Source: Actinomycetota bacterium (GTDB taxonomy: Bacteria; Actinomycetota; Actinomycetes; Nanopelagicales; Nanopelagicaceae). Taken from it: 64,000 nt of DNA. The position numbers were made by a program, and so were the translations under genes. Below the pieces are notes generated by a model. That model was not told where the DNA came from. It was given only the letters and a program-made list of their open reading frames with translations, and ran no database searches. Positions 1-64,000 of this stretch are shown in pieces; positions within the stretch are counted from its first letter, which is position 1; each line of letters begins with the position of its first letter. The stretch lies in the NCBI GenBank assembly GCA_026392825.1, contig JAPLBF010000008.1:29558-93557 (forward strand), read 5' to 3'.

Positions 1-71
1 TCAAAACCGTCGATCACAACGGTAATTAGTTCTACCGCTTGCGCTGTTGGGTTCTCTTGAGTCGTTGTCAT
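1..71 (-). CDS. nuoG: NADH-quinone oxidoreductase subunit G, N-terminal fragment (cut by window edge)
   Basis: Only the first 23 codons lie in the window, reading MTTTQENPTAQAVELITVVIDG and onward. The start codon ATG (bases 71-69) overlaps the nuoF stop by one base (TAATG), so translation is probably coupled. The VVIDG segment is what begins the N-terminal 2Fe-2S ferredoxin-like domain of NuoG. The identity rests mainly on position after nuoF in a canonical nuo operon, since too little sequence is present to check the iron-sulfur ligands. Confidence 0.8.
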   Translation of the reverse strand, partial: MTTTQENPTAQAVELITVVIDGF

Positions 72-1351
72 TATGCGTTCGCTCCAGAAAACAGTGTGGA
101 TTTCACCGGATCGAATGGGCAGCCACCGTTTGTTAGGTGAGCAATGTATTCGTCGCGGAAATATTTAATTGACGATGTGATCGGGCTAGTTGCGCCATCA
201 CCTAGTGCGCAGAAAGAACGTCCCATGATGTTGTCGCAGAGATCAAGTAACTTAGCTAGATCATCTTCGGTACCAACGCCATTTTCAAGATCGCGCAGAA
301 TTTGTACCAACCACCAAGTGCCCTCACGACAAGGTGTGCACTTACCGCAAGATTCGTGCTTATAAAATTCTGTCCAACGCAATACTGCGCGAACCACACA
401 AGTGGTTTCATCAAAAATTTGTAGCGCTTTTGTACCGAGCATTGATCCGGCTGCAGAAACACCTTCGTAATCAAGCGGTGTATCTAAATGCGCATCAGTA
501 AATAACGGTGTTGAAGAACCACCGGGTGTCCAGAACTTTAACTTGTGACCGGCGCGGACTCCGCCTGATAGTTCAAGAATTTCGCGCAGGGTAATTCCAA
601 GAGGTGCTTCAAATTGACCAGGGTTTGTAACGTGGCCGGAGAGTGAATAAAGAGTGGTGCCCTTTGATTTTTCAGTACCCATTGACTGGTACCACTCGGC
701 GCCGTTGGCAACAATTGCCGGAACCGATGCAATTGATTCAACGTTATTTACAACAGTTGGTCGCGCATAAAGTCCTGCGATCGCCGGAAATGGTGGACGA
801 AGTCTTGGTTGACCGCGGAAACCTTCGAGTGAATCAAGGAGCGCAGTTTCTTCACCGCAGATATATGCGCCAGCACCAACGTGCAGCACTACATCAATAC
901 CTTTACCAAGGTGTCCGGCTTTGTAGGCATCTTCAATCGCTTGGTTTAAACGGCGAACAACGTGGGTTACTTCACCGCGGATATAAATAAAAGCGTGCTT
1001 TGCGCGAATTGCGTGACAGGCGATTATGCAACCTTCAATTAAAACGTGTGGGTTAGCCATCAAGAGCGGCGTATCTTTACAAGTTCCTGGCTCTGATTCG
1101 TCAGCATTTACAACTAGGTAATGATCTTTCTCATCACCTTGTGGGATAAAGCCCCACTTCATTCCAGTTGGGAATCCTGCTCCGCCGCGACCGCGAAGTC
1201 CAGAATCTTTTACAAGTTGAATAACCGCATCGGGATCCATAGCAAGAGCTTTCGCTGAAGCTTGGTATCCACCGTGACGTGTGTATGCCGCAATTGTGAA
1301 TGAATCTTTCTCATCCCAATGAGCCGAAAGTACTGGAGCTAGCTTTGTCAT
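71..1351 (-). CDS. nuoF: NADH-quinone oxidoreductase subunit F (NADH/FMN-binding)
   Basis: Peripheral-arm subunit of complex I that oxidises NADH through FMN and passes electrons to the N3 4Fe-4S cluster. The 426-residue length is normal. The glycine-rich nucleotide-binding motif GRGGAGFPTGMKW is at residues 54-66. The 4Fe-4S ligands are visible as Cys335, Cys338 and Cys341 (SCGKCTPCREG) plus Cys381 (SFCALGDG). It starts with ATG at 1351, which overlaps the nuoE stop by one base, and it ends one base into nuoG. Firm assignment. Confidence 0.97.
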   Translation of the reverse strand: MTKLAPVLSAHWDEKDSFTIAAYTRHGGYQASAKALAMDPDAVIQLVKDSGLRGRGGAGFPTGMKWGFIPQGDEKDHYLVVNADESEPGTCKDTPLLMANPHVLIEGCIIACHAIRAKHAFIYIRGEVTHVVRRLNQAIEDAYKAGHLGKGIDVVLHVGAGAYICGEETALLDSLEGFRGQPRLRPPFPAIAGLYARPTVVNNVESIASVPAIVANGAEWYQSMGTEKSKGTTLYSLSGHVTNPGQFEAPLGITLREILELSGGVRAGHKLKFWTPGGSSTPLFTDAHLDTPLDYEGVSAAGSMLGTKALQIFDETTCVVRAVLRWTEFYKHESCGKCTPCREGTWWLVQILRDLENGVGTEDDLAKLLDLCDNIMGRSFCALGDGATSPITSSIKYFRDEYIAHLTNGGCPFDPVKSTLFSGANA

Positions 1352-1977
1352 TACTTGCCCTCTTTCGAAAGTTTTAAACCAAGAAGAGTTGGTTCGCCTG
1401 CTTGCAGACCTTCATTTGCTTTTCCATCATTTATTCCAGCAAGTACTGCAGATGCTTCTTTCCAAGTAACAAGTGAATTGGGTCCGCGCGTTGGTGGCTT
1501 AGGTGTTCCCTTGCGCATTGAATCGACCAATTCTTTGGCAGATGAAACATCTTGGTTATCGTAAAATTCCCAGTTAGCCATAACGACAGGTGCGTAATCA
1601 CAAGCCGCGTTACATTCGATATGTTCTAGCGAAACTTTTCCATCAGCGGTTACGCCATCGTTTTCAACGCCGAGGTGCTCTTTCAGCGCTGCGAAGATCG
1701 CATCTCCGCCCATTACTGCGCACAAGGTATTGGTGCAGACACCGACGTGATATTCGCCAACTGGCTTGCGCTTGTACTGAGTGTAGAAAGTTGCGACTGC
1801 AGAGACTTCAGCGGTTTCTAAAGTAAGTAACTTAGCGACGAGTTCGATACCTTCATTTGTTACATAACCAGCAATTGATTGCACATAGTGAAGTAAGGGC
1901 ATAATTGCAGAACGGCTGCGTGGATAGCGCTTAATGATCGCATCCATAACTTGCAATTGATCAGGTGTGTAAGCCAT
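1351..1977 (-). CDS. nuoE: NADH-quinone oxidoreductase subunit E (2Fe-2S)
   Basis: 24-kDa-type subunit of complex I carrying the N1a 2Fe-2S cluster. It has 208 residues, with the four ligands visible as Cys81, Cys86 (CTNTLC) and Cys122, Cys126 (CNAAC) in a thioredoxin-like fold. The C-terminal 60 residues are a Lys/Pro/Gly-rich tail, as in other actinobacterial NuoE proteins. Its start overlaps the stop of the nuoD C-terminal piece by one base, so it would still be coupled to whatever translates through that region. Confidence 0.96.
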   Translation of the reverse strand: MAYTPDQLQVMDAIIKRYPRSRSAIMPLLHYVQSIAGYVTNEGIELVAKLLTLETAEVSAVATFYTQYKRKPVGEYHVGVCTNTLCAVMGGDAIFAALKEHLGVENDGVTADGKVSLEHIECNAACDYAPVVMANWEFYDNQDVSSAKELVDSMRKGTPKPPTRGPNSLVTWKEASAVLAGINDGKANEGLQAGEPTLLGLKLSKEGK

Positions 1978-2246
1978 TAGCGGTCAACACCTCCCATCAC
2001 AGGATCGATCGAAGCAACTGCGCCGATGATGTCAGCGACCATTGATCCTTCGCACATTGCAGAAGTTGATTGCAGGTTGTTAAAAGATGGTTCGCGGAAG
2101 TGAACGCGATATGGGCGTGTGCCACCATCAGAGACAACGTGTGCACCGAGTTCACCGCGCGGTGATTCAACTGCTGAATAAACCTGACCTGCAGGAACAC
2201 GGAAACCTTCAGTTACTAACTTGAAGTGATGGATCAAAGATTCCAT
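1977..2246 (-). CDS. nuoD: NuoD C-terminal piece, out of frame with the rest of nuoD
   Basis: 89 residues running from [11 protein letters not shown] to [12 protein letters not shown], which is the conserved C-terminus of NuoD and includes the VDR end that lines the quinone cavity. It is not an independent gene. It is separated from the N-terminal 85% of NuoD by a perfect 38-bp tandem duplication that shifts the frame. The duplication supplies an ATG at 2246-2244, ten bases upstream of the TGA that ends the first piece (2236-2234), so re-initiation is conceivable. Removing one repeat copy restores one continuous NuoD of about 450 residues. Confidence 0.85.
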
Positions 2247-2290
2247 TGATGTACTAACTTGAAGTGATGGATCAAAGATTCCATTGATGT
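2215..2290. repeat. Perfect 38-bp tandem duplication inside nuoD
   Basis: Bases 2215-2252 and 2253-2290 are identical over 38 bases, each beginning ACTAACTTGAAG and ending CCATTGATGT. Agreement at period 38 extends one base to the left and two to the right. As 38 is not a multiple of three, the second copy moves nuoD out of frame. The coding sequence on either side is intact and joins cleanly if one copy is removed. Confidence 0.97.
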
Positions 2291-3355
2291 ACCCATAATT
2301 TCGCGGATATGGTTTAGTGAATTACCCATTCCGTCAGCACCAATTGCAAGTTGTGCCGGCCAAGCAATTTTCTTATCGGCAACCATTACTGGTGCGCCTT
2401 CAAGTGATTTAAGTTTTTCAGCGCATTGTTCAATGATGCGTAGCGATTGTTCTAGTTCATTGATACGAATTAAGAAACGACCATAAACATCGCAGGTATC
2501 GGCTGTGACAACATCAAACTTGTAATTCTCGTATCCGGAGTAAGGCTGAATCTTGCGCAGATCAAGTGGCAAACCTGTTGCGCGAATAACTGGACCTGTA
2601 ACGCCAAGAGTTGTGGCACCAGCAAGATCTAAATAACCAATTCCTTCAGTGCGCTTCATCCAGATGCTGTTGCCAACGAGCAACTTCTCATTATCTTTAA
2701 AGCTGTGGCGCAAATCTTTTACAGTTGCCAAGATCTTGTCGACAGCGCCGACAGGAAGATCTTGTGCAACTCCGCCTGGGCGGATGTAGGCCATATTCAT
2801 ACGTAGGCCAGAGATAAATTCAAAGATATCGAGAACTTTTTCGCGTTCGCGGAAGCAGAAGATCATCGGTGAAAGCGCACCTAGTTCAAGTGCGCCAGTG
2901 CCGAGTGCGACCATATGTGAAGAAATTCGGTTGAACTCCATCATCATTACGCGAATAACGTTCGCCTTTTCTGGCACATCATTTGTGATGCCAAGGAGTT
3001 TTTCAACGCCTAAGCAATATGCCGCTTCATTAAACAACGGAGCCAAGTAATCCATACGGGTAACGAATGTTGTGGCCTGGGTCCAGTTGCGGAATTCAAT
3101 GTTCTTCTCAATACCTGTGTGCAGGTAACCAATACCGCAACGAACTTCAGTAACGGTTTCGCCTTCAAGTTCAAGCACCAAGCGAAGCACACCGTGAGTT
3201 GATGGGTGCTGTGGCCCCATGTTTACAACAACGCGTTCTTCTTTTGCTTGACCAATTTCAGTTACGAGTGAATCCCAATCGCCACCGGTTACTGAAAAGA
3301 CAGTACCTTCGGTGGTTTCGCGTGATGATGCATATGGATCCGCGTATGTACTCAC
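2234..3355 (-). CDS. nuoD: NADH-quinone oxidoreductase subunit D, N-terminal part, truncated by frameshift
   Basis: 49-kDa-type subunit of complex I that forms the quinone site with NuoB. The first 362 or so residues are typical NuoD, including [13 protein letters not shown] near residue 47 and the GYENYKFDV region. After LIHHFKLV the frame breaks at a 38-bp duplication and the protein ends in HQWNL. Without its C-terminal domain the subunit should not assemble, so this is either a real null mutation, a strain polymorphism or an assembly artefact. The start ATG overlaps the nuoC stop (ATGA). Confidence 0.9.
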
Positions 3356-3987
3356 TTGTATGTCCTCCGATCTGATGGAGGTGGTGTGACAGCGCCTTTG
3401 TATTCAACGCCAATTCCGCCAAGTGCGTAATCCTTACGTTGTGGATGTCCTTGCCAATCATCTGGCATCAAGATGCGGGTTAGACCAGGATGTCCGTCGA
3501 AGATGATTCCGAACATGTCAAAAGTTTCGCGTTCGTTCCAGTTTGATCCAGCCCATACTTCAACGAGTGATGGAATGTGTGGATCAACATCAGGTACGGA
3601 AACTTCAAGGCGAATACGTTGGTTATTTGTTACAGATAACAAGTGATAAACGGCGTGCAATTCGCGATTGGTATCTTCTGGATAATGAACACCGGATACA
3701 CCCATTGACATTTCAAATTTCAATTTATCGCGCAAGATAAGTGCAACTTCAACTAGGCGTTCGCGTTTAATGTGAAGCGTTAACTCACCGCGATCAACAA
3801 CGACTCGTTCAATTGCATCAGCAAAATCAGGGTATGCGCGCTCTAAATCATCAGCGACTTGATCAAAATATCCGCCAAATGGGCGCTGGGCTGAGCCCGC
3901 GTTAGCTTGGCTGCGAACCAAGCCGCCGTAACCAGAGGTGTCCCCAGTTCCTTGCGCGCCAAACATTCCTTGCTGATTTTCAGTCAT
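3352..3987 (-). CDS. nuoC: NADH-quinone oxidoreductase subunit C
   Basis: 30-kDa-type peripheral-arm subunit, with no cofactor, that binds NuoD and NuoB. It has 211 residues; the conserved core is visible in [20 protein letters not shown] followed by [16 protein letters not shown]. The N-terminal 35 residues are Gly/Gln-rich and variable. It ends with an ATGA overlap onto nuoD and begins immediately after the nuoB stop, with no spacer. Confidence 0.96.
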
Positions 3988-4542
3988 TTAAGCCAACAAC
4001 CCCTTTAACTGATGGGTTGGAAGAGCGGCCATTGCAGCAGCTTCAACTTCCTTAATAACTTTTTCACGATTAGGTCCGAGTTTTTCATCGTAAATCTGAT
4101 CGTGCAATTTAAGAATTGCATCCATTAACATCTCTGGACGTGGTGGACAACCTGGCAAGTAAATATCAACCGGCACTACGTGATCCACACCTTGCACAAT
4201 TGCGTAGTTATTAAACATTCCACCTGAAGATGCACAAGCACCCATCGCAATAACCCACTTTGGTGCCGCCATTTGATCATAAATCTGACGAAGTACTGGC
4301 GCCATCTTGTTTGAAACGCGACCAGCAACGATCATTAAATCTGCTTGACGTGGGGATGCGCGGAAAACTTCCATTCCAAAACGTGCAAGATCGTAACGAC
4401 CTGCACCTGCCGCCATCATCTCGATCGCACAACATGCCAAACCAAAAGTTGCAGGCCAAAGCGAGTTCTTACGCATATAACCCGCGAGTTTTTCAACCGA
4501 AGTTAAAACAATTCCACTAGGTAATTTCTCTTCTAATCCCAT
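3988..4542 (-). CDS. nuoB: NADH-quinone oxidoreductase subunit B (N2 4Fe-4S cluster)
   Basis: Carries the terminal N2 cluster that reduces quinone. It has 184 residues from the ATG at 4542, which follows a strong GGAGG ribosome site and gives the family N-terminus [11 protein letters not shown]. An upstream in-frame ATG at 4653 would add 37 residues of nuoA-shadow sequence and was rejected. Cluster ligands are visible as Cys37, Cys38, Cys103 and Cys132 ([23 protein letters not shown]). The start overlaps the nuoA end by 10 bases. Confidence 0.96.
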
Positions 4543-4898
4543 TCGAGACCTCCACGGCGCCAGACGTATGCATAAGCAACAAAGACTGTTGCGATAAAGA
4601 TTGCCATTTCGACTAGACCGAATAGCCCAAGTTGATCGAAGGTGACAGCCCATGGATAAAGGAAAACAATTTCAATATCAAAAATAATAAAGAGCATTGC
4701 GGTTAAGAAATACTTAACTGGAAAGCGTCCACCTTGTGCTGCCTGAGGCGATGGCTCGATTCCGCATTCGTAAGCTTCTAACTTTGCGCGGTTGTAACGC
4801 GCTGGCCCAGTGAGCGCTGCGGCCAAGATTGAAAAAACGGCGAACCCAAAGCCAACTGCGGCAATTGCCAGAATCGGAACATATGGATTTGCGCTCAC
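4533..4898 (-). CDS. nuoA: NADH-quinone oxidoreductase subunit A
   Basis: Membrane-arm subunit of complex I, 121 residues with three hydrophobic helices. The conserved YECGIEP and [19 protein letters not shown] stretches are visible. I place the start at GTG 4898-4896 ([10 protein letters not shown]), because a TAAGAT box ends exactly 7 bases upstream. The in-frame ATG at 4976 would add 26 residues of menG-overlapping sequence. This is the first gene of the nuo operon, probably on a leaderless transcript. Confidence 0.93.
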
Positions 4899-4905
4899 AG
4901 GCGAA

Positions 4906-4911
4906 ATCTTA
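4906..4911 (-). promoter_or_regulatory. -10 box for nuoA (leaderless)
   Basis: TAAGAT on the minus strand, followed by 7 bases and then the nuoA GTG. The transcript would begin at or next to the start codon. No -35 was identified. Confidence 0.6.
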
Positions 4912-4938
4912 AGGCGGGCAGCGGGGTGGCGCTCACCG

Positions 4939-5631
4939 TTACGCCTTGACGGCCATGTGAACTGCAACAACCCCAAAAGTCAGGTTGCGCCAGCCAATTT
5001 GGCTCCAGCCAGCGTCTGCGATCTTGGCGGCGAGCGCCTTCTGATCTGGCCAGGCGCGGATCGATTCGGCTAAATAAATATAGGCATCTGGGTTTGATGA
5101 GGTCTTCTTGGCGATCGCCGGCAGGGCGCGCATTAAGTAATTGGTATAAATCTTGCGAAACGGTGCCCAGGTCGGGCTGGAGAACTCGGCTATGACGATC
5201 CGGCCGCCCTTTTTGGTGACCCGTAGGGCTTCCCGTAGGGCTTTATCAGTATCTGAGGTATTGCGCAGGCCAAAAGAGATGGTCACAACGTCAAATTCCC
5301 CATCAGGGAAAGGCAGGTTTAACGCATCGGCGAAGGTAAAAGGAAGGTGCGGGCGTGCTTTACGGCCGGCAGCCAGCATCCCCTGCGAAAAGTCGGCTGG
5401 AATCACATCGGCACCCGCGGCAGCTAGCGGTTCTGAGCTGGAACCGGTTCCTGCAGCAAGGTCGAGGATCTTCATCCCAGGCTTTGGCGCAATGATCGCG
5501 GTGGTCGCCCGGCGCCATCTCTTGGTCTGGCCCAGACTCAATAAATCATTGACTAGGTCATACCTCTTGGCCACGCCATCGAACATTGCGGCGACTTCAT
5601 CCGGGTTCTTATCCATATTTGCGCGCGACAT
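4939..5631 (-). CDS. menG: Demethylmenaquinone methyltransferase
   Basis: SAM-dependent C-methylation of demethylmenaquinone, the last step of menaquinone synthesis (UbiE/MenG family). It has 230 residues from ATG 5631 ([13 protein letters not shown]); an in-frame ATG at 5667 is possible but gives a non-family extension. Family motifs seen are [19 protein letters not shown], the SAM-binding LDLAAGTG near residues 57-64, and FGLRNTSD. The gene is clearly richer in G+C than its neighbours (37 of 60 bases at 5401-5460). It ends 40 bases before nuoA on the same strand. Confidence 0.95.
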
Positions 5632-5692
5632 GAACCCAGTCTCTCGCAAGAGTAGGCTCATCCACAACTTAAAGGCGATTTAAGGAGAATTA

Positions 5693-6283
5693 ATGTCGAT
5701 CTCAACTGGCTCACTTCGCGCCACTGTATTTCCGCGCAGCACTGCGTTGACCCATGCCGCTTTCATAGTCGGTGGCACATTATTTATCGCAGCCCTGGCT
5801 CAAATCGCCATCCCGGTCCCAGGTTCGCCAGTTCCGGTTACGGGCCAAACATTGGCAGTTTATTTAATCGGTACCACTTACGGTGCGCGACTTGGTTTTG
5901 CAACATTTGCTACATATCTATTGGCCGGAATCGCAGGTGCTCCAGTCTTTGCACCTGCCGCAACTGTTGGCCTTGCTCGTCTAACCGGTGCAACTGGTGG
6001 ATATCTAATTGGAATGTTGGTTGCCACATTAGTTTTAGGTGCGCTCGCAGATCGCAAAGCAGATCAAAAGTTTAAAACATCTTTTCCTGCTTTAATTTTC
6101 GGTAGCGTAATTGTCTTTGCCTTCGGATTGATCTGGCTAAATGTTTCACTCAATTTAACTTGGGCTCAGACAATCAGCGCAGGGCTCACACCATTTATTT
6201 TTGGTGAAGTAGTCAAGATTGCAATTACCGCAACTTCACTTCCACTTATCTGGCGCAGAATTTCCAAGAAACTCGCGCGCTAA
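5693..6283 (+). CDS. bioY: Biotin ECF transporter substrate-binding protein BioY
   Basis: S component of an energy-coupling-factor biotin transporter, 196 residues with about six membrane helices. Seen directly are the BioY signature region IPVPGSPVPVTGQTLAVYLIG and the GATGGYLIGM loop. An AAGGAG ribosome site sits just before the ATG. No bioM/bioN lies beside it, so it either uses another energising module or works alone, as has been reported for solitary BioY proteins. Presence of a biotin importer suggests biotin salvage. Confidence 0.94.
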   Translation: MSISTGSLRATVFPRSTALTHAAFIVGGTLFIAALAQIAIPVPGSPVPVTGQTLAVYLIGTTYGARLGFATFATYLLAGIAGAPVFAPAATVGLARLTGATGGYLIGMLVATLVLGALADRKADQKFKTSFPALIFGSVIVFAFGLIWLNVSLNLTWAQTISAGLTPFIFGEVVKIAITATSLPLIWRRISKKLAR

Positions 6284-6294
6284 AGTATTTCCCT

Positions 6295-7515
6295 ATGCCT
6301 TCCCTTATTCCAGTAACTTCTGCGCGCCTTGGCAATCATCTGCCGTTACTAGAACTTCTACCAGATAACGCACCGCTAACTTGGGTTCGCGGTGGTGATG
6401 GCTTAGTAGGCTGGGGAAGTTATGCATCCACTGTTGTAAAAGGCACAAACCGTTTTGCTGATGCGCGCACCTGGTGGCACCAACAGCTAGAAAAATTTGC
6501 GATTTCTGATTCTGTTCATGCCAGCGGAACAGGCCCAATTCTCTTTACCTCTTTCTCCTTTGATCCAGATGAAGATTCAGTGCTCGTAATCCCCCAAATC
6601 ATCGTTGGAATGCGCAATGGCAGCTCATGGATCACGTGGATTGGCGATCAAGCACAGCCCGAACTCTTAGAAGAAGTCCCACTGCTTCAAGATGCAGAAT
6701 TTAACTGGGGCGATGGATCTTTAAGTCCAGCAGAATGGCAAGTCCGTGTTGCTAAAGCAATTAAGGAAATTGAAGATACCAAGCTGGAAAAAGTTGTTCT
6801 CGCGCGCGATTTAAAGATTAATTCACATCGCCCAATCGATGCGCGAAAAATTCTGCGGAATTTAAGTGCGGAATACCCATCGACTTGGATCTTTGCTGTC
6901 GATGGCCTCGTTGGTGCAACGCCCGAACTTTTACTGCGCCTATCCCGCGGCATGGTTACATCACGTGTTCTCGCCGGAACAATTAGCAAAACAGGTGATG
7001 ACGAAAAAGATTTAGCACTTGCTGCCTCCCTTGCAAGATCTTCTAAAGATTTAGAAGAACACGAATATGCAGTCCGCTCCGTTGCAGATGCACTCGATCC
7101 TTTCTGTACATCAACTAACGTTCCAGAATCTCCTTTTGTTCTGCACTTAGCAAATGTTATGCATCTTGCCACCGATGTAACTGGCGCGTTAATTGAAAGT
7201 AAGAAGAGCGTTGATGCTTTTACCATTTTGGAGAAATTGCACCCATCGGCTGCAGTATGCGGAACTCCAACTAACGTCGCCGCAGATCTGATTAAGCGAA
7301 TCGAAGGAATGTCACGCGGGCGTTACGCCGGCCCCGTCGGTTGGTTAGATGCACGCGGTGATGGCGAGTTAGGGATTGCTCTGCGTTGCGGACAGATCAC
7401 TGTAAATGAGATCCAAATTTATGCAGGATGCGGAATTGTCGCCGGATCTAACCCAGAGAAAGAGTTAAGCGAAAGCAGTGCGAAATTTGCACCAATGCGT
7501 AGCGCTCTAAATTAA
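6295..7515 (+). CDS. menF: Isochorismate synthase
   Basis: Converts chorismate to isochorismate, the first committed step of menaquinone synthesis (MenF/EntC/DhbC family). It has 406 residues with a chorismate-binding domain in the C-terminal half. Seen motifs are KVVLARDL, SRVLAGTI, HPSAAVCGTP and the terminal AGCGIVAGSNPEKE with its Mg-binding glutamates. It lies 11 bases after bioY on the same strand and is convergent with menD. Siderophore-type EntC is the alternative, but the men context favours MenF. Confidence 0.93.
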   Translation: MPSLIPVTSARLGNHLPLLELLPDNAPLTWVRGGDGLVGWGSYASTVVKGTNRFADARTWWHQQLEKFAISDSVHASGTGPILFTSFSFDPDEDSVLVIPQIIVGMRNGSSWITWIGDQAQPELLEEVPLLQDAEFNWGDGSLSPAEWQVRVAKAIKEIEDTKLEKVVLARDLKINSHRPIDARKILRNLSAEYPSTWIFAVDGLVGATPELLLRLSRGMVTSRVLAGTISKTGDDEKDLALAASLARSSKDLEEHEYAVRSVADALDPFCTSTNVPESPFVLHLANVMHLATDVTGALIESKKSVDAFTILEKLHPSAAVCGTPTNVAADLIKRIEGMSRGRYAGPVGWLDARGDGELGIALRCGQITVNEIQIYAGCGIVAGSNPEKELSESSAKFAPMRSALN

Positions 7516-7522
7516 CTTAAAT

Positions 7523-9097
7523 TTAGATTGATTCCATCTTGGCATAAAGGCTTTTAATTAGATCAGCGTTAGATTCTCGGTCCGGTACATCGCAGACAAC
7601 AATGCTAATTCCTGAAACTGGTTTCTTAAGCTCATCGCGAAGTTGATCAACTGATGAAATGGTTTTTGCATCCAGCCCCATCGCCTTGGCTATCGCTGCA
7701 GGATCTAAGCCGTGCGGGGTTCCAAAGACTTGCTCAAATCCGTGGGTTCCACGCTGTGGCAAGGTCGAGAAAATTCCGCCACCATCGTTATTAATTACTA
7801 AAATCCGTAGGTTAATTTCTTCCTGATGAATCAATCCGGTGAGGTCATGCAGAAATGATAGATCTCCAAGAACCGCAAATGTTGCGCTGTGGGTGGTGGC
7901 AATACCAAGTGCGGTCGAGATGTTTCCATCAATTCCGGCAAGGCCGCGATTAGCAAATGTCTTAACTCCACTACGTGCCGCACCAAATGCTTCGATATCG
8001 CGAATTGGGCGAGATGAAGCAATAAATAGCGAAGCTCCATCGGGTAAGTGCTGCGATATTTCACGAGCAATAAGCGGTTCAGACCAAGTTGTAATCTCTT
8101 TTACAACTTTAGATGTGCGCTCAGAATACTTAGCCCACTTGGATAACCAATCGGGATCTGCAGGCGACGTGTAAAGCTCAGGGATGTCAGTGAATTTTTT
8201 CTCTGCCATTCGATCAGAATCTACTGTTGCCATACGTGGATCGATTACAAAAGTTGCCCGCGCCGACTTGATAAGTGCATTCACTGAACGAGATAAAGTA
8301 GTTCGCCCAATAACAATAACTGTATCTGGTGCCAAATCTTTTGCAATAGTAGTCGAAGTTAGAAAGAGGCTGGCATGTGCATTTGTATTAGGAAAAGTTA
8401 AAGGATCTTCACTTAAAATTGGCCAACCTAATTGATCGGCAAATTTTGTAACATCTGCAACCGATAACCCACCGCGGTCATGACCAATTACTAACAATCC
8501 ACGCGTTGATTTGCTAGCCAAGGTGCCGGCTTTCTTGCGATCAAATTTTCTAGGTGGGCTAATCTTTAAATCATCTAACCAAGCAGTATCAGCGCTACCG
8601 ATCAACGGTTCATCAAATTGCACATTTAAATGAACTGGTCCGGTTTGCAAAGCATTTAGCGGAAGTTCTAATGGATAGATCGAACCAGAAACATCTGCGA
8701 AGTAGCGAACAGCTTTTCCAAAAATTCTTGCTTGCTCAGTTGTTTGATTGGCACCGGTGCGGCGTAGTTCAGCTGGACGGTCAGCGGTGATCACAAAAAG
8801 CGGAATATTTGAGTGTGAGGCTTCAAGAACTGCGGGGTGGTAATTAGCAACTGCGGTTCCACTGGTGCAAATTACCGGCACCGGAAGATTTGTTGCTTTC
8901 GCCAGACCTAAGGCATAAAACGCGGCAGTTCGCTCATCAATTCGGATATGTAATTTAATTAAACCTAGATCTTGCGCAGTTACTAACGCGAGCGATAGCG
9001 GTGCGTTACGAGATCCTGGAGAAATAACCGCATCGGTAATTCCGGCTTCAATGATCTGTCTGACGATAACGCGAGCTAGTTTTGTTGCATCACTCAT
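7523..9097 (-). CDS. menD: 2-succinyl-5-enolpyruvyl-6-hydroxy-3-cyclohexene-1-carboxylate synthase
   Basis: ThDP-dependent enzyme that adds the succinyl semialdehyde unit from 2-oxoglutarate to isochorismate. It has 524 residues with the standard three-domain ThDP layout. N-terminal ISPGSRNAPLSLAL, the PVICTSGTAVANYHPAV region and the C-terminal ThDP/Mg motif LGDLSFLHD followed by NNDGGGIFSTLPQ are visible. Its start overlaps the menC stop (ATGA), giving the order menB-menC-menD on the minus strand. Confidence 0.96.
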   Translation of the reverse strand: MSDATKLARVIVRQIIEAGITDAVISPGSRNAPLSLALVTAQDLGLIKLHIRIDERTAAFYALGLAKATNLPVPVICTSGTAVANYHPAVLEASHSNIPLFVITADRPAELRRTGANQTTEQARIFGKAVRYFADVSGSIYPLELPLNALQTGPVHLNVQFDEPLIGSADTAWLDDLKISPPRKFDRKKAGTLASKSTRGLLVIGHDRGGLSVADVTKFADQLGWPILSEDPLTFPNTNAHASLFLTSTTIAKDLAPDTVIVIGRTTLSRSVNALIKSARATFVIDPRMATVDSDRMAEKKFTDIPELYTSPADPDWLSKWAKYSERTSKVVKEITTWSEPLIAREISQHLPDGASLFIASSRPIRDIEAFGAARSGVKTFANRGLAGIDGNISTALGIATTHSATFAVLGDLSFLHDLTGLIHQEEINLRILVINNDGGGIFSTLPQRGTHGFEQVFGTPHGLDPAAIAKAMGLDAKTISSVDQLRDELKKPVSGISIVVCDVPDRESNADLIKSLYAKMESI

Positions 9098-10041
9098 TTA
9101 AGTAACGCTCCGACTCTCATGATGCGATTCTTCCACCATTCATATCGTTCTGGTGACACATCAAGGCCATCTAACTTTGGAGATATCTGACCTAAAGTGA
9201 TTTTTCCATCGCTAATTTCATGCGCTGCAACATCGCTGGCTAAAAGTGATCCTGTGGCCAAACCACAGTCAAAGGTGAGATCACTAATTGATGCCGCAAG
9301 TTCAAGTCCGTACTCAATTCCGATGGCGCTCTCTAGCGCACTTGAGACAACTACGGGCAGGCCGTGATGGTTTGCAATGTCGAGGCAGCGTTGAATTCCT
9401 CCGAGTGGTTGAACTTTTAGCATCACCACATCTGCGGCATCGGTGAGATCAACGGCAAATGGATCACTCGCTTTGCGAATGGCTTCATCTGCAGCGATAC
9501 GCAGTGGAATCTTTATCTTGCGCTTAAGTTCACGGAGTTCTTCAACAGTTGCACAAGGTTGCTCCACGTATTGAAATGGCCCAATCTCTTCGTAATACGC
9601 GTATAAATGAGTGAGTGCTTCTTCTACAGACCACAGACCGTTGACATCAATGCGGATTGCAGCCTTTGGTGCATTGGAAAAGACTCGGGCAACTCGGACT
9701 ACATCTTCAGTGAGATTGCGCCCCACTTTTACTTTAAAAGTTTTGGCGCCTGAAAAAGTTCGCATAAGAGATTCGATCTCTTTTTTATCGTTTAACTCCG
9801 GAATTATGCCGTTGACTGCAATGGCATCGCGATATCGCGCGGGGCGAGCAACTGTCGCTGCTTCTATTGCGCTAGTGAGCCACGGCCGGCATTCGTTATC
9901 GTCGTATTCCAGAAATGGTGAGAACTCCCCCCAGCCTTGCGGGCCTTGCATAAGTGCAACTTCACGAACTGTTACACCACGAAAATTGGTGCGCGTTGGA
10001 AGTGCAATTACTCGAAGGGTTTTAAGAAGGTCATCAAGCAT
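9094..10041 (-). CDS. menC: o-Succinylbenzoate synthase
   Basis: Enolase-superfamily dehydratase that forms o-succinylbenzoate. It has 315 residues. The pattern includes FKVKVG (catalytic Lys), the metal ligands in RIDVNGLW, the Glu of YVEQPC, the ADEAIR segment, and LKVQPLGG with the second catalytic Lys. It lies 5 bases downstream of menB, and its own stop overlaps the menD start. Confidence 0.94.
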   Translation of the reverse strand: MLDDLLKTLRVIALPTRTNFRGVTVREVALMQGPQGWGEFSPFLEYDDNECRPWLTSAIEAATVARPARYRDAIAVNGIIPELNDKKEIESLMRTFSGAKTFKVKVGRNLTEDVVRVARVFSNAPKAAIRIDVNGLWSVEEALTHLYAYYEEIGPFQYVEQPCATVEELRELKRKIKIPLRIAADEAIRKASDPFAVDLTDAADVVMLKVQPLGGIQRCLDIANHHGLPVVVSSALESAIGIEYGLELAASISDLTFDCGLATGSLLASDVAAHEISDGKITLGQISPKLDGLDVSPERYEWWKNRIMRVGALLK

Positions 10042-10046
10042 AAGGA

Positions 10047-10925
10047 CTAAGGACGCTTAGGGAACTTTCCGAAATCGGGAGCGCGCTTTTCTTTATAAGC
10101 ATCGCGGCCTTCTTGGCCTTCTTCGCTTAAATAAAATAGCAAGGTGGCATCGCCAGCAAGTTGTTGAATTCCGGCTAGGCCATCATCGGCGGCGTTCATT
10201 GCAGATTTAAGTAAGCGCAGCGCAAGTGGAGAATTGCGTAACATCTCGCGGCACCACGAAACTGTTTCGGCTTCCAACTCTTTGAGTGGAACAACGGTGT
10301 TAACCAATCCCATAGCGAGCGCTTCTTGCGCATCGTATTGGCGAGTCATAAACCAAATCTCGCGCGCTTTCTTTTGTCCGACACTTGCCGCAAGTAAACC
10401 TGAACCGTAACCACCATCGAATGAACCAACCATCGGACCGGTCTGACCGAACTTGGCGTTATCTGCCGCGATTGTTAAATCACAGACAACGTGCAGAACA
10501 TGTCCGCCACCAATTGCCCAACCAGCAACCATTGCAACAACTGGTTTTGGTGTGCGACGGATTTGAATTTGTAGATCTAAAACATTTAGACGGCCGATAC
10601 CTTTTTGTGCAAGAGGATCTTCACCGAGATATCCATCATCGCCACGAACGCTGATGTCACCTCCAGAACAGAACGCTTCATCGCCGGTTCCAGTAAAGAT
10701 GATTACGCCAACTTCAGAATTATCACGAGCTAATGAAAATGCTTCTTGCAATTCAATAATTGTTTGGGGGCGAAATGCGTTTCGAACATCGGGGCGATTA
10801 ATTGCAATCTTGGCCATGCCTTCGCCAACTTGGTAGGTGATATCCGTAAATTTCTCTCCACCTGCGCCGGTTGCCCAGGCAGGGATGCTTCGGTTACCAA
10901 ATTCACGCTTGATCGGCTTGCTCAC
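10047..10925 (-). CDS. menB: 1,4-Dihydroxy-2-naphthoyl-CoA synthase
   Basis: Crotonase-family ring-closing enzyme of menaquinone synthesis. It has 292 residues and the GTG start follows a strong GGAGGA ribosome site. The MenB-type N-terminus, [14 protein letters not shown], the oxyanion-hole region [12 protein letters not shown], and the [10 protein letters not shown] and FMTRQYDA motifs are present. First gene of the menB-menC-menD run, divergent from menE, with a shared promoter region of about 40 bases. Confidence 0.96.
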
Positions 10926-10952
10926 GATTCCTCCATCGACGACTACGAGCGA

Positions 10953-10958
10953 TAGCCT
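10953..10958 (+). promoter_or_regulatory. Overlapping divergent -10 boxes between menB and menE
   Basis: TAGCCT on the plus strand (10953-10958) and TAGGCT on the minus strand (10954-10959) share the palindromic core TAGCCTA. The plus box lies 9 bases before the menE ATG. The minus box lies about 28 bases before the menB GTG. Polymerase could occupy only one direction at a time. Confidence 0.45.
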
Positions 10959-10967
10959 ACGCGTGCA

Positions 10968-12062
10968 ATGGAGCAGACGTCACAACGAGAGATTCGTGCG
11001 ATAGATCCCACGTGGAGCATCGCCGATATAACTGCGCGCCTAGCCAAAACCTTGGCTGGCGAAGGCCCCGCAATCACGTTGGGTCCGATTTCTGTTGAAA
11101 GAGTCCCATCTGAAATAGCCGTTGTCGTATCCACCAGTGGATCAACAGGGGATGCGAAAGAAGTTGGTCTTTCAGCAGGAGCAATATTTGCCAGCGCCAA
11201 AGCCACAAACAAATTTTTTGGAGCAAGTAAAGGTCAAACCTGGTCGTTGTTATTGCCACTCACTCATATTGCGGGAGTCAATGTTCTTGTACGCGCTCTT
11301 GAACTTGGCACAATTGCAATCGATGCACGTGGAATAACCGGCAAATATCCAGACGCAGATTACACAGCGATTGTTCCGACTCAACTATTCCGTGCGTTAA
11401 ATGGTGACAGCGACTTGCTTGCACATTTGCTTTCTGCAAAATCTGTGTTAGTCGGTGGCGCTGCTCTTGATGATGAGTTGCGCGAACAAGCGCGTGCTGC
11501 CGGAATCAATATCGTTGAAAGTTATGGAATGACGGAAACCTGTGGCGGATGTGTCTACGACGGTCTGCCCATTGGTGATACCTCAATTGAGATCAATAGT
11601 GCAGGGCTGATTAAAATTTCTACATCTTCCCTGGCCACAACTTATTTAAATGACGTAACGGGTTGGAGCGCCAAGTTGGAAAATGGCTACTTCCTCACCT
11701 CTGATCTTGGAGAAATCGTAAACGGTAAGTTAAATGTTACGGGCCGCGCCGATGATGTGATCATCACAGGTGGAGAAAATATTTCTTTGACTAAGGTTGA
11801 AGAAGTTATCCGAAATACTTTTGCAGGTATTGAATGTGCTGCCTTTGCCGTTGCAGATCAACAGTGGGGTCAAGCGTTGCATTTAGCAGTTGCTGGGTCC
11901 GTAAAACCAGAAGTTTCGGAAATCAATGCATCACTTTCATCGCAGATTTCGGCAGCTGCCAAGATTAAGGGCGTCATCTATTTAGATCAGTTACCAAAGA
12001 GTGCTTTGGATAAAGTTAATCGTCAGGAATTGGCTAGCCTTGTGCTGAGGAAAGGTAAGTGA
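10968..12062 (+). CDS. menE: o-Succinylbenzoate-CoA ligase
   Basis: Adenylate-forming enzyme that activates o-succinylbenzoate with CoA for MenB. It has 364 residues, the short actinobacterial form without a long N-terminal subdomain. The P-loop-like [12 protein letters not shown] is at about residues 54-65, with [10 protein letters not shown] and then [16 protein letters not shown], the hinge and AMP-binding motifs. The [13 protein letters not shown] end carries the catalytic lysine. The stop overlaps the menA GTG start. Confidence 0.94.
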
Positions 12063-12913
12063 AATCTATGAATAAATGGATTACTGGCGCACGCCCGCGC
12101 ACCTTGCCCGCTGCAATTGCACCCGTATTAGTTGCCACCGCATATGCCGGAAGTAACTGGGAACCTATTCGCGCACTTTCTGCGCTTTTAGTAAGTCTGT
12201 CGCTACAAATAGGTGTCAACTATGCCAATGATTATTCAGATGGAATTCGCGGCACAGATGATTCGCGCATCGGTCCCGTGCGGCTCACCGCCTCTGGTTT
12301 AGCCTCACCAAAATCAGTTCGTGCCGCAGCGTTTATTTCATTTCTTTTCGCAGCACTGGTCGGTTTAACACTTGCTGCTGCGACTTCTTGGTGGATTATT
12401 CTGGTTGGCGCTTTAGCAATTAACGCTGCTTGGGGTTACACCGGTGGCGCTAAGCCCTATGGCTATGTGGGTCTCGGTGAAATTTCCGTATTCATATTCT
12501 TCGGCATCGTCGCAACCGTTGGTAGTTACTACGTGCAGACTGAAGAGTTGAATCGGGAGATCTTTATCGTCGCAATCCCAATGGGTTCACTTGCATGTGC
12601 AATCTTGGCAATCAACAATCTGCGTGATCGTGCGCAAGATCAAATCGTTGGCAAGAAAACCTTGGCGGTTCGATTGGGCGAACGCGGGGCCCGAAAGTTA
12701 TATATCGCGCTCTTGATTTCTGCTCACCTCTTCGCGCTTCTAACTCTTCAGCCAGCCGTTCTATTGACCTTATTAGCCGCTCCCCTGACTTGGAAGTTAG
12801 CCCGCGGCGTTGCCAGCGGAGTATCGGGCGCTGAGTTGATCCCCTATTTGGCCAAGACTGGCAAGTTGCAACTGGTCTTTGCCATCCTTTTTGCACTCGG
12901 CCTAACTTTCTAA
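12059..12913 (+). CDS. menA: 1,4-Dihydroxy-2-naphthoate polyprenyltransferase
   Basis: Integral membrane UbiA-family prenyltransferase that attaches the polyprenyl tail to DHNA. It has about 284 residues and eight or so membrane helices. The first Asp-rich motif is NDYSDGIRGTDD, and the second lies in NNLRDRAQD. A GTG at 12059 overlaps the menE stop and sits 8 bases after GAGG; an ATG three codons later (12068) is the alternative start. Translationally coupled to menE. Confidence 0.94.
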   Translation: MKSMNKWITGARPRTLPAAIAPVLVATAYAGSNWEPIRALSALLVSLSLQIGVNYANDYSDGIRGTDDSRIGPVRLTASGLASPKSVRAAAFISFLFAALVGLTLAAATSWWIILVGALAINAAWGYTGGAKPYGYVGLGEISVFIFFGIVATVGSYYVQTEELNREIFIVAIPMGSLACAILAINNLRDRAQDQIVGKKTLAVRLGERGARKLYIALLISAHLFALLTLQPAVLLTLLAAPLTWKLARGVASGVSGAELIPYLAKTGKLQLVFAILFALGLTF

Positions 12914-12920
12914 TTTTCGC

Positions 12921-12926
12921 TAGAAT
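12921..12926 (+). promoter_or_regulatory. -10 box for the PLDc_N-like gene (leaderless)
   Basis: TAGAAT followed by 6 bases and the ATG at 12933. The spacer happens to read AGGAGC, which is too close to the ATG to be an efficient ribosome site. Confidence 0.55.
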
Positions 12927-12932
12927 AGGAGC

Positions 12933-13193
12933 ATGATTAAGTTGCAAGCCATCATCTTTTTAGCCTCACTTGCTTTAACTTTGTACACATTTATCGATTG
13001 CGCTCGTCGTGATGATTCCCGAATTAATAAATTGCCTAAGTGGGGTTGGCTTTTACTCATAGTTTTGCTTTCACCATTCGGAGCTATTGCATTTCTAATT
13101 CTTGGACGCGTTCGGGGCGAAAGAGGCCCACGCCCACCAAAGCGACGCGTTTTGCCGCCTGATGACGACCCAGATTTTCTTCGTAAACTTTAA
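12933..13193 (+). CDS. Small membrane protein with PLD-nuclease N-terminal-like domain
   Basis: 86 residues with two hydrophobic helices (about 5-22 and 40-60) flanking a DCARRDDSRINKLPKWGW loop, then a basic, proline-rich tail (RPPKRRVLPPDDDPDF). This pattern fits the PLDc_N (phospholipase D nuclease N-terminal) small-protein family common in actinobacteria, despite the absence of any nuclease domain. Its function is unknown. It sits between menA and the cytochrome c maturation genes, as it does in related actinobacteria. Confidence 0.75.
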   Translation: MIKLQAIIFLASLALTLYTFIDCARRDDSRINKLPKWGWLLLIVLLSPFGAIAFLILGRVRGERGPRPPKRRVLPPDDDPDFLRKL

Positions 13194-13200
13194 TTAACTG

Positions 13201-14115
13201 TTAAAGGCCGCTATATGTGTGCTTGCCGGTCCCCCAGACATTTACATACACATAGTTAAATAAGAATGTAGATCCGGCAAATAAGCAGAGCCACGCAGCG
13301 CGCTTTCCGCGCCAACCAATAGTTACTCGCGCATGTAAATATGCAGCATAGGCAACCCAAGTAATAAATGCCCAAGTCTCTTTTGGATCCCAGCCCCAAT
13401 ATCTACCCCACGCTGCTTCAGCCCAAATAGCGCCGGCGATAACTGCAAAAGTCCATAGAGGAAATACAAAGGCAACTAAGCGATAGGAAAGTTGGTCGAG
13501 TGTTTCTAAATCTGGCAAACGTTTAGCCCACGGCTTGCGATCACCTTTTGACTCCATCGCATGTAAATAAAGGTAAGCACCAGCGATGACATTTGAGAGT
13601 AAGAAAACACCGCCTGAGATAATTGCAGCAATTACGTGTATGACTAACCAAGGTGAATTTAGCGCTGGGACAAGTGGTGCGCTATCGCGATAGAGCAATG
13701 TAACTGCGGTTCCGAGAGTGAGTAGAACCGATATTGAGATAAACAAGCCCAGCCAACGCAGATCATGTTTGCGAAGTGCTAACAAGTACGCTCCGGTTAA
13801 AGCGAGCGCACCGGTAATTGAAAACTCATACATATTGCCCCAAGGGACGTGTTTATTTGAAATACCGCGAGCAATTACGCCGCTCAGAAGAAGTAAAAAT
13901 CCTAAAATCATCAACGCTGTTGCGATACGCGCTGCGCGTTCGGTGCGCGTGTAATCCAGAGTCTTTGTTAAGACACTTCCAGTTTCATTTGTATCTTGTT
14001 GGGGAGCTTTTACCGCCCAAGCAGTTTCGAAAGCATGTGCCAAGAAAGATAAGGCGAAGATGCCCATTGCTGAGTAAACAAAGTAATTGGAGATATAGGC
14101 CCAAGTGGTCAGCAT
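13201..14115 (-). CDS. ccsB: Cytochrome c biogenesis protein CcsB (CcsA family, heme delivery)
   Basis: Multi-span membrane protein of System II cytochrome c maturation that handles heme with ResB. It has 304 residues and about eight helices. The tryptophan-rich heme-handling WWD segment is at residues 231-253 with core WGWDPKE at 240-246, and candidate heme-ligand histidines include His160 and His261. It starts directly after resB with no intergenic base. Confidence 0.94.
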   Translation of the reverse strand: MLTTWAYISNYFVYSAMGIFALSFLAHAFETAWAVKAPQQDTNETGSVLTKTLDYTRTERAARIATALMILGFLLLLSGVIARGISNKHVPWGNMYEFSITGALALTGAYLLALRKHDLRWLGLFISISVLLTLGTAVTLLYRDSAPLVPALNSPWLVIHVIAAIISGGVFLLSNVIAGAYLYLHAMESKGDRKPWAKRLPDLETLDQLSYRLVAFVFPLWTFAVIAGAIWAEAAWGRYWGWDPKETWAFITWVAYAAYLHARVTIGWRGKRAAWLCLFAGSTFLFNYVYVNVWGTGKHTYSGL

Positions 14116-15591
14116 CTACTTCTCCTTTTTCAGGTGCGTTACAAAGCGTTCGATTTCCGCGTCTAGCCCCGGTGCCCCATTCTTAGCCAGACCAGCAACT
14201 TCTACAACTCCAGTTGATGTGATCCTTATCCATATACGTCGGCGCCTGCCAAAGAGTGAGGCAAGTAAGCCAAGAATCGCAGCGATTGCTCCGTATAAGG
14301 AGTAACTCTTGCCCGGATCGTCAACAATTTGCAGATTAATCCAAGGCACAAAAGTTTCAAATTTTATTGAACCCTCTGGGTATGAAAACGTTTCACCAGG
14401 TTTTAGTGAATCTAGCGCTATCCGCTTCATCTTAGAAGTATCAATGCGATAAACAGATTGTGGAATTCCTGAATCTAAACCGAGGTCACCTTCCCAAATA
14501 GAAAATAGCAGCTTTGGATCTAGCGCCTCCGGGAATACGGAAATTCCACCTTGGCCACCTTCGCGCGCAAATGTTGGGTAGAAGCTGGCAACGAAACCAA
14601 GTTGCGGATCTGCATCGGGAACTTTAATTGATCCAATAGAGCGCAGATTGCCATCTTGTGGCAAAAATGGAATTGGGCCTTGCAGGGCAACTTGGCCAGT
14701 TGAATCGCGCACTGTAACTATCGGTGAGTATCCATTGGCTTGTAAGTAAACGCGCGTATTTCCAAAAGTGAGCGGACTATTCACTTTAATTGTTTTCATC
14801 TCGGAAGTCGTTTCACCTGGATTGGTAACTCGAACCGTCGCGGTGTAATCCAGAGGCGCATTCGTCACCGGATCATATTTAGCGACGAAATCAATCACTT
14901 CGATAATGAAAGGTTGCAGTGAATCTTCATTGACTAGCTTTCCAAATGAGAGATTGTCATATGAGGTTGCCAGGCTAATAAAGCGCTCACCTTTATTAAC
15001 TATTGCCTCACCGCGCATTCCAAATAACGATCCGACGCTTACGCCGATGAGAATCAAAATTAGTGAGAGGTGGAAGAGCAGGTTGCCGGTTTCGCGCAAG
15101 TAACCTTTTTCAGCAGAAATTGCACCCTCTTCGCTACGTACTCGAAAACGTGATTTTTTAAACCAGATTTGCGCTTTTTCAAGTTCTGATCCGTTGCCTG
15201 CAAATTGTTGGAAAGATTCCATGCGAGATAAATTGCGAGGAGTCAGCGGTGGCAAAGCTCGCATCGCTTTGAAATGTTCGAAGGTACGCGGCAGAACACA
15301 ACCAATTAGCGAGATGAAGAGCAAGAGATATATCGCGCTAAACCAAGGTGATGAAAAGACAGTAAATCCTGAAAAACGTTCGATCCAGCGGGCTAGCTCT
15401 GGGCTATCTAAATAGTATTGACGCACAGCCATTGGATTCTGGGCTCGTTGCGGAATAAGTGATCCGGGGATCGCGGCCACACCCAGCATCATCAAAAGAA
15501 TCAGTGCGGTGCGCATACTTGTTAATTGGCGCCACATAAAGCGGAGTAGGCCGGTTGCGCCTAATTCTGGAAGTGTTGGTTCTGTCGTCAT
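14116..15591 (-). CDS. resB: Cytochrome c biogenesis protein ResB
   Basis: Partner of CcsB in System II heme attachment. It has 491 residues: an N-terminal membrane helix near residues 28-46, helices near 80-100 and 165-185, a long extracytoplasmic domain, and a final helix near 430-448. The motif ALILLMMLGVAAIPGSLIPQ is typical of ResB proteins. Its start overlaps the ccdA stop by one base. Confidence 0.93.
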   Translation of the reverse strand: MTTEPTLPELGATGLLRFMWRQLTSMRTALILLMMLGVAAIPGSLIPQRAQNPMAVRQYYLDSPELARWIERFSGFTVFSSPWFSAIYLLLFISLIGCVLPRTFEHFKAMRALPPLTPRNLSRMESFQQFAGNGSELEKAQIWFKKSRFRVRSEEGAISAEKGYLRETGNLLFHLSLILILIGVSVGSLFGMRGEAIVNKGERFISLATSYDNLSFGKLVNEDSLQPFIIEVIDFVAKYDPVTNAPLDYTATVRVTNPGETTSEMKTIKVNSPLTFGNTRVYLQANGYSPIVTVRDSTGQVALQGPIPFLPQDGNLRSIGSIKVPDADPQLGFVASFYPTFAREGGQGGISVFPEALDPKLLFSIWEGDLGLDSGIPQSVYRIDTSKMKRIALDSLKPGETFSYPEGSIKFETFVPWINLQIVDDPGKSYSLYGAIAAILGLLASLFGRRRRIWIRITSTGVVEVAGLAKNGAPGLDAEIERFVTHLKKEK

Positions 15592-16316
15592 TAAATCACC
15601 GGTGCGAAATCTGTAATCAGCGAGCGAAGTGAAATCATTAAATCAGTCCAAAGTCCAAGCAGTTGCGCGATACCAATCAGAATTAAGAGCGCACCACCAA
15701 ATTTAGTAATCAAATCTCCACGCTTGCTTAAATACTTTCGCAAACGTTCGGATTTATCTAAGTAAAGACCCGATGCAATAAACGGCGCACCTAGTCCGAT
15801 GCAATATCCGAACGAGAGAATTGCACCACGCGCGGCGCTAGATTCTTGAAAGGCGAGCGTTTGAACCGTTGCTAACGCCGGACCGATGCAAGGTGTCCAG
15901 CCGATACCAAAGAGAAAACCTAGAAGTGGTGCACCAATTAGCCCACCGTTTGTCGCAATCTTCGGTGAGAAAGTTCGCATCATGGGAAAGCTCCCCATAA
16001 AGATAAGGCCCAGCAGAATTGTTATTACTCCCAAAATACGTGTGATGGTCTCATCGTTAGTTGCAATACGAGATCCAATTCCGCCAAAGAGTGCACCGTA
16101 AGAGATAAATAGAACGCTAAAGCCAAGAACAAAGAGAATTGAACCGAGAAATACTCGCCCCTTTGCTTTGGAATAACCAGCGGCAAAAGATAAATAACCG
16201 GGTACTAAAGGAAGTACGCAAGGAGAGAGAAAGGAGATGAGTCCGGCAAGAATTGCAATCGGAAAAGCGACGAGCAGAAAACCGCTAAATAATTGATCTA
16301 CGAAGAAGTCAATCAT
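15591..16316 (-). CDS. ccdA: Cytochrome c biogenesis thiol-disulfide transporter CcdA
   Basis: Membrane protein passing reducing equivalents from cytoplasmic thioredoxin to the extracytoplasmic ResA-like protein. It has 241 residues with six predicted helices. The two redox cysteines are Cys33 (SPCVLPLVPG) and Cys143 (GWTPCIGP), each followed by proline-rich sequence as in the DsbD/CcdA family. ATGA overlap with the upstream resA-like gene. Confidence 0.95.
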   Translation of the reverse strand: MIDFFVDQLFSGFLLVAFPIAILAGLISFLSPCVLPLVPGYLSFAAGYSKAKGRVFLGSILFVLGFSVLFISYGALFGGIGSRIATNDETITRILGVITILLGLIFMGSFPMMRTFSPKIATNGGLIGAPLLGFLFGIGWTPCIGPALATVQTLAFQESSAARGAILSFGYCIGLGAPFIASGLYLDKSERLRKYLSKRGDLITKFGGALLILIGIAQLLGLWTDLMISLRSLITDFAPVI

Positions 16317-16870
16317 TCTTCTTCAATCTCTCTAATCAATTTACTTAACGAAGTAAGGGTTACTTCTCCCGAAATACGCGCTGCCACATTGCCGCTCTTA
16401 TCAATTAATACCGTTGAGGGAATCGCATTAGCGGGCAGTGAGCCCTTAAAACCAATCAGAAGTGAGTCGTCTATAAATGTTGGATAAGGAATAGCAAATC
16501 TACGGGCAAAAGCTTCGGCGGTGGCTGGGTTATCGCGGGTCAATATCCCCATAAATTGCACATCTGGATACTGTTTTGAAAGTTCAATCAAGGTTGGAAT
16601 TTCTGCTCGACAGGGAGAGCACCAAGATGCCCAAACATTTACCACTGCAACTTGACCGGGATTGAAAATAAATGTTTTTCCGCTAAGCGTCATTCCAGAT
16701 AAAGCGGGCGCTGCCTTTCGCTTTGCGCTATCGATTCTAGTTACCGCACCGCTTCCTTCGATAAAACTTTCTTCCGGGGTGGAGCTTCCCCCGCCGCCGC
16801 AGGCAGTTAAGGAAATTGCAGAAATTAGCGCAAATACTATTACATAAATTGGCTTACGCATATTTCGCAT
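16313..16870 (-). CDS. resA: TlpA/ResA-like thiol-disulfide oxidoreductase lipoprotein
   Basis: Extracytoplasmic thioredoxin-fold protein that keeps apocytochrome c cysteines reduced. It has 185 residues. A lipoprotein signal ends LTAC with Cys24 as the lipid attachment site, followed by a glycine run. The redox motif WCSPC is at residues 83-87, and a cis-proline region (NAIPSTVLID) lies near the C-terminus. It starts at an ATG overlapping the upstream phosphatase stop (TAATG). The symbol is by function and position. Confidence 0.9.
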   Translation of the reverse strand: MRNMRKPIYVIVFALISAISLTACGGGGSSTPEESFIEGSGAVTRIDSAKRKAAPALSGMTLSGKTFIFNPGQVAVVNVWASWCSPCRAEIPTLIELSKQYPDVQFMGILTRDNPATAEAFARRFAIPYPTFIDDSLLIGFKGSLPANAIPSTVLIDKSGNVAARISGEVTLTSLSKLIREIEEE

Positions 16871-17493
16871 TACTTCTTAGGTGGTAACAAATGTGCGGCA
16901 GGTTCGGAATATGTAAGTCCAGATATCACGCCATCGTCATCGAAGTGGACACTTGTGACAGATGCCAATGTGCACTCGCGTTTACGTGGGTCGTGCAGCA
17001 TTGATCGTCCTTCAATTGCACTTCGGGTAATCCAAATTGGTAATTGATGTGAAACCACAATTGCATCTTTGCCGTTTGCTGCCTTATTGGCGGCAAAAAT
17101 CGCAGCAAGCATGCGGTTGATTTGTTCTTCATATGGCTCACCCCAAGATGGTTTCCAAGGATTGTATAAATGACGCCAAGAACCTGGATGCTTCAGCACT
17201 CCGCTTCCAAGTTCAAAACTCTTGCCTTCAAAAATATTTGCAGCTTCAATTAAGCGATCATCAGTTGTGATCGTAATTCCGTGCGCTTTCGCAATTGGTG
17301 CAGCGGTCTCTTGTGCGCGTTGCAGCGGGGAGACATGTAATGCGCCCAAATCAATCGCCTTGGACCATTCGCCCAATACTTGAGCCATTTCTTGTCCGCG
17401 ATTAGATAAACGCCAGCCGGGTTGTCTTCCATAGAGAATTTTCTCTGGATTCTCGACTTCGCCGTGGCGTACTACGTGGACCGTTGAACTCAT
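16870..17493 (-). CDS. Histidine phosphatase family protein (phosphoglycerate mutase-like)
   Basis: 207 residues with the catalytic RHGE at residues 9-12 (HVVRHGEVE), SPLQRAQETA, and a second catalytic histidine in VSHQLPIW. I start it at ATG 17493 rather than the in-frame ATG at 17505, because a TATGCT box ends 7 bases before 17493. The substrate is unknown. Its place at the head of the resA-ccdA-resB-ccsB run matches the mycobacterial Rv0525 neighbourhood. Confidence 0.9.
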   Translation of the reverse strand: MSSTVHVVRHGEVENPEKILYGRQPGWRLSNRGQEMAQVLGEWSKAIDLGALHVSPLQRAQETAAPIAKAHGITITTDDRLIEAANIFEGKSFELGSGVLKHPGSWRHLYNPWKPSWGEPYEEQINRMLAAIFAANKAANGKDAIVVSHQLPIWITRSAIEGRSMLHDPRKRECTLASVTSVHFDDDGVISGLTYSEPAAHLLPPKK

Positions 17494-17500
17494 AGCGCTA

Positions 17501-17506
17501 AGCATA
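17501..17506 (-). promoter_or_regulatory. -10 box for the histidine phosphatase / cytochrome c maturation operon
   Basis: TATGCT on the minus strand followed by 7 bases and ATG, so the transcript is probably leaderless. This likely drives the whole run down to ccsB. Confidence 0.55.
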
Positions 17507-17543
17507 AAGCGTCATCCAGCAGGGCAATATCGCGCCTAATCGC

Positions 17544-17549
17544 TAGGGT
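17544..17549 (+). promoter_or_regulatory. -10 box for the HAD phosphatase (leaderless)
   Basis: TAGGGT, 6 bases, then ATG at 17556. Confidence 0.5.
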
Positions 17550-17555
17550 AGTGAC

Positions 17556-18323
17556 ATGTCACTCACACCGCGGCGTGCGGCTTTCTTCGACGTCGATAAC
17601 ACCTTGGTGCGGGGCTCAACTATCTACTTTCTCGGCCGCGGAATGTACCAACGCGGATTTTTCACAAAGTCAGATATTTCGCGATTTGTATTGGCAAATC
17701 TGAGATTTCGCTTAACAGGAACTGAAAAGCAAGATGAGATAAATCGTTTCCAAAAATCAGCACAAGATTTTATCGGCGGACACAATGTCTCCGAAATTCA
17801 AGCAGTGGCTCAAGAAATTTATGATGAGTATGTTTCTCCCGCTTTGTGGGAAGGAACGATTGAAATTGCACAACGCCATCTAACTGATGGGGTTGAAGTT
17901 TGGTTAGTAACTGCCGCGCCCGAAGATATGGCAACTCTCATCGCCAAACGTTTGGGATTTACCGGAGCGATTGGAAGCAAGGCGGCCATCGAAGATGGTC
18001 ATTACACCGGTGCCATGAATGGACCACTCTTGCACGGTCGCGAGAAAGCAACTGCAATACAAGAACTTGCTAAAGAAAATGGATTTGATTTAGATGATTG
18101 CTTTGGTTATTCAGATAGCCACAACGATTTACCTTTATTGCTAACTGTTGGCAATCCATCTGCCATCAACCCTGATGCAAAGTTGCGAATTCGCGCATTG
18201 CAAGAGCGTTGGCCGATTCACGACTTCCGTCGCATGCGCTTTCTAAATCGCTTACTTGGGCCGATGGTCTCGCGCCTGGCATGGCTTGGAACCAGACTTA
18301 CTCCGCGCCGTAACTCGCGCTGA
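17556..18323 (+). CDS. HAD-superfamily subfamily IB hydrolase (SerB-like phosphatase)
   Basis: 255 residues. Nucleophile and general acid Asp12 and Asp14 are in FFDVDNTLV. Motif II is in WLVTAAPE, the motif III lysine is around HGREKATAI, and motif IV acidic residues are in FGYSDSHNDLPLL. The C-terminus is basic and partly hydrophobic, as in actinobacterial HAD-IB proteins annotated near hemL and the phosphatase. Phosphoserine phosphatase activity is possible but not shown. Confidence 0.88.
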   Translation: MSLTPRRAAFFDVDNTLVRGSTIYFLGRGMYQRGFFTKSDISRFVLANLRFRLTGTEKQDEINRFQKSAQDFIGGHNVSEIQAVAQEIYDEYVSPALWEGTIEIAQRHLTDGVEVWLVTAAPEDMATLIAKRLGFTGAIGSKAAIEDGHYTGAMNGPLLHGREKATAIQELAKENGFDLDDCFGYSDSHNDLPLLLTVGNPSAINPDAKLRIRALQERWPIHDFRRMRFLNRLLGPMVSRLAWLGTRLTPRRNSR

Positions 18324-18376
18324 CTTTAAAAGCCAATTCGCGCCACCACCTCACTTACCAGTAATGTAGGCAAGTT

Positions 18377-20578
18377 ATGGAAACGCGCTCCTTTGCAGAT
18401 TACTTACGCACCTTGGATGACGCTGCCCTAATTTCGCTCTTTTCTCATCGGCCAGATCTAGTAACGCCAGTTCCGCCTGATGTTGCTTCTCTTGCGGTTC
18501 GTGCAACATCGGCCCCAAGTTTGGCACGGGCAATTGATGCTTTAAACGCTTGGCAGTATCAAGTATTAGAAGCTTGCGCCGTTGTTGCCGAACCATTTAA
18601 TGAAAAAAACATTACCTCACTAACCGACAAGGCTGCGCTCTTTGTTATTCCCGGGCTAATTGAACGTGGCTTGATTTACCCAGGAAAAGATGGACTTTAT
18701 CTACCAACAACTGTGCGCGAAGTTCTCGGCGGCGACATTGCTGGACTTGGACCGCAATCTATGGCGAAGTTAAATCTAAAGAAATTGGAAGAAGCACCAG
18801 CCGCCGCAAAGAAAGCGCTAGATGCCATGGTTTGGGGCCCACCGCGCGGAACGATTGCTGATGTTAAGAAACCAGGTGCCGGCGTTCAATGGTTATTGGA
18901 AAATGACTTTGTAGTTGTTGCAAACTCTCATACTGTTTTGATGCCGCGCGAAGTTGCAATTTATTTACGTGGTGGCAAGATACATAAAGAACTTTTCATT
19001 CAAGCGCCAGAGTTGGCAGGTGATAAGCGAGATAGTAAGAGCGTTCAACTTGCCGCGATTGCAAACATTTCTACTTTCTTACGCTGGACCGAAGAGATTC
19101 TAAATTTCTGGGCTCAAGAACCTGCAGCTGCCCTGCGCTCTGGTGGGTTGGGCGTGCGAGATTTAAAGATAATTACTAGCCATCTCGGTGTTGATTCCAA
19201 CTGTGCCGCATTTGTGGCAGAACTGGCTTACTTATCCGGCCTGTTAACAATTGAAGCTGACGACCGCATACTTCCAACAAATCAATTTGATATTTGGTTA
19301 ACCCAATCTCCATCTGCGCGTTGGCAATCACTTGTCTCGCAGTGGTTGATTACCTCGCGGATGAGCGGCTTAGTCGGCAAAGAAGAGTCAAAGAACGTTT
19401 CACCGCTTGGGCCAGAGCTAGATCGCGTTGCTGCTGCTCCGATTCGCAAGCTAACTCTGCGATTGCTGCAAGAAAGCGAAGGATCTGCTCCAAAAATCGA
19501 ATCTCTAGTGTCACTCGCACAATGGAATACCCCAGCAAGACGTAGTGGTGGAATTCCAAGTGATTACATCATTTGGAATTTACGCGAGGCAGAATGGCTT
19601 GGAATTACCGGGCAAGGCGCAATTTCAAAGTACGGAATTGGGCTATTGCAAGGTTCAGATCTAGACGAAATTGATGAAGATCTTCCGAAACCTGTTGATC
19701 ACATTCTTATTCAGAGCGATAACACTGCAATTGCACCCGGTCCCCTTGAGCACGAAATAGCTCAAGAGTTAGCGATCCTTGCTGAAATTGAAAGTCGCGG
19801 TGGCGCAACCGTTTATCGCTTTAGCCAATCAACAATCCGTCGCGGTTTAGATCACGGACGCACCGGAGATGAGATAAAGGCATTCTTGAAGAAGGCTTCC
19901 AAAACTCCAATGCCACAACCGCTGGAATATTTGATTGCAGATGTCGCAAAGAAACATGGCAAGTTACGGGTTGGAAACACTGCAGCGTTTATCAGATGTG
20001 AAGATTCTGCCTTGATCGCACAGATAATCAGCGATAAGCGTTTAGAAATGTTATCGCTGCGCCAAATATCTCCCGAAGTTCTAATCTGTCAGCACGATGC
20101 TGCCGATGCCATGGCAATCTTGCGCAGTTTCGGATACTTGCCAGCGGGTGAAGATTCACAAGGTGCGTTACTGAGTGGTCCAAGAATTCAACGAGCAAAA
20201 AGTAAAGCAAGACCACCAAGAATTGTTGGTGAGTTCGATCGTCCTGATGAATTGCAGTTAGAAGCAGCGCTTCGCGCACTTCGCACCGGAGAAAAATCTA
20301 GCCACCGCCAAAGTACTTTGCGCAATATTGCATCGAACGCACTTGGTTCACTTCCGCGCACAACCGCAAATGAAACGCTAGATATCTTGGCGGATTACCT
20401 AAGAAATCAACCCGCGACATCTCTTTCTATTGGATACGCCGATAACAACGGCCTAGTTTCACATCGCATCATTGATCCCTTAAAACTCTCGGCCGGTTCA
20501 CTTATTGCACGAGATCACGCCACTGGCGAGGTTCAAACCTTTAGAATTGCGCGCATAACAGGGGTGGCGGCGATATGA
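18377..20578 (+). CDS. Helicase C-terminal-like / helicase-associated protein paired with XPB
   Basis: 733 residues, no signal peptide and no Walker A motif. It matches in length and context the actinobacterial helicase-associated proteins (Helicase_C_3 type) encoded beside XPB, as with Rv0862c next to ercc3 in Mycobacterium. The sequence contains winged-helix-like repeats in the first half and a VYRFSQSTIRRGLDHGRTGDEIKAFL segment typical of the XPB-associated domain. Its last base quartet forms ATGA with the M20 gene. Probably a partner of the XPB helicase; its role in repair is inferred. Confidence 0.8.
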   Translation: METRSFADYLRTLDDAALISLFSHRPDLVTPVPPDVASLAVRATSAPSLARAIDALNAWQYQVLEACAVVAEPFNEKNITSLTDKAALFVIPGLIERGLIYPGKDGLYLPTTVREVLGGDIAGLGPQSMAKLNLKKLEEAPAAAKKALDAMVWGPPRGTIADVKKPGAGVQWLLENDFVVVANSHTVLMPREVAIYLRGGKIHKELFIQAPELAGDKRDSKSVQLAAIANISTFLRWTEEILNFWAQEPAAALRSGGLGVRDLKIITSHLGVDSNCAAFVAELAYLSGLLTIEADDRILPTNQFDIWLTQSPSARWQSLVSQWLITSRMSGLVGKEESKNVSPLGPELDRVAAAPIRKLTLRLLQESEGSAPKIESLVSLAQWNTPARRSGGIPSDYIIWNLREAEWLGITGQGAISKYGIGLLQGSDLDEIDEDLPKPVDHILIQSDNTAIAPGPLEHEIAQELAILAEIESRGGATVYRFSQSTIRRGLDHGRTGDEIKAFLKKASKTPMPQPLEYLIADVAKKHGKLRVGNTAAFIRCEDSALIAQIISDKRLEMLSLRQISPEVLICQHDAADAMAILRSFGYLPAGEDSQGALLSGPRIQRAKSKARPPRIVGEFDRPDELQLEAALRALRTGEKSSHRQSTLRNIASNALGSLPRTTANETLDILADYLRNQPATSLSIGYADNNGLVSHRIIDPLKLSAGSLIARDHATGEVQTFRIARITGVAAI

Positions 20579-21684
20579 CGAGCACGAATGAGGCGAAATA
20601 CGGCAGACTTGACCCTATGTTGGCTGCGATTGAAGCTTTGGTGCGATGTGAGTCGCCAACTGAAGATATTGCCGCTTGCCAAAATGTAGTTCGTTTAGCA
20701 AGTGATATCGCAACTCGCGTACTTGGAACGCCGGCGCAAATTAAAGAGATTAAAGGGCGCCCAGTATTTTGGTGGGGTGCTAGCCAACCAGAAATACTTT
20801 TGCTTGCTCATCTCGACACAGTTTGGCCGCACGGTTCGTATCAACCACTTTGGGAAGTTAATGGCGATGTCATTCGCGGCCCTGGGGTCTTTGATATGAA
20901 GGCGGGCTTTGTGCAAGCGCTCTTTGCACTAAAGGATATTGACGGCGCTGCAGATCGTGTTGCTCTTGTTGCAACTACCGATGAAGAGACCGGTTCTTTT
21001 GCTTCACGAGAATTAATTATGGAGCTATCCGCTGCTGCCAAAGCAGTACTAGTTTTAGAAGCCTCACTCGATGGCAAAGTTAAAACTGGTCGTAAAGGCA
21101 CAGCAATGTACAAAGTAACTGTCCACGGATTGGCAGCGCATGCCGGGCTAGAACCTGAAAAGGGTGTTAACGCAACGGTTGAAATTGCCCACGTGATTCT
21201 CAAACTTGCTGCGCTAGAAAATAAAGAGCACGGAACAACTGTTGTTCCAACTTTATTAAAATCTGGCAATAGCGCTAATACCGTTCCGGATCAAGCAGTT
21301 CTTGAAATCGATGCACGCTCATTTGCACAATCTGAAATTGAACGAGTTGATGCAGCAATTAAATCCCTAAAAGCGACGGTTTCTGGCGCACGCTTAGAGA
21401 TAACAGGTGGGCTAAATCGTCCACCACTTCAGCCATCTTCTACGAAAGCGCTTTACGAAAGAGTTGAACGGGTTGCAAAGTCGATTGGAATGGCGCCGCT
21501 AGGTTGTGCCGAAGTCGGAGGAGCCAGTGATGGTAATTTCGCAGCAGCTGCAGGTGCGCAAGTTCTTGATGGTTTAGGTGCAGTTGGTGGCGGTGCACAC
21601 GCGCCGAGTGAATGGCTAAGTTTGAAATCCATCGAAGAACGTAGCGCCTTGCTCCACGCATTTATTAAAGATTTGCTGAAATGA
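20575..21684 (+). CDS. M20-family metallopeptidase (carboxypeptidase G2-like)
   Basis: 369 residues. Zinc-ligand pattern: LLAHLDTVWPHG (His/Asp), GPGVFDMKAG (bridging Asp), TTDEETGS (catalytic Glu and ligand Glu), and a C-terminal GGGAHAPSEW histidine. The dimerisation or lid domain lies between about residues 180 and 290. It is most like glutamate carboxypeptidases of the CPG2 type; the substrate is unknown. It overlaps both neighbours by ATGA, so it is embedded in the XPB operon. Confidence 0.9.
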   Translation: MTSTNEAKYGRLDPMLAAIEALVRCESPTEDIAACQNVVRLASDIATRVLGTPAQIKEIKGRPVFWWGASQPEILLLAHLDTVWPHGSYQPLWEVNGDVIRGPGVFDMKAGFVQALFALKDIDGAADRVALVATTDEETGSFASRELIMELSAAAKAVLVLEASLDGKVKTGRKGTAMYKVTVHGLAAHAGLEPEKGVNATVEIAHVILKLAALENKEHGTTVVPTLLKSGNSANTVPDQAVLEIDARSFAQSEIERVDAAIKSLKATVSGARLEITGGLNRPPLQPSSTKALYERVERVAKSIGMAPLGCAEVGGASDGNFAAAAGAQVLDGLGAVGGGAHAPSEWLSLKSIEERSALLHAFIKDLLK

Positions 21685-23330
21685 GCGAAGGCCCACTAAT
21701 AGTCCAGAGCGATAAAACGCTTCTGCTAGATATCGATCATCCTCTTTCAACAGAATGTCGGCGCGCGATCGCGCCATTTGCTGAACTAGAACGTTCGCCA
21801 GAACATATCCATACCTATCGTTTAACCAACCTGGGCTTATGGAATGCGCGCGCTGCTGGCCACGATGCAGAGCTAGTCATCGATACTCTGATTAAGTATT
21901 CACGTTACGCGGTTCCGCATTCTCTTCTTGTAGATGTTGCCGAAACAATGTCGCGCTACGGGCGTTTGCGCTTAGAAGCCGACCCAGTACACGGGCTAAT
22001 TTTGATCACGACCGATGTTGGAGTTTTAGAAGAAGTTATTCGCGCGAAGAAGATTGCTCCGCTCTTGGGTGTTCGCATCGATCCCGAAACTATTGTGGTT
22101 CATCCCAGCCAGCGCGGTGCCATTAAACAATCGCTGCTTCGACTCGGTTGGCCAGCCGAAGATTTTGCGGGATATGTTGACGGCCAAGCCCACGAAATTT
22201 CACTTAAGCAGAATGATTGGAAGATCCGCCCTTATCAAGAATTAGCAGCCGAAGGTTTTTGGCACGGTGGTTCAGGCGTAGTAGTTCTTCCCTGCGGCGC
22301 AGGTAAAACAATTGTTGGCGCAGCTGCGATGGCCCACGCCAAGGCAACGACTCTTATTTTGGTGACCAACACGGTGGCGGCGCGACAATGGCGTGATGAA
22401 TTATTGCGCCGAACAACTTTAAATGAAGATGAGATCGGCGAATATTCTGGAGCGAAGAAAGAGATTTGTCCAGTAACAATTGCGACTTACCAAGTTATGA
22501 CCAAGAAAAAGAATGGCGTTTACTCACATTTAGATTTATTCGATACCCACGACTGGGGCTTAATTATTTATGATGAAGTCCACTTACTTCCTGCGCCAAT
22601 CTTCCGATTTACTGCAGATATTCAATCGCGCCGCCGCTTAGGACTTACCGCCACTTTAGTTCGTGAAGATGGTATGGAAGGCGAAGTCTTTTCACTTATT
22701 GGGCCAAAGCGTTTTGATGTACCTTGGAAAGAGATCGAAGCACAGGGTTATATTGCCCCGGCAGAATGTATTGAAGTACGAGTAAACCTGACAGAAGCAG
22801 AGCGACTCTCTTATGCGACCGCAGAACCGGAAGAGCGATATCGCTACTGCGCAACGACTCGAACCAAGCGCAATGTCGTTGAAAAATTGGTGGATCTTCA
22901 CTCGGGAGAACAAATACTCGTAATCGGTCAATACATCGATCAATTAGATGATTTATCAGAGACTTTAGGCGTTCCGGTTATTAAAGGTGAGACTCCAATT
23001 AAAGAACGCGAAAGGTTATTTGCCGCCTTCCGAACAGGTGAAATCACTTGCCTAGTCGTTTCAAAAGTCGCTAACTTTTCAATTGATCTTCCGGAGGCGA
23101 CAATTGCGATCCAGGTATCTGGTGCATTTGGTTCACGTCAGGAAGAAGCGCAGCGACTAGGCCGTATCGTCAGGCCAAAAGCTGATGGCCGTGGTGCAAA
23201 GTTTTATTCTGTAGTCTCACGCGACACTATCGATCAAGATTTTGCACAGAATCGCCAACGCTTCCTCGCAGAGCAGGGCTACTCATACCGAATTATTGAC
23301 GCTGACGATGTTTTTCAAGGGAAGATTTAA
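21681..23330 (+). CDS. XPB/ERCC3-type DNA helicase
   Basis: 549-residue SF2 3'-5' helicase. An N-terminal damage-recognition-like domain precedes motif I PCGAGKT (about residues 208-214), motif II DEVH, motif III LTATL, and the C-terminal motif VI QRLGRIVRP. It resembles bacterial XPB proteins such as Mycobacterium Rv0861c (DNA unwinding in repair). It is third in an operon with ATGA couplings. Its 3' end overlaps the convergent glutaredoxin-like gene by 38 bases. Confidence 0.93.
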   Translation: MSEGPLIVQSDKTLLLDIDHPLSTECRRAIAPFAELERSPEHIHTYRLTNLGLWNARAAGHDAELVIDTLIKYSRYAVPHSLLVDVAETMSRYGRLRLEADPVHGLILITTDVGVLEEVIRAKKIAPLLGVRIDPETIVVHPSQRGAIKQSLLRLGWPAEDFAGYVDGQAHEISLKQNDWKIRPYQELAAEGFWHGGSGVVVLPCGAGKTIVGAAAMAHAKATTLILVTNTVAARQWRDELLRRTTLNEDEIGEYSGAKKEICPVTIATYQVMTKKKNGVYSHLDLFDTHDWGLIIYDEVHLLPAPIFRFTADIQSRRRLGLTATLVREDGMEGEVFSLIGPKRFDVPWKEIEAQGYIAPAECIEVRVNLTEAERLSYATAEPEERYRYCATTRTKRNVVEKLVDLHSGEQILVIGQYIDQLDDLSETLGVPVIKGETPIKERERLFAAFRTGEITCLVVSKVANFSIDLPEATIAIQVSGAFGSRQEEAQRLGRIVRPKADGRGAKFYSVVSRDTIDQDFAQNRQRFLAEQGYSYRIIDADDVFQGKI

Positions 23331-23547
23331 ATCTAATCGGATCGACTTTATAAAAGTCGTGGTGCTCTCCATCAATATGAATAACTGGTACTTCGTGCCC
23401 ATACAACTTTTCTAATTCATTTGAACCATCAATGTATTTAACTTCTATCTCAAAGTTAAGTTCATCTTTTAGCTCTGTGAGGGTTGTTTCAGCAACTTCG
23501 CAAAGATGGCACCCGTGGCGCGAGTAGATTGTTACTAAGTTACTCAT
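23293..23547 (-). CDS. Glutaredoxin-like protein
   Basis: 84-residue thioredoxin-fold protein with the active-site motif CHLC (Cys13-Cys16) after a short beta strand (NLVTIYSRHG) and the cis-proline motif EVPVIHIDG. It belongs to the glutaredoxin-like DUF836 type often found in actinobacteria. The partner or substrate is unknown. It is translationally coupled (ATGA) to the upstream unknown gene, and its 3' end runs antisense into the XPB gene. Confidence 0.85.
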   Translation of the reverse strand: MSNLVTIYSRHGCHLCEVAETTLTELKDELNFEIEVKYIDGSNELEKLYGHEVPVIHIDGEHHDFYKVDPIRFKSSLEKHRQRQ

Positions 23548-23879
23548 TTTTTCTTGGATTGCTTTGAGGTAAAAGCGCGATCGACTAGCTCTTGAATAAC
23601 CAAGGTTGCATCACCTTTTGCCCGATACAAATTCTCTTCAGCGCTTTTTAAAACTGTTTCTGCCGTTGTCTTAGTAACCGTTCCGACTAGTGGGCCATAC
23701 TTCTTTGAGAAAATGGTGTGAGCCAACTGACCAATTGCGCTAGCTAACTCCCCACGGGCTTCTTCTAAAGTGGGTTCAGGTCGTGCTGATTCACCGGAAA
23801 AATTAAGAATCGCTGGTCGCTCAGATTTCATACGAGCAATTACCTGATCCAAATCAGTATTAGCGCTTTCGGAGGACAT
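23544..23879 (-). CDS. Conserved hypothetical protein
   Basis: 111 residues, acidic N-terminus and lysine-rich C-terminus (SKQSKKK), predicted largely helical, no signal peptide and no membrane segment. I do not recognise a family. It is coupled by ATGA to the glutaredoxin-like gene. A GAGAAT box 6 bases before its ATG suggests it leads this two-gene unit. Confidence 0.7.
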   Translation of the reverse strand: MSSESANTDLDQVIARMKSERPAILNFSGESARPEPTLEEARGELASAIGQLAHTIFSKKYGPLVGTVTKTTAETVLKSAEENLYRAKGDATLVIQELVDRAFTSKQSKKK

Positions 23880-23885
23880 GGGGAC

Positions 23886-23891
23886 ATTCTC
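23886..23891 (-). promoter_or_regulatory. -10 box for the hypothetical-glutaredoxin pair (leaderless)
   Basis: GAGAAT on the minus strand, 6 bases, then ATG at 23879. The first base is non-consensus, so support is moderate. Confidence 0.4.
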
Positions 23892-23914
23892 GCATCCTGA
23901 TACCGTTGGGCGCT

Positions 23915-26296
23915 ATGGCGAGCAAAAAAGTGAGATCTTTGAAGCGATCCTTCGCCATTGCCACATCTTTTGCGATCTTTTTAGCAGGATTTACAACTCC
24001 GGCCACCGCGCAATCTCAAGTTTTAGTTAGACCGGCCACACAATGGGGAAATGTTTACGCGGGACCTGCCACTAATAGCCTCCAGTCGCCAAAACCAAAG
24101 GTCGCAAATTTAGAGAAGAAGGCGAAAATTATTGTTAAATTCAATAATTTTCCAAAGTGGACCGAAATTCAATTACAGGCAGCCGTTGATGTTTGGGCAG
24201 AGAATTTTGAATCTAAAGTTCCAATTCACATTGAAGCAACCTGGGGGCGTTCTTCTTCATATAGCATTTTAGGAAGTGCGCGTCCCGGAAATTACTTCGC
24301 AAATTTTGCAGGCGCTCCCGATCCAAGTCTTTGGTATCCATCTGCCCTAGCAAATGCTTTAGCGGGTAGAGATCTAGATGGCGATACCCCAGAAATGATT
24401 ATTACTGTGAACTCGTTAGCGGATTGGTATCGCGGTGGCGGAGTTGGTCCGAGCAAAAGTGAATACGATCTACAATCTGTGATGTTGCACGAAATGGCAC
24501 ACGGCTTGGGATTCCTATCCACAAGTAATTACGATAAATTCTTCGGCTATGGGTCGATTGATCAACCAACGCCATTCGATGCATACGTTCAAACTGGCGA
24601 TGGTCGCAGACTCTCTGATCTCCCATCTCCATCTCTTGAACTCGGTGAAGCACTTACTTCAAAGTTAGTTTGGTCAGGTGCAAACGGAATTGCAGCTAAT
24701 GGCGGAGTTAAACCACTTCTTCACTCACCAAAGAAATATGAAGATGGATCTTCAACGAGCCACTTAGATGAAAACGCATTTGATAACGCCGGTAAAAATG
24801 CAGTGATGTCTCCTAATTTGGCAGCAGGTGAAGTTTTTCACGATCCAGGGCCGTTATTGCTGGCAATGATGCAAGATTTGCGCGCTAAACCTCCGGTAGG
24901 AATTGCAGTTGGTATCCCTCAGATTGTCCGCAATCCTGAAGCGTTAATTTCTGACGCTGGAGCAATAGTTAAATTCGACCCACCAGCCAATGCCCGTGCG
25001 GCTCAGATAACTAGCTACACGGTTAAGAACGATAGAACTGGAGCAGAGAAGAGCTTTACAAATAGTCCAGTGATGTTTTCTGGGCTAAAAAATGGCACCT
25101 CTTATACCTTCACTATTACTGCATCAAATTCACTTGGAACTTCTGTCCCAGTTACGACAAATGCCATCACACCAAAGGCGGGTTGGGTCAAGAAGGTTAT
25201 TGATTCAAATGCGGATGCTAAGAACTTAACGACAGTTACATTTAATGGAAATCCGGCAATCATCTATCAAGATGATTTTAACGGTGCACTTAAAGTTGCA
25301 CTTTGGAACGGAAAACTCTGGAGCAAGTTGATTGTGGATGGACGCGGCGGTTCTGCTGGCCGCACCAGAAATCCGATCGCTGGTGATCTATCTGCCTGCG
25401 TAAGTGGTTCTGGAAAAGCACAGACCTTACATATGTTCTACGCCGATTCAGTTGATAAAGATCTTAGGTATGCAACATACGATGGCAAAACATTTAAATT
25501 TGAAGTTATCGACGGCAACGGCGCTGCCGTAAATAAGTATGAAGACCCAATTCGTGTCCGTACTGCAAGCGATGTGAGCGTTTCCAATGCTTGTTCAGTC
25601 AGTGCAGTCGGCGTGCAAGCGTTCTATCGTGATGAGTCACAGGGAATTTTACTAGGCGCGGTAAAAGCTAGCGGTAGCAAAGAATGGAAGTATGAACTTG
25701 TCGATGGTGATCGCAAAACAGATGGCCGGACTACTGGGGATGTGGCTTTTCATTTAGATGCACTCTTTGACGGTAGAGAGACAGTTTTGTTATATGACTC
25801 AGTGGATGCAATTAACCAGCGAAAAGTAGTGACTGCAGGATCTATTCACGTTGCAAAACGAAGTGGCATAAGCCCATCAGCATGGCGTTACTCAATCCTT
25901 GATACATCTAACGGACCGGTTGCAGTTGCAGGTTATGACGTCACACTTCAAAAAGGGGCCCGTGGAATATTAGCTACTTGGCTGACTTCCTCCGGATTGA
26001 CGATCCCGAAAGCGGAGAAAATTCGCTGGACATACCTTGCTGAACCAAGTGATGTAAAAACTCTTGCTACAAATGGATTTGGAACTCCAAGCAAATTCTT
26101 AAGCAGCAACGGTTCGACCACTGTATTCAACTGTCAGGAACGTCTGTGCGCCTTAGATATATCTACCAATGCACTTTCTTTGGTAGCAAAGGAGCAGAGC
26201 GTTGACGGTTTGGATTCAGCGTGGATAGTTTTAAATAAAGTCCGTTATCTAATATCTGGAATAGATGGAAAATTGGTCTCTCTCCGCGCTGCTTAA
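23915..26296 (+). CDS. Large secreted putative metalloprotease with fibronectin type III domain
   Basis: 793 residues from ATG 23915 (a TTG three codons upstream is possible). A signal peptide of about 33 residues ends TTPATA-QS. A zinc-protease-type motif HEMAHGLGF lies at residues 192-200, after DLQSVML. The third metal ligand expected in metzincins (HExxHxxGxxH) is serine here, so the metal site is uncertain. A fibronectin III-like domain lies at about 340-425, ending SYTFTITASNSLGTSVP. The remaining 370 residues are repetitive beta-rich sequence, possibly a propeller. The substrate is unknown; likely surface or extracellular. Confidence 0.78.
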   Translation: MASKKVRSLKRSFAIATSFAIFLAGFTTPATAQSQVLVRPATQWGNVYAGPATNSLQSPKPKVANLEKKAKIIVKFNNFPKWTEIQLQAAVDVWAENFESKVPIHIEATWGRSSSYSILGSARPGNYFANFAGAPDPSLWYPSALANALAGRDLDGDTPEMIITVNSLADWYRGGGVGPSKSEYDLQSVMLHEMAHGLGFLSTSNYDKFFGYGSIDQPTPFDAYVQTGDGRRLSDLPSPSLELGEALTSKLVWSGANGIAANGGVKPLLHSPKKYEDGSSTSHLDENAFDNAGKNAVMSPNLAAGEVFHDPGPLLLAMMQDLRAKPPVGIAVGIPQIVRNPEALISDAGAIVKFDPPANARAAQITSYTVKNDRTGAEKSFTNSPVMFSGLKNGTSYTFTITASNSLGTSVPVTTNAITPKAGWVKKVIDSNADAKNLTTVTFNGNPAIIYQDDFNGALKVALWNGKLWSKLIVDGRGGSAGRTRNPIAGDLSACVSGSGKAQTLHMFYADSVDKDLRYATYDGKTFKFEVIDGNGAAVNKYEDPIRVRTASDVSVSNACSVSAVGVQAFYRDESQGILLGAVKASGSKEWKYELVDGDRKTDGRTTGDVAFHLDALFDGRETVLLYDSVDAINQRKVVTAGSIHVAKRSGISPSAWRYSILDTSNGPVAVAGYDVTLQKGARGILATWLTSSGLTIPKAEKIRWTYLAEPSDVKTLATNGFGTPSKFLSSNGSTTVFNCQERLCALDISTNALSLVAKEQSVDGLDSAWIVLNKVRYLISGIDGKLVSLRAA

Positions 26297-27499
26297 TTAA
26301 CGACCTGCAGCGCGCAGAATATCTCCAGAGGAAGTTAAAACTACAAGCCCAGCTTCTGCAGAGTATCCGGCTGCAAAAGGAGTGCTTAGTAGCAACTCTG
26401 TAAATGCACCAATCAGTATTCCTTTGCTATCAAATTGAAGTGCGGCAGATTGTCCTTTTCTCACCTTGAAGCCCGTAACTCCCTTCAATGCGGTAGTCGG
26501 TTCGAAAATTGCAAATACTGAACCGTTCGCTCCAGGTGCAGCCAAGCTATTTCCAGTAGATGGAAATCGAGTGGTCCAAGTTGGGGCAAACGAAGGATTA
26601 AATTTTGTTATCGCTGTTTCAATTTTCGTACCGCTCTTTACTACACCTGTTAAAAAGTTTGTTGCAGTCGCGCTCTGCCAGTCACGTATTGCTCCTGCAG
26701 CGGAGCTACGCACAACGCTAGAGATCGAACCGGCTTTAGAGACTTTCAGCAAAATGCCATCAACTTTACCCGCTAACTTTTTACCGCCTAGCGTTTCGCT
26801 GCTAGATCCAAATAGCGAAGTAGAGCCATCTGCACCACGGAAAATAGCGCTGAATTTACTTTTGATTGTTCCGATTTTTATTTCTTTTTCTAACTTTCCT
26901 GCCTTAACTAAAGCAAGAGATTGTCCATTTTCTCGCGATAGCAATACTGACGCTCCTGATGTATTAACCGAAATTTCATCAACGAGTGCTGGTTGAGTTG
27001 TTTTCAAATCTATCTGTGACAATAAATCACCTAATGGCGAAAATTGCCACAAGGAAATATTCTTCATGTCACCGCGCAGCTCAATCGGACTTTCCACCGT
27101 TACCGAATCTGGATTAAGCGCACCAGCAATAGTGGTCGCAGTCTCTGGAAATGATGCAGAGGCGCTATTTCCTATTAACCAGATTGAGCCCTGGGTATCA
27201 AAGCTTATTGAAGTTGCGACCTCATCTCGGCCAGAATCAACGGTTTTTGACCAGATCTGCGTACCCGCAAAGTCGATGGCGCGAAGCTGAATATCTGAGC
27301 TCTGTCCAACTATGTTGGCATAAGTAATTATCGCTTTATTCGTTACGACCATTCCTTCAGCGGTTGCATCCTTGGTTAATTGCACAAAAGACTTTGTTGC
27401 AACCGTTTTAGGTACAGCTTGTGCGGTTGGCGTAATTGCAACTGCAAATGCAATTGCTGCGAGAAGGGATTTATTAAGCAAGTTCTTGCGAGCGATCAC
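26297..27499 (-). CDS. Secreted beta-rich protein of unknown function
   Basis: 400 residues with a signal peptide ending near residue 28 (TPTAQA-VP). The body contains repeated strand patterns such as GSIWLIGNSAS, ISLWQFSPLGDLLSQI and GSTSLFGSSSE, suggesting a beta-propeller. No catalytic motif was recognised. The GTG start lies inside the 3' end of proC (26-base overlap), with GAAGG 6 bases upstream. Its stop abuts the convergent protease gene stop (TAATTA). Confidence 0.75.
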   Translation of the reverse strand: MIARKNLLNKSLLAAIAFAVAITPTAQAVPKTVATKSFVQLTKDATAEGMVVTNKAIITYANIVGQSSDIQLRAIDFAGTQIWSKTVDSGRDEVATSISFDTQGSIWLIGNSASASFPETATTIAGALNPDSVTVESPIELRGDMKNISLWQFSPLGDLLSQIDLKTTQPALVDEISVNTSGASVLLSRENGQSLALVKAGKLEKEIKIGTIKSKFSAIFRGADGSTSLFGSSSETLGGKKLAGKVDGILLKVSKAGSISSVVRSSAAGAIRDWQSATATNFLTGVVKSGTKIETAITKFNPSFAPTWTTRFPSTGNSLAAPGANGSVFAIFEPTTALKGVTGFKVRKGQSAALQFDSKGILIGAFTELLLSTPFAAGYSAEAGLVVLTSSGDILRAAGR

Positions 27500-28283
27500 G
27501 TGCTGCCTTCATTGCTTTTGCTACTACCTCAGAAATATCAGAGTCGTTAAATGAATTGAGTGCTGCAAAAGTTGTTCCGTTAGGGCTAGTTACCTTTTCA
27601 CGTAACGTTGTTGGACTATCCCCTGATTGATCAAGTAATTTCGCGGCTCCAACCATTGTTTGAATAGTTAATGTGGTTGCATCAGCGTGCGAAAGACCAA
27701 GTGCAACCGCGCCTTCAACCATCGCTTCTACAAATCTAAAGAGGTATGCGGGTCCAGAACCACTGGTTGCGGTGACGGCATCCTGCAGTTCTTCATTGAC
27801 TTCAATGACTTTTCCTACAGCGCCTAAGAAACCAAGAACAAATTGACGTTGTTCTTCAGTTACCAGAGCGCAGCAAGAAATTGCGGCCATGCCGGCGCCC
27901 ACCAACGTTGGAGTGTTTGGCATTACCCTGATTACAGGGTTGGCTTTAGTTCCAATTGAATTGGCGATTCCCTGAATCTGCTTACCCGCGACAAAAGATA
28001 TGACCAGACATCCTGGGCGAATTTCTGACTTAATCTCTTGAAGTACGGTTGCCATATCTTGTGGTTTTACTACCAACAAAATCATGTCGCATTTAGCAAT
28101 GTTTTCACTGAGCGGAGCCCTTGATACTTTATAACGGTCTATTAACTCGAGTGCTCGCTCTTCGCGCTTTTCAGAGATAGTGATCGCACTAGGTGAAATT
28201 CCATATGTAATCAACGCGGAGATAAGGGCTTCACCCATTACTCCGGCACCTATGACGGCAACCTGTTTTTCTGAATTAGCCAT
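27474..28283 (-). CDS. proC: Pyrroline-5-carboxylate reductase
   Basis: NAD(P)H-dependent last step of proline synthesis. It has 269 residues with the Rossmann glycine motif VIGAGVMGEALI at the N-terminus, VKPQDMATVL, VIRVMPNTPTLVGAGM, and the C-terminal ATSGSGPAYLFRFVEAM and LREKVTSPNGTT signatures. It starts 6 bases after a TACTCT box, so its transcript is probably leaderless. It shares this short region with the divergent cysteine-rich gene. Confidence 0.95.
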   Translation of the reverse strand: MANSEKQVAVIGAGVMGEALISALITYGISPSAITISEKREERALELIDRYKVSRAPLSENIAKCDMILLVVKPQDMATVLQEIKSEIRPGCLVISFVAGKQIQGIANSIGTKANPVIRVMPNTPTLVGAGMAAISCCALVTEEQRQFVLGFLGAVGKVIEVNEELQDAVTATSGSGPAYLFRFVEAMVEGAVALGLSHADATTLTIQTMVGAAKLLDQSGDSPTTLREKVTSPNGTTFAALNSFNDSDISEVVAKAMKAARDRSQELA

Positions 28284-28289
28284 AGCGAA

Positions 28290-28305
28290 AGAGTACGCGT
28301 AGGCT
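28290..28305. promoter_or_regulatory. Back-to-back -10 boxes for proC and the divergent cysteine-rich gene
   Basis: TACTCT on the minus strand (28290-28295) lies 6 bases before the proC ATG. TAGGCT on the plus strand (28300-28305) lies 8 bases before the ATG at 28314. Only four bases separate the two boxes, and the two genes are only 30 bases apart. Confidence 0.5.
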
Positions 28306-28313
28306 CTGCACCT

Positions 28314-29123
28314 ATGTCAGAAATAAAGCCAGGTTTCGCACGCGATTGGGTGGAATTTACCGACCCCAATGATGAGGAAGAAATCTTTAAATGCGACCTC
28401 ACTTGGCTAACTTCATATTGGACCTGTATTTATGGCGATGGCTGTAAAGGTGTATTTGAGAATCGACCAAACGCGGGTTGCTGCACAGAAGGTGCAATGT
28501 ATTCCGATGAAGATGACGAAGAACGCGTTCGTAAAGCAGCCGCTGACTTAACACCTGAAATGTGGCAGTTCTACGATCAAGCACGTCCAAAGAAGCCAAA
28601 TGGACAACTTCGAATTTCAGATTTAGATGAAGATAAAGAACGAAAGACTCGCACAGTTGATGACGGTTGCATTTTCTTAAATCGCAAAGGTTATGAGGCT
28701 CCCGGATTTACTGGTTCGTTTGGTTGCGTGCTTCATCATTTGGCTCAAAAAGAGAACCGTCACTTTGTTGATACCAAACCTGATGTTTGTTGGCAGCTTC
28801 CACTTCGCCGCAGTTTTGAAACTCGCGAAGTTGGCGAGCGCGAATATTCAGTAACTGTAATCGGTGAATACGAACGCCTGGCATGGGGCGATGGCGGAGA
28901 TGACTTTGATTGGTACTGCACTAGCAACACTGATGCACACGTCGGCAGCGAACCGGTTTACATTTCTAATCGCACCGAACTTCAAGCTTTGATGGGTGAG
29001 GCGGCTTATGCAGTCCTTGCCGAGCATTGTGATAAGCGCGTTAAAGGAATCAACGATGCGAAAGCGCGCTCACTTCCACTCTTTGTTATTCAACACCCAG
29101 CATCAGTTGCTGCTGGGAAGTAG
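28314..29123 (+). CDS. Cysteine-rich protein, possibly YkgJ/DUF3109-type metal-cluster protein
   Basis: 269 residues, acidic and soluble. Conserved-looking cysteines occur as CDLTW, CIYGDGC, GCC, DDGCIF, GCVLHHLA and VCWQLP. The pattern CxGxCC followed by C-F-L, C-x-H and C-x-x-P resembles zinc- or iron-sulfur-binding YkgJ/DUF3109 proteins. I infer metal binding only; no function is known. Widespread as a conserved hypothetical in actinobacteria. Confidence 0.7.
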   Translation: MSEIKPGFARDWVEFTDPNDEEEIFKCDLTWLTSYWTCIYGDGCKGVFENRPNAGCCTEGAMYSDEDDEERVRKAAADLTPEMWQFYDQARPKKPNGQLRISDLDEDKERKTRTVDDGCIFLNRKGYEAPGFTGSFGCVLHHLAQKENRHFVDTKPDVCWQLPLRRSFETREVGEREYSVTVIGEYERLAWGDGGDDFDWYCTSNTDAHVGSEPVYISNRTELQALMGEAAYAVLAEHCDKRVKGINDAKARSLPLFVIQHPASVAAGK

Positions 29124-29137
29124 TCAGCCCCACCCTC

Positions 29138-29143
29138 TAGAGT
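29138..29143 (+). promoter_or_regulatory. -10 box for radA (leaderless)
   Basis: TAGAGT, 6 bases, then the radA ATG at 29150. Confidence 0.55.
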
Positions 29144-29149
29144 TTACGT

Positions 29150-30514
29150 ATGGCTAAAGTCGAGAAGGATCCATTCCGCTGTTCTGAATGCGGCTGGGGC
29201 TCCCAAAAATGGGTTGGTCGATGTGGCGAATGCCAAGCCTGGGGCAGCGTTGAAGAACTTGCTGCACCTAAGAAACTCTCACTTGTCCCTGGAAAAGTTA
29301 CCCACGCAGCAACACCTATCGGCGAAGTTGACCTTTCATCGGCACGCGCTCGTGCAACAGGAGTATCTGAGTTAGATCGCGTACTGGGTGGTGGCTTAGT
29401 ACCAGGTGCCGCAATCTTGCTTGCAGGCGAACCCGGCGTTGGTAAATCAACGCTTCTTTTATCTGTTGCAGCGCAAACAGCTGCTAAAGGAATTCCCGCC
29501 CTCTACATAAGCGGTGAAGAATCCGCTTCACAAGTTCGCTTACGTGCCGAACGAATCAACGCCGTTGATCCTAAATTATTTTTAGCATCCGAAACCGATC
29601 TCGGTGCAGTGATTGCACATATTGATTCCGTTAAACCAGAACTTTTAATTATCGATAGCGTTCAAACAATTGGTTCTGCTGCAGCCGATGGCTCACCAGG
29701 TGGCGTCACACAAGTTCGCGAAGTTGCCGGCGCACTCATCCGCATCTGTAAAGATCGCGATATCACTTTGCTTCTCGTTGGCCACGTTACAAAAGATGGT
29801 TCTATCGCAGGCCCACGCTTGCTCGAACATATAGTTGATGTTGTTCTGCAATTTGAAGGCGAGCGACACTCACGACTTCGTTTGATTCGCGCCATCAAAA
29901 ATCGCTTTGGTGCATCTGATGAAGTTGGTTGCTTTGATTTAAGTGATACCGGAATCGAAAGCGTGCTTGACCCAACCGGACTCTTTACTTCTCGCCATGC
30001 CGAACCAGTTCCAGGTACTTGCGTAACTGTGACTCTGGAAGGCCGCCGTCCACTTCTTGCTGAAATCCAAGCGTTAGTTAGCCAAGGGCGCGAAAATGAT
30101 TTTGGAAATGCTCGTCGCGTCACCAGTGGACTTGATTCTGCGCGCACTTCAATGACTCTGGCAGTACTTGAACTTCGCGCCAATGTGCGCGTCGGTGGTC
30201 GTGATGTCTATGCCGCAACAGTCGGTGGAATGAAGATGTCAGAGCCGGCAGCAGATCTTGCACTAGCACTCGCTGTTGCATCCGCTGCAAAAGCTTTAGC
30301 GCTACCTGCAGATTTAGTTGCGATTGGCGAAGTCGGTCTTGCAGGTGAAATTCGCAAGGTAAGCGGTGTTTCACGTCGCTTGGCTGAGGCATATCGTTTA
30401 GGTTTCAAGCGCGCACTCGTGCCCGCAGGCAGTGATGTAAAAATCGATGGCATGGAGATCTTTGAAGTATCTCGCCTTGATCAAGCGCTACAACGTGTAA
30501 AAATTAACACATGA
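29150..30514 (+). CDS. radA: DNA repair protein RadA
   Basis: RecA-related branch-migration ATPase. It has 454 residues: zinc finger Cys11, Cys14, Cys25, Cys28 (CSEC...CGEC), Walker A GEPGVGKST at 93-101, Walker B LLIIDSVQT, and the RadA-specific KNRFG motif at 250-254. A C-terminal Lon-like domain includes DLALALAVASAAK. The stop overlaps the start of the GlcD-like gene (ATGA). Confidence 0.97.
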   Translation: MAKVEKDPFRCSECGWGSQKWVGRCGECQAWGSVEELAAPKKLSLVPGKVTHAATPIGEVDLSSARARATGVSELDRVLGGGLVPGAAILLAGEPGVGKSTLLLSVAAQTAAKGIPALYISGEESASQVRLRAERINAVDPKLFLASETDLGAVIAHIDSVKPELLIIDSVQTIGSAAADGSPGGVTQVREVAGALIRICKDRDITLLLVGHVTKDGSIAGPRLLEHIVDVVLQFEGERHSRLRLIRAIKNRFGASDEVGCFDLSDTGIESVLDPTGLFTSRHAEPVPGTCVTVTLEGRRPLLAEIQALVSQGRENDFGNARRVTSGLDSARTSMTLAVLELRANVRVGGRDVYAATVGGMKMSEPAADLALALAVASAAKALALPADLVAIGEVGLAGEIRKVSGVSRRLAEAYRLGFKRALVPAGSDVKIDGMEIFEVSRLDQALQRVKINT

Positions 30515-31863
30515 GCCATCTCGCAGCGCTTTCTAACCTGCTTGGCCCAGATGCATCGCTGATCTCTGATCCTGATATCACTTCTTCTTATTCACGCGAT
30601 CAAGCGCCATTTGCAAAGAGCGCTCCACCATTTGCCGTATTGCTCGCCCGCAGTGCGGAGGAGATTTCGATTGCTTTGAAATATGCAAATGAAAATAGGA
30701 TTCCAGTTGTAACTCGTGGCGCGGGCAGTGGTTTATCGGGTGGCGCTAATGCATCAGCTGACTCGCTAGTTATCTCGCTCGAGAAAATGAATCAGATAAT
30801 TGAAATAGATGCCGCAAATCAGATTGCCCGAGTTCAAGCAGGGGTAATTAACCTTGATCTTGATACCGCTGCAAGCAAACTCGGTTTGGCTTACCTTCCA
30901 GATCCTGCCAGCCGTGATTGGTCTTCACTTGGCGGCAATGCCGCAACTAATGCAGGCGGCATGTGTTGTGTTAAGTACGGCGTAACTTCAGCGCACGTGC
31001 GAGCGATGCAAGTTGTCTTAGCAAGCGGTGAAATAATTGAGTTAGGTAAAGCCACTAAAAAATCTGTAACAACGTATGACTTACTTCATTTGTTTATTGG
31101 CTCAGAAGGAACTCTCGGTGTAATAACGGAACTCACATTGAATTTAGAAATTCGCCCTGCTGCTCCGTCAACTTTGATCGCAACTTTTCCAGAAATCACA
31201 AAGGCAGGTGCTGCAGCCGCTGCGCTTTTGAAGTACCGACCATCAATGTTAGAAATTGTTGATCAGACAACTCTCAAGGCAGTTGAGGCGTGGCATCCAC
31301 TCGGCTTTGAAGTTGCCGGTGCGGTGTTGTTAATGCAGTTAGATGAAAACCATTCACTATGTGAAGCGGCGTTAAATACTTGTAAAGAATTTGGCTCGAT
31401 TGATGGCGTTTACTCGGATGATCCAACCGATGCTGCCGATTTAATTCGCGTTCGCAAGATGGCATATCCAGCACTTGAAAGAATGGGTGCAACTTTGCTT
31501 GATGATGTCGCTCTTCCGATTACCAAAATCGCAGAATTTGTTGAGAAAGTGGAGGCGTTAAGTAAGCGCGCAGATTTAACTATTGGAATTTTCGGCCATG
31601 CTGGAGATGGAAATATGCACCCAACCATCGTTCATGACCACGGAGATGATGCAGCAGCAGAGCGGGCGCAGCAGACTTTCAATGAGATTGTGGAAATAGC
31701 CCAGTCGCTCGGTGGGTCTGCAAGTGGTGAACACGGAATTGGTTCAATTAAAACCGGATTCGTCACCAACGAAACCTCAGCGAAAGTGATTGAGTTACAG
31801 CGCGCAGTAAAGAAAGTCTTCGATCCGAATTCAATTCTGAATCCAGGAAAGAAGATTCCTTAA
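30511..31863 (+). CDS. FAD-linked oxidase (glycolate oxidase GlcD / D-lactate dehydrogenase type)
   Basis: 450 residues. The PCMH-type FAD-binding domain shows [15 protein letters not shown] near residues 64-78 and [18 protein letters not shown]. The C-terminal FAD-oxidase domain includes [14 protein letters not shown] and SGEHGIG. It probably oxidises a 2-hydroxy acid (glycolate, D-lactate or similar), but the substrate cannot be read from sequence. Coupled to radA by ATGA; convergent with clpC with a 4-base overlap. Confidence 0.88.
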
Positions 31864-34358
31864 TTAGTTGCTGCGGCTAAATCTTCTGGAGAATCGGGTG
31901 TGGTTGCTTTGGCTGCACCAGCAAATGTGAATTTAGCTTCCGCTGCATCACCTTCGACATCTACGACGATAATTTCGCCAGCCTTTAGCTCGCCAAAGAG
32001 AATTCGCTCTGAAAGTGAATCTTCGATCTCGCGTTGAATAACGCGACGCAATGGACGGGCACCAAGTAGCGGATCGTAACCACGAGCTGCCAATAGATCC
32101 TTAGCTGCTTGAGTAAGTTCGATTCCCATATCTTTCGCCTTTAAACGCTCATCCAAGTTAGCGATCATCAAATCAACAATTTGAATAATCTGATCTTTCG
32201 TCAACTGGTGGAAGACAATTACATCGTCGATACGGTTAAGGAATTCAGGACGGAAGTGGTTCTTGAGTTCGTCTTGAACCTTGCCCTTCATGCGATCGTA
32301 ATTCGTTAAGTCGTCATCGATATTGGCAAAGCCAAGTCCGAGGCTCTTGGAAATATCGCGAGTACCGAGGTTGGTAGTCATGATGATTACTGTGTTCTTG
32401 AAGTCAACGGTGCGACCTTGTGCATCTGTGAGGCGACCATCTTCAAGAACTTGAAGGAGTGAGTTAAAGATATCTGGGTGAGCTTTTTCTATTTCATCGA
32501 ATAAGACAACTGAGAATGGGCGACGACGCACTTTCTCTGTTAGCTGTCCACCTTCGTCATAACCGACATACCCTGGAGGTGCACCAAATAAACGTGATGC
32601 TGTGTGGCGCTCTGAATACTCAGACATATCTAGTTGGATAAGTGCGGTCTCATCGCCAAATAAGAATGAAGCGAGTGTGCGTGAAAGTTCAGTCTTACCG
32701 ACACCTGATGGGCCAGCGAAGATAAATGAACCACCAGGACGCTTTGGATCCTTTAGACCTGCACGAGTACGGCGAATCGCCTGTGAGAGAGCCTTGATCG
32801 CTTGGTCTTGTCCAATAACGCGGCGATGAAGTTCATCTTCCATGCGAAGCAGACGTGCAGTCTCTTCTTCAGTTAACTTGAATACAGGAATACCGGTTGA
32901 GGCAGATAGAACTTGGGCGATGAGTTCTTCATCAACTTCAGTTACCTTATCGAGATCAGTTGCTTTCCAATGCTTTTCAGCTTCGACCTTTTCCGCAACA
33001 AGAGTCTTCTCTTTATCGCGAAGTGCGGCAGCGCCTTCGAAATCTTGACCGTCAATTGCTGACTCTTTCGCTTTGCGAGCTTCTGCGATCTTGTCATCAA
33101 ATTCGCGGAGTTCAGCCGGAGCAGTCATACGCTTAATGCGAAGACGTGAACCTGCTTCATCAATTAGGTCGATCGCCTTATCTGGCAAGAAACGATCCGA
33201 AACATAGCGATCTGCCATATTTGCAGCGGCAGCTAGTGCGCCATCGGTAATTGAAACGCGGTGATGGGTTTCATAGCGATCGCGAAGACCTTTAAGAATT
33301 TCAATTGTGTGAGCAACTGATGGCTCTTTAACTTGAATTGGTTGGAAGCGTCGTTCTAGCGCAGCATCTTTTTCAACATGCTTGCGGTATTCATCCAAGG
33401 TTGTTGCACCAATTGTCTGCAGTTCACCACGGGCCAACATTGGCTTCAAGATGCTTGCTGCATCAATTGCGCCTTCAGCTGCTCCTGCACCAACGAGGGT
33501 GTGGATTTCATCGATAAACAAAATGATATCGCCGCGAGTTTTAATCTCTTTCAAGACTTTCTTTAGGCGTTCTTCAAAATCTCCACGGTAGCGACTACCG
33601 GCAACAAGTGCACCCAAATCGAGTGAATATAACTGCTTATCCTTAAGGGTTTCTGGGACATCGTTTTTAAAGATCGCTTGTGCAAGTCCTTCAACTACGG
33701 CAGTTTTACCAACGCCTGGTTCGCCAATTAATACTGGGTTATTTTTGGTGCGACGTGACAGAACTTGCATCACGCGTTCAATTTCATTTTCGCGACCGAT
33801 TACTGGATCGAGCTTTCCCTCACGGGCAGCCTGTGTGAGGTTGCGGCCGAATTGGTCTAAGACGAGTGAAGTAGATGGCGTGCCTTCTGCAGGTCCGCCA
33901 GATGTTGCTGCTTCTTTTCCTTGGTAGCCAGAGAGAAGTTGAATAACTTGTTGGCGAACGCGATTTAAGTCTGCGCCGAGTTTTACAAGAACTTGTGCGG
34001 CAACGCCTTCACCTTCGCGGATTAAGCCAAGCAAAATATGTTCAGTTCCGATGTAGTTGTGGCCCAGTTGCAACGCTTCGCGAAGTGAGAGTTCAAGAAC
34101 TTTCTTAGCGCGTGGAGTAAATGGAATATGGCCACTAGGTGCTTGTTGTCCTTGGCCAATAATTTCTTCAACTTGGGCGCGCACGCCTTCAAGTGAGATG
34201 CCGAGCGCTTCCAGGCCTTTAGCTGCTACGCCTTCACCTTCGTGGATCAAACCGAGGAGGATATGTTCAGTACCGATGTAGTTGTGATTGAGCATGCGTG
34301 CTTCTTCTTGAGCCAAGACAACAACACGTCGGGCTCGATCGGTAAAGCGCTCAAACAT
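31860..34358 (-). CDS. clpC: ATP-dependent Clp protease ATP-binding subunit ClpC
   Basis: AAA+ unfoldase that feeds ClpP. It has 832 residues: two N-terminal Clp-N repeats (each containing GTEHILLGL), AAA-1 with Walker A GEPGVGKT at 212-219, a UVR/middle domain near 415-450, and AAA-2 with GPSGVGKT at 549-556. The standard ClpC architecture is complete. An AGGAG ribosome site precedes the ATG. It lies alone behind a 156-base gap from the argA-like gene and probably has its own promoter. Confidence 0.97.
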
Positions 34359-34514
34359 CGGCAGACTCCTTTGAAGGTGGTAACTATTCTGTTCTAGCCA
34401 AGCCTATAACCCAACGCAGGGAAGACGCGAGGTGGATTGCTTGTCCTCAGTAGAACCCCAGATTTAGGTCTGATATTCCCAAATGGGGCTAGAGATAGCG
34501 TTTTCTGGGGGTGG
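34359..34514 (-). promoter_or_regulatory. Upstream region of clpC
   Basis: 156 noncoding bases. On the minus strand a TAGGCT box (34401-34406) would give a leader of about 36 bases with an AGGAG ribosome site. I looked for a ClgR-type inverted repeat (GCG-N-CGC spacing) and saw none that is convincing. An imperfect inverted pair, CCCCAGATTT (34456 area) and AAATGGGG (34481 area), is present but lacks a following T-run. Confidence 0.35.
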
Positions 34515-35009
34515 CTACAGGGTTAAGAGCATGCGGGTATTGCCCAGGGTATTGGGCTTAGCCGCTTCTAAATCTAGGAACTCGGCAACACCGGCATCAT
34601 AGGAGCGCAGTAATTGTTGATAGACATCTGGTGCTACTGGTGTTCCCTCGATTTCTACAAAACCGTGGCGCCCGAAGAAAGATGTTTGGAAAGTTAAGCA
34701 GAAGATTCTTTCTACTCCTACTTCACGCGCGCGTTCAATAATTCGTTCCAGAATCTGATGTCCAATTCCTTGCTTATGAAAACTTTTTTCTACTGCAACT
34801 GTACGAACTTCGGCTAAGTCATCCCACAGAATGTGAAGCGCTCCGCAACCAACAACTTTTCCGTCGACTTCGGCAACTGTAAATTCTTGAACGCTTTCAT
34901 AGAGCGTGACTGTTTCTTTGGAGAGCATCTGACCGGGAGCCGCATAAGAATCTACGAGTTGGCGGATGGTTTTAACATCGCTAGTGCGTGCTGGGCGAAT
35001 TACGATCAT
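34515..35009 (-). CDS. argA: GNAT amino-acid N-acetyltransferase (short NAGS type)
   Basis: 164-residue GNAT protein with the acetyl-CoA loop HKQGIGHQIL and the following CLTFQTSFFGRHGFVEIEG. Length and sequence resemble the short stand-alone N-acetylglutamate synthase of Mycobacterium (Rv2747), which makes N-acetylglutamate for arginine synthesis. Glutamate specificity is inferred. It starts 2 bases after the lysS stop, so it is probably co-transcribed with lysS. Confidence 0.8.
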   Translation of the reverse strand: MIVIRPARTSDVKTIRQLVDSYAAPGQMLSKETVTLYESVQEFTVAEVDGKVVGCGALHILWDDLAEVRTVAVEKSFHKQGIGHQILERIIERAREVGVERIFCLTFQTSFFGRHGFVEIEGTPVAPDVYQQLLRSYDAGVAEFLDLEAAKPNTLGNTRMLLTL

Positions 35010-35011
35010 GG

Positions 35012-36526
35012 TTAATCGACTTCAGGTTTTACCAGTGGGAATAAAATAGTTTCGCGAATTCCTAGACCGGTGAGCGCCATCAACAAACGATCCACTCCCA
35101 TACCCATTCCACCTGTAGGCGGCATTGCAAATTCCATAGCGCGCAAGAAATCTTCATCAACCTGCATCGCTTCTAAGTCGCCCTTTGCACCAAGTGTCGC
35201 TTGTTCAACTAATCGATCACGTTGAATCACTGGATCAATCAGCTCGGAATATCCCGTAGCAAGTTCGAAGCCATCAACGTATAGATCCCATTTTTCAGCA
35301 ACCCCCGGCAATTCGCGATGTGCGCGCACCAATGGTGAGGTATCAATAGGAAATCCCATTACAAAAGTTGGGGCAATGAGTTGATCTTTAGCGACGTGTT
35401 CGAAGATTTCTTCCGCGAGTTTTCCAGTAATCCACTTGGGATCAATCTTCATGCCTAGTTTCGTCGCGATTTTCTTTAAATCTTCCAGCGGAGTAAGTGC
35501 AGTAACGCTTTCGCCAACACCCTCAGTAATAGCGTCGTAAAGTGAAATCTCGCGCCACTTTCCACCCAGGTCTGCTTTTCGACCATCGTGGTGTGTAACT
35601 ACATGCGAGCCAGCAATCGCCAGAGCCGCATTTTGAACCAAGGTGCGAGTCAAATCTGCAATAGAGCGCCAGTCACCATATGCCTGATAGCTCTCGATCA
35701 TTGCAAACTCAGGTGAGTGAGATGAATCTGCTCCTTCATTGCGGAAGTTGCGATTAATTTCAAAGACGCGCTCAATGCCACCGACGACACAACGCTTTAG
35801 AAATAGTTCGGGTGCAATGCGCAGGTACAGATCCATATCGTAAGCATTACTGAAAGATTTAAAGGGACGCGCTGCTGCTCCACCGTGCATTACCTGCAAC
35901 ATTGGTGTTTCAACTTCTACGAAATTTTGCTGATGAAATGTCTCGCGCAATGAGCGCATCACCGCTGGACGCAAGCGAGCATTTGCACGCGCTTCATCAC
36001 GAACAATCAAATCCACATAACGCATGCGAACGCGGGTTTCCTCTGACATTGGTTTGTGATCATTTGGCAAAGGGCGCAGAGACTTGGCTGCGATCGCATA
36101 ACTATTTGCCAGAATAGAAAGTTCACCGCGCTTAGAGGTAATGATTTCGCCGGAAACACTGACTATGTCGCCCAGATCAATATCGCTCTTCCAAGAATCT
36201 AAAGTTTCTTGCCCAACCTTGTCGAGTGAGAGCATCGCCTGAAGTTCTGTGCCATCGCCTTCACGCAAAGTGGCGAAACAGAGTTTTCCTGTATCTCGTT
36301 TAAAGATAATGCGACCAGTCAGGCTTTGAATATCACCCGTTGTCGAATCAGTCTCAAGGCTGGCATACTTCGCTCGAATTTCTGCCAGCGATGCAGTGCG
36401 TGCAACTGATACTGGATAAGGCTCAACTCCGCGCTCAATTAACCCCGCACGTTTTTCACGGCGGATACGTAATTGCTCAGGTAGGTCATCTTCTACCGAT
36501 GCGGCGGGCTGCTCTTCTTTGCTCAT
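35012..36526 (-). CDS. lysS: Lysyl-tRNA synthetase, class II
   Basis: 504 residues. An N-terminal OB-fold anticodon-binding domain (ITSKRGELSILA) is followed by the class II catalytic core: motif 1 around FHQQNFVEVETPML, motif 2 FRNEGADSSHSPEF, motif 3 GMGMGVDRLLM. Full length. A TAGACT box lies 9 bases before the ATG, in the gap after coaX. Confidence 0.97.
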   Translation of the reverse strand: MSKEEQPAASVEDDLPEQLRIRREKRAGLIERGVEPYPVSVARTASLAEIRAKYASLETDSTTGDIQSLTGRIIFKRDTGKLCFATLREGDGTELQAMLSLDKVGQETLDSWKSDIDLGDIVSVSGEIITSKRGELSILANSYAIAAKSLRPLPNDHKPMSEETRVRMRYVDLIVRDEARANARLRPAVMRSLRETFHQQNFVEVETPMLQVMHGGAAARPFKSFSNAYDMDLYLRIAPELFLKRCVVGGIERVFEINRNFRNEGADSSHSPEFAMIESYQAYGDWRSIADLTRTLVQNAALAIAGSHVVTHHDGRKADLGGKWREISLYDAITEGVGESVTALTPLEDLKKIATKLGMKIDPKWITGKLAEEIFEHVAKDQLIAPTFVMGFPIDTSPLVRAHRELPGVAEKWDLYVDGFELATGYSELIDPVIQRDRLVEQATLGAKGDLEAMQVDEDFLRAMEFAMPPTGGMGMGVDRLLMALTGLGIRETILFPLVKPEVD

Positions 36527-36535
36527 AATGGCGAA

Positions 36536-36541
36536 AGTCTA
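36536..36541 (-). promoter_or_regulatory. Candidate -10 box for lysS
   Basis: TAGACT on the minus strand, 9 bases before the ATG at 36526, in the short gap after the coaX stop. This would give a leader of 2-3 bases at most. Confidence 0.4.
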
Positions 36542-36545
36542 CCTA

Positions 36546-37310
36546 TTAGATATTTCTCTCGTGGATAAGGCGCAAGCCAATCAAGGTGAGATCAGGCTCA
36601 TGCTCATCAATAGTTTCGGCAACTCCAATAATTAGCGGTGCGAGTCCACCAGTTGCAATCACAGTTGGGGCGCCATCATAACTCTGCGCTAATTCAGCAG
36701 TGATGCGATCAACTAATCCATCGACTTGTCCGGCAAATCCAAAGATGGTTCCAGATTGCAGAGCTTCGACGGTGTTCTTTCCGATTACATTCTTGGGGCG
36801 AATCAGTTCTACTTTGCGCAATTGCGCGGCACGTGCGGCCAGAGCATCAACTGAAATTTCAATACCTGGTGCAAGTGCTCCACCCAAGAATTCTCCTTTA
36901 GGAGAAACGACATCAAGATTTGTTGAAGTTCCAAAATCTACGACGATTGCGGGTCCGCCATAAAGCGTGTGCGCCGCTAAAGTATTTACGATGCGGTCTG
37001 CACCGATCTCTTTTGGGTTATCAACTAAGAGAGGCACGCCAGTTTTAGTCCCTGGCTCCACAATTGTGGTTGGAATCTTAGAGAAGTACGTAGCAATCAT
37101 TGTTCGTAGCTCGCGTAGAGTCGCCGGAACTGTTGAACAGATGGAAAGTCCAGTTATTTCATAGTCAGCAACAAGTGAGCGGTATTGCAACCACAGCTCA
37201 TCTGAGGTTGTGCGGGGATCAGTCTTTACTCGCCAGGAGCGAATTAATTGATCTCCCTGAAAAATACCCAAAACGGTATTTGTGTTTCCGACATCAACAG
37301 TTAGCAACAT
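36546..37310 (-). CDS. coaX: Type III pantothenate kinase
   Basis: ATP-dependent phosphorylation of pantothenate, the first CoA-synthesis step. It has 254 residues with the ASKHA-fold phosphate motif DVGNTNT at residues 5-11, the NPKEIGADRIVN segment, and VVDFGTSTN and GGALAPGIEIS. It lies 2 bases after nadC and forms a coenzyme cluster with panC, nadB and nadC. Confidence 0.95.
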   Translation of the reverse strand: MLLTVDVGNTNTVLGIFQGDQLIRSWRVKTDPRTTSDELWLQYRSLVADYEITGLSICSTVPATLRELRTMIATYFSKIPTTIVEPGTKTGVPLLVDNPKEIGADRIVNTLAAHTLYGGPAIVVDFGTSTNLDVVSPKGEFLGGALAPGIEISVDALAARAAQLRKVELIRPKNVIGKNTVEALQSGTIFGFAGQVDGLVDRITAELAQSYDGAPTVIATGGLAPLIIGVAETIDEHEPDLTLIGLRLIHERNI

Positions 37311-37312
37311 AA

Positions 37313-38137
37313 CTACTCCGCTCTCAGATCTAGACCGATATCAAAGATTGGCGCTGAATGTGTCAGCGCCCCAATTGCAATGTAATCAACACCAGATTGC
37401 GCATACGCCCGCGCATTGGCAATTGAAATCCCACCTGATGCTTCTAATTTAAATGCACCGCTAACTAAAGCAACTGCCTGCGCACATTGTTCTGGGGACA
37501 TGTTGTCCAGGAGCACGAGATCAGGCTTTTGGGATAAGACTTCTCTTAACTGCTCAAGAGTGTCTACTTCAATCTCAATTTCCGCCTCTGGAAACGCGGT
37601 ACGAACTTGGGCGAAAGCAGAGATGACTCCACCTGCTGCGGCAATGTGATTATCTTTAATCAATGCGGCATCACTTAAGTTCATGCGGTGATTGGTTCCG
37701 CCACCCATACGCACTGCATATTTTTCAATAACCCGCATACCTGGTGTGGTTTTTCTCGTATCGCGAACCTGACATTTTGTTCCGGAAACTTCCCCCACCC
37801 ATTTGCTGGTTAAGGTAGAAATTCCGCTTAAGTGTCCAAAAAAATTGAGTGCAGTGCGCTCTGCCAATAAAATCGCTCGTGTATTTCCACGCACGGTCAT
37901 TAACACCTCACCGGCTTTAACGTGATCTCCATCTTTCTTGCAAAGGGTCACATCAGTTAACCCAACTTCGGCAAGAACCGCGTGGGCGATATTGATCCCC
38001 GCAATAACTCCATCCATACGGGCTACAAAATCTGCAGCAGCGTTTGCATCTGCAGCAATAGTTGCCTGTGAAGTTATATCAACTCCCCCGGCTAGATCTT
38101 CCGCGAGTGCAGCTTTTATCAACTCTTGATCTGTCAC
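37313..38137 (-). CDS. nadC: Nicotinate-nucleotide pyrophosphorylase (quinolinate phosphoribosyltransferase)
   Basis: Makes nicotinate mononucleotide from quinolinate and PRPP. It has 274 residues, with the GTG start overlapping the nadB stop. Motifs RTALNFFGHLSGIST, RDTRKTTPGMR, YAVRMGGGTNHRMNLSD and the ASGGISIANARAYAQSGVDYI barrel end are all visible. Full length. Confidence 0.96.
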   Translation of the reverse strand: MTDQELIKAALAEDLAGGVDITSQATIAADANAAADFVARMDGVIAGINIAHAVLAEVGLTDVTLCKKDGDHVKAGEVLMTVRGNTRAILLAERTALNFFGHLSGISTLTSKWVGEVSGTKCQVRDTRKTTPGMRVIEKYAVRMGGGTNHRMNLSDAALIKDNHIAAAGGVISAFAQVRTAFPEAEIEIEVDTLEQLREVLSQKPDLVLLDNMSPEQCAQAVALVSGAFKLEASGGISIANARAYAQSGVDYIAIGALTHSAPIFDIGLDLRAE

Positions 38138-39747
38138 TTTCCACCCACTTCTTGATAACTAGTCGTCCAATTTCCATTACGGTCTAATTCTTGAACAATT
38201 CTCTTGCGCCAATTGCTTTCTGGATTTGGAAAATCTTCACGCCAGTGAGAGCCACGAGTCTCTTGTCTAATCAGCGCCGCCTTTAAAATTGCTTCAGCAA
38301 GTTGGAATAAGTTTGTTGTTTCCCACGCCTCAACACAGGGATTGGTGCTCTCGCGATCTTGAATGCGGGTTAAATCCGCGCTGGTTTGCAATAACGAATC
38401 AGAAGAGCGCAACACTCCTGCTCCTCGACTCATACTAAGTTGTAATTCACGTCGGTTGGCTGGGTCTAAGAGAATTGATTTGGAATTATCTGCAACAGGT
38501 TCAGAGCGCTCTTTTAAATTTGCAGCAATATCTGCAGCAATTCGCGCGCTAAAGACCAGTCCTTCAAGCAAGGAATTTGAAGCTAAACGATTTGCGCCGT
38601 GCACACCAGAACAGGCGGTCTCTCCGCAGGCATAAAGTCCTTTAACGCTGGTGTGACCATTTAAATCAACGCGAACTCCGCCGGATGCATAATGCGAAGC
38701 TGGTGCTACTGGGATCAAATCTTTACTTGGATTGATGCCGTGCGAAATGCAAGATGCGTAAATAGTTGGGAAACGGCTCTCAAAACCAACTAAATGTCGT
38801 ACATCCAACCAGACGTGATGCGCACCAGTTTTATTCATTCGACGCATTGATGCGATTGCAACAACATCACGAGGAGCAAGTTCACCTAATTTATGTTCGT
38901 CTAACATAAAACGATCGCCTGAATCATCCAGCAAATATGCGCCTTCTCCGCGAACCGCTTCACTAATCAAAGGTTGTTGACCTTGCGTGTTATCTCCCAG
39001 CCATAAAACTGTGGGGTGAAACTGGATAAATTCCACATCGGCCACTTTTGCACCAGCGCGTAACGCTAAGGCCACGCCATCTCCAGTTGAAACAGAAGGG
39101 TTTGTAGTTTGTGCAAATACTTGGCCGAGTCCACCGGTCGCTAATACAACCGCTTTACCTAAAGCACGACCAACGCCGTCGCGACTTCCTGCGCCAATCA
39201 CGTGCAGTGTTACACCGCAGACCGCGCCACTGGCATCTTTAAGCGCATCCAACACAAGCGCATCTTCAACAACTTCGATCTCTGGATCATCATGCACTGC
39301 AGCAAGGAGTGCGCGCGAAACTTCAGCACCAGTTGCATCTCCACCAGCATGCAGAATCCGATTACGTAAATGTCCACCTTCACGAGTGAGTGAAATTTCT
39401 CCTGAATCTTCGGTATCAAAAATTGCGCCGCGTTCTATTAACTTACGCACCGCTTCAGGACCTTCGGTAACAAGTACGCGCACTGCTTCAACATCACATA
39501 AATCAGCGCCTGCCACCAAGGTGTCCTTTAAATGTTGATCAGGAGTATCACCAGGACCAAGTGCTGCGGCTATTCCGCCTTGCGCCCATTTAGTAGAACC
39601 TTCATCCACTTTAGATTTTGTAACAATTAATACAGAGAGACCGAAAGTGCGCGCTTGCAACGCAGTTGTAAGTCCCGCAATTCCAGAACCAACCACGATT
39701 ACATCAGCAGTTGCAGTCCATCCTGGCTCAGGTGCAAGTAACTTCAT
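38134..39747 (-). CDS. nadB: L-aspartate oxidase
   Basis: FAD enzyme forming iminoaspartate for NAD synthesis. It has 537 residues: the FAD-binding VVGSGIAGLTTAL is at about residues 20-32, and the substrate/active-site region has SREGGHLRNRILHAGGDATG, EFIQFHPT, ASHYASGGVRVD and the flavoprotein C-domain. nadA (quinolinate synthase), which completes the step, is not in this window. Overlaps panC and nadC by 4 bases each. Confidence 0.96.
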   Translation of the reverse strand: MKLLAPEPGWTATADVIVVGSGIAGLTTALQARTFGLSVLIVTKSKVDEGSTKWAQGGIAAALGPGDTPDQHLKDTLVAGADLCDVEAVRVLVTEGPEAVRKLIERGAIFDTEDSGEISLTREGGHLRNRILHAGGDATGAEVSRALLAAVHDDPEIEVVEDALVLDALKDASGAVCGVTLHVIGAGSRDGVGRALGKAVVLATGGLGQVFAQTTNPSVSTGDGVALALRAGAKVADVEFIQFHPTVLWLGDNTQGQQPLISEAVRGEGAYLLDDSGDRFMLDEHKLGELAPRDVVAIASMRRMNKTGAHHVWLDVRHLVGFESRFPTIYASCISHGINPSKDLIPVAPASHYASGGVRVDLNGHTSVKGLYACGETACSGVHGANRLASNSLLEGLVFSARIAADIAANLKERSEPVADNSKSILLDPANRRELQLSMSRGAGVLRSSDSLLQTSADLTRIQDRESTNPCVEAWETTNLFQLAEAILKAALIRQETRGSHWREDFPNPESNWRKRIVQELDRNGNWTTSYQEVGGK

Positions 39748-40565
39748 CGCACACCGGCAATTCCGGTTGATGGGTTCATCTGCATATTGTCAATCAAACG
39801 GACCCCATTTAGCCAACCAGCGATAATTGCACGCTGCTTTGAGGTGGAATCAGTGGCAATTTCAAAGTTTTCTTCATTGATGATCTCGGAATAATCCAAT
39901 TTAAAGAGTGGTTCTTGTGCGCAAATCTGGTGCATCGACTCTCTTGCCGAACTTACATTTTCGCTCTCCTGGGCTGCTGCGAGTGCTCGATAAATCACCG
40001 TTGCAGCAATGCGATCGCTCTGACTTAATCTGATATTTCTAGAGGAAAGTGCCAGACCATCACTCTCTCTTATTGTTTGCGCCGCAATTATTTCAAGGCT
40101 TTTGTAACTTTCCTTAGCAAGGCTTTTTATCAAAGTTAGTTGCTGAAAGTCTTTTTCACCAAAAATTGCCTGAGCGGGAGTGAGCAAATCAAATAGGCGC
40201 GAGACAACTGTGACAACACCGTCAAAGTGGCCCGCCCGATTTACTCCTTCGTAGATTTCACCAATCGGACCCGCAACTTTCTTTGTAACGTTCTCTGGAT
40301 AAATCTCGCTCACATGAGGTAGCCAAAGGTGAGTAACACCAGCTTCGCGCGCTATTTCAATATCGCGATCTGGTGTTCGAGGATAGAGTTCTAAGTCTTT
40401 ACTGTTTTCAAACTGAAGCGGGTTTACGAAGATGCTCGCAACTACAAAGTCGCCTTTCGTTTTTGCTAATTTAAATAGTGATGCGTGCCCAGCATGAAGT
40501 GCTCCCATTGTCGGAACAAATGTGCAGCCGTCATCCAACTCAGCTGCGCTGTTAACTATCTTCAT
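39744..40565 (-). CDS. panC: Pantothenate synthetase
   Basis: Ligates pantoate and beta-alanine with ATP. It has 273 residues. The nucleotide-binding HIGH-like segment is GALHAGHASL, with FVNPLQF and FGEKDFQQL, and a final basic ISLSSRNIRL segment (ALSSRNIRL). panD, normally nearby for beta-alanine, is absent from this cluster. It has its own GGAG ribosome site and a TATATC/TATCTAT A+T-rich box about 40 bases upstream, after folK. Confidence 0.94.
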   Translation of the reverse strand: MKIVNSAAELDDGCTFVPTMGALHAGHASLFKLAKTKGDFVVASIFVNPLQFENSKDLELYPRTPDRDIEIAREAGVTHLWLPHVSEIYPENVTKKVAGPIGEIYEGVNRAGHFDGVVTVVSRLFDLLTPAQAIFGEKDFQQLTLIKSLAKESYKSLEIIAAQTIRESDGLALSSRNIRLSQSDRIAATVIYRALAAAQESENVSSARESMHQICAQEPLFKLDYSEIINEENFEIATDSTSKQRAIIAGWLNGVRLIDNMQMNPSTGIAGVR

Positions 40566-40619
40566 ATCGGGCTCCAGTCCTTTCAGGTACCGGGCGGTGA
40601 TAGATATAAGTTTAGAGCC

Positions 40620-41066
40620 TTAAGGCAATTGCTCCAAAATCTCTGAAATCTTTCCGTAGGTCAGCAAAATCGCTTCTGGCTCAATCGAATGCCAAGGTTC
40701 AATGACAAAACGTCGTTCATGCGCTCGTGGATGTGGAAGTAGCAATTCATCTGCCGAACTAAGCAATGTCCCATATTGAATCAGGTCTAAATCAATGGTG
40801 CGTGGCCCCCATTTTTCATTTCTTTCTCGTCCGAGAGTTTTTTCGATGCCGTGTAAGAGCGCCAATAAATCCAGGGCAGGCAAATCACTTTCAACAATGC
40901 AGACTGCATTTAAGTAATCTGGTTGCTCAATATCGCTGACTGGCTTAGTTGAAAAATACTTTGATACCGATTTGAAGTCTGTAGCTTCGCGCAACATCGC
41001 TACAGCTAAATCCATCTGCTCTTTGGGGTTGCCAATATTGGCACCTAGCGCAATAACCGCTTTCAT
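40620..41066 (-). CDS. folK: 2-Amino-4-hydroxy-6-hydroxymethyldihydropteridine pyrophosphokinase
   Basis: Pyrophosphorylates the pterin before FolP. It has 148 residues with the HPPK signatures: N-terminal ALGANIGNPKEQM, KWGPRTIDLDLIQYG (metal-binding Asp pair) and LPHPRAHERRFV. ATGA overlap with folB upstream. Confidence 0.95.
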   Translation of the reverse strand: MKAVIALGANIGNPKEQMDLAVAMLREATDFKSVSKYFSTKPVSDIEQPDYLNAVCIVESDLPALDLLALLHGIEKTLGRERNEKWGPRTIDLDLIQYGTLLSSADELLLPHPRAHERRFVIEPWHSIEPEAILLTYGKISEILEQLP

Positions 41067-41419
41067 CTATTAATTGTTACTGAAATATCTTGCACTTGAG
41101 CGTTAACTGGAGCTTGTGGTTTGTGCACAGTGACCGAAACTGCGGCGATTTGTGGGTAGGTACTTGTTATTCGGTCGGCAATTCGACCAGCCAATTTCTC
41201 GATTAGCTCAACTCTTTCACCGGTTACTTCTTCTAAAACTAAATCGGTGATTTCTGCGTAGTTAACTGTGTCGGCGACATCATCCGTCACGCTAGCTCGC
41301 ATTAAATCTAATTCCAGTGCCACATCCACGAAAAAATCTTGTCCGGCGATATTTTCTGATTCAAAGACGCCGTGATAGCCAAAGGATTTGATTCCTTTAA
41401 TTTCAATTTGGTCAGCCAT
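41063..41419 (-). CDS. folB: Dihydroneopterin aldolase
   Basis: Retro-aldol cleavage of dihydroneopterin in folate synthesis. It has 118 residues, with IKSFGYHGVFESE (substrate-binding Glu) at the N-terminus and VTVHKPQAPV near the end. It overlaps folP by 8 bases and folK by 4. Confidence 0.94.
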   Translation of the reverse strand: MADQIEIKGIKSFGYHGVFESENIAGQDFFVDVALELDLMRASVTDDVADTVNYAEITDLVLEEVTGERVELIEKLAGRIADRITSTYPQIAAVSVTVHKPQAPVNAQVQDISVTINR

Positions 41420-42173
41420 TAGCCAATACCAAATTCTTATGTGGGCTCACGCTATGAACTCTAACTCCCCAAATATCTTTCGCAAGCAGGCTCTTAGTTA
41501 ATTCAATCGTTGCCGCTTCACGCTCATCAGGAGTGTCACCGCCCAAAAAGCGCTTGCGCGAGCCACCGATCAGTACTGGGAAACCTAGATCGATAATCTC
41601 TTCGATTCTATTTAAAATCTCCCAGTTCTGGGCAGCATCTTTCGCAAAACCAAGGCCTGGGTCAATAATCAGATTGTTTCTAGCAATTCCACTTCGTAGC
41701 GCTGCATCGATTTGCGTATTCAACTCTGCGATTACCTCTTTAACTACATCACCATAAACGGCCTGGTTATTCATCTCTTTAGAGTGACCACGCCAATGCA
41801 TCAAAATGTATGGGCAGCCCATTTCAGCAACAACTTCGTGCATTAGATCATCTGCAAGGCCACCACTTACATCGTTAACAATGCTCGCACCTGCAGTAAT
41901 AGCTAGTTCTGCAACTTCTGCTCGCATTGTGTCGATACTGATTGGGATTCCGGTTTGTGACAACTTTTCAATTACCGGGATAACGCGATTCTGTTCTTCC
42001 GCCGCGGAAACGCGTTCTGCACCAGGTCGCGTAGATTCACCACCGATATCAATGATGTCAACGCCTTCGGAAATCATCTCTAACCCGCGCGCAACTGCCT
42101 TTTCAAAAGTGTCATGTTTTCCCCCATCAGCAAATGAATCGGGGGTGACATTTAGAATGCCCATTATCTTCAT
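41412..42173 (-). CDS. folP: Dihydropteroate synthase
   Basis: Condenses p-aminobenzoate with the pterin pyrophosphate; target of sulfonamides. It has 253 residues from ATG 42173 (MKIMGILNVTPDSFADGG); an upstream in-frame TTG at 42188 adds five residues. Also seen are DIGGESTRPGA, NDVSGG, DPGLGFAK and GGSRKRFLG. Complete. Confidence 0.95.
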   Translation of the reverse strand: MKIMGILNVTPDSFADGGKHDTFEKAVARGLEMISEGVDIIDIGGESTRPGAERVSAAEEQNRVIPVIEKLSQTGIPISIDTMRAEVAELAITAGASIVNDVSGGLADDLMHEVVAEMGCPYILMHWRGHSKEMNNQAVYGDVVKEVIAELNTQIDAALRSGIARNNLIIDPGLGFAKDAAQNWEILNRIEEIIDLGFPVLIGGSRKRFLGGDTPDEREAATIELTKSLLAKDIWGVRVHSVSPHKNLVLANG

Positions 42174-42191
42174 TGCTGTGCCAACCAATTA

Positions 42192-42803
42192 TCAGCTTTT
42201 GGTAATAAGGCTGATTGCTTCTGCTCGTGTAGCAGGATCACGCAAAACTCCACGAACCGCACTTGTTGTGGTTCGTGCTTGTGATTTACGAACACCACGC
42301 ATTGACATACACAAATGCTCGCAATCAATAATTACAATTACTCCCATAGGATCGAGAATTTTCACCATTGCATCAGCAATTTGAGTCGTCAAACGCTCTT
42401 GCACTTGTGGGCGCCGGGCGAAGAGATCTACTAAGCGAGCGACTTTAGATAAGCCGGTAATTTTTCCGCGCGGGATATAACCAACGTGCGCTACTCCGTG
42501 AAACGGAGTCAGGTGATGCTCGCAATGTGAAAAGACTTCGATGTCGCGAATGATTACTAATTCTTCATGACCAATATCAAATGTTGTTGTTAGTACTTCT
42601 TCAGGAGATTTCCAAAGTCCTTCAAAGTTCTCTTTGAAAGCCCGCGCAACTCGTGCGGGAGTTTCCTTTAAACCTTCGCGATCAGGATCTTCACCCAGCG
42701 CCAAAAGCAGTTCGCGCACCGCTGCTGCGGCACGTACTTCATCGTAAGGATGCGACGCACGACCAGCATCAGGCCCCATTGAAATTGGATTAACTTCGTT
42801 CAC
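42192..42803 (-). CDS. folE: GTP cyclohydrolase I
   Basis: First step of folate synthesis, GTP to dihydroneopterin triphosphate. It has 203 residues with the zinc and active-site motifs [18 protein letters not shown] and [11 protein letters not shown]. It starts at GTG 2 bases after the ftsH stop. The N-terminal 25 residues are variable. Confidence 0.96.
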
Positions 42804-42805
42804 GT

Positions 42806-44863
42806 TTAAGAACTTTCCTTGTTCGTACTCTTCTTAACTCGTGATGGTTTTTTATCTGCAGCAGGCTTAACAATCAACCGCTCCGGAACGGCAACAGGTG
42901 GTTGTTGTGAAGGAATGCGAGTTGATGAACCAGTCCAGGAAGGACGGCGCGGCCAAGAATTTACTTTGGCGAATATCGCAGCGATCTCTTCCTTATTAAG
43001 AGTCTCTTTCTCAAGCAACTCCAACACCATTGCATCTAAAGTCGCACGGTTTTCTACCAAAATATCAAAGGCCTCTTGATGGGCGTTCTCAATTAACTTG
43101 CGCATTTCGGCATCGACTTTAGCCGCGACGCTTTCAGAGTAATCGCGTTGATGGCCGTAATCGCGACCCATAAATGGTTCGGAAGCATCTGAACCTAGCT
43201 TTATCGCGCCAATTGCTTCAGTCATTCCGTATTGAGTGACCATTGCACGGGCCAAAGCCGTTGCTTTTTCAATGTCATTTGAAGCGCCAGTTGAAGGATC
43301 GTGGAAAATTAATTCTTCCGCAGCGCGACCACCCAATGAATACGCCAATTGATCTAGCAGTTGATTTCGGGTAGTTGAGTACTTGTCATCATCTGGCAGA
43401 ACCATTGTGTAACCGAGCGCGCGACCACGAGGCATGATCGTGATCTTATGAACCGGATCCGTATGTGGCAGTGCATGCGCAACAAGTGCGTGACCGGCTT
43501 CGTGATAAGCGGTAACGCGACGTTCTTCATCGGACATGATTCTTGATTTACGTTGTGGTCCAGCCATTACACGATCAATAGCCTCATCAATTTGCAGATT
43601 AGAAATTACCTTCTTCTCTTCACGTGCTGCTAATAGCGCCGCTTCATTGAGAACATTGGCAAGATCAGCGCCAGTAAATCCTGGTGTGCGGCGCGCATAA
43701 TTGAGTAACTCGACTTCGTCCGAAAGTGGCTTGGTCTTTGCGTGAACCTTGAGAATTTCTTCACGCCCCTTTAGATCTGGGCGATCAACTGCAATCTGTC
43801 GATCAAATCTACCTGGACGCAAGAGTGCGGGATCTAATACATCTGGACGGTTGGTTGCGGCGATCAGAATTACTTGACCACCAGTTTCAAAACCATCCAT
43901 TTCTACCAATAATTGATTAAGGGTTTGTTCGCGCTCATCGTGACCGCCACCCATACCGGCACCACGTTGGCGACCGACTGCATCGATTTCATCTACGAAG
44001 ATGATTGCTGGTGCATTTGCCTTAGCTTGCGTAAATAAGTCGCGCACACGAGCTGCACCAACTCCAACAAACATTTCTACAAAGTCAGAGCCAGAAATAG
44101 AATAGAAAGGAACCTTTGCTTCACCAGCAACTGCACGTGCCAATAAAGTTTTACCGGTTCCAGGAGGACCGTATAAAAGAACGCCCTTCGGAATCTTTGC
44201 GCCAAGTAACGCGTACTTAGCGGGATTTGCTAGGAAGTCTTTAATCTCCTCAAGTTCGGCAATCGCCTCATCTGCGCCGGCAACATCTGCAAAGGTGTTT
44301 TGTGGAACATCGTTATCTTGCAGTTTCGCCCGAGATTTTCCAAAAGAAAAGACTTTATTTCCGCCTTGAGCATTGCTCATTAAGAAGAAGAATAAGAAAC
44401 CAATCAGAAGGATTGGGAAGATCGAAAATAGGAATGAAACAAATAGAGATTGGCTAGGAACGCTTACATCCCAGCCTTTAGGTGGTGGGTTTCCAGTTAG
44501 GGAATCAATAATTGTTGGTTCTTGGCGAGCAACGTAAGAAGAAACAACTTTACTTGAGCCTTCAATTAACTCGCCTGGCTTCAGAATTAACTGTAACTTC
44601 TGCGATTTATCAATGACCAGTGCTGACTCAACCTTTGATTGCGCGATAGCGTCAAGCGCCTGTGAGGTGCCGATCTCTGTGTAACGATTTCCTACACTAG
44701 AGATTTGTCCAAAAATTGTTACCCCGAGAATTGCAATTATGATCCAGAAAAGTGGACCGCGAACAATTCGGCCAGCGCGAGTTGTCGGAACTTTTTTCGC
44801 CGCTTTCTTATTATTCGAAACTTTGTTAGCCGACTTCTTCTTCAAAGGGTTTTTCTTCTCCAT
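42806..44863 (-). CDS. ftsH: ATP-dependent zinc metalloprotease FtsH
   Basis: Membrane-anchored AAA+ protease for membrane-protein quality control. It has 685 residues with two membrane helices (about 33-52 and 138-162), Walker A GPPGTGKT at 232-239, SRH (GRFDRQI), and the zinc motif HEAGH with His454 and His458. The lysine-rich N-terminal 30 residues and basic C-terminal tail are variable. A long intact gene. Confidence 0.97.
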
Positions 44864-44880
44864 ATTTAAATTCGCGTTCC

Positions 44881-45432
44881 TTATGAATACATGTGCTTAG
44901 CGAGCACACCGACGAATGAGAGGTTGCGGTACTTCTCGTTAAAATCTAATCCGTAACCAACAACAAAGTCGGTAGGGATATCAAAGCCGACGTACTTGCA
45001 TTCGACTTCGACTTTTGCTGCTTCTGGTTTACGTAAAATTGCCAGGATTTCAACTGACGCCGCTCCGCGTGACATTAAGTTTGCGCGCAACCAAGAGAGA
45101 GTTAAACCTGAGTCAACAATGTCTTCTACGATCAAAATATTGCGTCCTGTAATATCGCGATCTAAATCTTTTAGGATGCGAACTACGCCACTTGATTTAG
45201 TGCCGGAACCGTAAGATGAAACCGCCATCCAATCCATATCAATATGGCGTTGCATTGCGCGGGTTAGGTCTGCCATCGCCATAATCGCACCTTTTAATAC
45301 ACCGACCAGAAGTAAGTCACGATCCTTGTAATCAGCATCAACGCGCGCTGCGAGTTCAGCAACTTTTGATTGCAGTTCTTCTTGAGTAACAATTACGCGT
45401 TCAACATCTGTGCCGACAGCAGCTAGATCCAC
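44881..45432 (-). CDS. hpt: Hypoxanthine phosphoribosyltransferase
   Basis: Purine salvage enzyme. It has 183 residues with the PRPP-binding motif IVEDIVDSGLTLSWL and the SYGSGTKSSG flexible loop. It starts at GTG behind an AAAGGAG ribosome site that lies within an 11-bp palindrome (45435-45445), so the site could be partly paired. Located between tilS and ftsH as in other actinobacteria. Confidence 0.95.
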   Translation of the reverse strand: MDLAAVGTDVERVIVTQEELQSKVAELAARVDADYKDRDLLLVGVLKGAIMAMADLTRAMQRHIDMDWMAVSSYGSGTKSSGVVRILKDLDRDITGRNILIVEDIVDSGLTLSWLRANLMSRGAASVEILAILRKPEAAKVEVECKYVGFDIPTDFVVGYGLDFNEKYRNLSFVGVLAKHMYS

Positions 45433-45452
45433 TTAAGGACTCCTTTAATATC

Positions 45453-45471
45453 AAATCTCTTTAGGAGATTT
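45453..45471. other. Inverted repeat between tilS and hpt
   Basis: AAATCTC and GAGATTT form a perfect 7-bp stem with a 5-base loop. It overlaps the tilS stop codon and precedes the hpt ribosome site. It is AT-rich with no U-run in the direction of transcription, so it is not a standard terminator. Confidence 0.5.
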
Positions 45472-46432
45472 ATGGGCGGGCCAAGAGCGAAAGTCTGCCC
45501 GAAATCCGAGCAACCTTCACACCACCCGGCAGGCTCACTTCGCCTTGGCCGCGCCAAGAAGTGACCAGCGCCTCTACGCCAGAGAGGTGATCCGCGCTTA
45601 CTGAGCCGCTCGGCGCCCCGGCAGCGTAGATCGCGGCTCGAAGCACGCGAGATCGGATAGCCCGCGGCAGCTCAGCAAGAGCGGCACAATCCAGGTCGCT
45701 TAAATCAACTCGCGAGATAACGGCCTGCGCCATCTCATCCAATGCATCGGCGTCATCGCGCAAAATTGCCGCACTTCGCGCCAAGGCGGCGGCAATACCT
45801 GGGCCAATCTCTTCTTCCATTACCGGCATAACTTTATTTCGCACACGTACTCGAGAAAACTGTTCATTCACGTTGTGCGGATCGTTCCAGGCAGTTATTT
45901 CTGCTTCAGCACATGCCGCAACCGTTTGCAATCGAGTTAATTGTAAAAACGGACGCGCATATTTTCCGTTAACTGTTGCCATGCCAGATAAAGATCGAGT
46001 ACCGGAGCCACGTGCTAATCCAAGCAAAACAGTTTCTGCTTGATCATCTCGTGTGTGACCCAAGAAAACTTGTGAAGCGCCATATGCGTGAGCGATTGCA
46101 TCTAGTGCGGAATAACGAGCGGTACGCGCATCTGCTTCTATTCCAGATTTTTCTACTACTGAAACTTTTTCAATTATTACTTCTTGATACCCCATCGCCT
46201 TTAATTGTTCTTGCACTTTCTTTGCTTGATCCGCCGATCCAGATTGCAATTGATGATCAACTGTTACTGCAATCAAAGTGATTGCCAAATTTGGCGCTTC
46301 TTTAATTAGCGCGTAAGCAAGTGCGAGGGAATCTGCGCCTCCCGAGACTGCAACAATCGCAGAATCTCCAGCAGTTAAATTCTCAAGAAATGGGCGTACT
46401 GTGCTACGAAGTTCTAGCAGCGCCGAAGTCAT
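45470..46432 (-). CDS. tilS: tRNA(Ile)-lysidine synthetase
   Basis: Modifies C34 of the AUA-reading tRNA-Ile to lysidine. It has 320 residues; the PP-loop motif SGGADS is at 30-35, with GHTRDDQAETVLLGLARGSG further on. The C-terminal third is coded by conspicuously GC-rich DNA (39 of 60 bases at 45541-45600), while the middle is AT-rich (20 of 60 at 46141-46200). The short actinobacterial form lacks the extended C-terminal domain. Confidence 0.94.
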   Translation of the reverse strand: MTSALLELRSTVRPFLENLTAGDSAIVAVSGGADSLALAYALIKEAPNLAITLIAVTVDHQLQSGSADQAKKVQEQLKAMGYQEVIIEKVSVVEKSGIEADARTARYSALDAIAHAYGASQVFLGHTRDDQAETVLLGLARGSGTRSLSGMATVNGKYARPFLQLTRLQTVAACAEAEITAWNDPHNVNEQFSRVRVRNKVMPVMEEEIGPGIAAALARSAAILRDDADALDEMAQAVISRVDLSDLDCAALAELPRAIRSRVLRAAIYAAGAPSGSVSADHLSGVEALVTSWRGQGEVSLPGGVKVARISGRLSLLARP

Positions 46433-46441
46433 GGGCCAATT

Positions 46442-47647
46442 CTAGACCCGACCACCGAATGGCATAAGCCCCTTGATGCTGTAAATGTTTGAATAAAGCA
46501 GGCCTTTACCTTTGGAATTTGCTTCCCACATCATTCCGTTGCCTGCGTAAATTGTTATGTGGTGAATTGATGAAATTGTTCCCTTATATGAGTAGAAAAG
46601 TAGATCGCCTGGAACTAGTTCGTTGAGTGAAACGTGCTGGGTATAACCAGCATAAAGAGAGGAGTTAAGGCGATCCCAGTTTGGCCAACCTAGTCCAGCA
46701 GACCTATATGCGGCATAGACCAAACCAGAACAGTCAAATGAATTTGGTCCTTCTGAACCCCAGATATATGGCTTGCGCGCTAAGACCTGTTTCTTCGCGA
46801 ATGCAACAGCAACTGCACGTTGTCCCTCCGTTGTTCTGATCGTTGAACGCCCCTTGAAACCAATGTCAGGCCATACTTTTTTCTGTCCGCCGGTATTGGC
46901 TGCGGTATTTGCCAAACTCTCTTCAAGTAAGGCAAGTGCCCGTTGTTGCTCAAGGGTAATTCGAACTTTCTTCGCACTCGCTAAATCTTTTGCCAACTTA
47001 TCTTGAATGGCCTGTAACTTATCGACTTCTTTTTGCTGCAACGCTTTGGCATCATCAGCAACTTTCTTAGCAGCAGCAACTTTGGCGGTCGCCTTTTCTT
47101 GAGCAATTTTTGCTTCATCAGCTTTTGCTTTTGCAGCGCGCGCGATCACTTCGGCAGCTTTGTAACGATCCAAAGCCATTGAATTCTGCTGCCCTAATTT
47201 ATCCAAAGTTGTGATTTGATCTATTAAATCTTGTGGACCGTTTGAACTCAGCAAGGGTTCGATCTCAGTTAAAGAGCCACCCATAATGTATGCACTCGCC
47301 GCCATCTTGCCAATTACGCGATGAGCTGCGGATACTGCTTGTTGGGTTTCAAGTGCATATGCTGCTGCAGCAACTGCAGCAGTTGTGGCTACCGCTAACT
47401 CTTTCTTTGCCTTTGAATATAAGGCTTGCGCTGCATTCGCTTTCGCAGTTAAAGAGCGCAGCGTTTGATTTGCTGCCGCTAATTTCTTTGCTGCAGCATC
47501 AGCAGCTTTCTTCTTTGCTGCTTCTGCTTTCTTCGCCGCTTCAATTTGAGCCAACGTCGGCTTTGGTGTCGCCGCGATTGCAGGGGTAGTGGCAAGGGTT
47601 AGCCCAAAAATTACGGTTAACGCTGCGGCTTTACTGCGATGTGACAC
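46442..47647 (-). CDS. Secreted NlpC/P60 peptidoglycan hydrolase with coiled-coil
   Basis: 401 residues with a signal peptide ending near residue 26 (TTPAIA-AT). A long Ala/Lys-rich coiled-coil spans about 30-235, followed by a C-terminal NlpC/P60 domain with the catalytic Cys306 in DCSGLVYAA and the histidine in SIHHITIYAG. It resembles RipA/PcsB-like endopeptidases that cut within peptide stems during division; that role is inferred. The GTG start follows GGGGG. Confidence 0.92.
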   Translation of the reverse strand: MSHRSKAAALTVIFGLTLATTPAIAATPKPTLAQIEAAKKAEAAKKKAADAAAKKLAAANQTLRSLTAKANAAQALYSKAKKELAVATTAAVAAAAYALETQQAVSAAHRVIGKMAASAYIMGGSLTEIEPLLSSNGPQDLIDQITTLDKLGQQNSMALDRYKAAEVIARAAKAKADEAKIAQEKATAKVAAAKKVADDAKALQQKEVDKLQAIQDKLAKDLASAKKVRITLEQQRALALLEESLANTAANTGGQKKVWPDIGFKGRSTIRTTEGQRAVAVAFAKKQVLARKPYIWGSEGPNSFDCSGLVYAAYRSAGLGWPNWDRLNSSLYAGYTQHVSLNELVPGDLLFYSYKGTISSIHHITIYAGNGMMWEANSKGKGLLYSNIYSIKGLMPFGGRV

Positions 47648-47719
47648 AAAACCCCCAACAAGTAAGGCCTCAGAATAATTGAGTAACCTGAGTAACTTCG
47701 GAGATTGCCTTAAGTGTCG

Positions 47720-48523
47720 CTAGTTGGATACATCTCTCTTAGTAAATAGCACGGTAGCAATCACTAGAGCAACGCTTACATAAATTGCCGACAGGGAGAG
47801 CGCATGAGAATAGGAAACATTTGGGCTTCCACCGGTTGCGATTATTGAAAGCTGATTTCCGGGCAACCAATTTAAGGTGCTGGATTTAAGAGCGCCGACA
47901 ATGTTTTCGATAATCAACAACCAAAGTACGCCTAATGAAATCGAACTAATCGGAGAGCGAAGAACTATTCCTAAAACCATCCCGATAATTCCAAAGCCAA
48001 GAATTGATAGAAAGACATTTAATAGCGTCTTGGCGATTTCTAGGCGCCCATCAGCGTTAAACCAGAGTTCGGTACTCACATTCTTGCCACCAGCCAGCGC
48101 GTAGGAAACTCCAATTGAAATAATCGCGCTAACTAATGTCATCAGCATTGCAAAAGTTTTCATAGAAGCTAGCTTGCCAACCAAAATTCGGATACGTCCA
48201 GGTTGACGAACGAGAAGGTTTCGCAAAGTTCCAAGTGAATATTCCTGAGCAGTCTGGGCTGCAAAGACGCAGAGGGCGATGATCCCGAGAAGTCCACCAA
48301 TGCTTGAGAATGATTGTGTGGCACCGCTTGAAAGAGAGAGCATCTCGCGGGTGATTTGAACTCCGCGATCGCCATTTCCCTGAGGTGAATCAATCATCAA
48401 GAAAAGAACAGATGAGACTAAAACGCTAAAGAAAGAAACGGCACCAAGCGTGCCGAGAAGTAATGTCGGGCGGCGTAACTTGCGCCATTCGGCGAAGAAA
48501 ATTCGAGTGATGCTGCGAATCAT
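47720..48523 (-). CDS. ABC-2 type transporter permease
   Basis: 267 residues with six predicted helices, starting MIRSITRIFFAEWRKLRRP, the usual N-terminal cytosolic entry of ABC-2 permeases. ATGA overlap with the ATPase gene upstream. Probably an exporter (lipid, peptide or drug); the substrate is unknown. Confidence 0.88.
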   Translation of the reverse strand: MIRSITRIFFAEWRKLRRPTLLLGTLGAVSFFSVLVSSVLFLMIDSPQGNGDRGVQITREMLSLSSGATQSFSSIGGLLGIIALCVFAAQTAQEYSLGTLRNLLVRQPGRIRILVGKLASMKTFAMLMTLVSAIISIGVSYALAGGKNVSTELWFNADGRLEIAKTLLNVFLSILGFGIIGMVLGIVLRSPISSISLGVLWLLIIENIVGALKSSTLNWLPGNQLSIIATGGSPNVSYSHALSLSAIYVSVALVIATVLFTKRDVSN

Positions 48524-49428
48524 TTCTGATCTCCTGTCATCTCAAAGAAAGTTTCTTCTAGATTTGGTACCTGTGGCGATAATTGAGTGATCAATACTCC
48601 GCTTTCAAATGCCAATTTATTTAGAACACCCGCCCACTCAGCCGGACCTTCAATGTGCGCAGTGCCATCGCGCTTGTGCGCTTTGTGGCCAGCGTTCTGG
48701 GCTATTTCAATAATTCGCTGTAAGTCCGCTTCGCGTTCAGTTTTTACAATCATAAATGGTTGCTGTTGATCAAAGAGTTCTTGAATTGGGCCAGCGAAAA
48801 CAACTTCACCTTTACGCAACATCACCAAATATTCGCTGATTAATTCGAGTTCTGATAACAAGTGGGAAGAAACAAAGACTGTGGTGCCATTATCTGCCAG
48901 AGTGCGCAGCAATTGGCGAATTTCTTGAATACCTTCCGGATCTAGACCGTTGGTTGGTTCATCAAGAATTAATAACTTTGGATTTGGAAGAAGAGCTGCT
49001 GCAATTCCTAAGCGTTGCTTCATTCCCAGCGAATAAGTTTTGTACTTTGATTTTCCGCGTTCGGCTAAACCAACTTGCTTAAGAAGTTGATCAACGCGCT
49101 CTTGCGGGAAACCGCCAAGTGTCGCAAGCACTCGTAAATTCTCAGCGCCAGATAGCGCCGGGTAGAAGGCGGGTCCTTCGATCATTGCGCCAACGCTGGA
49201 AAGATATTTATCGGGCGAAGTAATTGGCTCACCAAGTATTTCGCCCTTGCCGCCCGTTGGTGAGATCAGGCCAAGGAGCATGCGAATCGTGGTCGTTTTA
49301 CCAGCGCCATTTGGACCTACAAACCCACAAATAGTTCCGAGAGGAACTTCAAATTTTGCGTGTGAGACTGCAAGCCCTGTGCCGTATTTCTTGCTCAGAT
49401 CATCAACTGAGATTGCTAGTTTGGACAT
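48520..49428 (-). CDS. ABC transporter ATP-binding protein
   Basis: 302 residues with Walker A GPNGAGKT, signature YSLGMKQRLGIAAAL, Walker B LLILDEPTNGLDPEG and an H-loop histidine (SSHLL). The C-terminal extension is of the bacitracin/daunorubicin exporter type. A TATATT box lies 6 bases before its ATG. It works with the downstream permease. Confidence 0.92.
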   Translation of the reverse strand: MSKLAISVDDLSKKYGTGLAVSHAKFEVPLGTICGFVGPNGAGKTTTIRMLLGLISPTGGKGEILGEPITSPDKYLSSVGAMIEGPAFYPALSGAENLRVLATLGGFPQERVDQLLKQVGLAERGKSKYKTYSLGMKQRLGIAAALLPNPKLLILDEPTNGLDPEGIQEIRQLLRTLADNGTTVFVSSHLLSELELISEYLVMLRKGEVVFAGPIQELFDQQQPFMIVKTEREADLQRIIEIAQNAGHKAHKRDGTAHIEGPAEWAGVLNKLAFESGVLITQLSPQVPNLEETFFEMTGDQK

Positions 49429-49434
49429 GTATTG

Positions 49435-49440
49435 AATATA
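49435..49440 (-). promoter_or_regulatory. -10 box for the ABC exporter (leaderless)
   Basis: TATATT on the minus strand, 6 bases, then ATG at 49428. Confidence 0.55.
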
Positions 49441-49452
49441 GCAATTGCACCT

Positions 49453-49458
49453 TAGAAT
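49453..49458 (+). promoter_or_regulatory. -10 box for the metZ-like gene (leaderless)
   Basis: TAGAAT, 7 bases, then GTG at 49466. It supports that GTG over the in-frame TTG at 49445. Divergent from the ABC exporter -10, only 12 bases away. Confidence 0.55.
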
Positions 49459-49465
49459 TATCCCT

Positions 49466-50650
49466 GTGAGTAATGAGACCTGGGGCTATCAGCCACGCAA
49501 TGAAAGGCCAGCACCAGATTGGGATTTAAATCCCCAGACGGATGCGGTGCGCGCAGGCTTGGCTCGTTCAGGATTTGGTGAAACTTCAGAAGCGCTCTAT
49601 TTAAATAGCGGATTTACATATTCTTCTGCACAGGAAGCCCTTGATTCATTTGCCGATGAAACAGATCACTATGTTTACAGCCGATTCCATAATCCAACTG
49701 TTCAGATGTTTGAAAAGCGTTTAGCTGCAATTGAAGGCGCTGAATATTGCGTAGCAACTGGGGTCACCGCGGGAGATCACATCGTTGCATCTGCGGCAAT
49801 GTTTAGTTCTTGCCACGTTGTACTCACTGAAATTTTGCCTAAGTGGGGCGTAACCGTTGATTTAGTTAGAGGAAACGATCAAGCGAAATGGGCTGCAGCA
49901 CTTAGCAAGCCCACCAAGGTTGTCTTTATTGAATCCCCAAGTAATCCACTTATGGAAATTGTTGATATTCGCATGGTCAGCGACCTTGCCCACAAGGTTG
50001 GTGCCACAGTTATCGTCGATAACGTAATGGCCTCACCAGTTTTACAAAAACCGCTTCAACTTGGCGCAGATGTAGTTATGTACTCGGCTACTAAACATAT
50101 TGATGGACAGGGTCGCGTACTCGCTGGAGCAGTGCTTGGTTCTTTCTCTTATATCCACGAATATTTGATTCCATTTATCCGCCACACTGGCCCGACCCTT
50201 AGCCCATTTAGCGCGTGGGTTCTTTTGAAATCTCTCGAAACTATGGAGATGCGAGTAGAAAGAATGTGCCAGAACGCACAAACCATTGCTGAATTCTTTG
50301 AAACACGGAAAGAAATTAAATCTGTGAAATACCCTGGGCTCAAGTCTCATCCTGATTATGCAATTGCACAGAAGCAGATGAGTGGCGGAGGCAGCACTAT
50401 CGGTATCGAATTTGTGGGCAGTCAGAAAGATGCCTTCAAATTTATGGATGCCCTGCGAATTATCGATATCTCAAATAACTTGGGCGACAGTAAGTCCCTC
50501 ATCACTCATCCAGCATCGACAACTCACCGTCGCCTATCGCCAGAAGTTCAGGCAGAGATGGGAATTATGCCTTCAGTGTTGCGTCTATCAGTTGGTCTAG
50601 AACACGTGGATGATTTGATTAAAGACTTAACTCAAGCCTTAAACAACTGA
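49466..50650 (+). CDS. metZ: O-succinylhomoserine sulfhydrylase-like PLP enzyme with internal deletion
   Basis: 394 residues of the Cys/Met metabolism PLP family. SATKHIDGQGRV with the PLP lysine Lys210, DHYVYSRFHNPTV and ISNNLGDSKSLITHPASTTH are typical of MetZ. Where the family has an S/T-G-M-A-A loop that holds the PLP phosphate (after EGAE), this protein reads EYCVATGVTAGDHIV, missing about 13 residues in frame (around 49757-49768). Activity is therefore doubtful unless the deletion is an assembly error. Convergent with ctaB, with a 19-base 3' overlap. Confidence 0.85.
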   Translation: MSNETWGYQPRNERPAPDWDLNPQTDAVRAGLARSGFGETSEALYLNSGFTYSSAQEALDSFADETDHYVYSRFHNPTVQMFEKRLAAIEGAEYCVATGVTAGDHIVASAAMFSSCHVVLTEILPKWGVTVDLVRGNDQAKWAAALSKPTKVVFIESPSNPLMEIVDIRMVSDLAHKVGATVIVDNVMASPVLQKPLQLGADVVMYSATKHIDGQGRVLAGAVLGSFSYIHEYLIPFIRHTGPTLSPFSAWVLLKSLETMEMRVERMCQNAQTIAEFFETRKEIKSVKYPGLKSHPDYAIAQKQMSGGGSTIGIEFVGSQKDAFKFMDALRIIDISNNLGDSKSLITHPASTTHRRLSPEVQAEMGIMPSVLRLSVGLEHVDDLIKDLTQALNN

Positions 50651-51528
50651 GCGGCAACTAGCAGGACAGATAACAGGCTTAAATAACTTATTGACCAATT
50701 AAAAATCTTTCCTGCAGTCTTTTCGTAATTTTCAGATTTCTCATCAAGGCCGCGAATCTGCCAGGCAAATACAACACCCAAAATGATATTTAACCCTTGT
50801 GCCCACAATTGCAGATCTGCATTTATAAATAAGGCAACCGAAGATGCAATCATCGCAATCGTGTACACCCACATCTGGCGAAGTAAATGGGTCTTTGTCG
50901 CTACGACTGGCAACATTGGAATTCCTGCTGCGGCATAGTCATCTTTATATTTGATTGCCAGCGCCCAGAAATGCGGTGGTGTCCAGAAGAAAATTACTAA
51001 AAAGAAAGACCACGCAGTGACCGACAACGTATTCGTAACTGCGGCCCAACCAATGAGTGCTGGCATGCAACCGGCGGCACCTCCCCAAACAATGTTCTGA
51101 GGAGTTCGTCTCTTTAGGGCGATTGTGTAAACCAGGACATAAAAGGCAATTGCAATAAATGTTAACAACGTTGCAAGCGATGTTGTGAAGATTTGAAATA
51201 TGGCTAGCGAAAGTAGCCCAATGAAAGTTGCAAAAAGTGTTGCTTCGGTTTTATTCAAAACGCCAGTTGCGAGTGGACGCTTTGCAGTTCGTTTCATTAA
51301 CTTATCTGATTCAGATTCGATCACCATATTAAATGCATTCGCACTTCCGGCAGCCAATGTTCCACCAATTAAAGTTGCGATCGTGAGAGAAAGAGAAGGC
51401 AATCCACCTTGCGCTAATACCATCGCTGGAAGTGTTGAAACCAATAAGAGCTCAACTACGCGCAATTTCATTAGGTCTATATATCCCCGGACTTTTGCGG
51501 AGAGATTTAAGCGTGAATCGGTGCGCAC
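50632..51528 (-). CDS. ctaB: Protoheme IX farnesyltransferase
   Basis: UbiA-family membrane enzyme making heme O for terminal oxidases. It has 298 residues and about nine helices. The first Asp motif region NAFNMVIESESDKLMKRTAKRPL and second YKDDYAAAGIPMLPVV are present. GTG start 6 bases after a TAATCT box. Confidence 0.95.
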   Translation of the reverse strand: MRTDSRLNLSAKVRGYIDLMKLRVVELLLVSTLPAMVLAQGGLPSLSLTIATLIGGTLAAGSANAFNMVIESESDKLMKRTAKRPLATGVLNKTEATLFATFIGLLSLAIFQIFTTSLATLLTFIAIAFYVLVYTIALKRRTPQNIVWGGAAGCMPALIGWAAVTNTLSVTAWSFFLVIFFWTPPHFWALAIKYKDDYAAAGIPMLPVVATKTHLLRQMWVYTIAMIASSVALFINADLQLWAQGLNIILGVVFAWQIRGLDEKSENYEKTAGKIFNWSISYLSLLSVLLVAAQLFKA

Positions 51529-51534
51529 AGGACA

Positions 51535-51540
51535 AGATTA
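51535..51540 (-). promoter_or_regulatory. -10 box for ctaB (leaderless)
   Basis: TAATCT on the minus strand, 6 bases, then GTG at 51528. Confidence 0.55.
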
Positions 51541-51620
51541 CTCAGCATTAATGAGTGGTGTTCTCACACTTCTCTAAGGATGCTCGCCTATCGTGCGTAA
51601 TGAAGAAAGGGATATGACAA

Positions 51621-51941
51621 ATGACACCTCCAAACAAGCCAGAATGGATCCATCTCGCGGAAACAGATTCTGCACCGCAAAAAAAGAAATCATCTCGCGC
51701 GCTTCCCGCGCTAGTGCTTGCCGCCGCCATGTCGATCGTTGGCCTCGGAGCACTTGTCGCGCAAAACGGAGCTGAAACACCTGCCGCCGCGCTCGAACAA
51801 GGAACTAACCTCTCTTCCGCCTCTTCACCTGCCGAACCATCAACTCCGAAGCAACCATCTATCGCTTCTCTGCCAACAGGCGGTGGAGATGATGACGAAG
51901 CTGTTGATCACGATGATGACGAGGAAGACGACGACCACTAA
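51621..51941 (+). CDS. Small membrane-anchored protein with acidic Asp/His tail
   Basis: 106 residues. A hydrophobic helix at about 28-47 follows a basic KKKSSR stretch, then a Ser/Pro/Ala-rich linker and a C-terminal tail of mostly Asp, Glu and His (GGGDDDEAVDHDDDEEDDDH). Topology is probably N-in with the acidic tail outside. The tail could bind divalent cations. No family recognised. AAGG lies 10 bases before the ATG. Confidence 0.68.
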   Translation: MTPPNKPEWIHLAETDSAPQKKKSSRALPALVLAAAMSIVGLGALVAQNGAETPAAALEQGTNLSSASSPAEPSTPKQPSIASLPTGGGDDDEAVDHDDDEEDDDH

Positions 51942-51965
51942 TTTATAAAGGTAAACTCACTCACT

Positions 51966-53045
51966 ATGAAGCTAAAGTGGGTGGGTTTTCTCTTTACCTC
52001 TTTTTTTGTCATTGCTTCAATTCCGGTCAGTGCGAGCACAACAACTGATCAAACTAATTTGAAACTTATCAAGACAATATCTGGAGCTATTGCTCCAAAA
52101 TCAGTTCAAGCTTCTAATGATGGCTTAGTTAGTGCTCACAACATGATGTATCGCCATAGCGTCACTATTTATGATGCGGAAACTTTAGAGCTTAAAAGTA
52201 CGGTTCCTGACTCGGTTGAATTGTCTAAGTTTGGATACAAGAAATATTCTGGATTGTATAAAGGTGCTCCAGTAGAAGGTGCCTATTCGCCAGATGGCAA
52301 ATACTTGTACTTCACAAATTATGCGATGTATGGCAAAGGTTTTAATAAAGAAGGTCACGACACTTGCTCACCAGCATCAGGTTATGATTCAAGTTATTTA
52401 TCTCGCATAAATCTAGCTAACAGCAAGATCGATGCTGTTTATCCCGTCGGATCTGTACCAAAGGTTGTCAAAGTAACGCCCGATAATAAGTACATCCTGG
52501 TTTCGAATTGGTGTTCATATACAGTGACCATAATTTCAATTGAAACTCAGAAGACAATTAAATCAATCAAGATTGGACGCTATCCGCGTGGTATTTCAAT
52601 CTCCAGCGATAGTAAATATGCATACGTTGCCGAAATGGGTGGCAACCGAATTCATCGTATAAATCTTGAAGATTTTTCAGTAAATTACATTCCGATTGGT
52701 TCAAATCCAAGGGCAATTGAATTATCTCCCGATAACTCCACTCTTTACGCGACCTTAAATATCTCTGGCAAGGTAATCGCTTGGGATTTAACAACGAATA
52801 AGGCCATCAAGACGGTAGCGACCGGAAAATCTGCACGCAGTTTGGCAATTTCATCGGATGGTTCTGCGCTTTTCGTTGTTAACTTTCGCAGCGGGACTCT
52901 TTCAAAAGTTAGAACTTCAGATATGAAAGTCCTGCAGAACATCAAAGTTTGCGCTGAACCTATTGGCGTTACTTACGACTCCGTAAATTCTCGAACTTGG
53001 GTTGCATGTTACGGCGGATCAATTAAGGTTTTTGCTAACCAATAA
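51966..53045 (+). CDS. Secreted YVTN/NHL-type beta-propeller protein
   Basis: 359 residues with a signal peptide ending near residue 24 (PVSA-ST). About seven repeated blades contain patterns such as SPDGKYLYFTN, TPDNKYILVSNW, SSDSKYAYVAE, SPDNSTLYATL and SSDGSALFVVN, the classic YVTN repeat. Cysteines at several blades could form disulfides. Extracytoplasmic; ligand unknown. Lies 25 bases after the acidic-tail gene. Confidence 0.85.
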   Translation: MKLKWVGFLFTSFFVIASIPVSASTTTDQTNLKLIKTISGAIAPKSVQASNDGLVSAHNMMYRHSVTIYDAETLELKSTVPDSVELSKFGYKKYSGLYKGAPVEGAYSPDGKYLYFTNYAMYGKGFNKEGHDTCSPASGYDSSYLSRINLANSKIDAVYPVGSVPKVVKVTPDNKYILVSNWCSYTVTIISIETQKTIKSIKIGRYPRGISISSDSKYAYVAEMGGNRIHRINLEDFSVNYIPIGSNPRAIELSPDNSTLYATLNISGKVIAWDLTTNKAIKTVATGKSARSLAISSDGSALFVVNFRSGTLSKVRTSDMKVLQNIKVCAEPIGVTYDSVNSRTWVACYGGSIKVFANQ

Positions 53046-54213
53046 TCGCGGTTGCAGTTTCGATAATAGGCAACATCAGCGGCGCCGCAATCTTGCCTAG
53101 GTAAATATCTAGAGTTTTTCGTGCTCGCTCACTGGCGGCATTGGTCCGTCCTATTTGGTCGGCGATGATCGTAAAGGCATATTCACGATCACCTGATTGA
53201 ACATAGCCCGCCAAACTGACAGTTCCTGAAAGTGTTCCTGTCTTTGCTTTTACTAAACCGACCGCTTGTGGTGCAGATTCGATATAGCGCTTGCTTAGCG
53301 TTCCCGTTTTCCCACTCACTGGCAGTCCGCCTATCAACTGAGAAAACACAGGATCTGAATGAATTTTGTATAAAAGTTGTGACAAAATGTTGGCAGTTAA
53401 CTTATTTTCTTTTGACAGTCCGCTTGCATCTTTGATGATGATTCTTGAAGGATTAATCCCTAATTCGGTAAGTACTTTATCGAAGGTTTTTGCAACGCCT
53501 TTTTCATTAAAGTCATTACCGGCAGCCTTTGCAGCTAATCGCGCCATTCGTTCTGAAACTATATTGTCGCTCCATACCAAGAACCAATTCATAATTTCTT
53601 TAACCGTTGGCGACGTGGAATAAACGATCTGTTCTGTGGCCAATGATTTGGCCTTCGCCTCGCTCACATCAATCATGGTTGCGCTCACGCCTCGTTTTTT
53701 ATAATACGCCTTGAAATTAGCAACATCTTTAGAAAAAAGGTCATTGTAATAAACCTGTAATTTCTTTACTGGTTCTTCTGACTTCTTGGTAACTGCGCTC
53801 AAACCCCTGGAAGCCAAAGCGTAGAAAGAAGTTCTACCCATTTTTAGCGCTTCCTTGCTATTCATAGATATCCAAGGGTCGTACTCACCGTCAATGACTA
53901 TTGAGTCGGGTGTCGGTCCAAGAGCAACTGATGTAGCGAAGACTTTTGAAGGATCTAAATAACGCAACGTGGCTGACGCTGATAGCAACTTCATCAGTGA
54001 TGCCGGTTTGCGTTGCGAGTTGGCATTAGATTCGAAAACTACTTTTCCGGTGCTGACATCAATTAGCGATACTGAAGGATTGCTAAGTGTTGGAGAAGCA
54101 GCCATGCGCGCAAATACAGTTGCTGCGCTAGCGGGATCGAAGGCGGAAGCATTTGAGGTAGCGAAAATACTTGCCGACAGAAAGGCAGCGCTTAACCCCA
54201 AAAGCTTTCTCAT
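53035..54213 (-). CDS. dacB: D-alanyl-D-alanine carboxypeptidase (PBP4/DacB family)
   Basis: Secreted penicillin-binding protein that trims cell-wall peptides. It has 392 residues with a signal peptide ending near residue 24. Active-site motifs: SLMK at 72-75, SDN at 215-217, KTG at 324-326 (KAKTGTLSG). The large insertion domain of class C PBPs is shortened. ATG 54213 is chosen over the adjacent TTG. Its stop overlaps the propeller gene by 11 bases, tail to tail. Confidence 0.92.
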   Translation of the reverse strand: MRKLLGLSAAFLSASIFATSNASAFDPASAATVFARMAASPTLSNPSVSLIDVSTGKVVFESNANSQRKPASLMKLLSASATLRYLDPSKVFATSVALGPTPDSIVIDGEYDPWISMNSKEALKMGRTSFYALASRGLSAVTKKSEEPVKKLQVYYNDLFSKDVANFKAYYKKRGVSATMIDVSEAKAKSLATEQIVYSTSPTVKEIMNWFLVWSDNIVSERMARLAAKAAGNDFNEKGVAKTFDKVLTELGINPSRIIIKDASGLSKENKLTANILSQLLYKIHSDPVFSQLIGGLPVSGKTGTLSKRYIESAPQAVGLVKAKTGTLSGTVSLAGYVQSGDREYAFTIIADQIGRTNAASERARKTLDIYLGKIAAPLMLPIIETATAIIG

Positions 54214-54252
54214 CAATGATTGACCTTTCTAGCGTTTAACCGTTATTAAGTT

Positions 54253-54258
54253 TAGAGT
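54253..54258 (+). promoter_or_regulatory. -10 box for the RNA methyltransferase (leaderless)
   Basis: TAGAGT, 6 bases, then ATG at 54265. Confidence 0.5.
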
Positions 54259-54264
54259 GCGCAT

Positions 54265-54915
54265 ATGGAAATGAATACACCTGCCACGATTGGACCAGGA
54301 GAATTCTTTCCCGTTGTCGGAGTCGGGCCACACGAGAAACCCTGGCCAACAGGCTCGCAATATGATCCAGAGTTGCTAGAAAATGGCGATCGAAGAAATG
54401 TTTTGGATCATTACAGATATTGGTCAGTCGAGGCAATTGTCGCTGATTTAGACACTAAGCGACATAAATTACATATAGCAATTGAGAATTGGCAGCACGA
54501 TTTAAATATTGGATCTGTCGTCCGCACTGCCAATGCATTTAATGTTTCTGCGGTTCATATTGTTGGCAAGCGTGACTGGAATAAGCGTGGCGCAATGGTT
54601 ACAGATAAATACCTACGAGTGATTCATCACCCAACAATCGCCGATTTTGCAACTTGGTGTAAAGAAAACAAGTTGCCGATTATTGGAATAGATAACGTTC
54701 CAACATCTAAACAACTCGAAGGTTCAGATCTGCCTGAATCTTGTGTTCTTCTTTTTGGCCAAGAAGGCGCGGGTATGTCAGATGAAGGAATTGCTGCGTG
54801 CGAAGTTTTATATGCAATTCAACAATATGGATCTACTCGTTCAATGAACGCTTCCGCTGCAGGCGCAATTGCGATGTATCACTGGGCGCTTCAGCATCTT
54901 CCAAGATTGAGCTAG
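54265..54915 (+). CDS. SpoU/TrmH-family RNA 2'-O-methyltransferase
   Basis: 216 residues. SPOUT-fold motifs: NWQHDLNIGSVVRTANAF (motif 1), LLFGQEGAGMS (motif 2) and YGSTRSMNASAAGAIAMYHW (motif 3), which form the trefoil SAM site. It has an extra N-terminal 60 residues without a recognised domain. Whether the target is rRNA or tRNA is not known. Confidence 0.9.
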   Translation: MEMNTPATIGPGEFFPVVGVGPHEKPWPTGSQYDPELLENGDRRNVLDHYRYWSVEAIVADLDTKRHKLHIAIENWQHDLNIGSVVRTANAFNVSAVHIVGKRDWNKRGAMVTDKYLRVIHHPTIADFATWCKENKLPIIGIDNVPTSKQLEGSDLPESCVLLFGQEGAGMSDEGIAACEVLYAIQQYGSTRSMNASAAGAIAMYHWALQHLPRLS

Positions 54916-54919
54916 CGGG

Positions 54920-55873
54920 CTAGTCACCTAGATCAGTTGGAGCGGGAACATCTTCCATCGCTTCGCGAACCGCGATAAGGCGTCGATCAATCTCGTTCGC
55001 CTCATCCATACGCCCAAGGCTGCGCAGAACCGTTGACATGCGAGTTTCTATATCGACGATGAGTTCAAAATCTTTTGGCTCATCTTCAGAAATTATCTGC
55101 AATACGCCATCTAAAGTGGATAAGCCCTCTTCGAGCTTGCCGATCAGTACTTCCGCTTTGCCGTATTCAAGAAGTGCGAAAGTTTCGCGGCGGTGGTCGT
55201 GTCCGGTTTCAAATACATCGATCGCTTTACGCGCTGCTTCGAGCGCTTTCTCGCCATCGCCAATTTCGACATAACAAGATGCGATTTTCTGATCACAACG
55301 CGCTACTTGAATTACTTCTTTCTCAGTCTTAAAAATTAGACGCGCTTCTTTAAATGTAGAAATTGCTAAATCAAATTTCTTTAATTCGCGATAAGCGCAT
55401 CCGAGGAGATGAAGATCGTTTGCCGCACCAACCTGGTTTCCATCAACCAAATGCTCTTGCGCGCATTCATCCATAATCTCGACAACTTTTTCAAAATTCT
55501 TAGAGGCATACCACCACTCGCCTAAGGTGCAGGCGAGTTCAAGTGAAAGAGGCGATTTACTTTCGCGTAGAATTTCTACCGCTTTACTCATTGCAGATGC
55601 TGCTTCATCCATGCGCTTTAATTGATTTAAGTTGTAACCAATTGCCGAGTAAGCCTGAGCAAGTCCTTCACTGGATTCTGCTGCGCCGAGTTCGGCGAAA
55701 ATATCTCGTGCGGTTTCGGCGAGCGCGAGCGCTTCGTCATATTGACCGCGAGCAAAGATTCGGGCGGAGAGTTCGTAATAAGTATTTGCGCGTTCTGCGC
55801 CATTTACTTCCGGTATTCGATCCCAGAGCATTTCCTCGGATACGAGCTCGTCTTGGCCATCATCTTCGCTCAT
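54920..55873 (-). CDS. Tetratricopeptide-repeat protein
   Basis: 317 residues of helical TPR repeats; EALALAETARDIFAEL, LNQLKRMDEAASAMSKAVEIL and KKFDLAISTFKEARLIFK illustrate the pattern. No signal peptide or catalytic domain. Probably a protein-interaction scaffold; function unknown. GGGGG lies before the ATG; it is divergent from cbiM. Confidence 0.82.
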   Translation of the reverse strand: MSEDDGQDELVSEEMLWDRIPEVNGAERANTYYELSARIFARGQYDEALALAETARDIFAELGAAESSEGLAQAYSAIGYNLNQLKRMDEAASAMSKAVEILRESKSPLSLELACTLGEWWYASKNFEKVVEIMDECAQEHLVDGNQVGAANDLHLLGCAYRELKKFDLAISTFKEARLIFKTEKEVIQVARCDQKIASCYVEIGDGEKALEAARKAIDVFETGHDHRRETFALLEYGKAEVLIGKLEEGLSTLDGVLQIISEDEPKDFELIVDIETRMSTVLRSLGRMDEANEIDRRLIAVREAMEDVPAPTDLGD

Positions 55874-55940
55874 CGATACCCCCAGATCTATTTCACTTGA
55901 GTTGAGATTAGTCCAAAGTGGATCTACGGGAGCGCTGACT

Positions 55941-55956
55941 TAGCCGTTTTCGGCTA
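55941..55956. other. TAGCCG-TTTT-CGGCTA hairpin upstream of cbiM
   Basis: A perfect 6-bp stem with a TTTT loop, followed on the plus strand by four T residues. It lies between the divergent TPR gene and cbiM, just before the larger dyad. No plus-strand gene ends nearby, so it is unlikely to be a terminator for that strand. Confidence 0.55.
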
Positions 55957-55960
55957 TTTT

Positions 55961-55985
55961 CCAGATGCGAATCATTTGCATCTGG
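55961..55985. promoter_or_regulatory. 25-bp dyad, Fur-family-like operator for cbiMNQO
   Basis: Bases 55961-55985 form an inverted repeat around a single central C. Arms are CCAGATGC and GCATCTGG with inner GAAT and ATTT; only the G69/T77 pair departs from perfect symmetry. The core TGCGAATCATTTGCA (55966-55980) matches the 7-1-7 layout of Fur-family boxes and the TGC-N9-GCA spacing of nickel-responsive Nur sites. It ends 2 bases before the cbiM -10, where a bound repressor would block the promoter. Confidence 0.7.
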
Positions 55986-55987
55986 GT

Positions 55988-55993
55988 TAAAAT
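55988..55993 (+). promoter_or_regulatory. -10 box for cbiM (leaderless)
   Basis: TAAAAT, 6 bases, then ATG at 56000. Confidence 0.6.
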
Positions 55994-55999
55994 CAAGCC

Positions 56000-56674
56000 A
56001 TGCATATCCCTGATGGGTTCATTGGCCTTCCTACCTCTGGCGCTTTCGCCGTGGTGGCTGCCGCTGGCGTGGCCATTTCTATCCGTGGGGCGAAATCCTC
56101 ACTCGATGAAAAGACCGCGCCTCTGGCCGGCCTGACTGCCACTTTTATCTTTGCGGTACAGATGCTCAACTTCCCGGTGGCGGCAGGCACCAGTGGCCAC
56201 CTACTTGGCGCCGCCCTCGCCGCAGTTTTGATCGGACCGTATGCGGCAACTCTTGCAATAACAATTGTTCTAATCTTGCAAGCTCTTTTATTTGCCGATG
56301 GTGGACTAAGCGCACTTGGTTTAAGCATTTTCAATATGTCAATCGTTGCCGTCTGGTTTGGCTACGGAGTATTCCTGTTGGTTAAGAAGATTGCACCGAA
56401 GAAGAAGGTCTCAATCAGTATTGCGGCCGCAATCGCTGCGCTGCTATCTGTCCCAGCCGCCGCAGCAGGTTTTGTTCTGCAATATGCAATCGGCGCAAAT
56501 GCCACATTCTCGATCTCGGCAGTATTCACTGCAATGATCGGCACACACTTGCTTATAGGAATCGGCGAAGCTTTAATCACCTTCTTTGCAGTAGGCGCAG
56601 TACTCGCCAGCCGCTCAGATTTAGTTTATGGATATAAGAATCAAGTCTCTCAATTAGAAATTCGGGCTAATTAA
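56000..56674 (+). CDS. cbiM: Cobalt/nickel ECF transporter S component CbiM
   Basis: Membrane substrate-binding protein for Co2+ or Ni2+. It has 224 residues beginning MHIPDGFIG, the conserved N-terminus whose His2 ligates metal. About six helices. The first 240 bases are very GC-rich (42 of 60 at 56161-56220), then the composition drops sharply (24 of 60 at 56281-56340). Overlaps cbiN by one base (TAATG). Confidence 0.95.
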   Translation: MHIPDGFIGLPTSGAFAVVAAAGVAISIRGAKSSLDEKTAPLAGLTATFIFAVQMLNFPVAAGTSGHLLGAALAAVLIGPYAATLAITIVLILQALLFADGGLSALGLSIFNMSIVAVWFGYGVFLLVKKIAPKKKVSISIAAAIAALLSVPAAAAGFVLQYAIGANATFSISAVFTAMIGTHLLIGIGEALITFFAVGAVLASRSDLVYGYKNQVSQLEIRAN

Positions 56675-56976
56675 TGAAACAGAAGACATTTTTAATCTCA
56701 GGCTTTATCGCATCACTCTTTCTTGCCGGCGTCGTTTCTTTTTACGCTTCGTCTAGCCCTGATGGACTTGAAAAAGTCGCTGGTGAAATTGGATTTTTAG
56801 ATTCTGCAAAAGAGCACACAAATAGCGATGGCGTGCTCGCTGATTACGGTGTTAAAGGAGTTGAGAACGCCCGACTTTCAACAGGTGCCGCTGGAGTGAT
56901 TGGCGTAATTGCTACTGGCGCTATCTCTACTGGGCTCTTTTTCTTGATCCGTCGTAAACCTGGCGGAATAAAATAA
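56674..56976 (+). CDS. cbiN: CbiN-like PDGLE-domain protein
   Basis: 100 residues with a hydrophobic N-terminal helix, then SSPDGLEKVAGEIGF (PDGLE domain), and a C-terminal helix near 72-93 with basic end RRKPGGIK. This small subunit assists CbiM in metal uptake. Stop codon TAA at 56974-56976, immediately overlapping the cbiQ start region. Confidence 0.9.
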   Translation: MKQKTFLISGFIASLFLAGVVSFYASSSPDGLEKVAGEIGFLDSAKEHTNSDGVLADYGVKGVENARLSTGAAGVIGVIATGAISTGLFFLIRRKPGGIK

Positions 56977-57791
56977 AAATTCAAAGCCCAGACCTTGATC
57001 TCGTACATAGTCACGGCCACCATCACGGCCACGATGTAGGGGAACGTCTTTACTTACACCGACATTCGGTAGCCCATTCCCTAGCTGCCCACGTCAAGAT
57101 TTTGACTGTTCTAGCCTTTATTTCAGTCTCCGTAGCCACTCCGATTACCCGCTGGCCCGCGTTTATCGCCTTCTTTAGCCTGTTGATCTTTACTGCGGTG
57201 ATGAGCAAAATTCCGCTTCTGCTTCTCTTTAAGCGCGCATTAATCGAAATTCCATTTATCTTCTTCGCGATATTGATGCCGTTTTTTGGTAAAGGAGAAA
57301 AGTTCTCTGTTTTCGGTTTAGAACTTTATCGTGATGGTTTGCTGGCCGGAACATCGATTGTCATAAAAGGAACACTTGGCGTTTTAGCGGCCGTCATACT
57401 CTCCACGACCACAACTGCGCGCGAAATTTTGCGTGGCGTCGAAACTTTAAAACTTCCTACGATTATGGTTCAGATCGCTTCATTTATGTTGCGCTACATC
57501 AATGTGATTAGCGATGAGATGGAGCGGATGAAAGTCGCCCGCGAATCACGTGGTTTTGTCGCAACTGGAATCAAACATTGGAAAGTTTTAGCAACAGCAG
57601 CCGCAGCGCTCTTTATCCGTTCATACGAACGCGGTGAGCGAGTGCACTTAGCAATGCTCTCGCGTGGCTTTGATGGTGTACTCCCATCTTTAAACAATCA
57701 ATCTGTAACTGCGCGGCAATGGTTAACAGCGCTTTCCATCCCATTTCTAGCTCTCACCGCTTCACTTATTGCTCTAATGATTGGTTGGTAA
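56973..57791 (+). CDS. cbiQ: Cobalt/nickel ECF transporter transmembrane component CbiQ (noncanonical ATA start)
   Basis: 272 residues if read from ATA 56973. The N-terminus KIQSPDLDLVHSHGHHHGHDVGERL and the ERLYLHRHSVAH segment are classic for CbiQ, yet no ATG, GTG or TTG precedes them after the last in-frame stop. The first ordinary start in frame is TTG 57102, which would delete 43 conserved residues. ATA overlaps the cbiN stop as ATAA, exactly where ATGA is expected. It includes the ECF-T coupling motif ARESRGF; about five helices. A His-rich N-terminus may bind metal. Confidence 0.82.
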   Translation: MKIQSPDLDLVHSHGHHHGHDVGERLYLHRHSVAHSLAAHVKILTVLAFISVSVATPITRWPAFIAFFSLLIFTAVMSKIPLLLLFKRALIEIPFIFFAILMPFFGKGEKFSVFGLELYRDGLLAGTSIVIKGTLGVLAAVILSTTTTAREILRGVETLKLPTIMVQIASFMLRYINVISDEMERMKVARESRGFVATGIKHWKVLATAAAALFIRSYERGERVHLAMLSRGFDGVLPSLNNQSVTARQWLTALSIPFLALTASLIALMIGW

Positions 57792-57793
57792 AT

Positions 57794-58537
57794 ATGACTA
57801 GCACCCCGAGTCTGCAAATCTCCGAACTCGCATTTGCCTATCCCGATGGCAATCAAGCGCTCTTCGGTGTCAATTTAACAATTCAAAAGGGCGAGCGAGT
57901 TGCACTTCTTGGTCCAAACGGTGCCGGCAAGACAACTTTGGTAATGCATATGAATGGAATACACCCAACTATGCAGGGTGAAGTTCGCATCTCTGGACAG
58001 CTGGTCGACAGCAAAAACAAAGAATCGCTTAAAGCAATCCGCTCTAAGGTAGGAATTGTTTTTCAAGATCCAGATGATCAACTCTTTATGCCAACAGTTG
58101 GAGAAGATGTTGCATTCGGCCCTTACAACATGGGCTTGCGCGGTGAAGAGTTAAATAAAGTAGTAGCCCAAGCGCTAACTCAAGTGGGAATGCTCGACTT
58201 TATCGATCGCCCACCACATCACCTATCTTTTGGACAAAGGCGCAGAGTCGCCGTTGCAACTGTGCTTGCAATGAAGCCGGAGATATTAATTCTCGACGAA
58301 CCATCATCTAATTTAGACCCAGCTAGTCGCCGTGAATTAGCCGATATTTTGCGCTCACTCGAAATCACGATCGTGATGGTTACTCACGACTTGCCTTATG
58401 CACACGAACTTTGCGAGCGTTCAGTAATTCTCTCGGGCGGAATAATCGTCGCCGATGGTAAGACTGATGCAATTCTCAAAGATAAGGCGCTATTGAAATC
58501 TCACCGGCTAGAGCTGCCTGTAGGGTTTGTGTTATGA
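57794..58537 (+). CDS. cbiO: Cobalt/nickel ECF transporter ATPase CbiO
   Basis: 247 residues from ATG 57794. Walker A GPNGAGKT at 40-47, Q-loop FQDPDDQL, signature HLSFGQRRR, Walker [14 protein letters not shown], and switch histidine in VTHDL. ECF-type ATPase energising CbiMNQ. It lies 2 bases after cbiQ. The stop overlaps the M3 peptidase start (ATGA). Confidence 0.95.
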
Positions 58538-60567
58538 CTACTGCGAATCCATTTGCCAAGAGAAGCACCCTTGAATACGAACTTCCACCTTTTGCTCTTA
58601 TAACAGATGAGCACTATCTCCCTGCCTTTTATGAAGGATGCACGCAACAGTTAGTGGAAGTTCAGGAAATTCTGAACACTCCAGGGGACGCGACGTTTGA
58701 GAACACAATTGTTGCTCTGGAAAAAAGTGGGCAGATGTTGAAGCGTGTGCTCAGAGTGTTTTTCAATAAATCTTCAAGTGATACCAGTGATTCCTTAGAT
58801 GCTATAGAAGAAGAATTGGCGCCTAAGCTTGCGGCGCATCAAGATGCAATTCAGTTAAATCCTGTGCTCTTCAATCGCATTAAATCCCTATATGAAAACC
58901 GCGAATCTTCGGGGCTCAACACTGAAGATGCCTGGTTGCTAGAGCGTTATTACAAAGATCTCGTCCATTCAGGTGCTCACCTATCTGAATCAGAACGCGA
59001 AAGATTGAAGCAACTCAATGAAGAGCTTTCTAAGCTATCAACTCAGTTCGCTAAGAATGTATTGACCGATACGAATGACTTGGCTGTTCTGGTTGAAAGT
59101 ATTGAAGAGTTAGACGGCTTGAGCGAGAATGAAATTGCAACGGCGGCTGCGGCTGCCAAAGAGCGCGGCCACGAAGGTAAATGGCTAATCGCAATGGTGA
59201 ATTTCTCTGGTAATCCTTTACTGTCTTCACTCACTAATCGTTCGCTGCGAAAGAAAATTATGCAGGAATCGCTGGTTAAAGCTAACCGCAAAAATGAAAG
59301 CGACAATAAGCCAATCCTTTTAAAACTGGTTCAATTACGAGCCGAGCGCGCTAAGTTATTTGGAAATAACACGCATGCCGAGCACGTTATTGCTGTTCAA
59401 ACAGCCGAACATCCTGACAACGTAAATGCGATGTTGAGAAAGATCGCCCCTGCCGCCGTTCGCAATGCCAAAGTGGAAGCAGAAGACCTCAAGAAATCTG
59501 CAGGTGCTGATATTGAAAGCTGGGACTGGGGTTTCTATACCGAGCAGGTTCGTCTCGAGAAGTACAACATCGATACCAGCAAAATGCGTCCATACTTTGA
59601 ATTGGAATCAGTCTTAGAAAAAGGCATCTTTTTCGCCGCCAATAAACTCTTTGGGATTTCCTTTAAGGAACGCCCGGATTTAATTACCTACCATCCTGAA
59701 GCCCGCGCCTTTGATGTCTTTAATGAAGATGGCTCAAAGCTTGGGCTCTTCATCGGTGATTTCTACACTCGCGATTCAAAGCGTGGTGGGGCTTGGATGA
59801 ATAGTCTGGTAAATCAAAACTTCCTCTTCAACCAACTTCCTGTTGTTGTAAATAACCTAAATATTGCAAAGCCTCCGGCTGGTAAACCCACGCTGTTAAC
59901 TTTTGATCAAATTACAACTCTCTTTCACGAGTTTGGCCACACACTTCATGGTCTGCTTTCACAAGTTAAATATCCACGAGTATCTGGAACAAGTGTGCAG
60001 CGCGACTTCGTTGAGTTCCCATCACAGGTTAATGAGATGTGGATTTTGTGGCCAGAGGTCGTAGAAAATTATGCGCGCCATTTCGAAACCGGAGAGAAAC
60101 TCCCCCAAGAGTGGATTGACAATTTAAATGCCGCATCAACTTTCAATGAAGGACATGCCACAACTAGTTATTTAGCTGCTGCAATTTTAGATTTAGCGTG
60201 GCACTCACTCACAGTTGAAGAAGCGGCAAAAGTCAGCGATGTAGAAGCTTTTGAAACCCAGGCGATAAAAGACTACGGTCTTGATTTCTCTCCTGTTCCT
60301 ACGCGTTACCGCTCCACTTACTTCTCGCACATCTTTGCTGGTGGTTATTCGGCCGGTTACTACGGCTATATCTGGTCAGAAGTATTAGATGCCGACACCG
60401 TCGATTGGTTTAAAGAAAATGGCGGATTACAACGCAAGAACGGCGAACACTTTAGAAACACGCTTCTGGGGCGCGGCGGATCGATTGATTCGATGCAGAT
60501 GTTCCGTAATTTCCGGGGACGTGATTCAAAGATCGAGCCGCTTTTAAAGCGACGTGGTTTACTATAG
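58534..60567 (+). CDS. M3-family oligopeptidase (Dcp/OpdA type)
   Basis: 677-residue cytoplasmic zinc metallopeptidase. The HEFGH motif is at residues 465-469 in TLFHEFGHTLHGLLS, with the third ligand Glu in the following FVEFPSQVNEMW. It degrades short peptides. The start forms ATGA with cbiO, an unusual neighbour. Ends 4 bases from tRNA-Lys, which is convergent. Confidence 0.93.
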   Translation: MTTANPFAKRSTLEYELPPFALITDEHYLPAFYEGCTQQLVEVQEILNTPGDATFENTIVALEKSGQMLKRVLRVFFNKSSSDTSDSLDAIEEELAPKLAAHQDAIQLNPVLFNRIKSLYENRESSGLNTEDAWLLERYYKDLVHSGAHLSESERERLKQLNEELSKLSTQFAKNVLTDTNDLAVLVESIEELDGLSENEIATAAAAAKERGHEGKWLIAMVNFSGNPLLSSLTNRSLRKKIMQESLVKANRKNESDNKPILLKLVQLRAERAKLFGNNTHAEHVIAVQTAEHPDNVNAMLRKIAPAAVRNAKVEAEDLKKSAGADIESWDWGFYTEQVRLEKYNIDTSKMRPYFELESVLEKGIFFAANKLFGISFKERPDLITYHPEARAFDVFNEDGSKLGLFIGDFYTRDSKRGGAWMNSLVNQNFLFNQLPVVVNNLNIAKPPAGKPTLLTFDQITTLFHEFGHTLHGLLSQVKYPRVSGTSVQRDFVEFPSQVNEMWILWPEVVENYARHFETGEKLPQEWIDNLNAASTFNEGHATTSYLAAAILDLAWHSLTVEEAAKVSDVEAFETQAIKDYGLDFSPVPTRYRSTYFSHIFAGGYSAGYYGYIWSEVLDADTVDWFKENGGLQRKNGEHFRNTLLGRGGSIDSMQMFRNFRGRDSKIEPLLKRRGLL

Positions 60568-60571
60568 AAAG

Positions 60572-60644
60572 TGGGCCCAGACGGGCTCGAACCGTCGACC
60601 CACGGATTAAAAGTCCGTTGCTCTACCGACTGAGCTATAGGCCC
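60572..60644 (-). tRNA. tRNA-Lys (UUU anticodon)
   Basis: 73 nt, full cloverleaf. The acceptor stem GGGCCTA pairs with TGGGCCC. D-arm GCTC...GAGC, anticodon stem ACGGA/TCCGT around loop CTTTTAA (TTT anticodon), T-arm GACGG/CCGTC with loop TTCGAGC. Discriminator base A; CCA is not encoded. Confidence 0.96.
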
Positions 60645-60748
60645 CACTGTAATTTGGCTTAATCACCACCAAACACTCGCCGTATCTTATGTCATTCTCA
60701 GGCCGAAAATTACACTCAGTTCGATACAACTTAAGCCTTTATTAGAAA

Positions 60749-62305
60749 TCATCGCTTTTTGAAGCCTGATGGGCAAACAGGGGCGGTGGAAGTAACTTTC
60801 TTAGTTACCTTTCCTTTGACGCAGGTTATCGTCTGCTTCTTATCTGTCTTTTTTACAATCGGTAAGCGCTCAGCTGGTAAAGCCGACTTAGGAGCTTCCA
60901 CTCCTGCAGCCTTCTCCTGAATTAATTTAACTTTTATATTCTTTTCACTAAATGTAAATCCTGCAGCTTTCATTTTTAGCCAACCATCTTTTTCTGAAAC
61001 AACAGTTGTGGCTACATTTTGAGATCCATCTGAACCAGAGATTGACACGGTCGCTGAAATCGGTGCTTCCGAAAATCTGTATAAACATCTTGCTGCATCG
61101 CTACGCAATAGCAAGTCATAGGTTCCAAGATTTGGAGTCTTACCGTCTGGTCCAAAATGTATGCCTGTTACTCGGTAATTGAGGAATCCGTCTTTGAATT
61201 CTGGGGATGCACCCTCGTAACCAATTGCGTTTGTAGAAACTATCCCAAGTACGCGCGTTGAATCTTGCAGGCAAGGGTTCCGATTATCCCAAGGAGTAGA
61301 AGTCAATGTCCAATAAGTATTAGAAAATTCTGCTACGTCGTTCACAACTTTTCGAGCCATTTCAATATAGTCAAAGATTTCTCTCGCCCCAGGTTCAACT
61401 GAAATCACGCCTTTGAGAGCGCCCGTGTACTTCTTCTCATCCGTACTCAAATTATTTAAATCACGCTGGTATGCAAATGCTGGAACTCTTACTGGCGCAC
61501 CAGTAATTTCGACTCGGCTATTTAGAGAGTTGAGCGATGAAATGCTTATATCCGGATTCATTAATCGAGCTTTAAACCAACCTGCAGCTGATTTTGACAT
61601 ATGAATAACTGCCCGCATCTGCACATTTTCAGGAAAATCGTAGAGAACACCGCTTTCCGTCGCTGTAAAATACAAAGATGACCATTGATTTCCACCGACT
61701 ACCTTGAAAGGTCTAATTCCCAATTGAACATTTTGTAATATGAATTTCTTCTCTGCTGATTCATAGTACATGCTGTACTGGTATGAAACTAAATACTTCA
61801 AATCAGAGATTTGACCATCAATGACATCAGCCCAAATTGAAGCGGCGCTTCCGCGAGGGAGATTCATGGAAGCATCAGCTGGAAACTCCTTGCCATCTTT
61901 ATCTAAACCTGCCACACGTGGCATATCTCTTTCGAATACTAGTTTTCGAAAATTTCCACCATCGCGACTTATCTCAATACTCTCGATGCAATCGTTATTT
62001 GCCTGCTCCGAGCAAATAGTTAGCATTGGAGATGCTCGAATTTTTGGGCTGCTGCCTGACGAAACAACTCCTTTGAAATCGCAAATCGGGTCAGCTGTGG
62101 AGGAACAGATTTTATCTGGCCAAGTACCCAACCCCGAGGACATTGTCCCCGCGTCATCGCCTACCGAGTAGACACGACTATCGTTCATCGGCTTGTGCAA
62201 GTCAGCTGCAAAGAACGCCTTCTTATCAGTTTCGGCTCCAACGCTACCCGACAGGGCAAGGTTTAGCGCAAGAACAAATAATGAAGTGAAGGCGCTTCTT
62301 CGCAT
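60749..62305 (-). CDS. Secreted protein of unknown function with basic C-x15-C tail
   Basis: 518 residues from ATG 62305, which follows AAAGGG (an upstream in-frame ATG at 62359 lacks this). Signal peptide ends near residue 24 (GSVGA-ET). The body is beta-rich with no recognised catalytic motif. The C-terminal 25 residues are a basic tail with Cys495 and Cys511 flanking VKGKVTKKV and ending CPSGFKKR. A TATAAT box lies at 62327-62332. Exported; function unknown. Confidence 0.75.
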   Translation of the reverse strand: MRRSAFTSLFVLALNLALSGSVGAETDKKAFFAADLHKPMNDSRVYSVGDDAGTMSSGLGTWPDKICSSTADPICDFKGVVSSGSSPKIRASPMLTICSEQANNDCIESIEISRDGGNFRKLVFERDMPRVAGLDKDGKEFPADASMNLPRGSAASIWADVIDGQISDLKYLVSYQYSMYYESAEKKFILQNVQLGIRPFKVVGGNQWSSLYFTATESGVLYDFPENVQMRAVIHMSKSAAGWFKARLMNPDISISSLNSLNSRVEITGAPVRVPAFAYQRDLNNLSTDEKKYTGALKGVISVEPGAREIFDYIEMARKVVNDVAEFSNTYWTLTSTPWDNRNPCLQDSTRVLGIVSTNAIGYEGASPEFKDGFLNYRVTGIHFGPDGKTPNLGTYDLLLRSDAARCLYRFSEAPISATVSISGSDGSQNVATTVVSEKDGWLKMKAAGFTFSEKNIKVKLIQEKAAGVEAPKSALPAERLPIVKKTDKKQTITCVKGKVTKKVTSTAPVCPSGFKKR

Positions 62306-62326
62306 AAGTAATCCCTTTCGCGAGTA

Positions 62327-62332
62327 ATTATA
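62327..62332 (-). promoter_or_regulatory. -10 box TATAAT for the secreted protein
   Basis: Perfect TATAAT on the minus strand, 21 bases before the ATG at 62305, giving a short leader that includes AAAGGG. A clear -35 at 17-bp spacing was not seen. Confidence 0.6.
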
Positions 62333-62371
62333 CAATGATACACCGCGAGCGTTGGACAATTTTATGCGCCA

Positions 62372-63337
62372 CTAACGTCCTTTCGACGCCCGCATTAAAC
62401 GGTCGCGAATGGCAAGAGCCAGTCCATCGCCCGCGGGCTCTGCAACAACTACCGATTTCAAACCTTCTGCATCGCCTTCGCGAAGTGCGGAATACATAAT
62501 TCGCGCAAAATCTGAAATGTTTTTTGGTGCGGCCAAACGAATTACATCGGCAGGTGTTTCGATATCTGCAAGTGCGATGAAGCCTTCACCTGGTTCGGGT
62601 CTACGGTTAAGCGCAACCGTTGCCTTTGGTGCGTAGTGATTTTCGAGCGAACCGCTTACTCGAATATTTGTTTCGGCTTTAGAAACTTTGAGTCCAGTGG
62701 ATTCTTCAATTATCTCAATGGTGATTGCACCGGGGCGCAAGATCCGTGGGGCATCGGATGTGCAATCAATAATTGTTGATTCCAGGCCAACGCTTGAAGG
62801 TCCGCCATCGAGAATCAAATCGCTTTGATCTAGAAATTCACCAATCTCTTCTTGAACGGCTTGTGCTGTAGTTGGTGAAACATGTCCAAAGCGATTAGCA
62901 CTCGGTGCTGCAATTCCTTTTCCACCGATTTTTGCGAAAGCAGAAAGGAGTGCGAGTGCAATCGCATGATCTGGAACTCGCAACCCAACTGTTGGTTGGC
63001 CGCCAGTTACAAAATCTTCAGCTAACAAAGTGCGCTTTAAAACCAGAGTCATCGGCCCGGGCCAGAAATCACGGGCGAGTGATATTGCATAATCTGGAAT
63101 CTCATCAGCCCAATCACCCAGTAATTGCATGGAATGGATATGCACGATTAACGGGTGATCTGCGGGGCGGCCCTTTACTTTGTAAATTCGAGCTACTGCA
63201 TCTTTATTTGTGGCATCTGCGCCAAGGCCATAAACGGTCTCAGTTGGAAGTGCGACCAAGCCACCAGATTTGAGTAATTGCGCTGCAGATTCGAGCGCAT
63301 CAGCGGTGCAATTAGATACAAATTCGCCAGCGGTCAT
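62372..63337 (-). CDS. L-threonylcarbamoyladenylate synthase (Sua5/YrdC)
   Basis: Makes the threonylcarbamoyl-AMP used for t6A37 of ANN-decoding tRNAs. It has 321 residues from ATG 63337, the long Sua5 type with a C-terminal Sua5 domain. The YrdC motif ALPTETVYGLGADA, KGRPADHPLIVHI, and SANRFGHVSPTT are visible. A GATAAT box lies 7 bases before this ATG, so the in-frame upstream start at 63412 was rejected. Confidence 0.93.
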   Translation of the reverse strand: MTAGEFVSNCTADALESAAQLLKSGGLVALPTETVYGLGADATNKDAVARIYKVKGRPADHPLIVHIHSMQLLGDWADEIPDYAISLARDFWPGPMTLVLKRTLLAEDFVTGGQPTVGLRVPDHAIALALLSAFAKIGGKGIAAPSANRFGHVSPTTAQAVQEEIGEFLDQSDLILDGGPSSVGLESTIIDCTSDAPRILRPGAITIEIIEESTGLKVSKAETNIRVSGSLENHYAPKATVALNRRPEPGEGFIALADIETPADVIRLAAPKNISDFARIMYSALREGDAEGLKSVVVAEPAGDGLALAIRDRLMRASKGR

Positions 63338-63344
63338 GTCCGCA

Positions 63345-63350
63345 ATTATC
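63345..63350 (-). promoter_or_regulatory. -10 box for the Sua5-family gene (leaderless)
   Basis: GATAAT on the minus strand, 7 bases, then ATG at 63337. Confidence 0.45.
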
Positions 63351-63376
63351 GCGCCTTTTTGCGAGAAGATAACCAC

Positions 63377-64000
63377 ATGAGCAGCAAAAGTGATCCTATC
63401 CGCGTCCTTCATATTGTGACGCGTATGAACACGGGTGGGGTCGCAGTTTTAATCGCAAATTTAATGAGAAATTTTGACCCAAACGAGATTACAGCGAAAT
63501 TGCTTACTGGGAGTTGCGATAGTTCTGAAGAAGATTACCTAGAGAATGTTGCACGAGGTCTACCCGTAACGAAAATCCCATCTTTAGGCAGGGCCATCTC
63601 GCCGATAAAAGATATCTTCGCGTTTTTCACGATTGCAAGAGAAATTCGTCAATTTAAACCCGATGTAATTCATACTCATACTTCCAAGGCAGGATTAATC
63701 GGCAGAATTGCTGGCTTGATTTCTGCTCCTAAGGCAAAACGCATTCACACTTTTCACGGTCATTTGCTAGAGGGCTATTTCTCAAAATTTAATACCGCGC
63801 TTTTGGTTAAATTAGAATTTCTTTTAGCTAAGAAAACTCATCGTTTAATTGCTATGGGTAAGCACGTGAAAGGAGATTTACTTACGGCTGGAGTAGGAAG
63901 AGAGAATCAATTTTCGGTCTTTTTCCCAGGTCTGCTACCGGCACGATTGATTCCAAAAGTAGACGCTCGTAGCCAACTTAATCTAGATTCCGATTCTGTC
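63377..64000 (+). CDS. Glycosyltransferase family 4 (GT4), N-terminal part, cut by window edge
   Basis: The first 208 codons have no stop and begin MSSKSDPIRVLHIVTRMNTGG. The glycine-rich start after VLHIVT, the KPDVIHTHTSKAGLIGRIAG segment and HTFHGHLLEGYF are typical of the Glyco_transf_4 domain of GT-B family glycosyltransferases such as those in capsule and exopolysaccharide pathways. The catalytic C-terminal half is outside the window, so substrate is unknown. Divergent from the Sua5 gene with 39 bases between the starts. Confidence 0.88.
   Translation, partial: MSSKSDPIRVLHIVTRMNTGGVAVLIANLMRNFDPNEITAKLLTGSCDSSEEDYLENVARGLPVTKIPSLGRAISPIKDIFAFFTIAREIRQFKPDVIHTHTSKAGLIGRIAGLISAPKAKRIHTFHGHLLEGYFSKFNTALLVKLEFLLAKKTHRLIAMGKHVKGDLLTAGVGRENQFSVFFPGLLPARLIPKVDARSQLNLDSDSV

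Follow-up and report, generated by a model that had tools for sequence, protein, structure and literature searches.

The metZ gene in the stretch of DNA analysed here (64,000 nucleotides in all; hereafter the window) is assembled without 13 residues that its relatives carry, which raises the question of whether the organism has lost part of its O-succinylhomoserine sulfhydrylase or whether the loss arose during assembly. The first-pass annotation had proposed that about 13 residues (39 bases) are gone in frame while both flanks and Lys210 are intact, and that the enzyme is probably inactive. It had also pointed to a 38-base duplication in nuoD as a hint of a common cause such as assembly collapse. 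The window sits in contig C25 of a genome of 1.38 Mb (38 contigs, 97.2% estimated completeness, 2.8% contamination), and its closest kin belong to the Candidatus Planktophila group of freshwater Actinobacteria. The features under discussion are collected in Table 1.

Table 1. Positions in the window of metZ and of the large insertion and deletions in its conserved genes
Feature	Position	Strand	Remarks
metZ, O-succinylhomoserine sulfhydrylase	49466..50650	+	TIGR01325, 3ndn, dN/dS
Junction in metZ; 39 bp (13 residues, SGMSAMFASLACL in relatives) missing	49749..49779	+	gap at about 49762
Perfect 38-bp tandem duplication in nuoD, frameshift	2214..2292	-	probably the same class of error as the metZ gap
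Second 39-bp gap; end of radA, stop codon and spacer to the next gene missing	30503..30510	+	

The open frame (49445-50650) begins with a TTG, and the likely start is the GTG at 49466; with this start, the number of the PLP-binding lysine equals the Lys210 of the first-pass annotation. The frame scores 510.4 bits against the NCBIfam model TIGR01325, just above the cut-off of 510.05, and the MetZ models outrank those of the lyases and MetY, which are likewise PLP enzymes of Cys/Met metabolism. It also matches PRK07810 with an E value of 2.6e-157, and the best solved relative is the PDB entry 3ndn. By full-length homology, the protein resembles the MetZ of Candidatus Planktophila relatives and of mycobacteria (3ndn), and the nearest relatives share about 90% protein identity with it, including the PLP lysine and the flanks of the gap. 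Lys210 lies in SATKHIDGQGR, in agreement with the motif S-x-T-K-H-x-D-G-Q-G-R, and is invariant across the alignment, in which the other active-site residues are conserved too.

The assembled window sequence lacks 13 residues, among them the SGM cofactor loop, that the MetZ of the Planktophila relatives and of mycobacteria possesses. Alignment with the 11 nearest relatives reveals a single gap, exactly 39 bp long, apart from which the gene has neither an indel nor an internal stop, and the segment (consensus SGMSAMFASLACL) is carried by all 80 relatives retrieved from public genomes. It is almost invariant, with the G and the M of SGM each found in 79 of the 80 rows as aligned. The size and frame of the loss, the intact flanks and the match of the lost part to the SGM(A/S)A cofactor loop are therefore as first described. 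Both this cofactor-phosphate loop and the helix that follows it, which characterize TIGR01325 MetZ, are absent from the assembled sequence. That the missing segment takes part in PLP binding follows from family membership. For CalE6, a related methionine gamma-lyase, the listed cofactor contacts include Ser75 and Gln77 (PMC4851618). These residues would presumably correspond to the S and M of SGM.

The gap is truly present in the assembled sequence, where the DNA runs from GCGTAGCAACTGG directly into GGTCACCGCGGGAGATCAC; the junction as printed, ACTGGGGTCACCGCG, carries no Ns. The alignment discloses no compensating change near the gap. Its ends, compared with the relatives, have essentially no microhomology and no useful repeat, and deletion between direct repeats is rejected on this ground. 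When the junction was searched as a degenerate pattern among 135 genomes of the genus, it was found in its own genome only.

The selection acting on metZ was evaluated from dN/dS, the values of which are rough because synonymous sites are near saturation in most pairs. They range from 0.018 to 0.051 against the 11 relatives, compared with 0.023 to 0.044 between intact copies; the pair with the nearest relative gives a dN/dS of 0.051 at a dS of 0.68. Decay of metZ as a pseudogene is ruled out by these low values and by the lack of any lesion other than the gap. Since purifying selection is undiminished and no other lesion is present, the gap is either very young or unreal. The latter is far likelier, because similar joins occur in the same genome.

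To place the gap among the other differences of the window, we set the window against the corresponding region of three relatives, namely two complete chromosomes (G151 and G152) and contig C4 of G155, over about 57 kb, using a clustered scan of gaps. Three large indels in conserved genes are peculiar to the window genome: +38 (2217-2258), -39 (30505) and -39 (49762). The first is the nuoD duplication already noted, in which two identical 38-bp copies break the reading frame. The second had been missed in the first-pass annotation. It is seen against all three relatives, takes away the radA stop codon and the spacer ahead of the next gene, which is FAD-linked oxidase-like, and leaves RadA ending in ...VKINT. 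Thus, metZ and radA have lost bases, whereas nuoD has gained them.

Comparable irregularities are found outside the window. In the stretches of other contigs that were sampled (392 kb of unmasked sequence including the window), there are N-gaps of 102, 23, 20 and 9 bases. At an HU-like gene on C16 (L149 18581-18705), the 58 bp preceding the 9 Ns are repeated exactly after them, and from the sequence this repeat is best read as an unmerged scaffold overlap. On C10, a 9-bp overlap is repeated across 20 Ns (+29 against G151). At the 3' end of nusG, upstream of the window (C25 near base 1013; L132 about 950-1060), a stretch of 46 bp is duplicated; three differences separate its two copies, which look like versions from two strains set next to each other. 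A thioredoxin-like gene on C14 (L147 about 8692) lacks 37 bp immediately behind FCTPC, which breaks the frame, and a flavin-oxidoreductase-like gene on C18 (L151 4165-4204) has its frame shifted by a perfect 20-bp tandem duplication. Most joins of this kind in the sampled stretches cause frameshifts. In three relatives (611 kb), by comparison, perfect repeats with a period of 16-70 have only the periods 18, 30 and 36, all multiples of three. C7 contains two further repeats. One is a 32-bp duplication (L140 3914-3977), which lies close to the beginning of a histone-like gene rich in lysine and alanine and causes a frameshift there; the other is an array in which a 31-bp unit is repeated perfectly about 3.3 times (L140 6857-6959).

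For metagenome assemblies, local errors that include unmerged overlaps around Ns have been described, with the comment that they introduce incorrect protein sequences into databases (PMC7111523). The present genome resembles those cases in its overlaps repeated around Ns and in its wrong, gene-breaking joins. Unlike the N-marked joins of that type, metZ, radA and nuoD have no Ns. The same class of error recurs elsewhere in the assembly (+38, +20, -37, the repeats flanking Ns, and nusG), and we infer that the metZ gap belongs among these joins.

Taken together, the 39-bp gap in metZ is most probably a local error made where contigs were joined during assembly and no trait of the organism (with a probability of roughly 0.87), because a third event of matching size lies at 30505, scaffold-type joins occur elsewhere and purifying selection on metZ is undiminished. 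The assembly is presumably of metagenomic origin, built from short reads, probably of a population with coexisting strains. Contigs ending inside metZ may have been placed end to end on the basis of a wrong gap estimate, which would have dropped the 39 intervening bases. Where neighbouring contigs overlapped, the overlap would instead have been kept twice, as in nuoD (+38), the HU-like gene (+58 with 9 Ns) and nusG (46 bp, the copies showing strain differences). On this reading, MetZ would be normal in the organism, and the reads would contain the missing segment. The earlier suggestion of an assembly cause shared with nuoD is well supported, except for the term collapse; wrong contig joins, by which bases are lost or doubled, describe the error better than the collapse of a repeat.

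Several points count against the assembly error: the junction carries no Ns, the deletion is exactly in frame, and the size of 38/39 is shared by the nuoD, radA and metZ events. As to the frame, the best reading is that it was kept by luck, since one third of random lengths would do so. As to the size, a single cause behind all the events, for example an unmerged k-1 overlap with k = 39, is attractive in the case of nuoD, but the other joins are sized 20, 37, 46 and 58, and we do not claim it.

The strongest rival reading, which we consider unlikely, is that this strain really underwent a recent in-frame deletion, which took out the SGM cofactor loop together with the helix behind it, leaving MetZ inactive and homocysteine to be supplied by MetY. 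The gap is clean and in frame, and the low dN/dS would suit a very young event. MetZ could also be dispensable given the other proteins of the pathway. MetY is intact (441 aa), has its own SGMAA loop and exceeds the TIGR01326 cut-off, and MetH is present above its cut-off. A MetX-like protein scores 405 bits, below a cut-off of 500 that none of 14 control genomes reached. A cystathionine gamma-lyase-like protein is present as well, and MetE was not found in the genome by family search. In any case, homocysteine synthesis is backed by the intact MetY, with the MetX-like protein and MetH present, so that a loss of MetZ, even if real, need not cause auxotrophy; in the literature, we found no paper joining Planktophila, methionine and auxotroph. 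However, a real deletion is opposed by the 38/39-bp events in nuoD and radA and by several faulty contig joins of this assembly, by the lack of microhomology or a repeat at the gap ends, and by the retention of gene and segment in all relatives. The earlier claim of a real deletion and hence an inactive enzyme is thus unsupported.

Far less probable still is a functional MetZ with a shortened loop. The kept frame, the conserved lysine and other active-site residues and the low dN/dS are compatible with it, but hardly any variation is seen in the lost SGM segment among the 80 relatives, no change nearby compensates for it, and the gap occurs in no other genome of the genus. It is equally hard to credit a strain-specific MetZ that folds without the PLP-phosphate loop and holds its cofactor in some altered manner, with homocysteine being made by MetY. 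A clade-wide variant, the sharing of which by other genomes, together with growth without methionine, had been put forward as a sign of function, is dismissed because no other genome among the 135 of the genus, and none of the 80 relatives, has the gap.

The metZ gap adds no biology and serves as a useful warning. Although the genome is rated about 97% complete and 2.8% contaminated, several of its conserved genes are disrupted or shortened by contig joins, and for this reason apparent gene damage in it should receive no biological reading without a check of the reads.

The remaining large differences of the window are found near 51.6-52 kb, where a small acidic protein is encoded, and at 54.2 kb; at these places the relatives also differ from one another. 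The former region (51621-51941) holds a small-protein gene with an acidic, histidine-containing tail (DDDEAVDHDDDEEDDDH), and its length varies strongly among the relatives.
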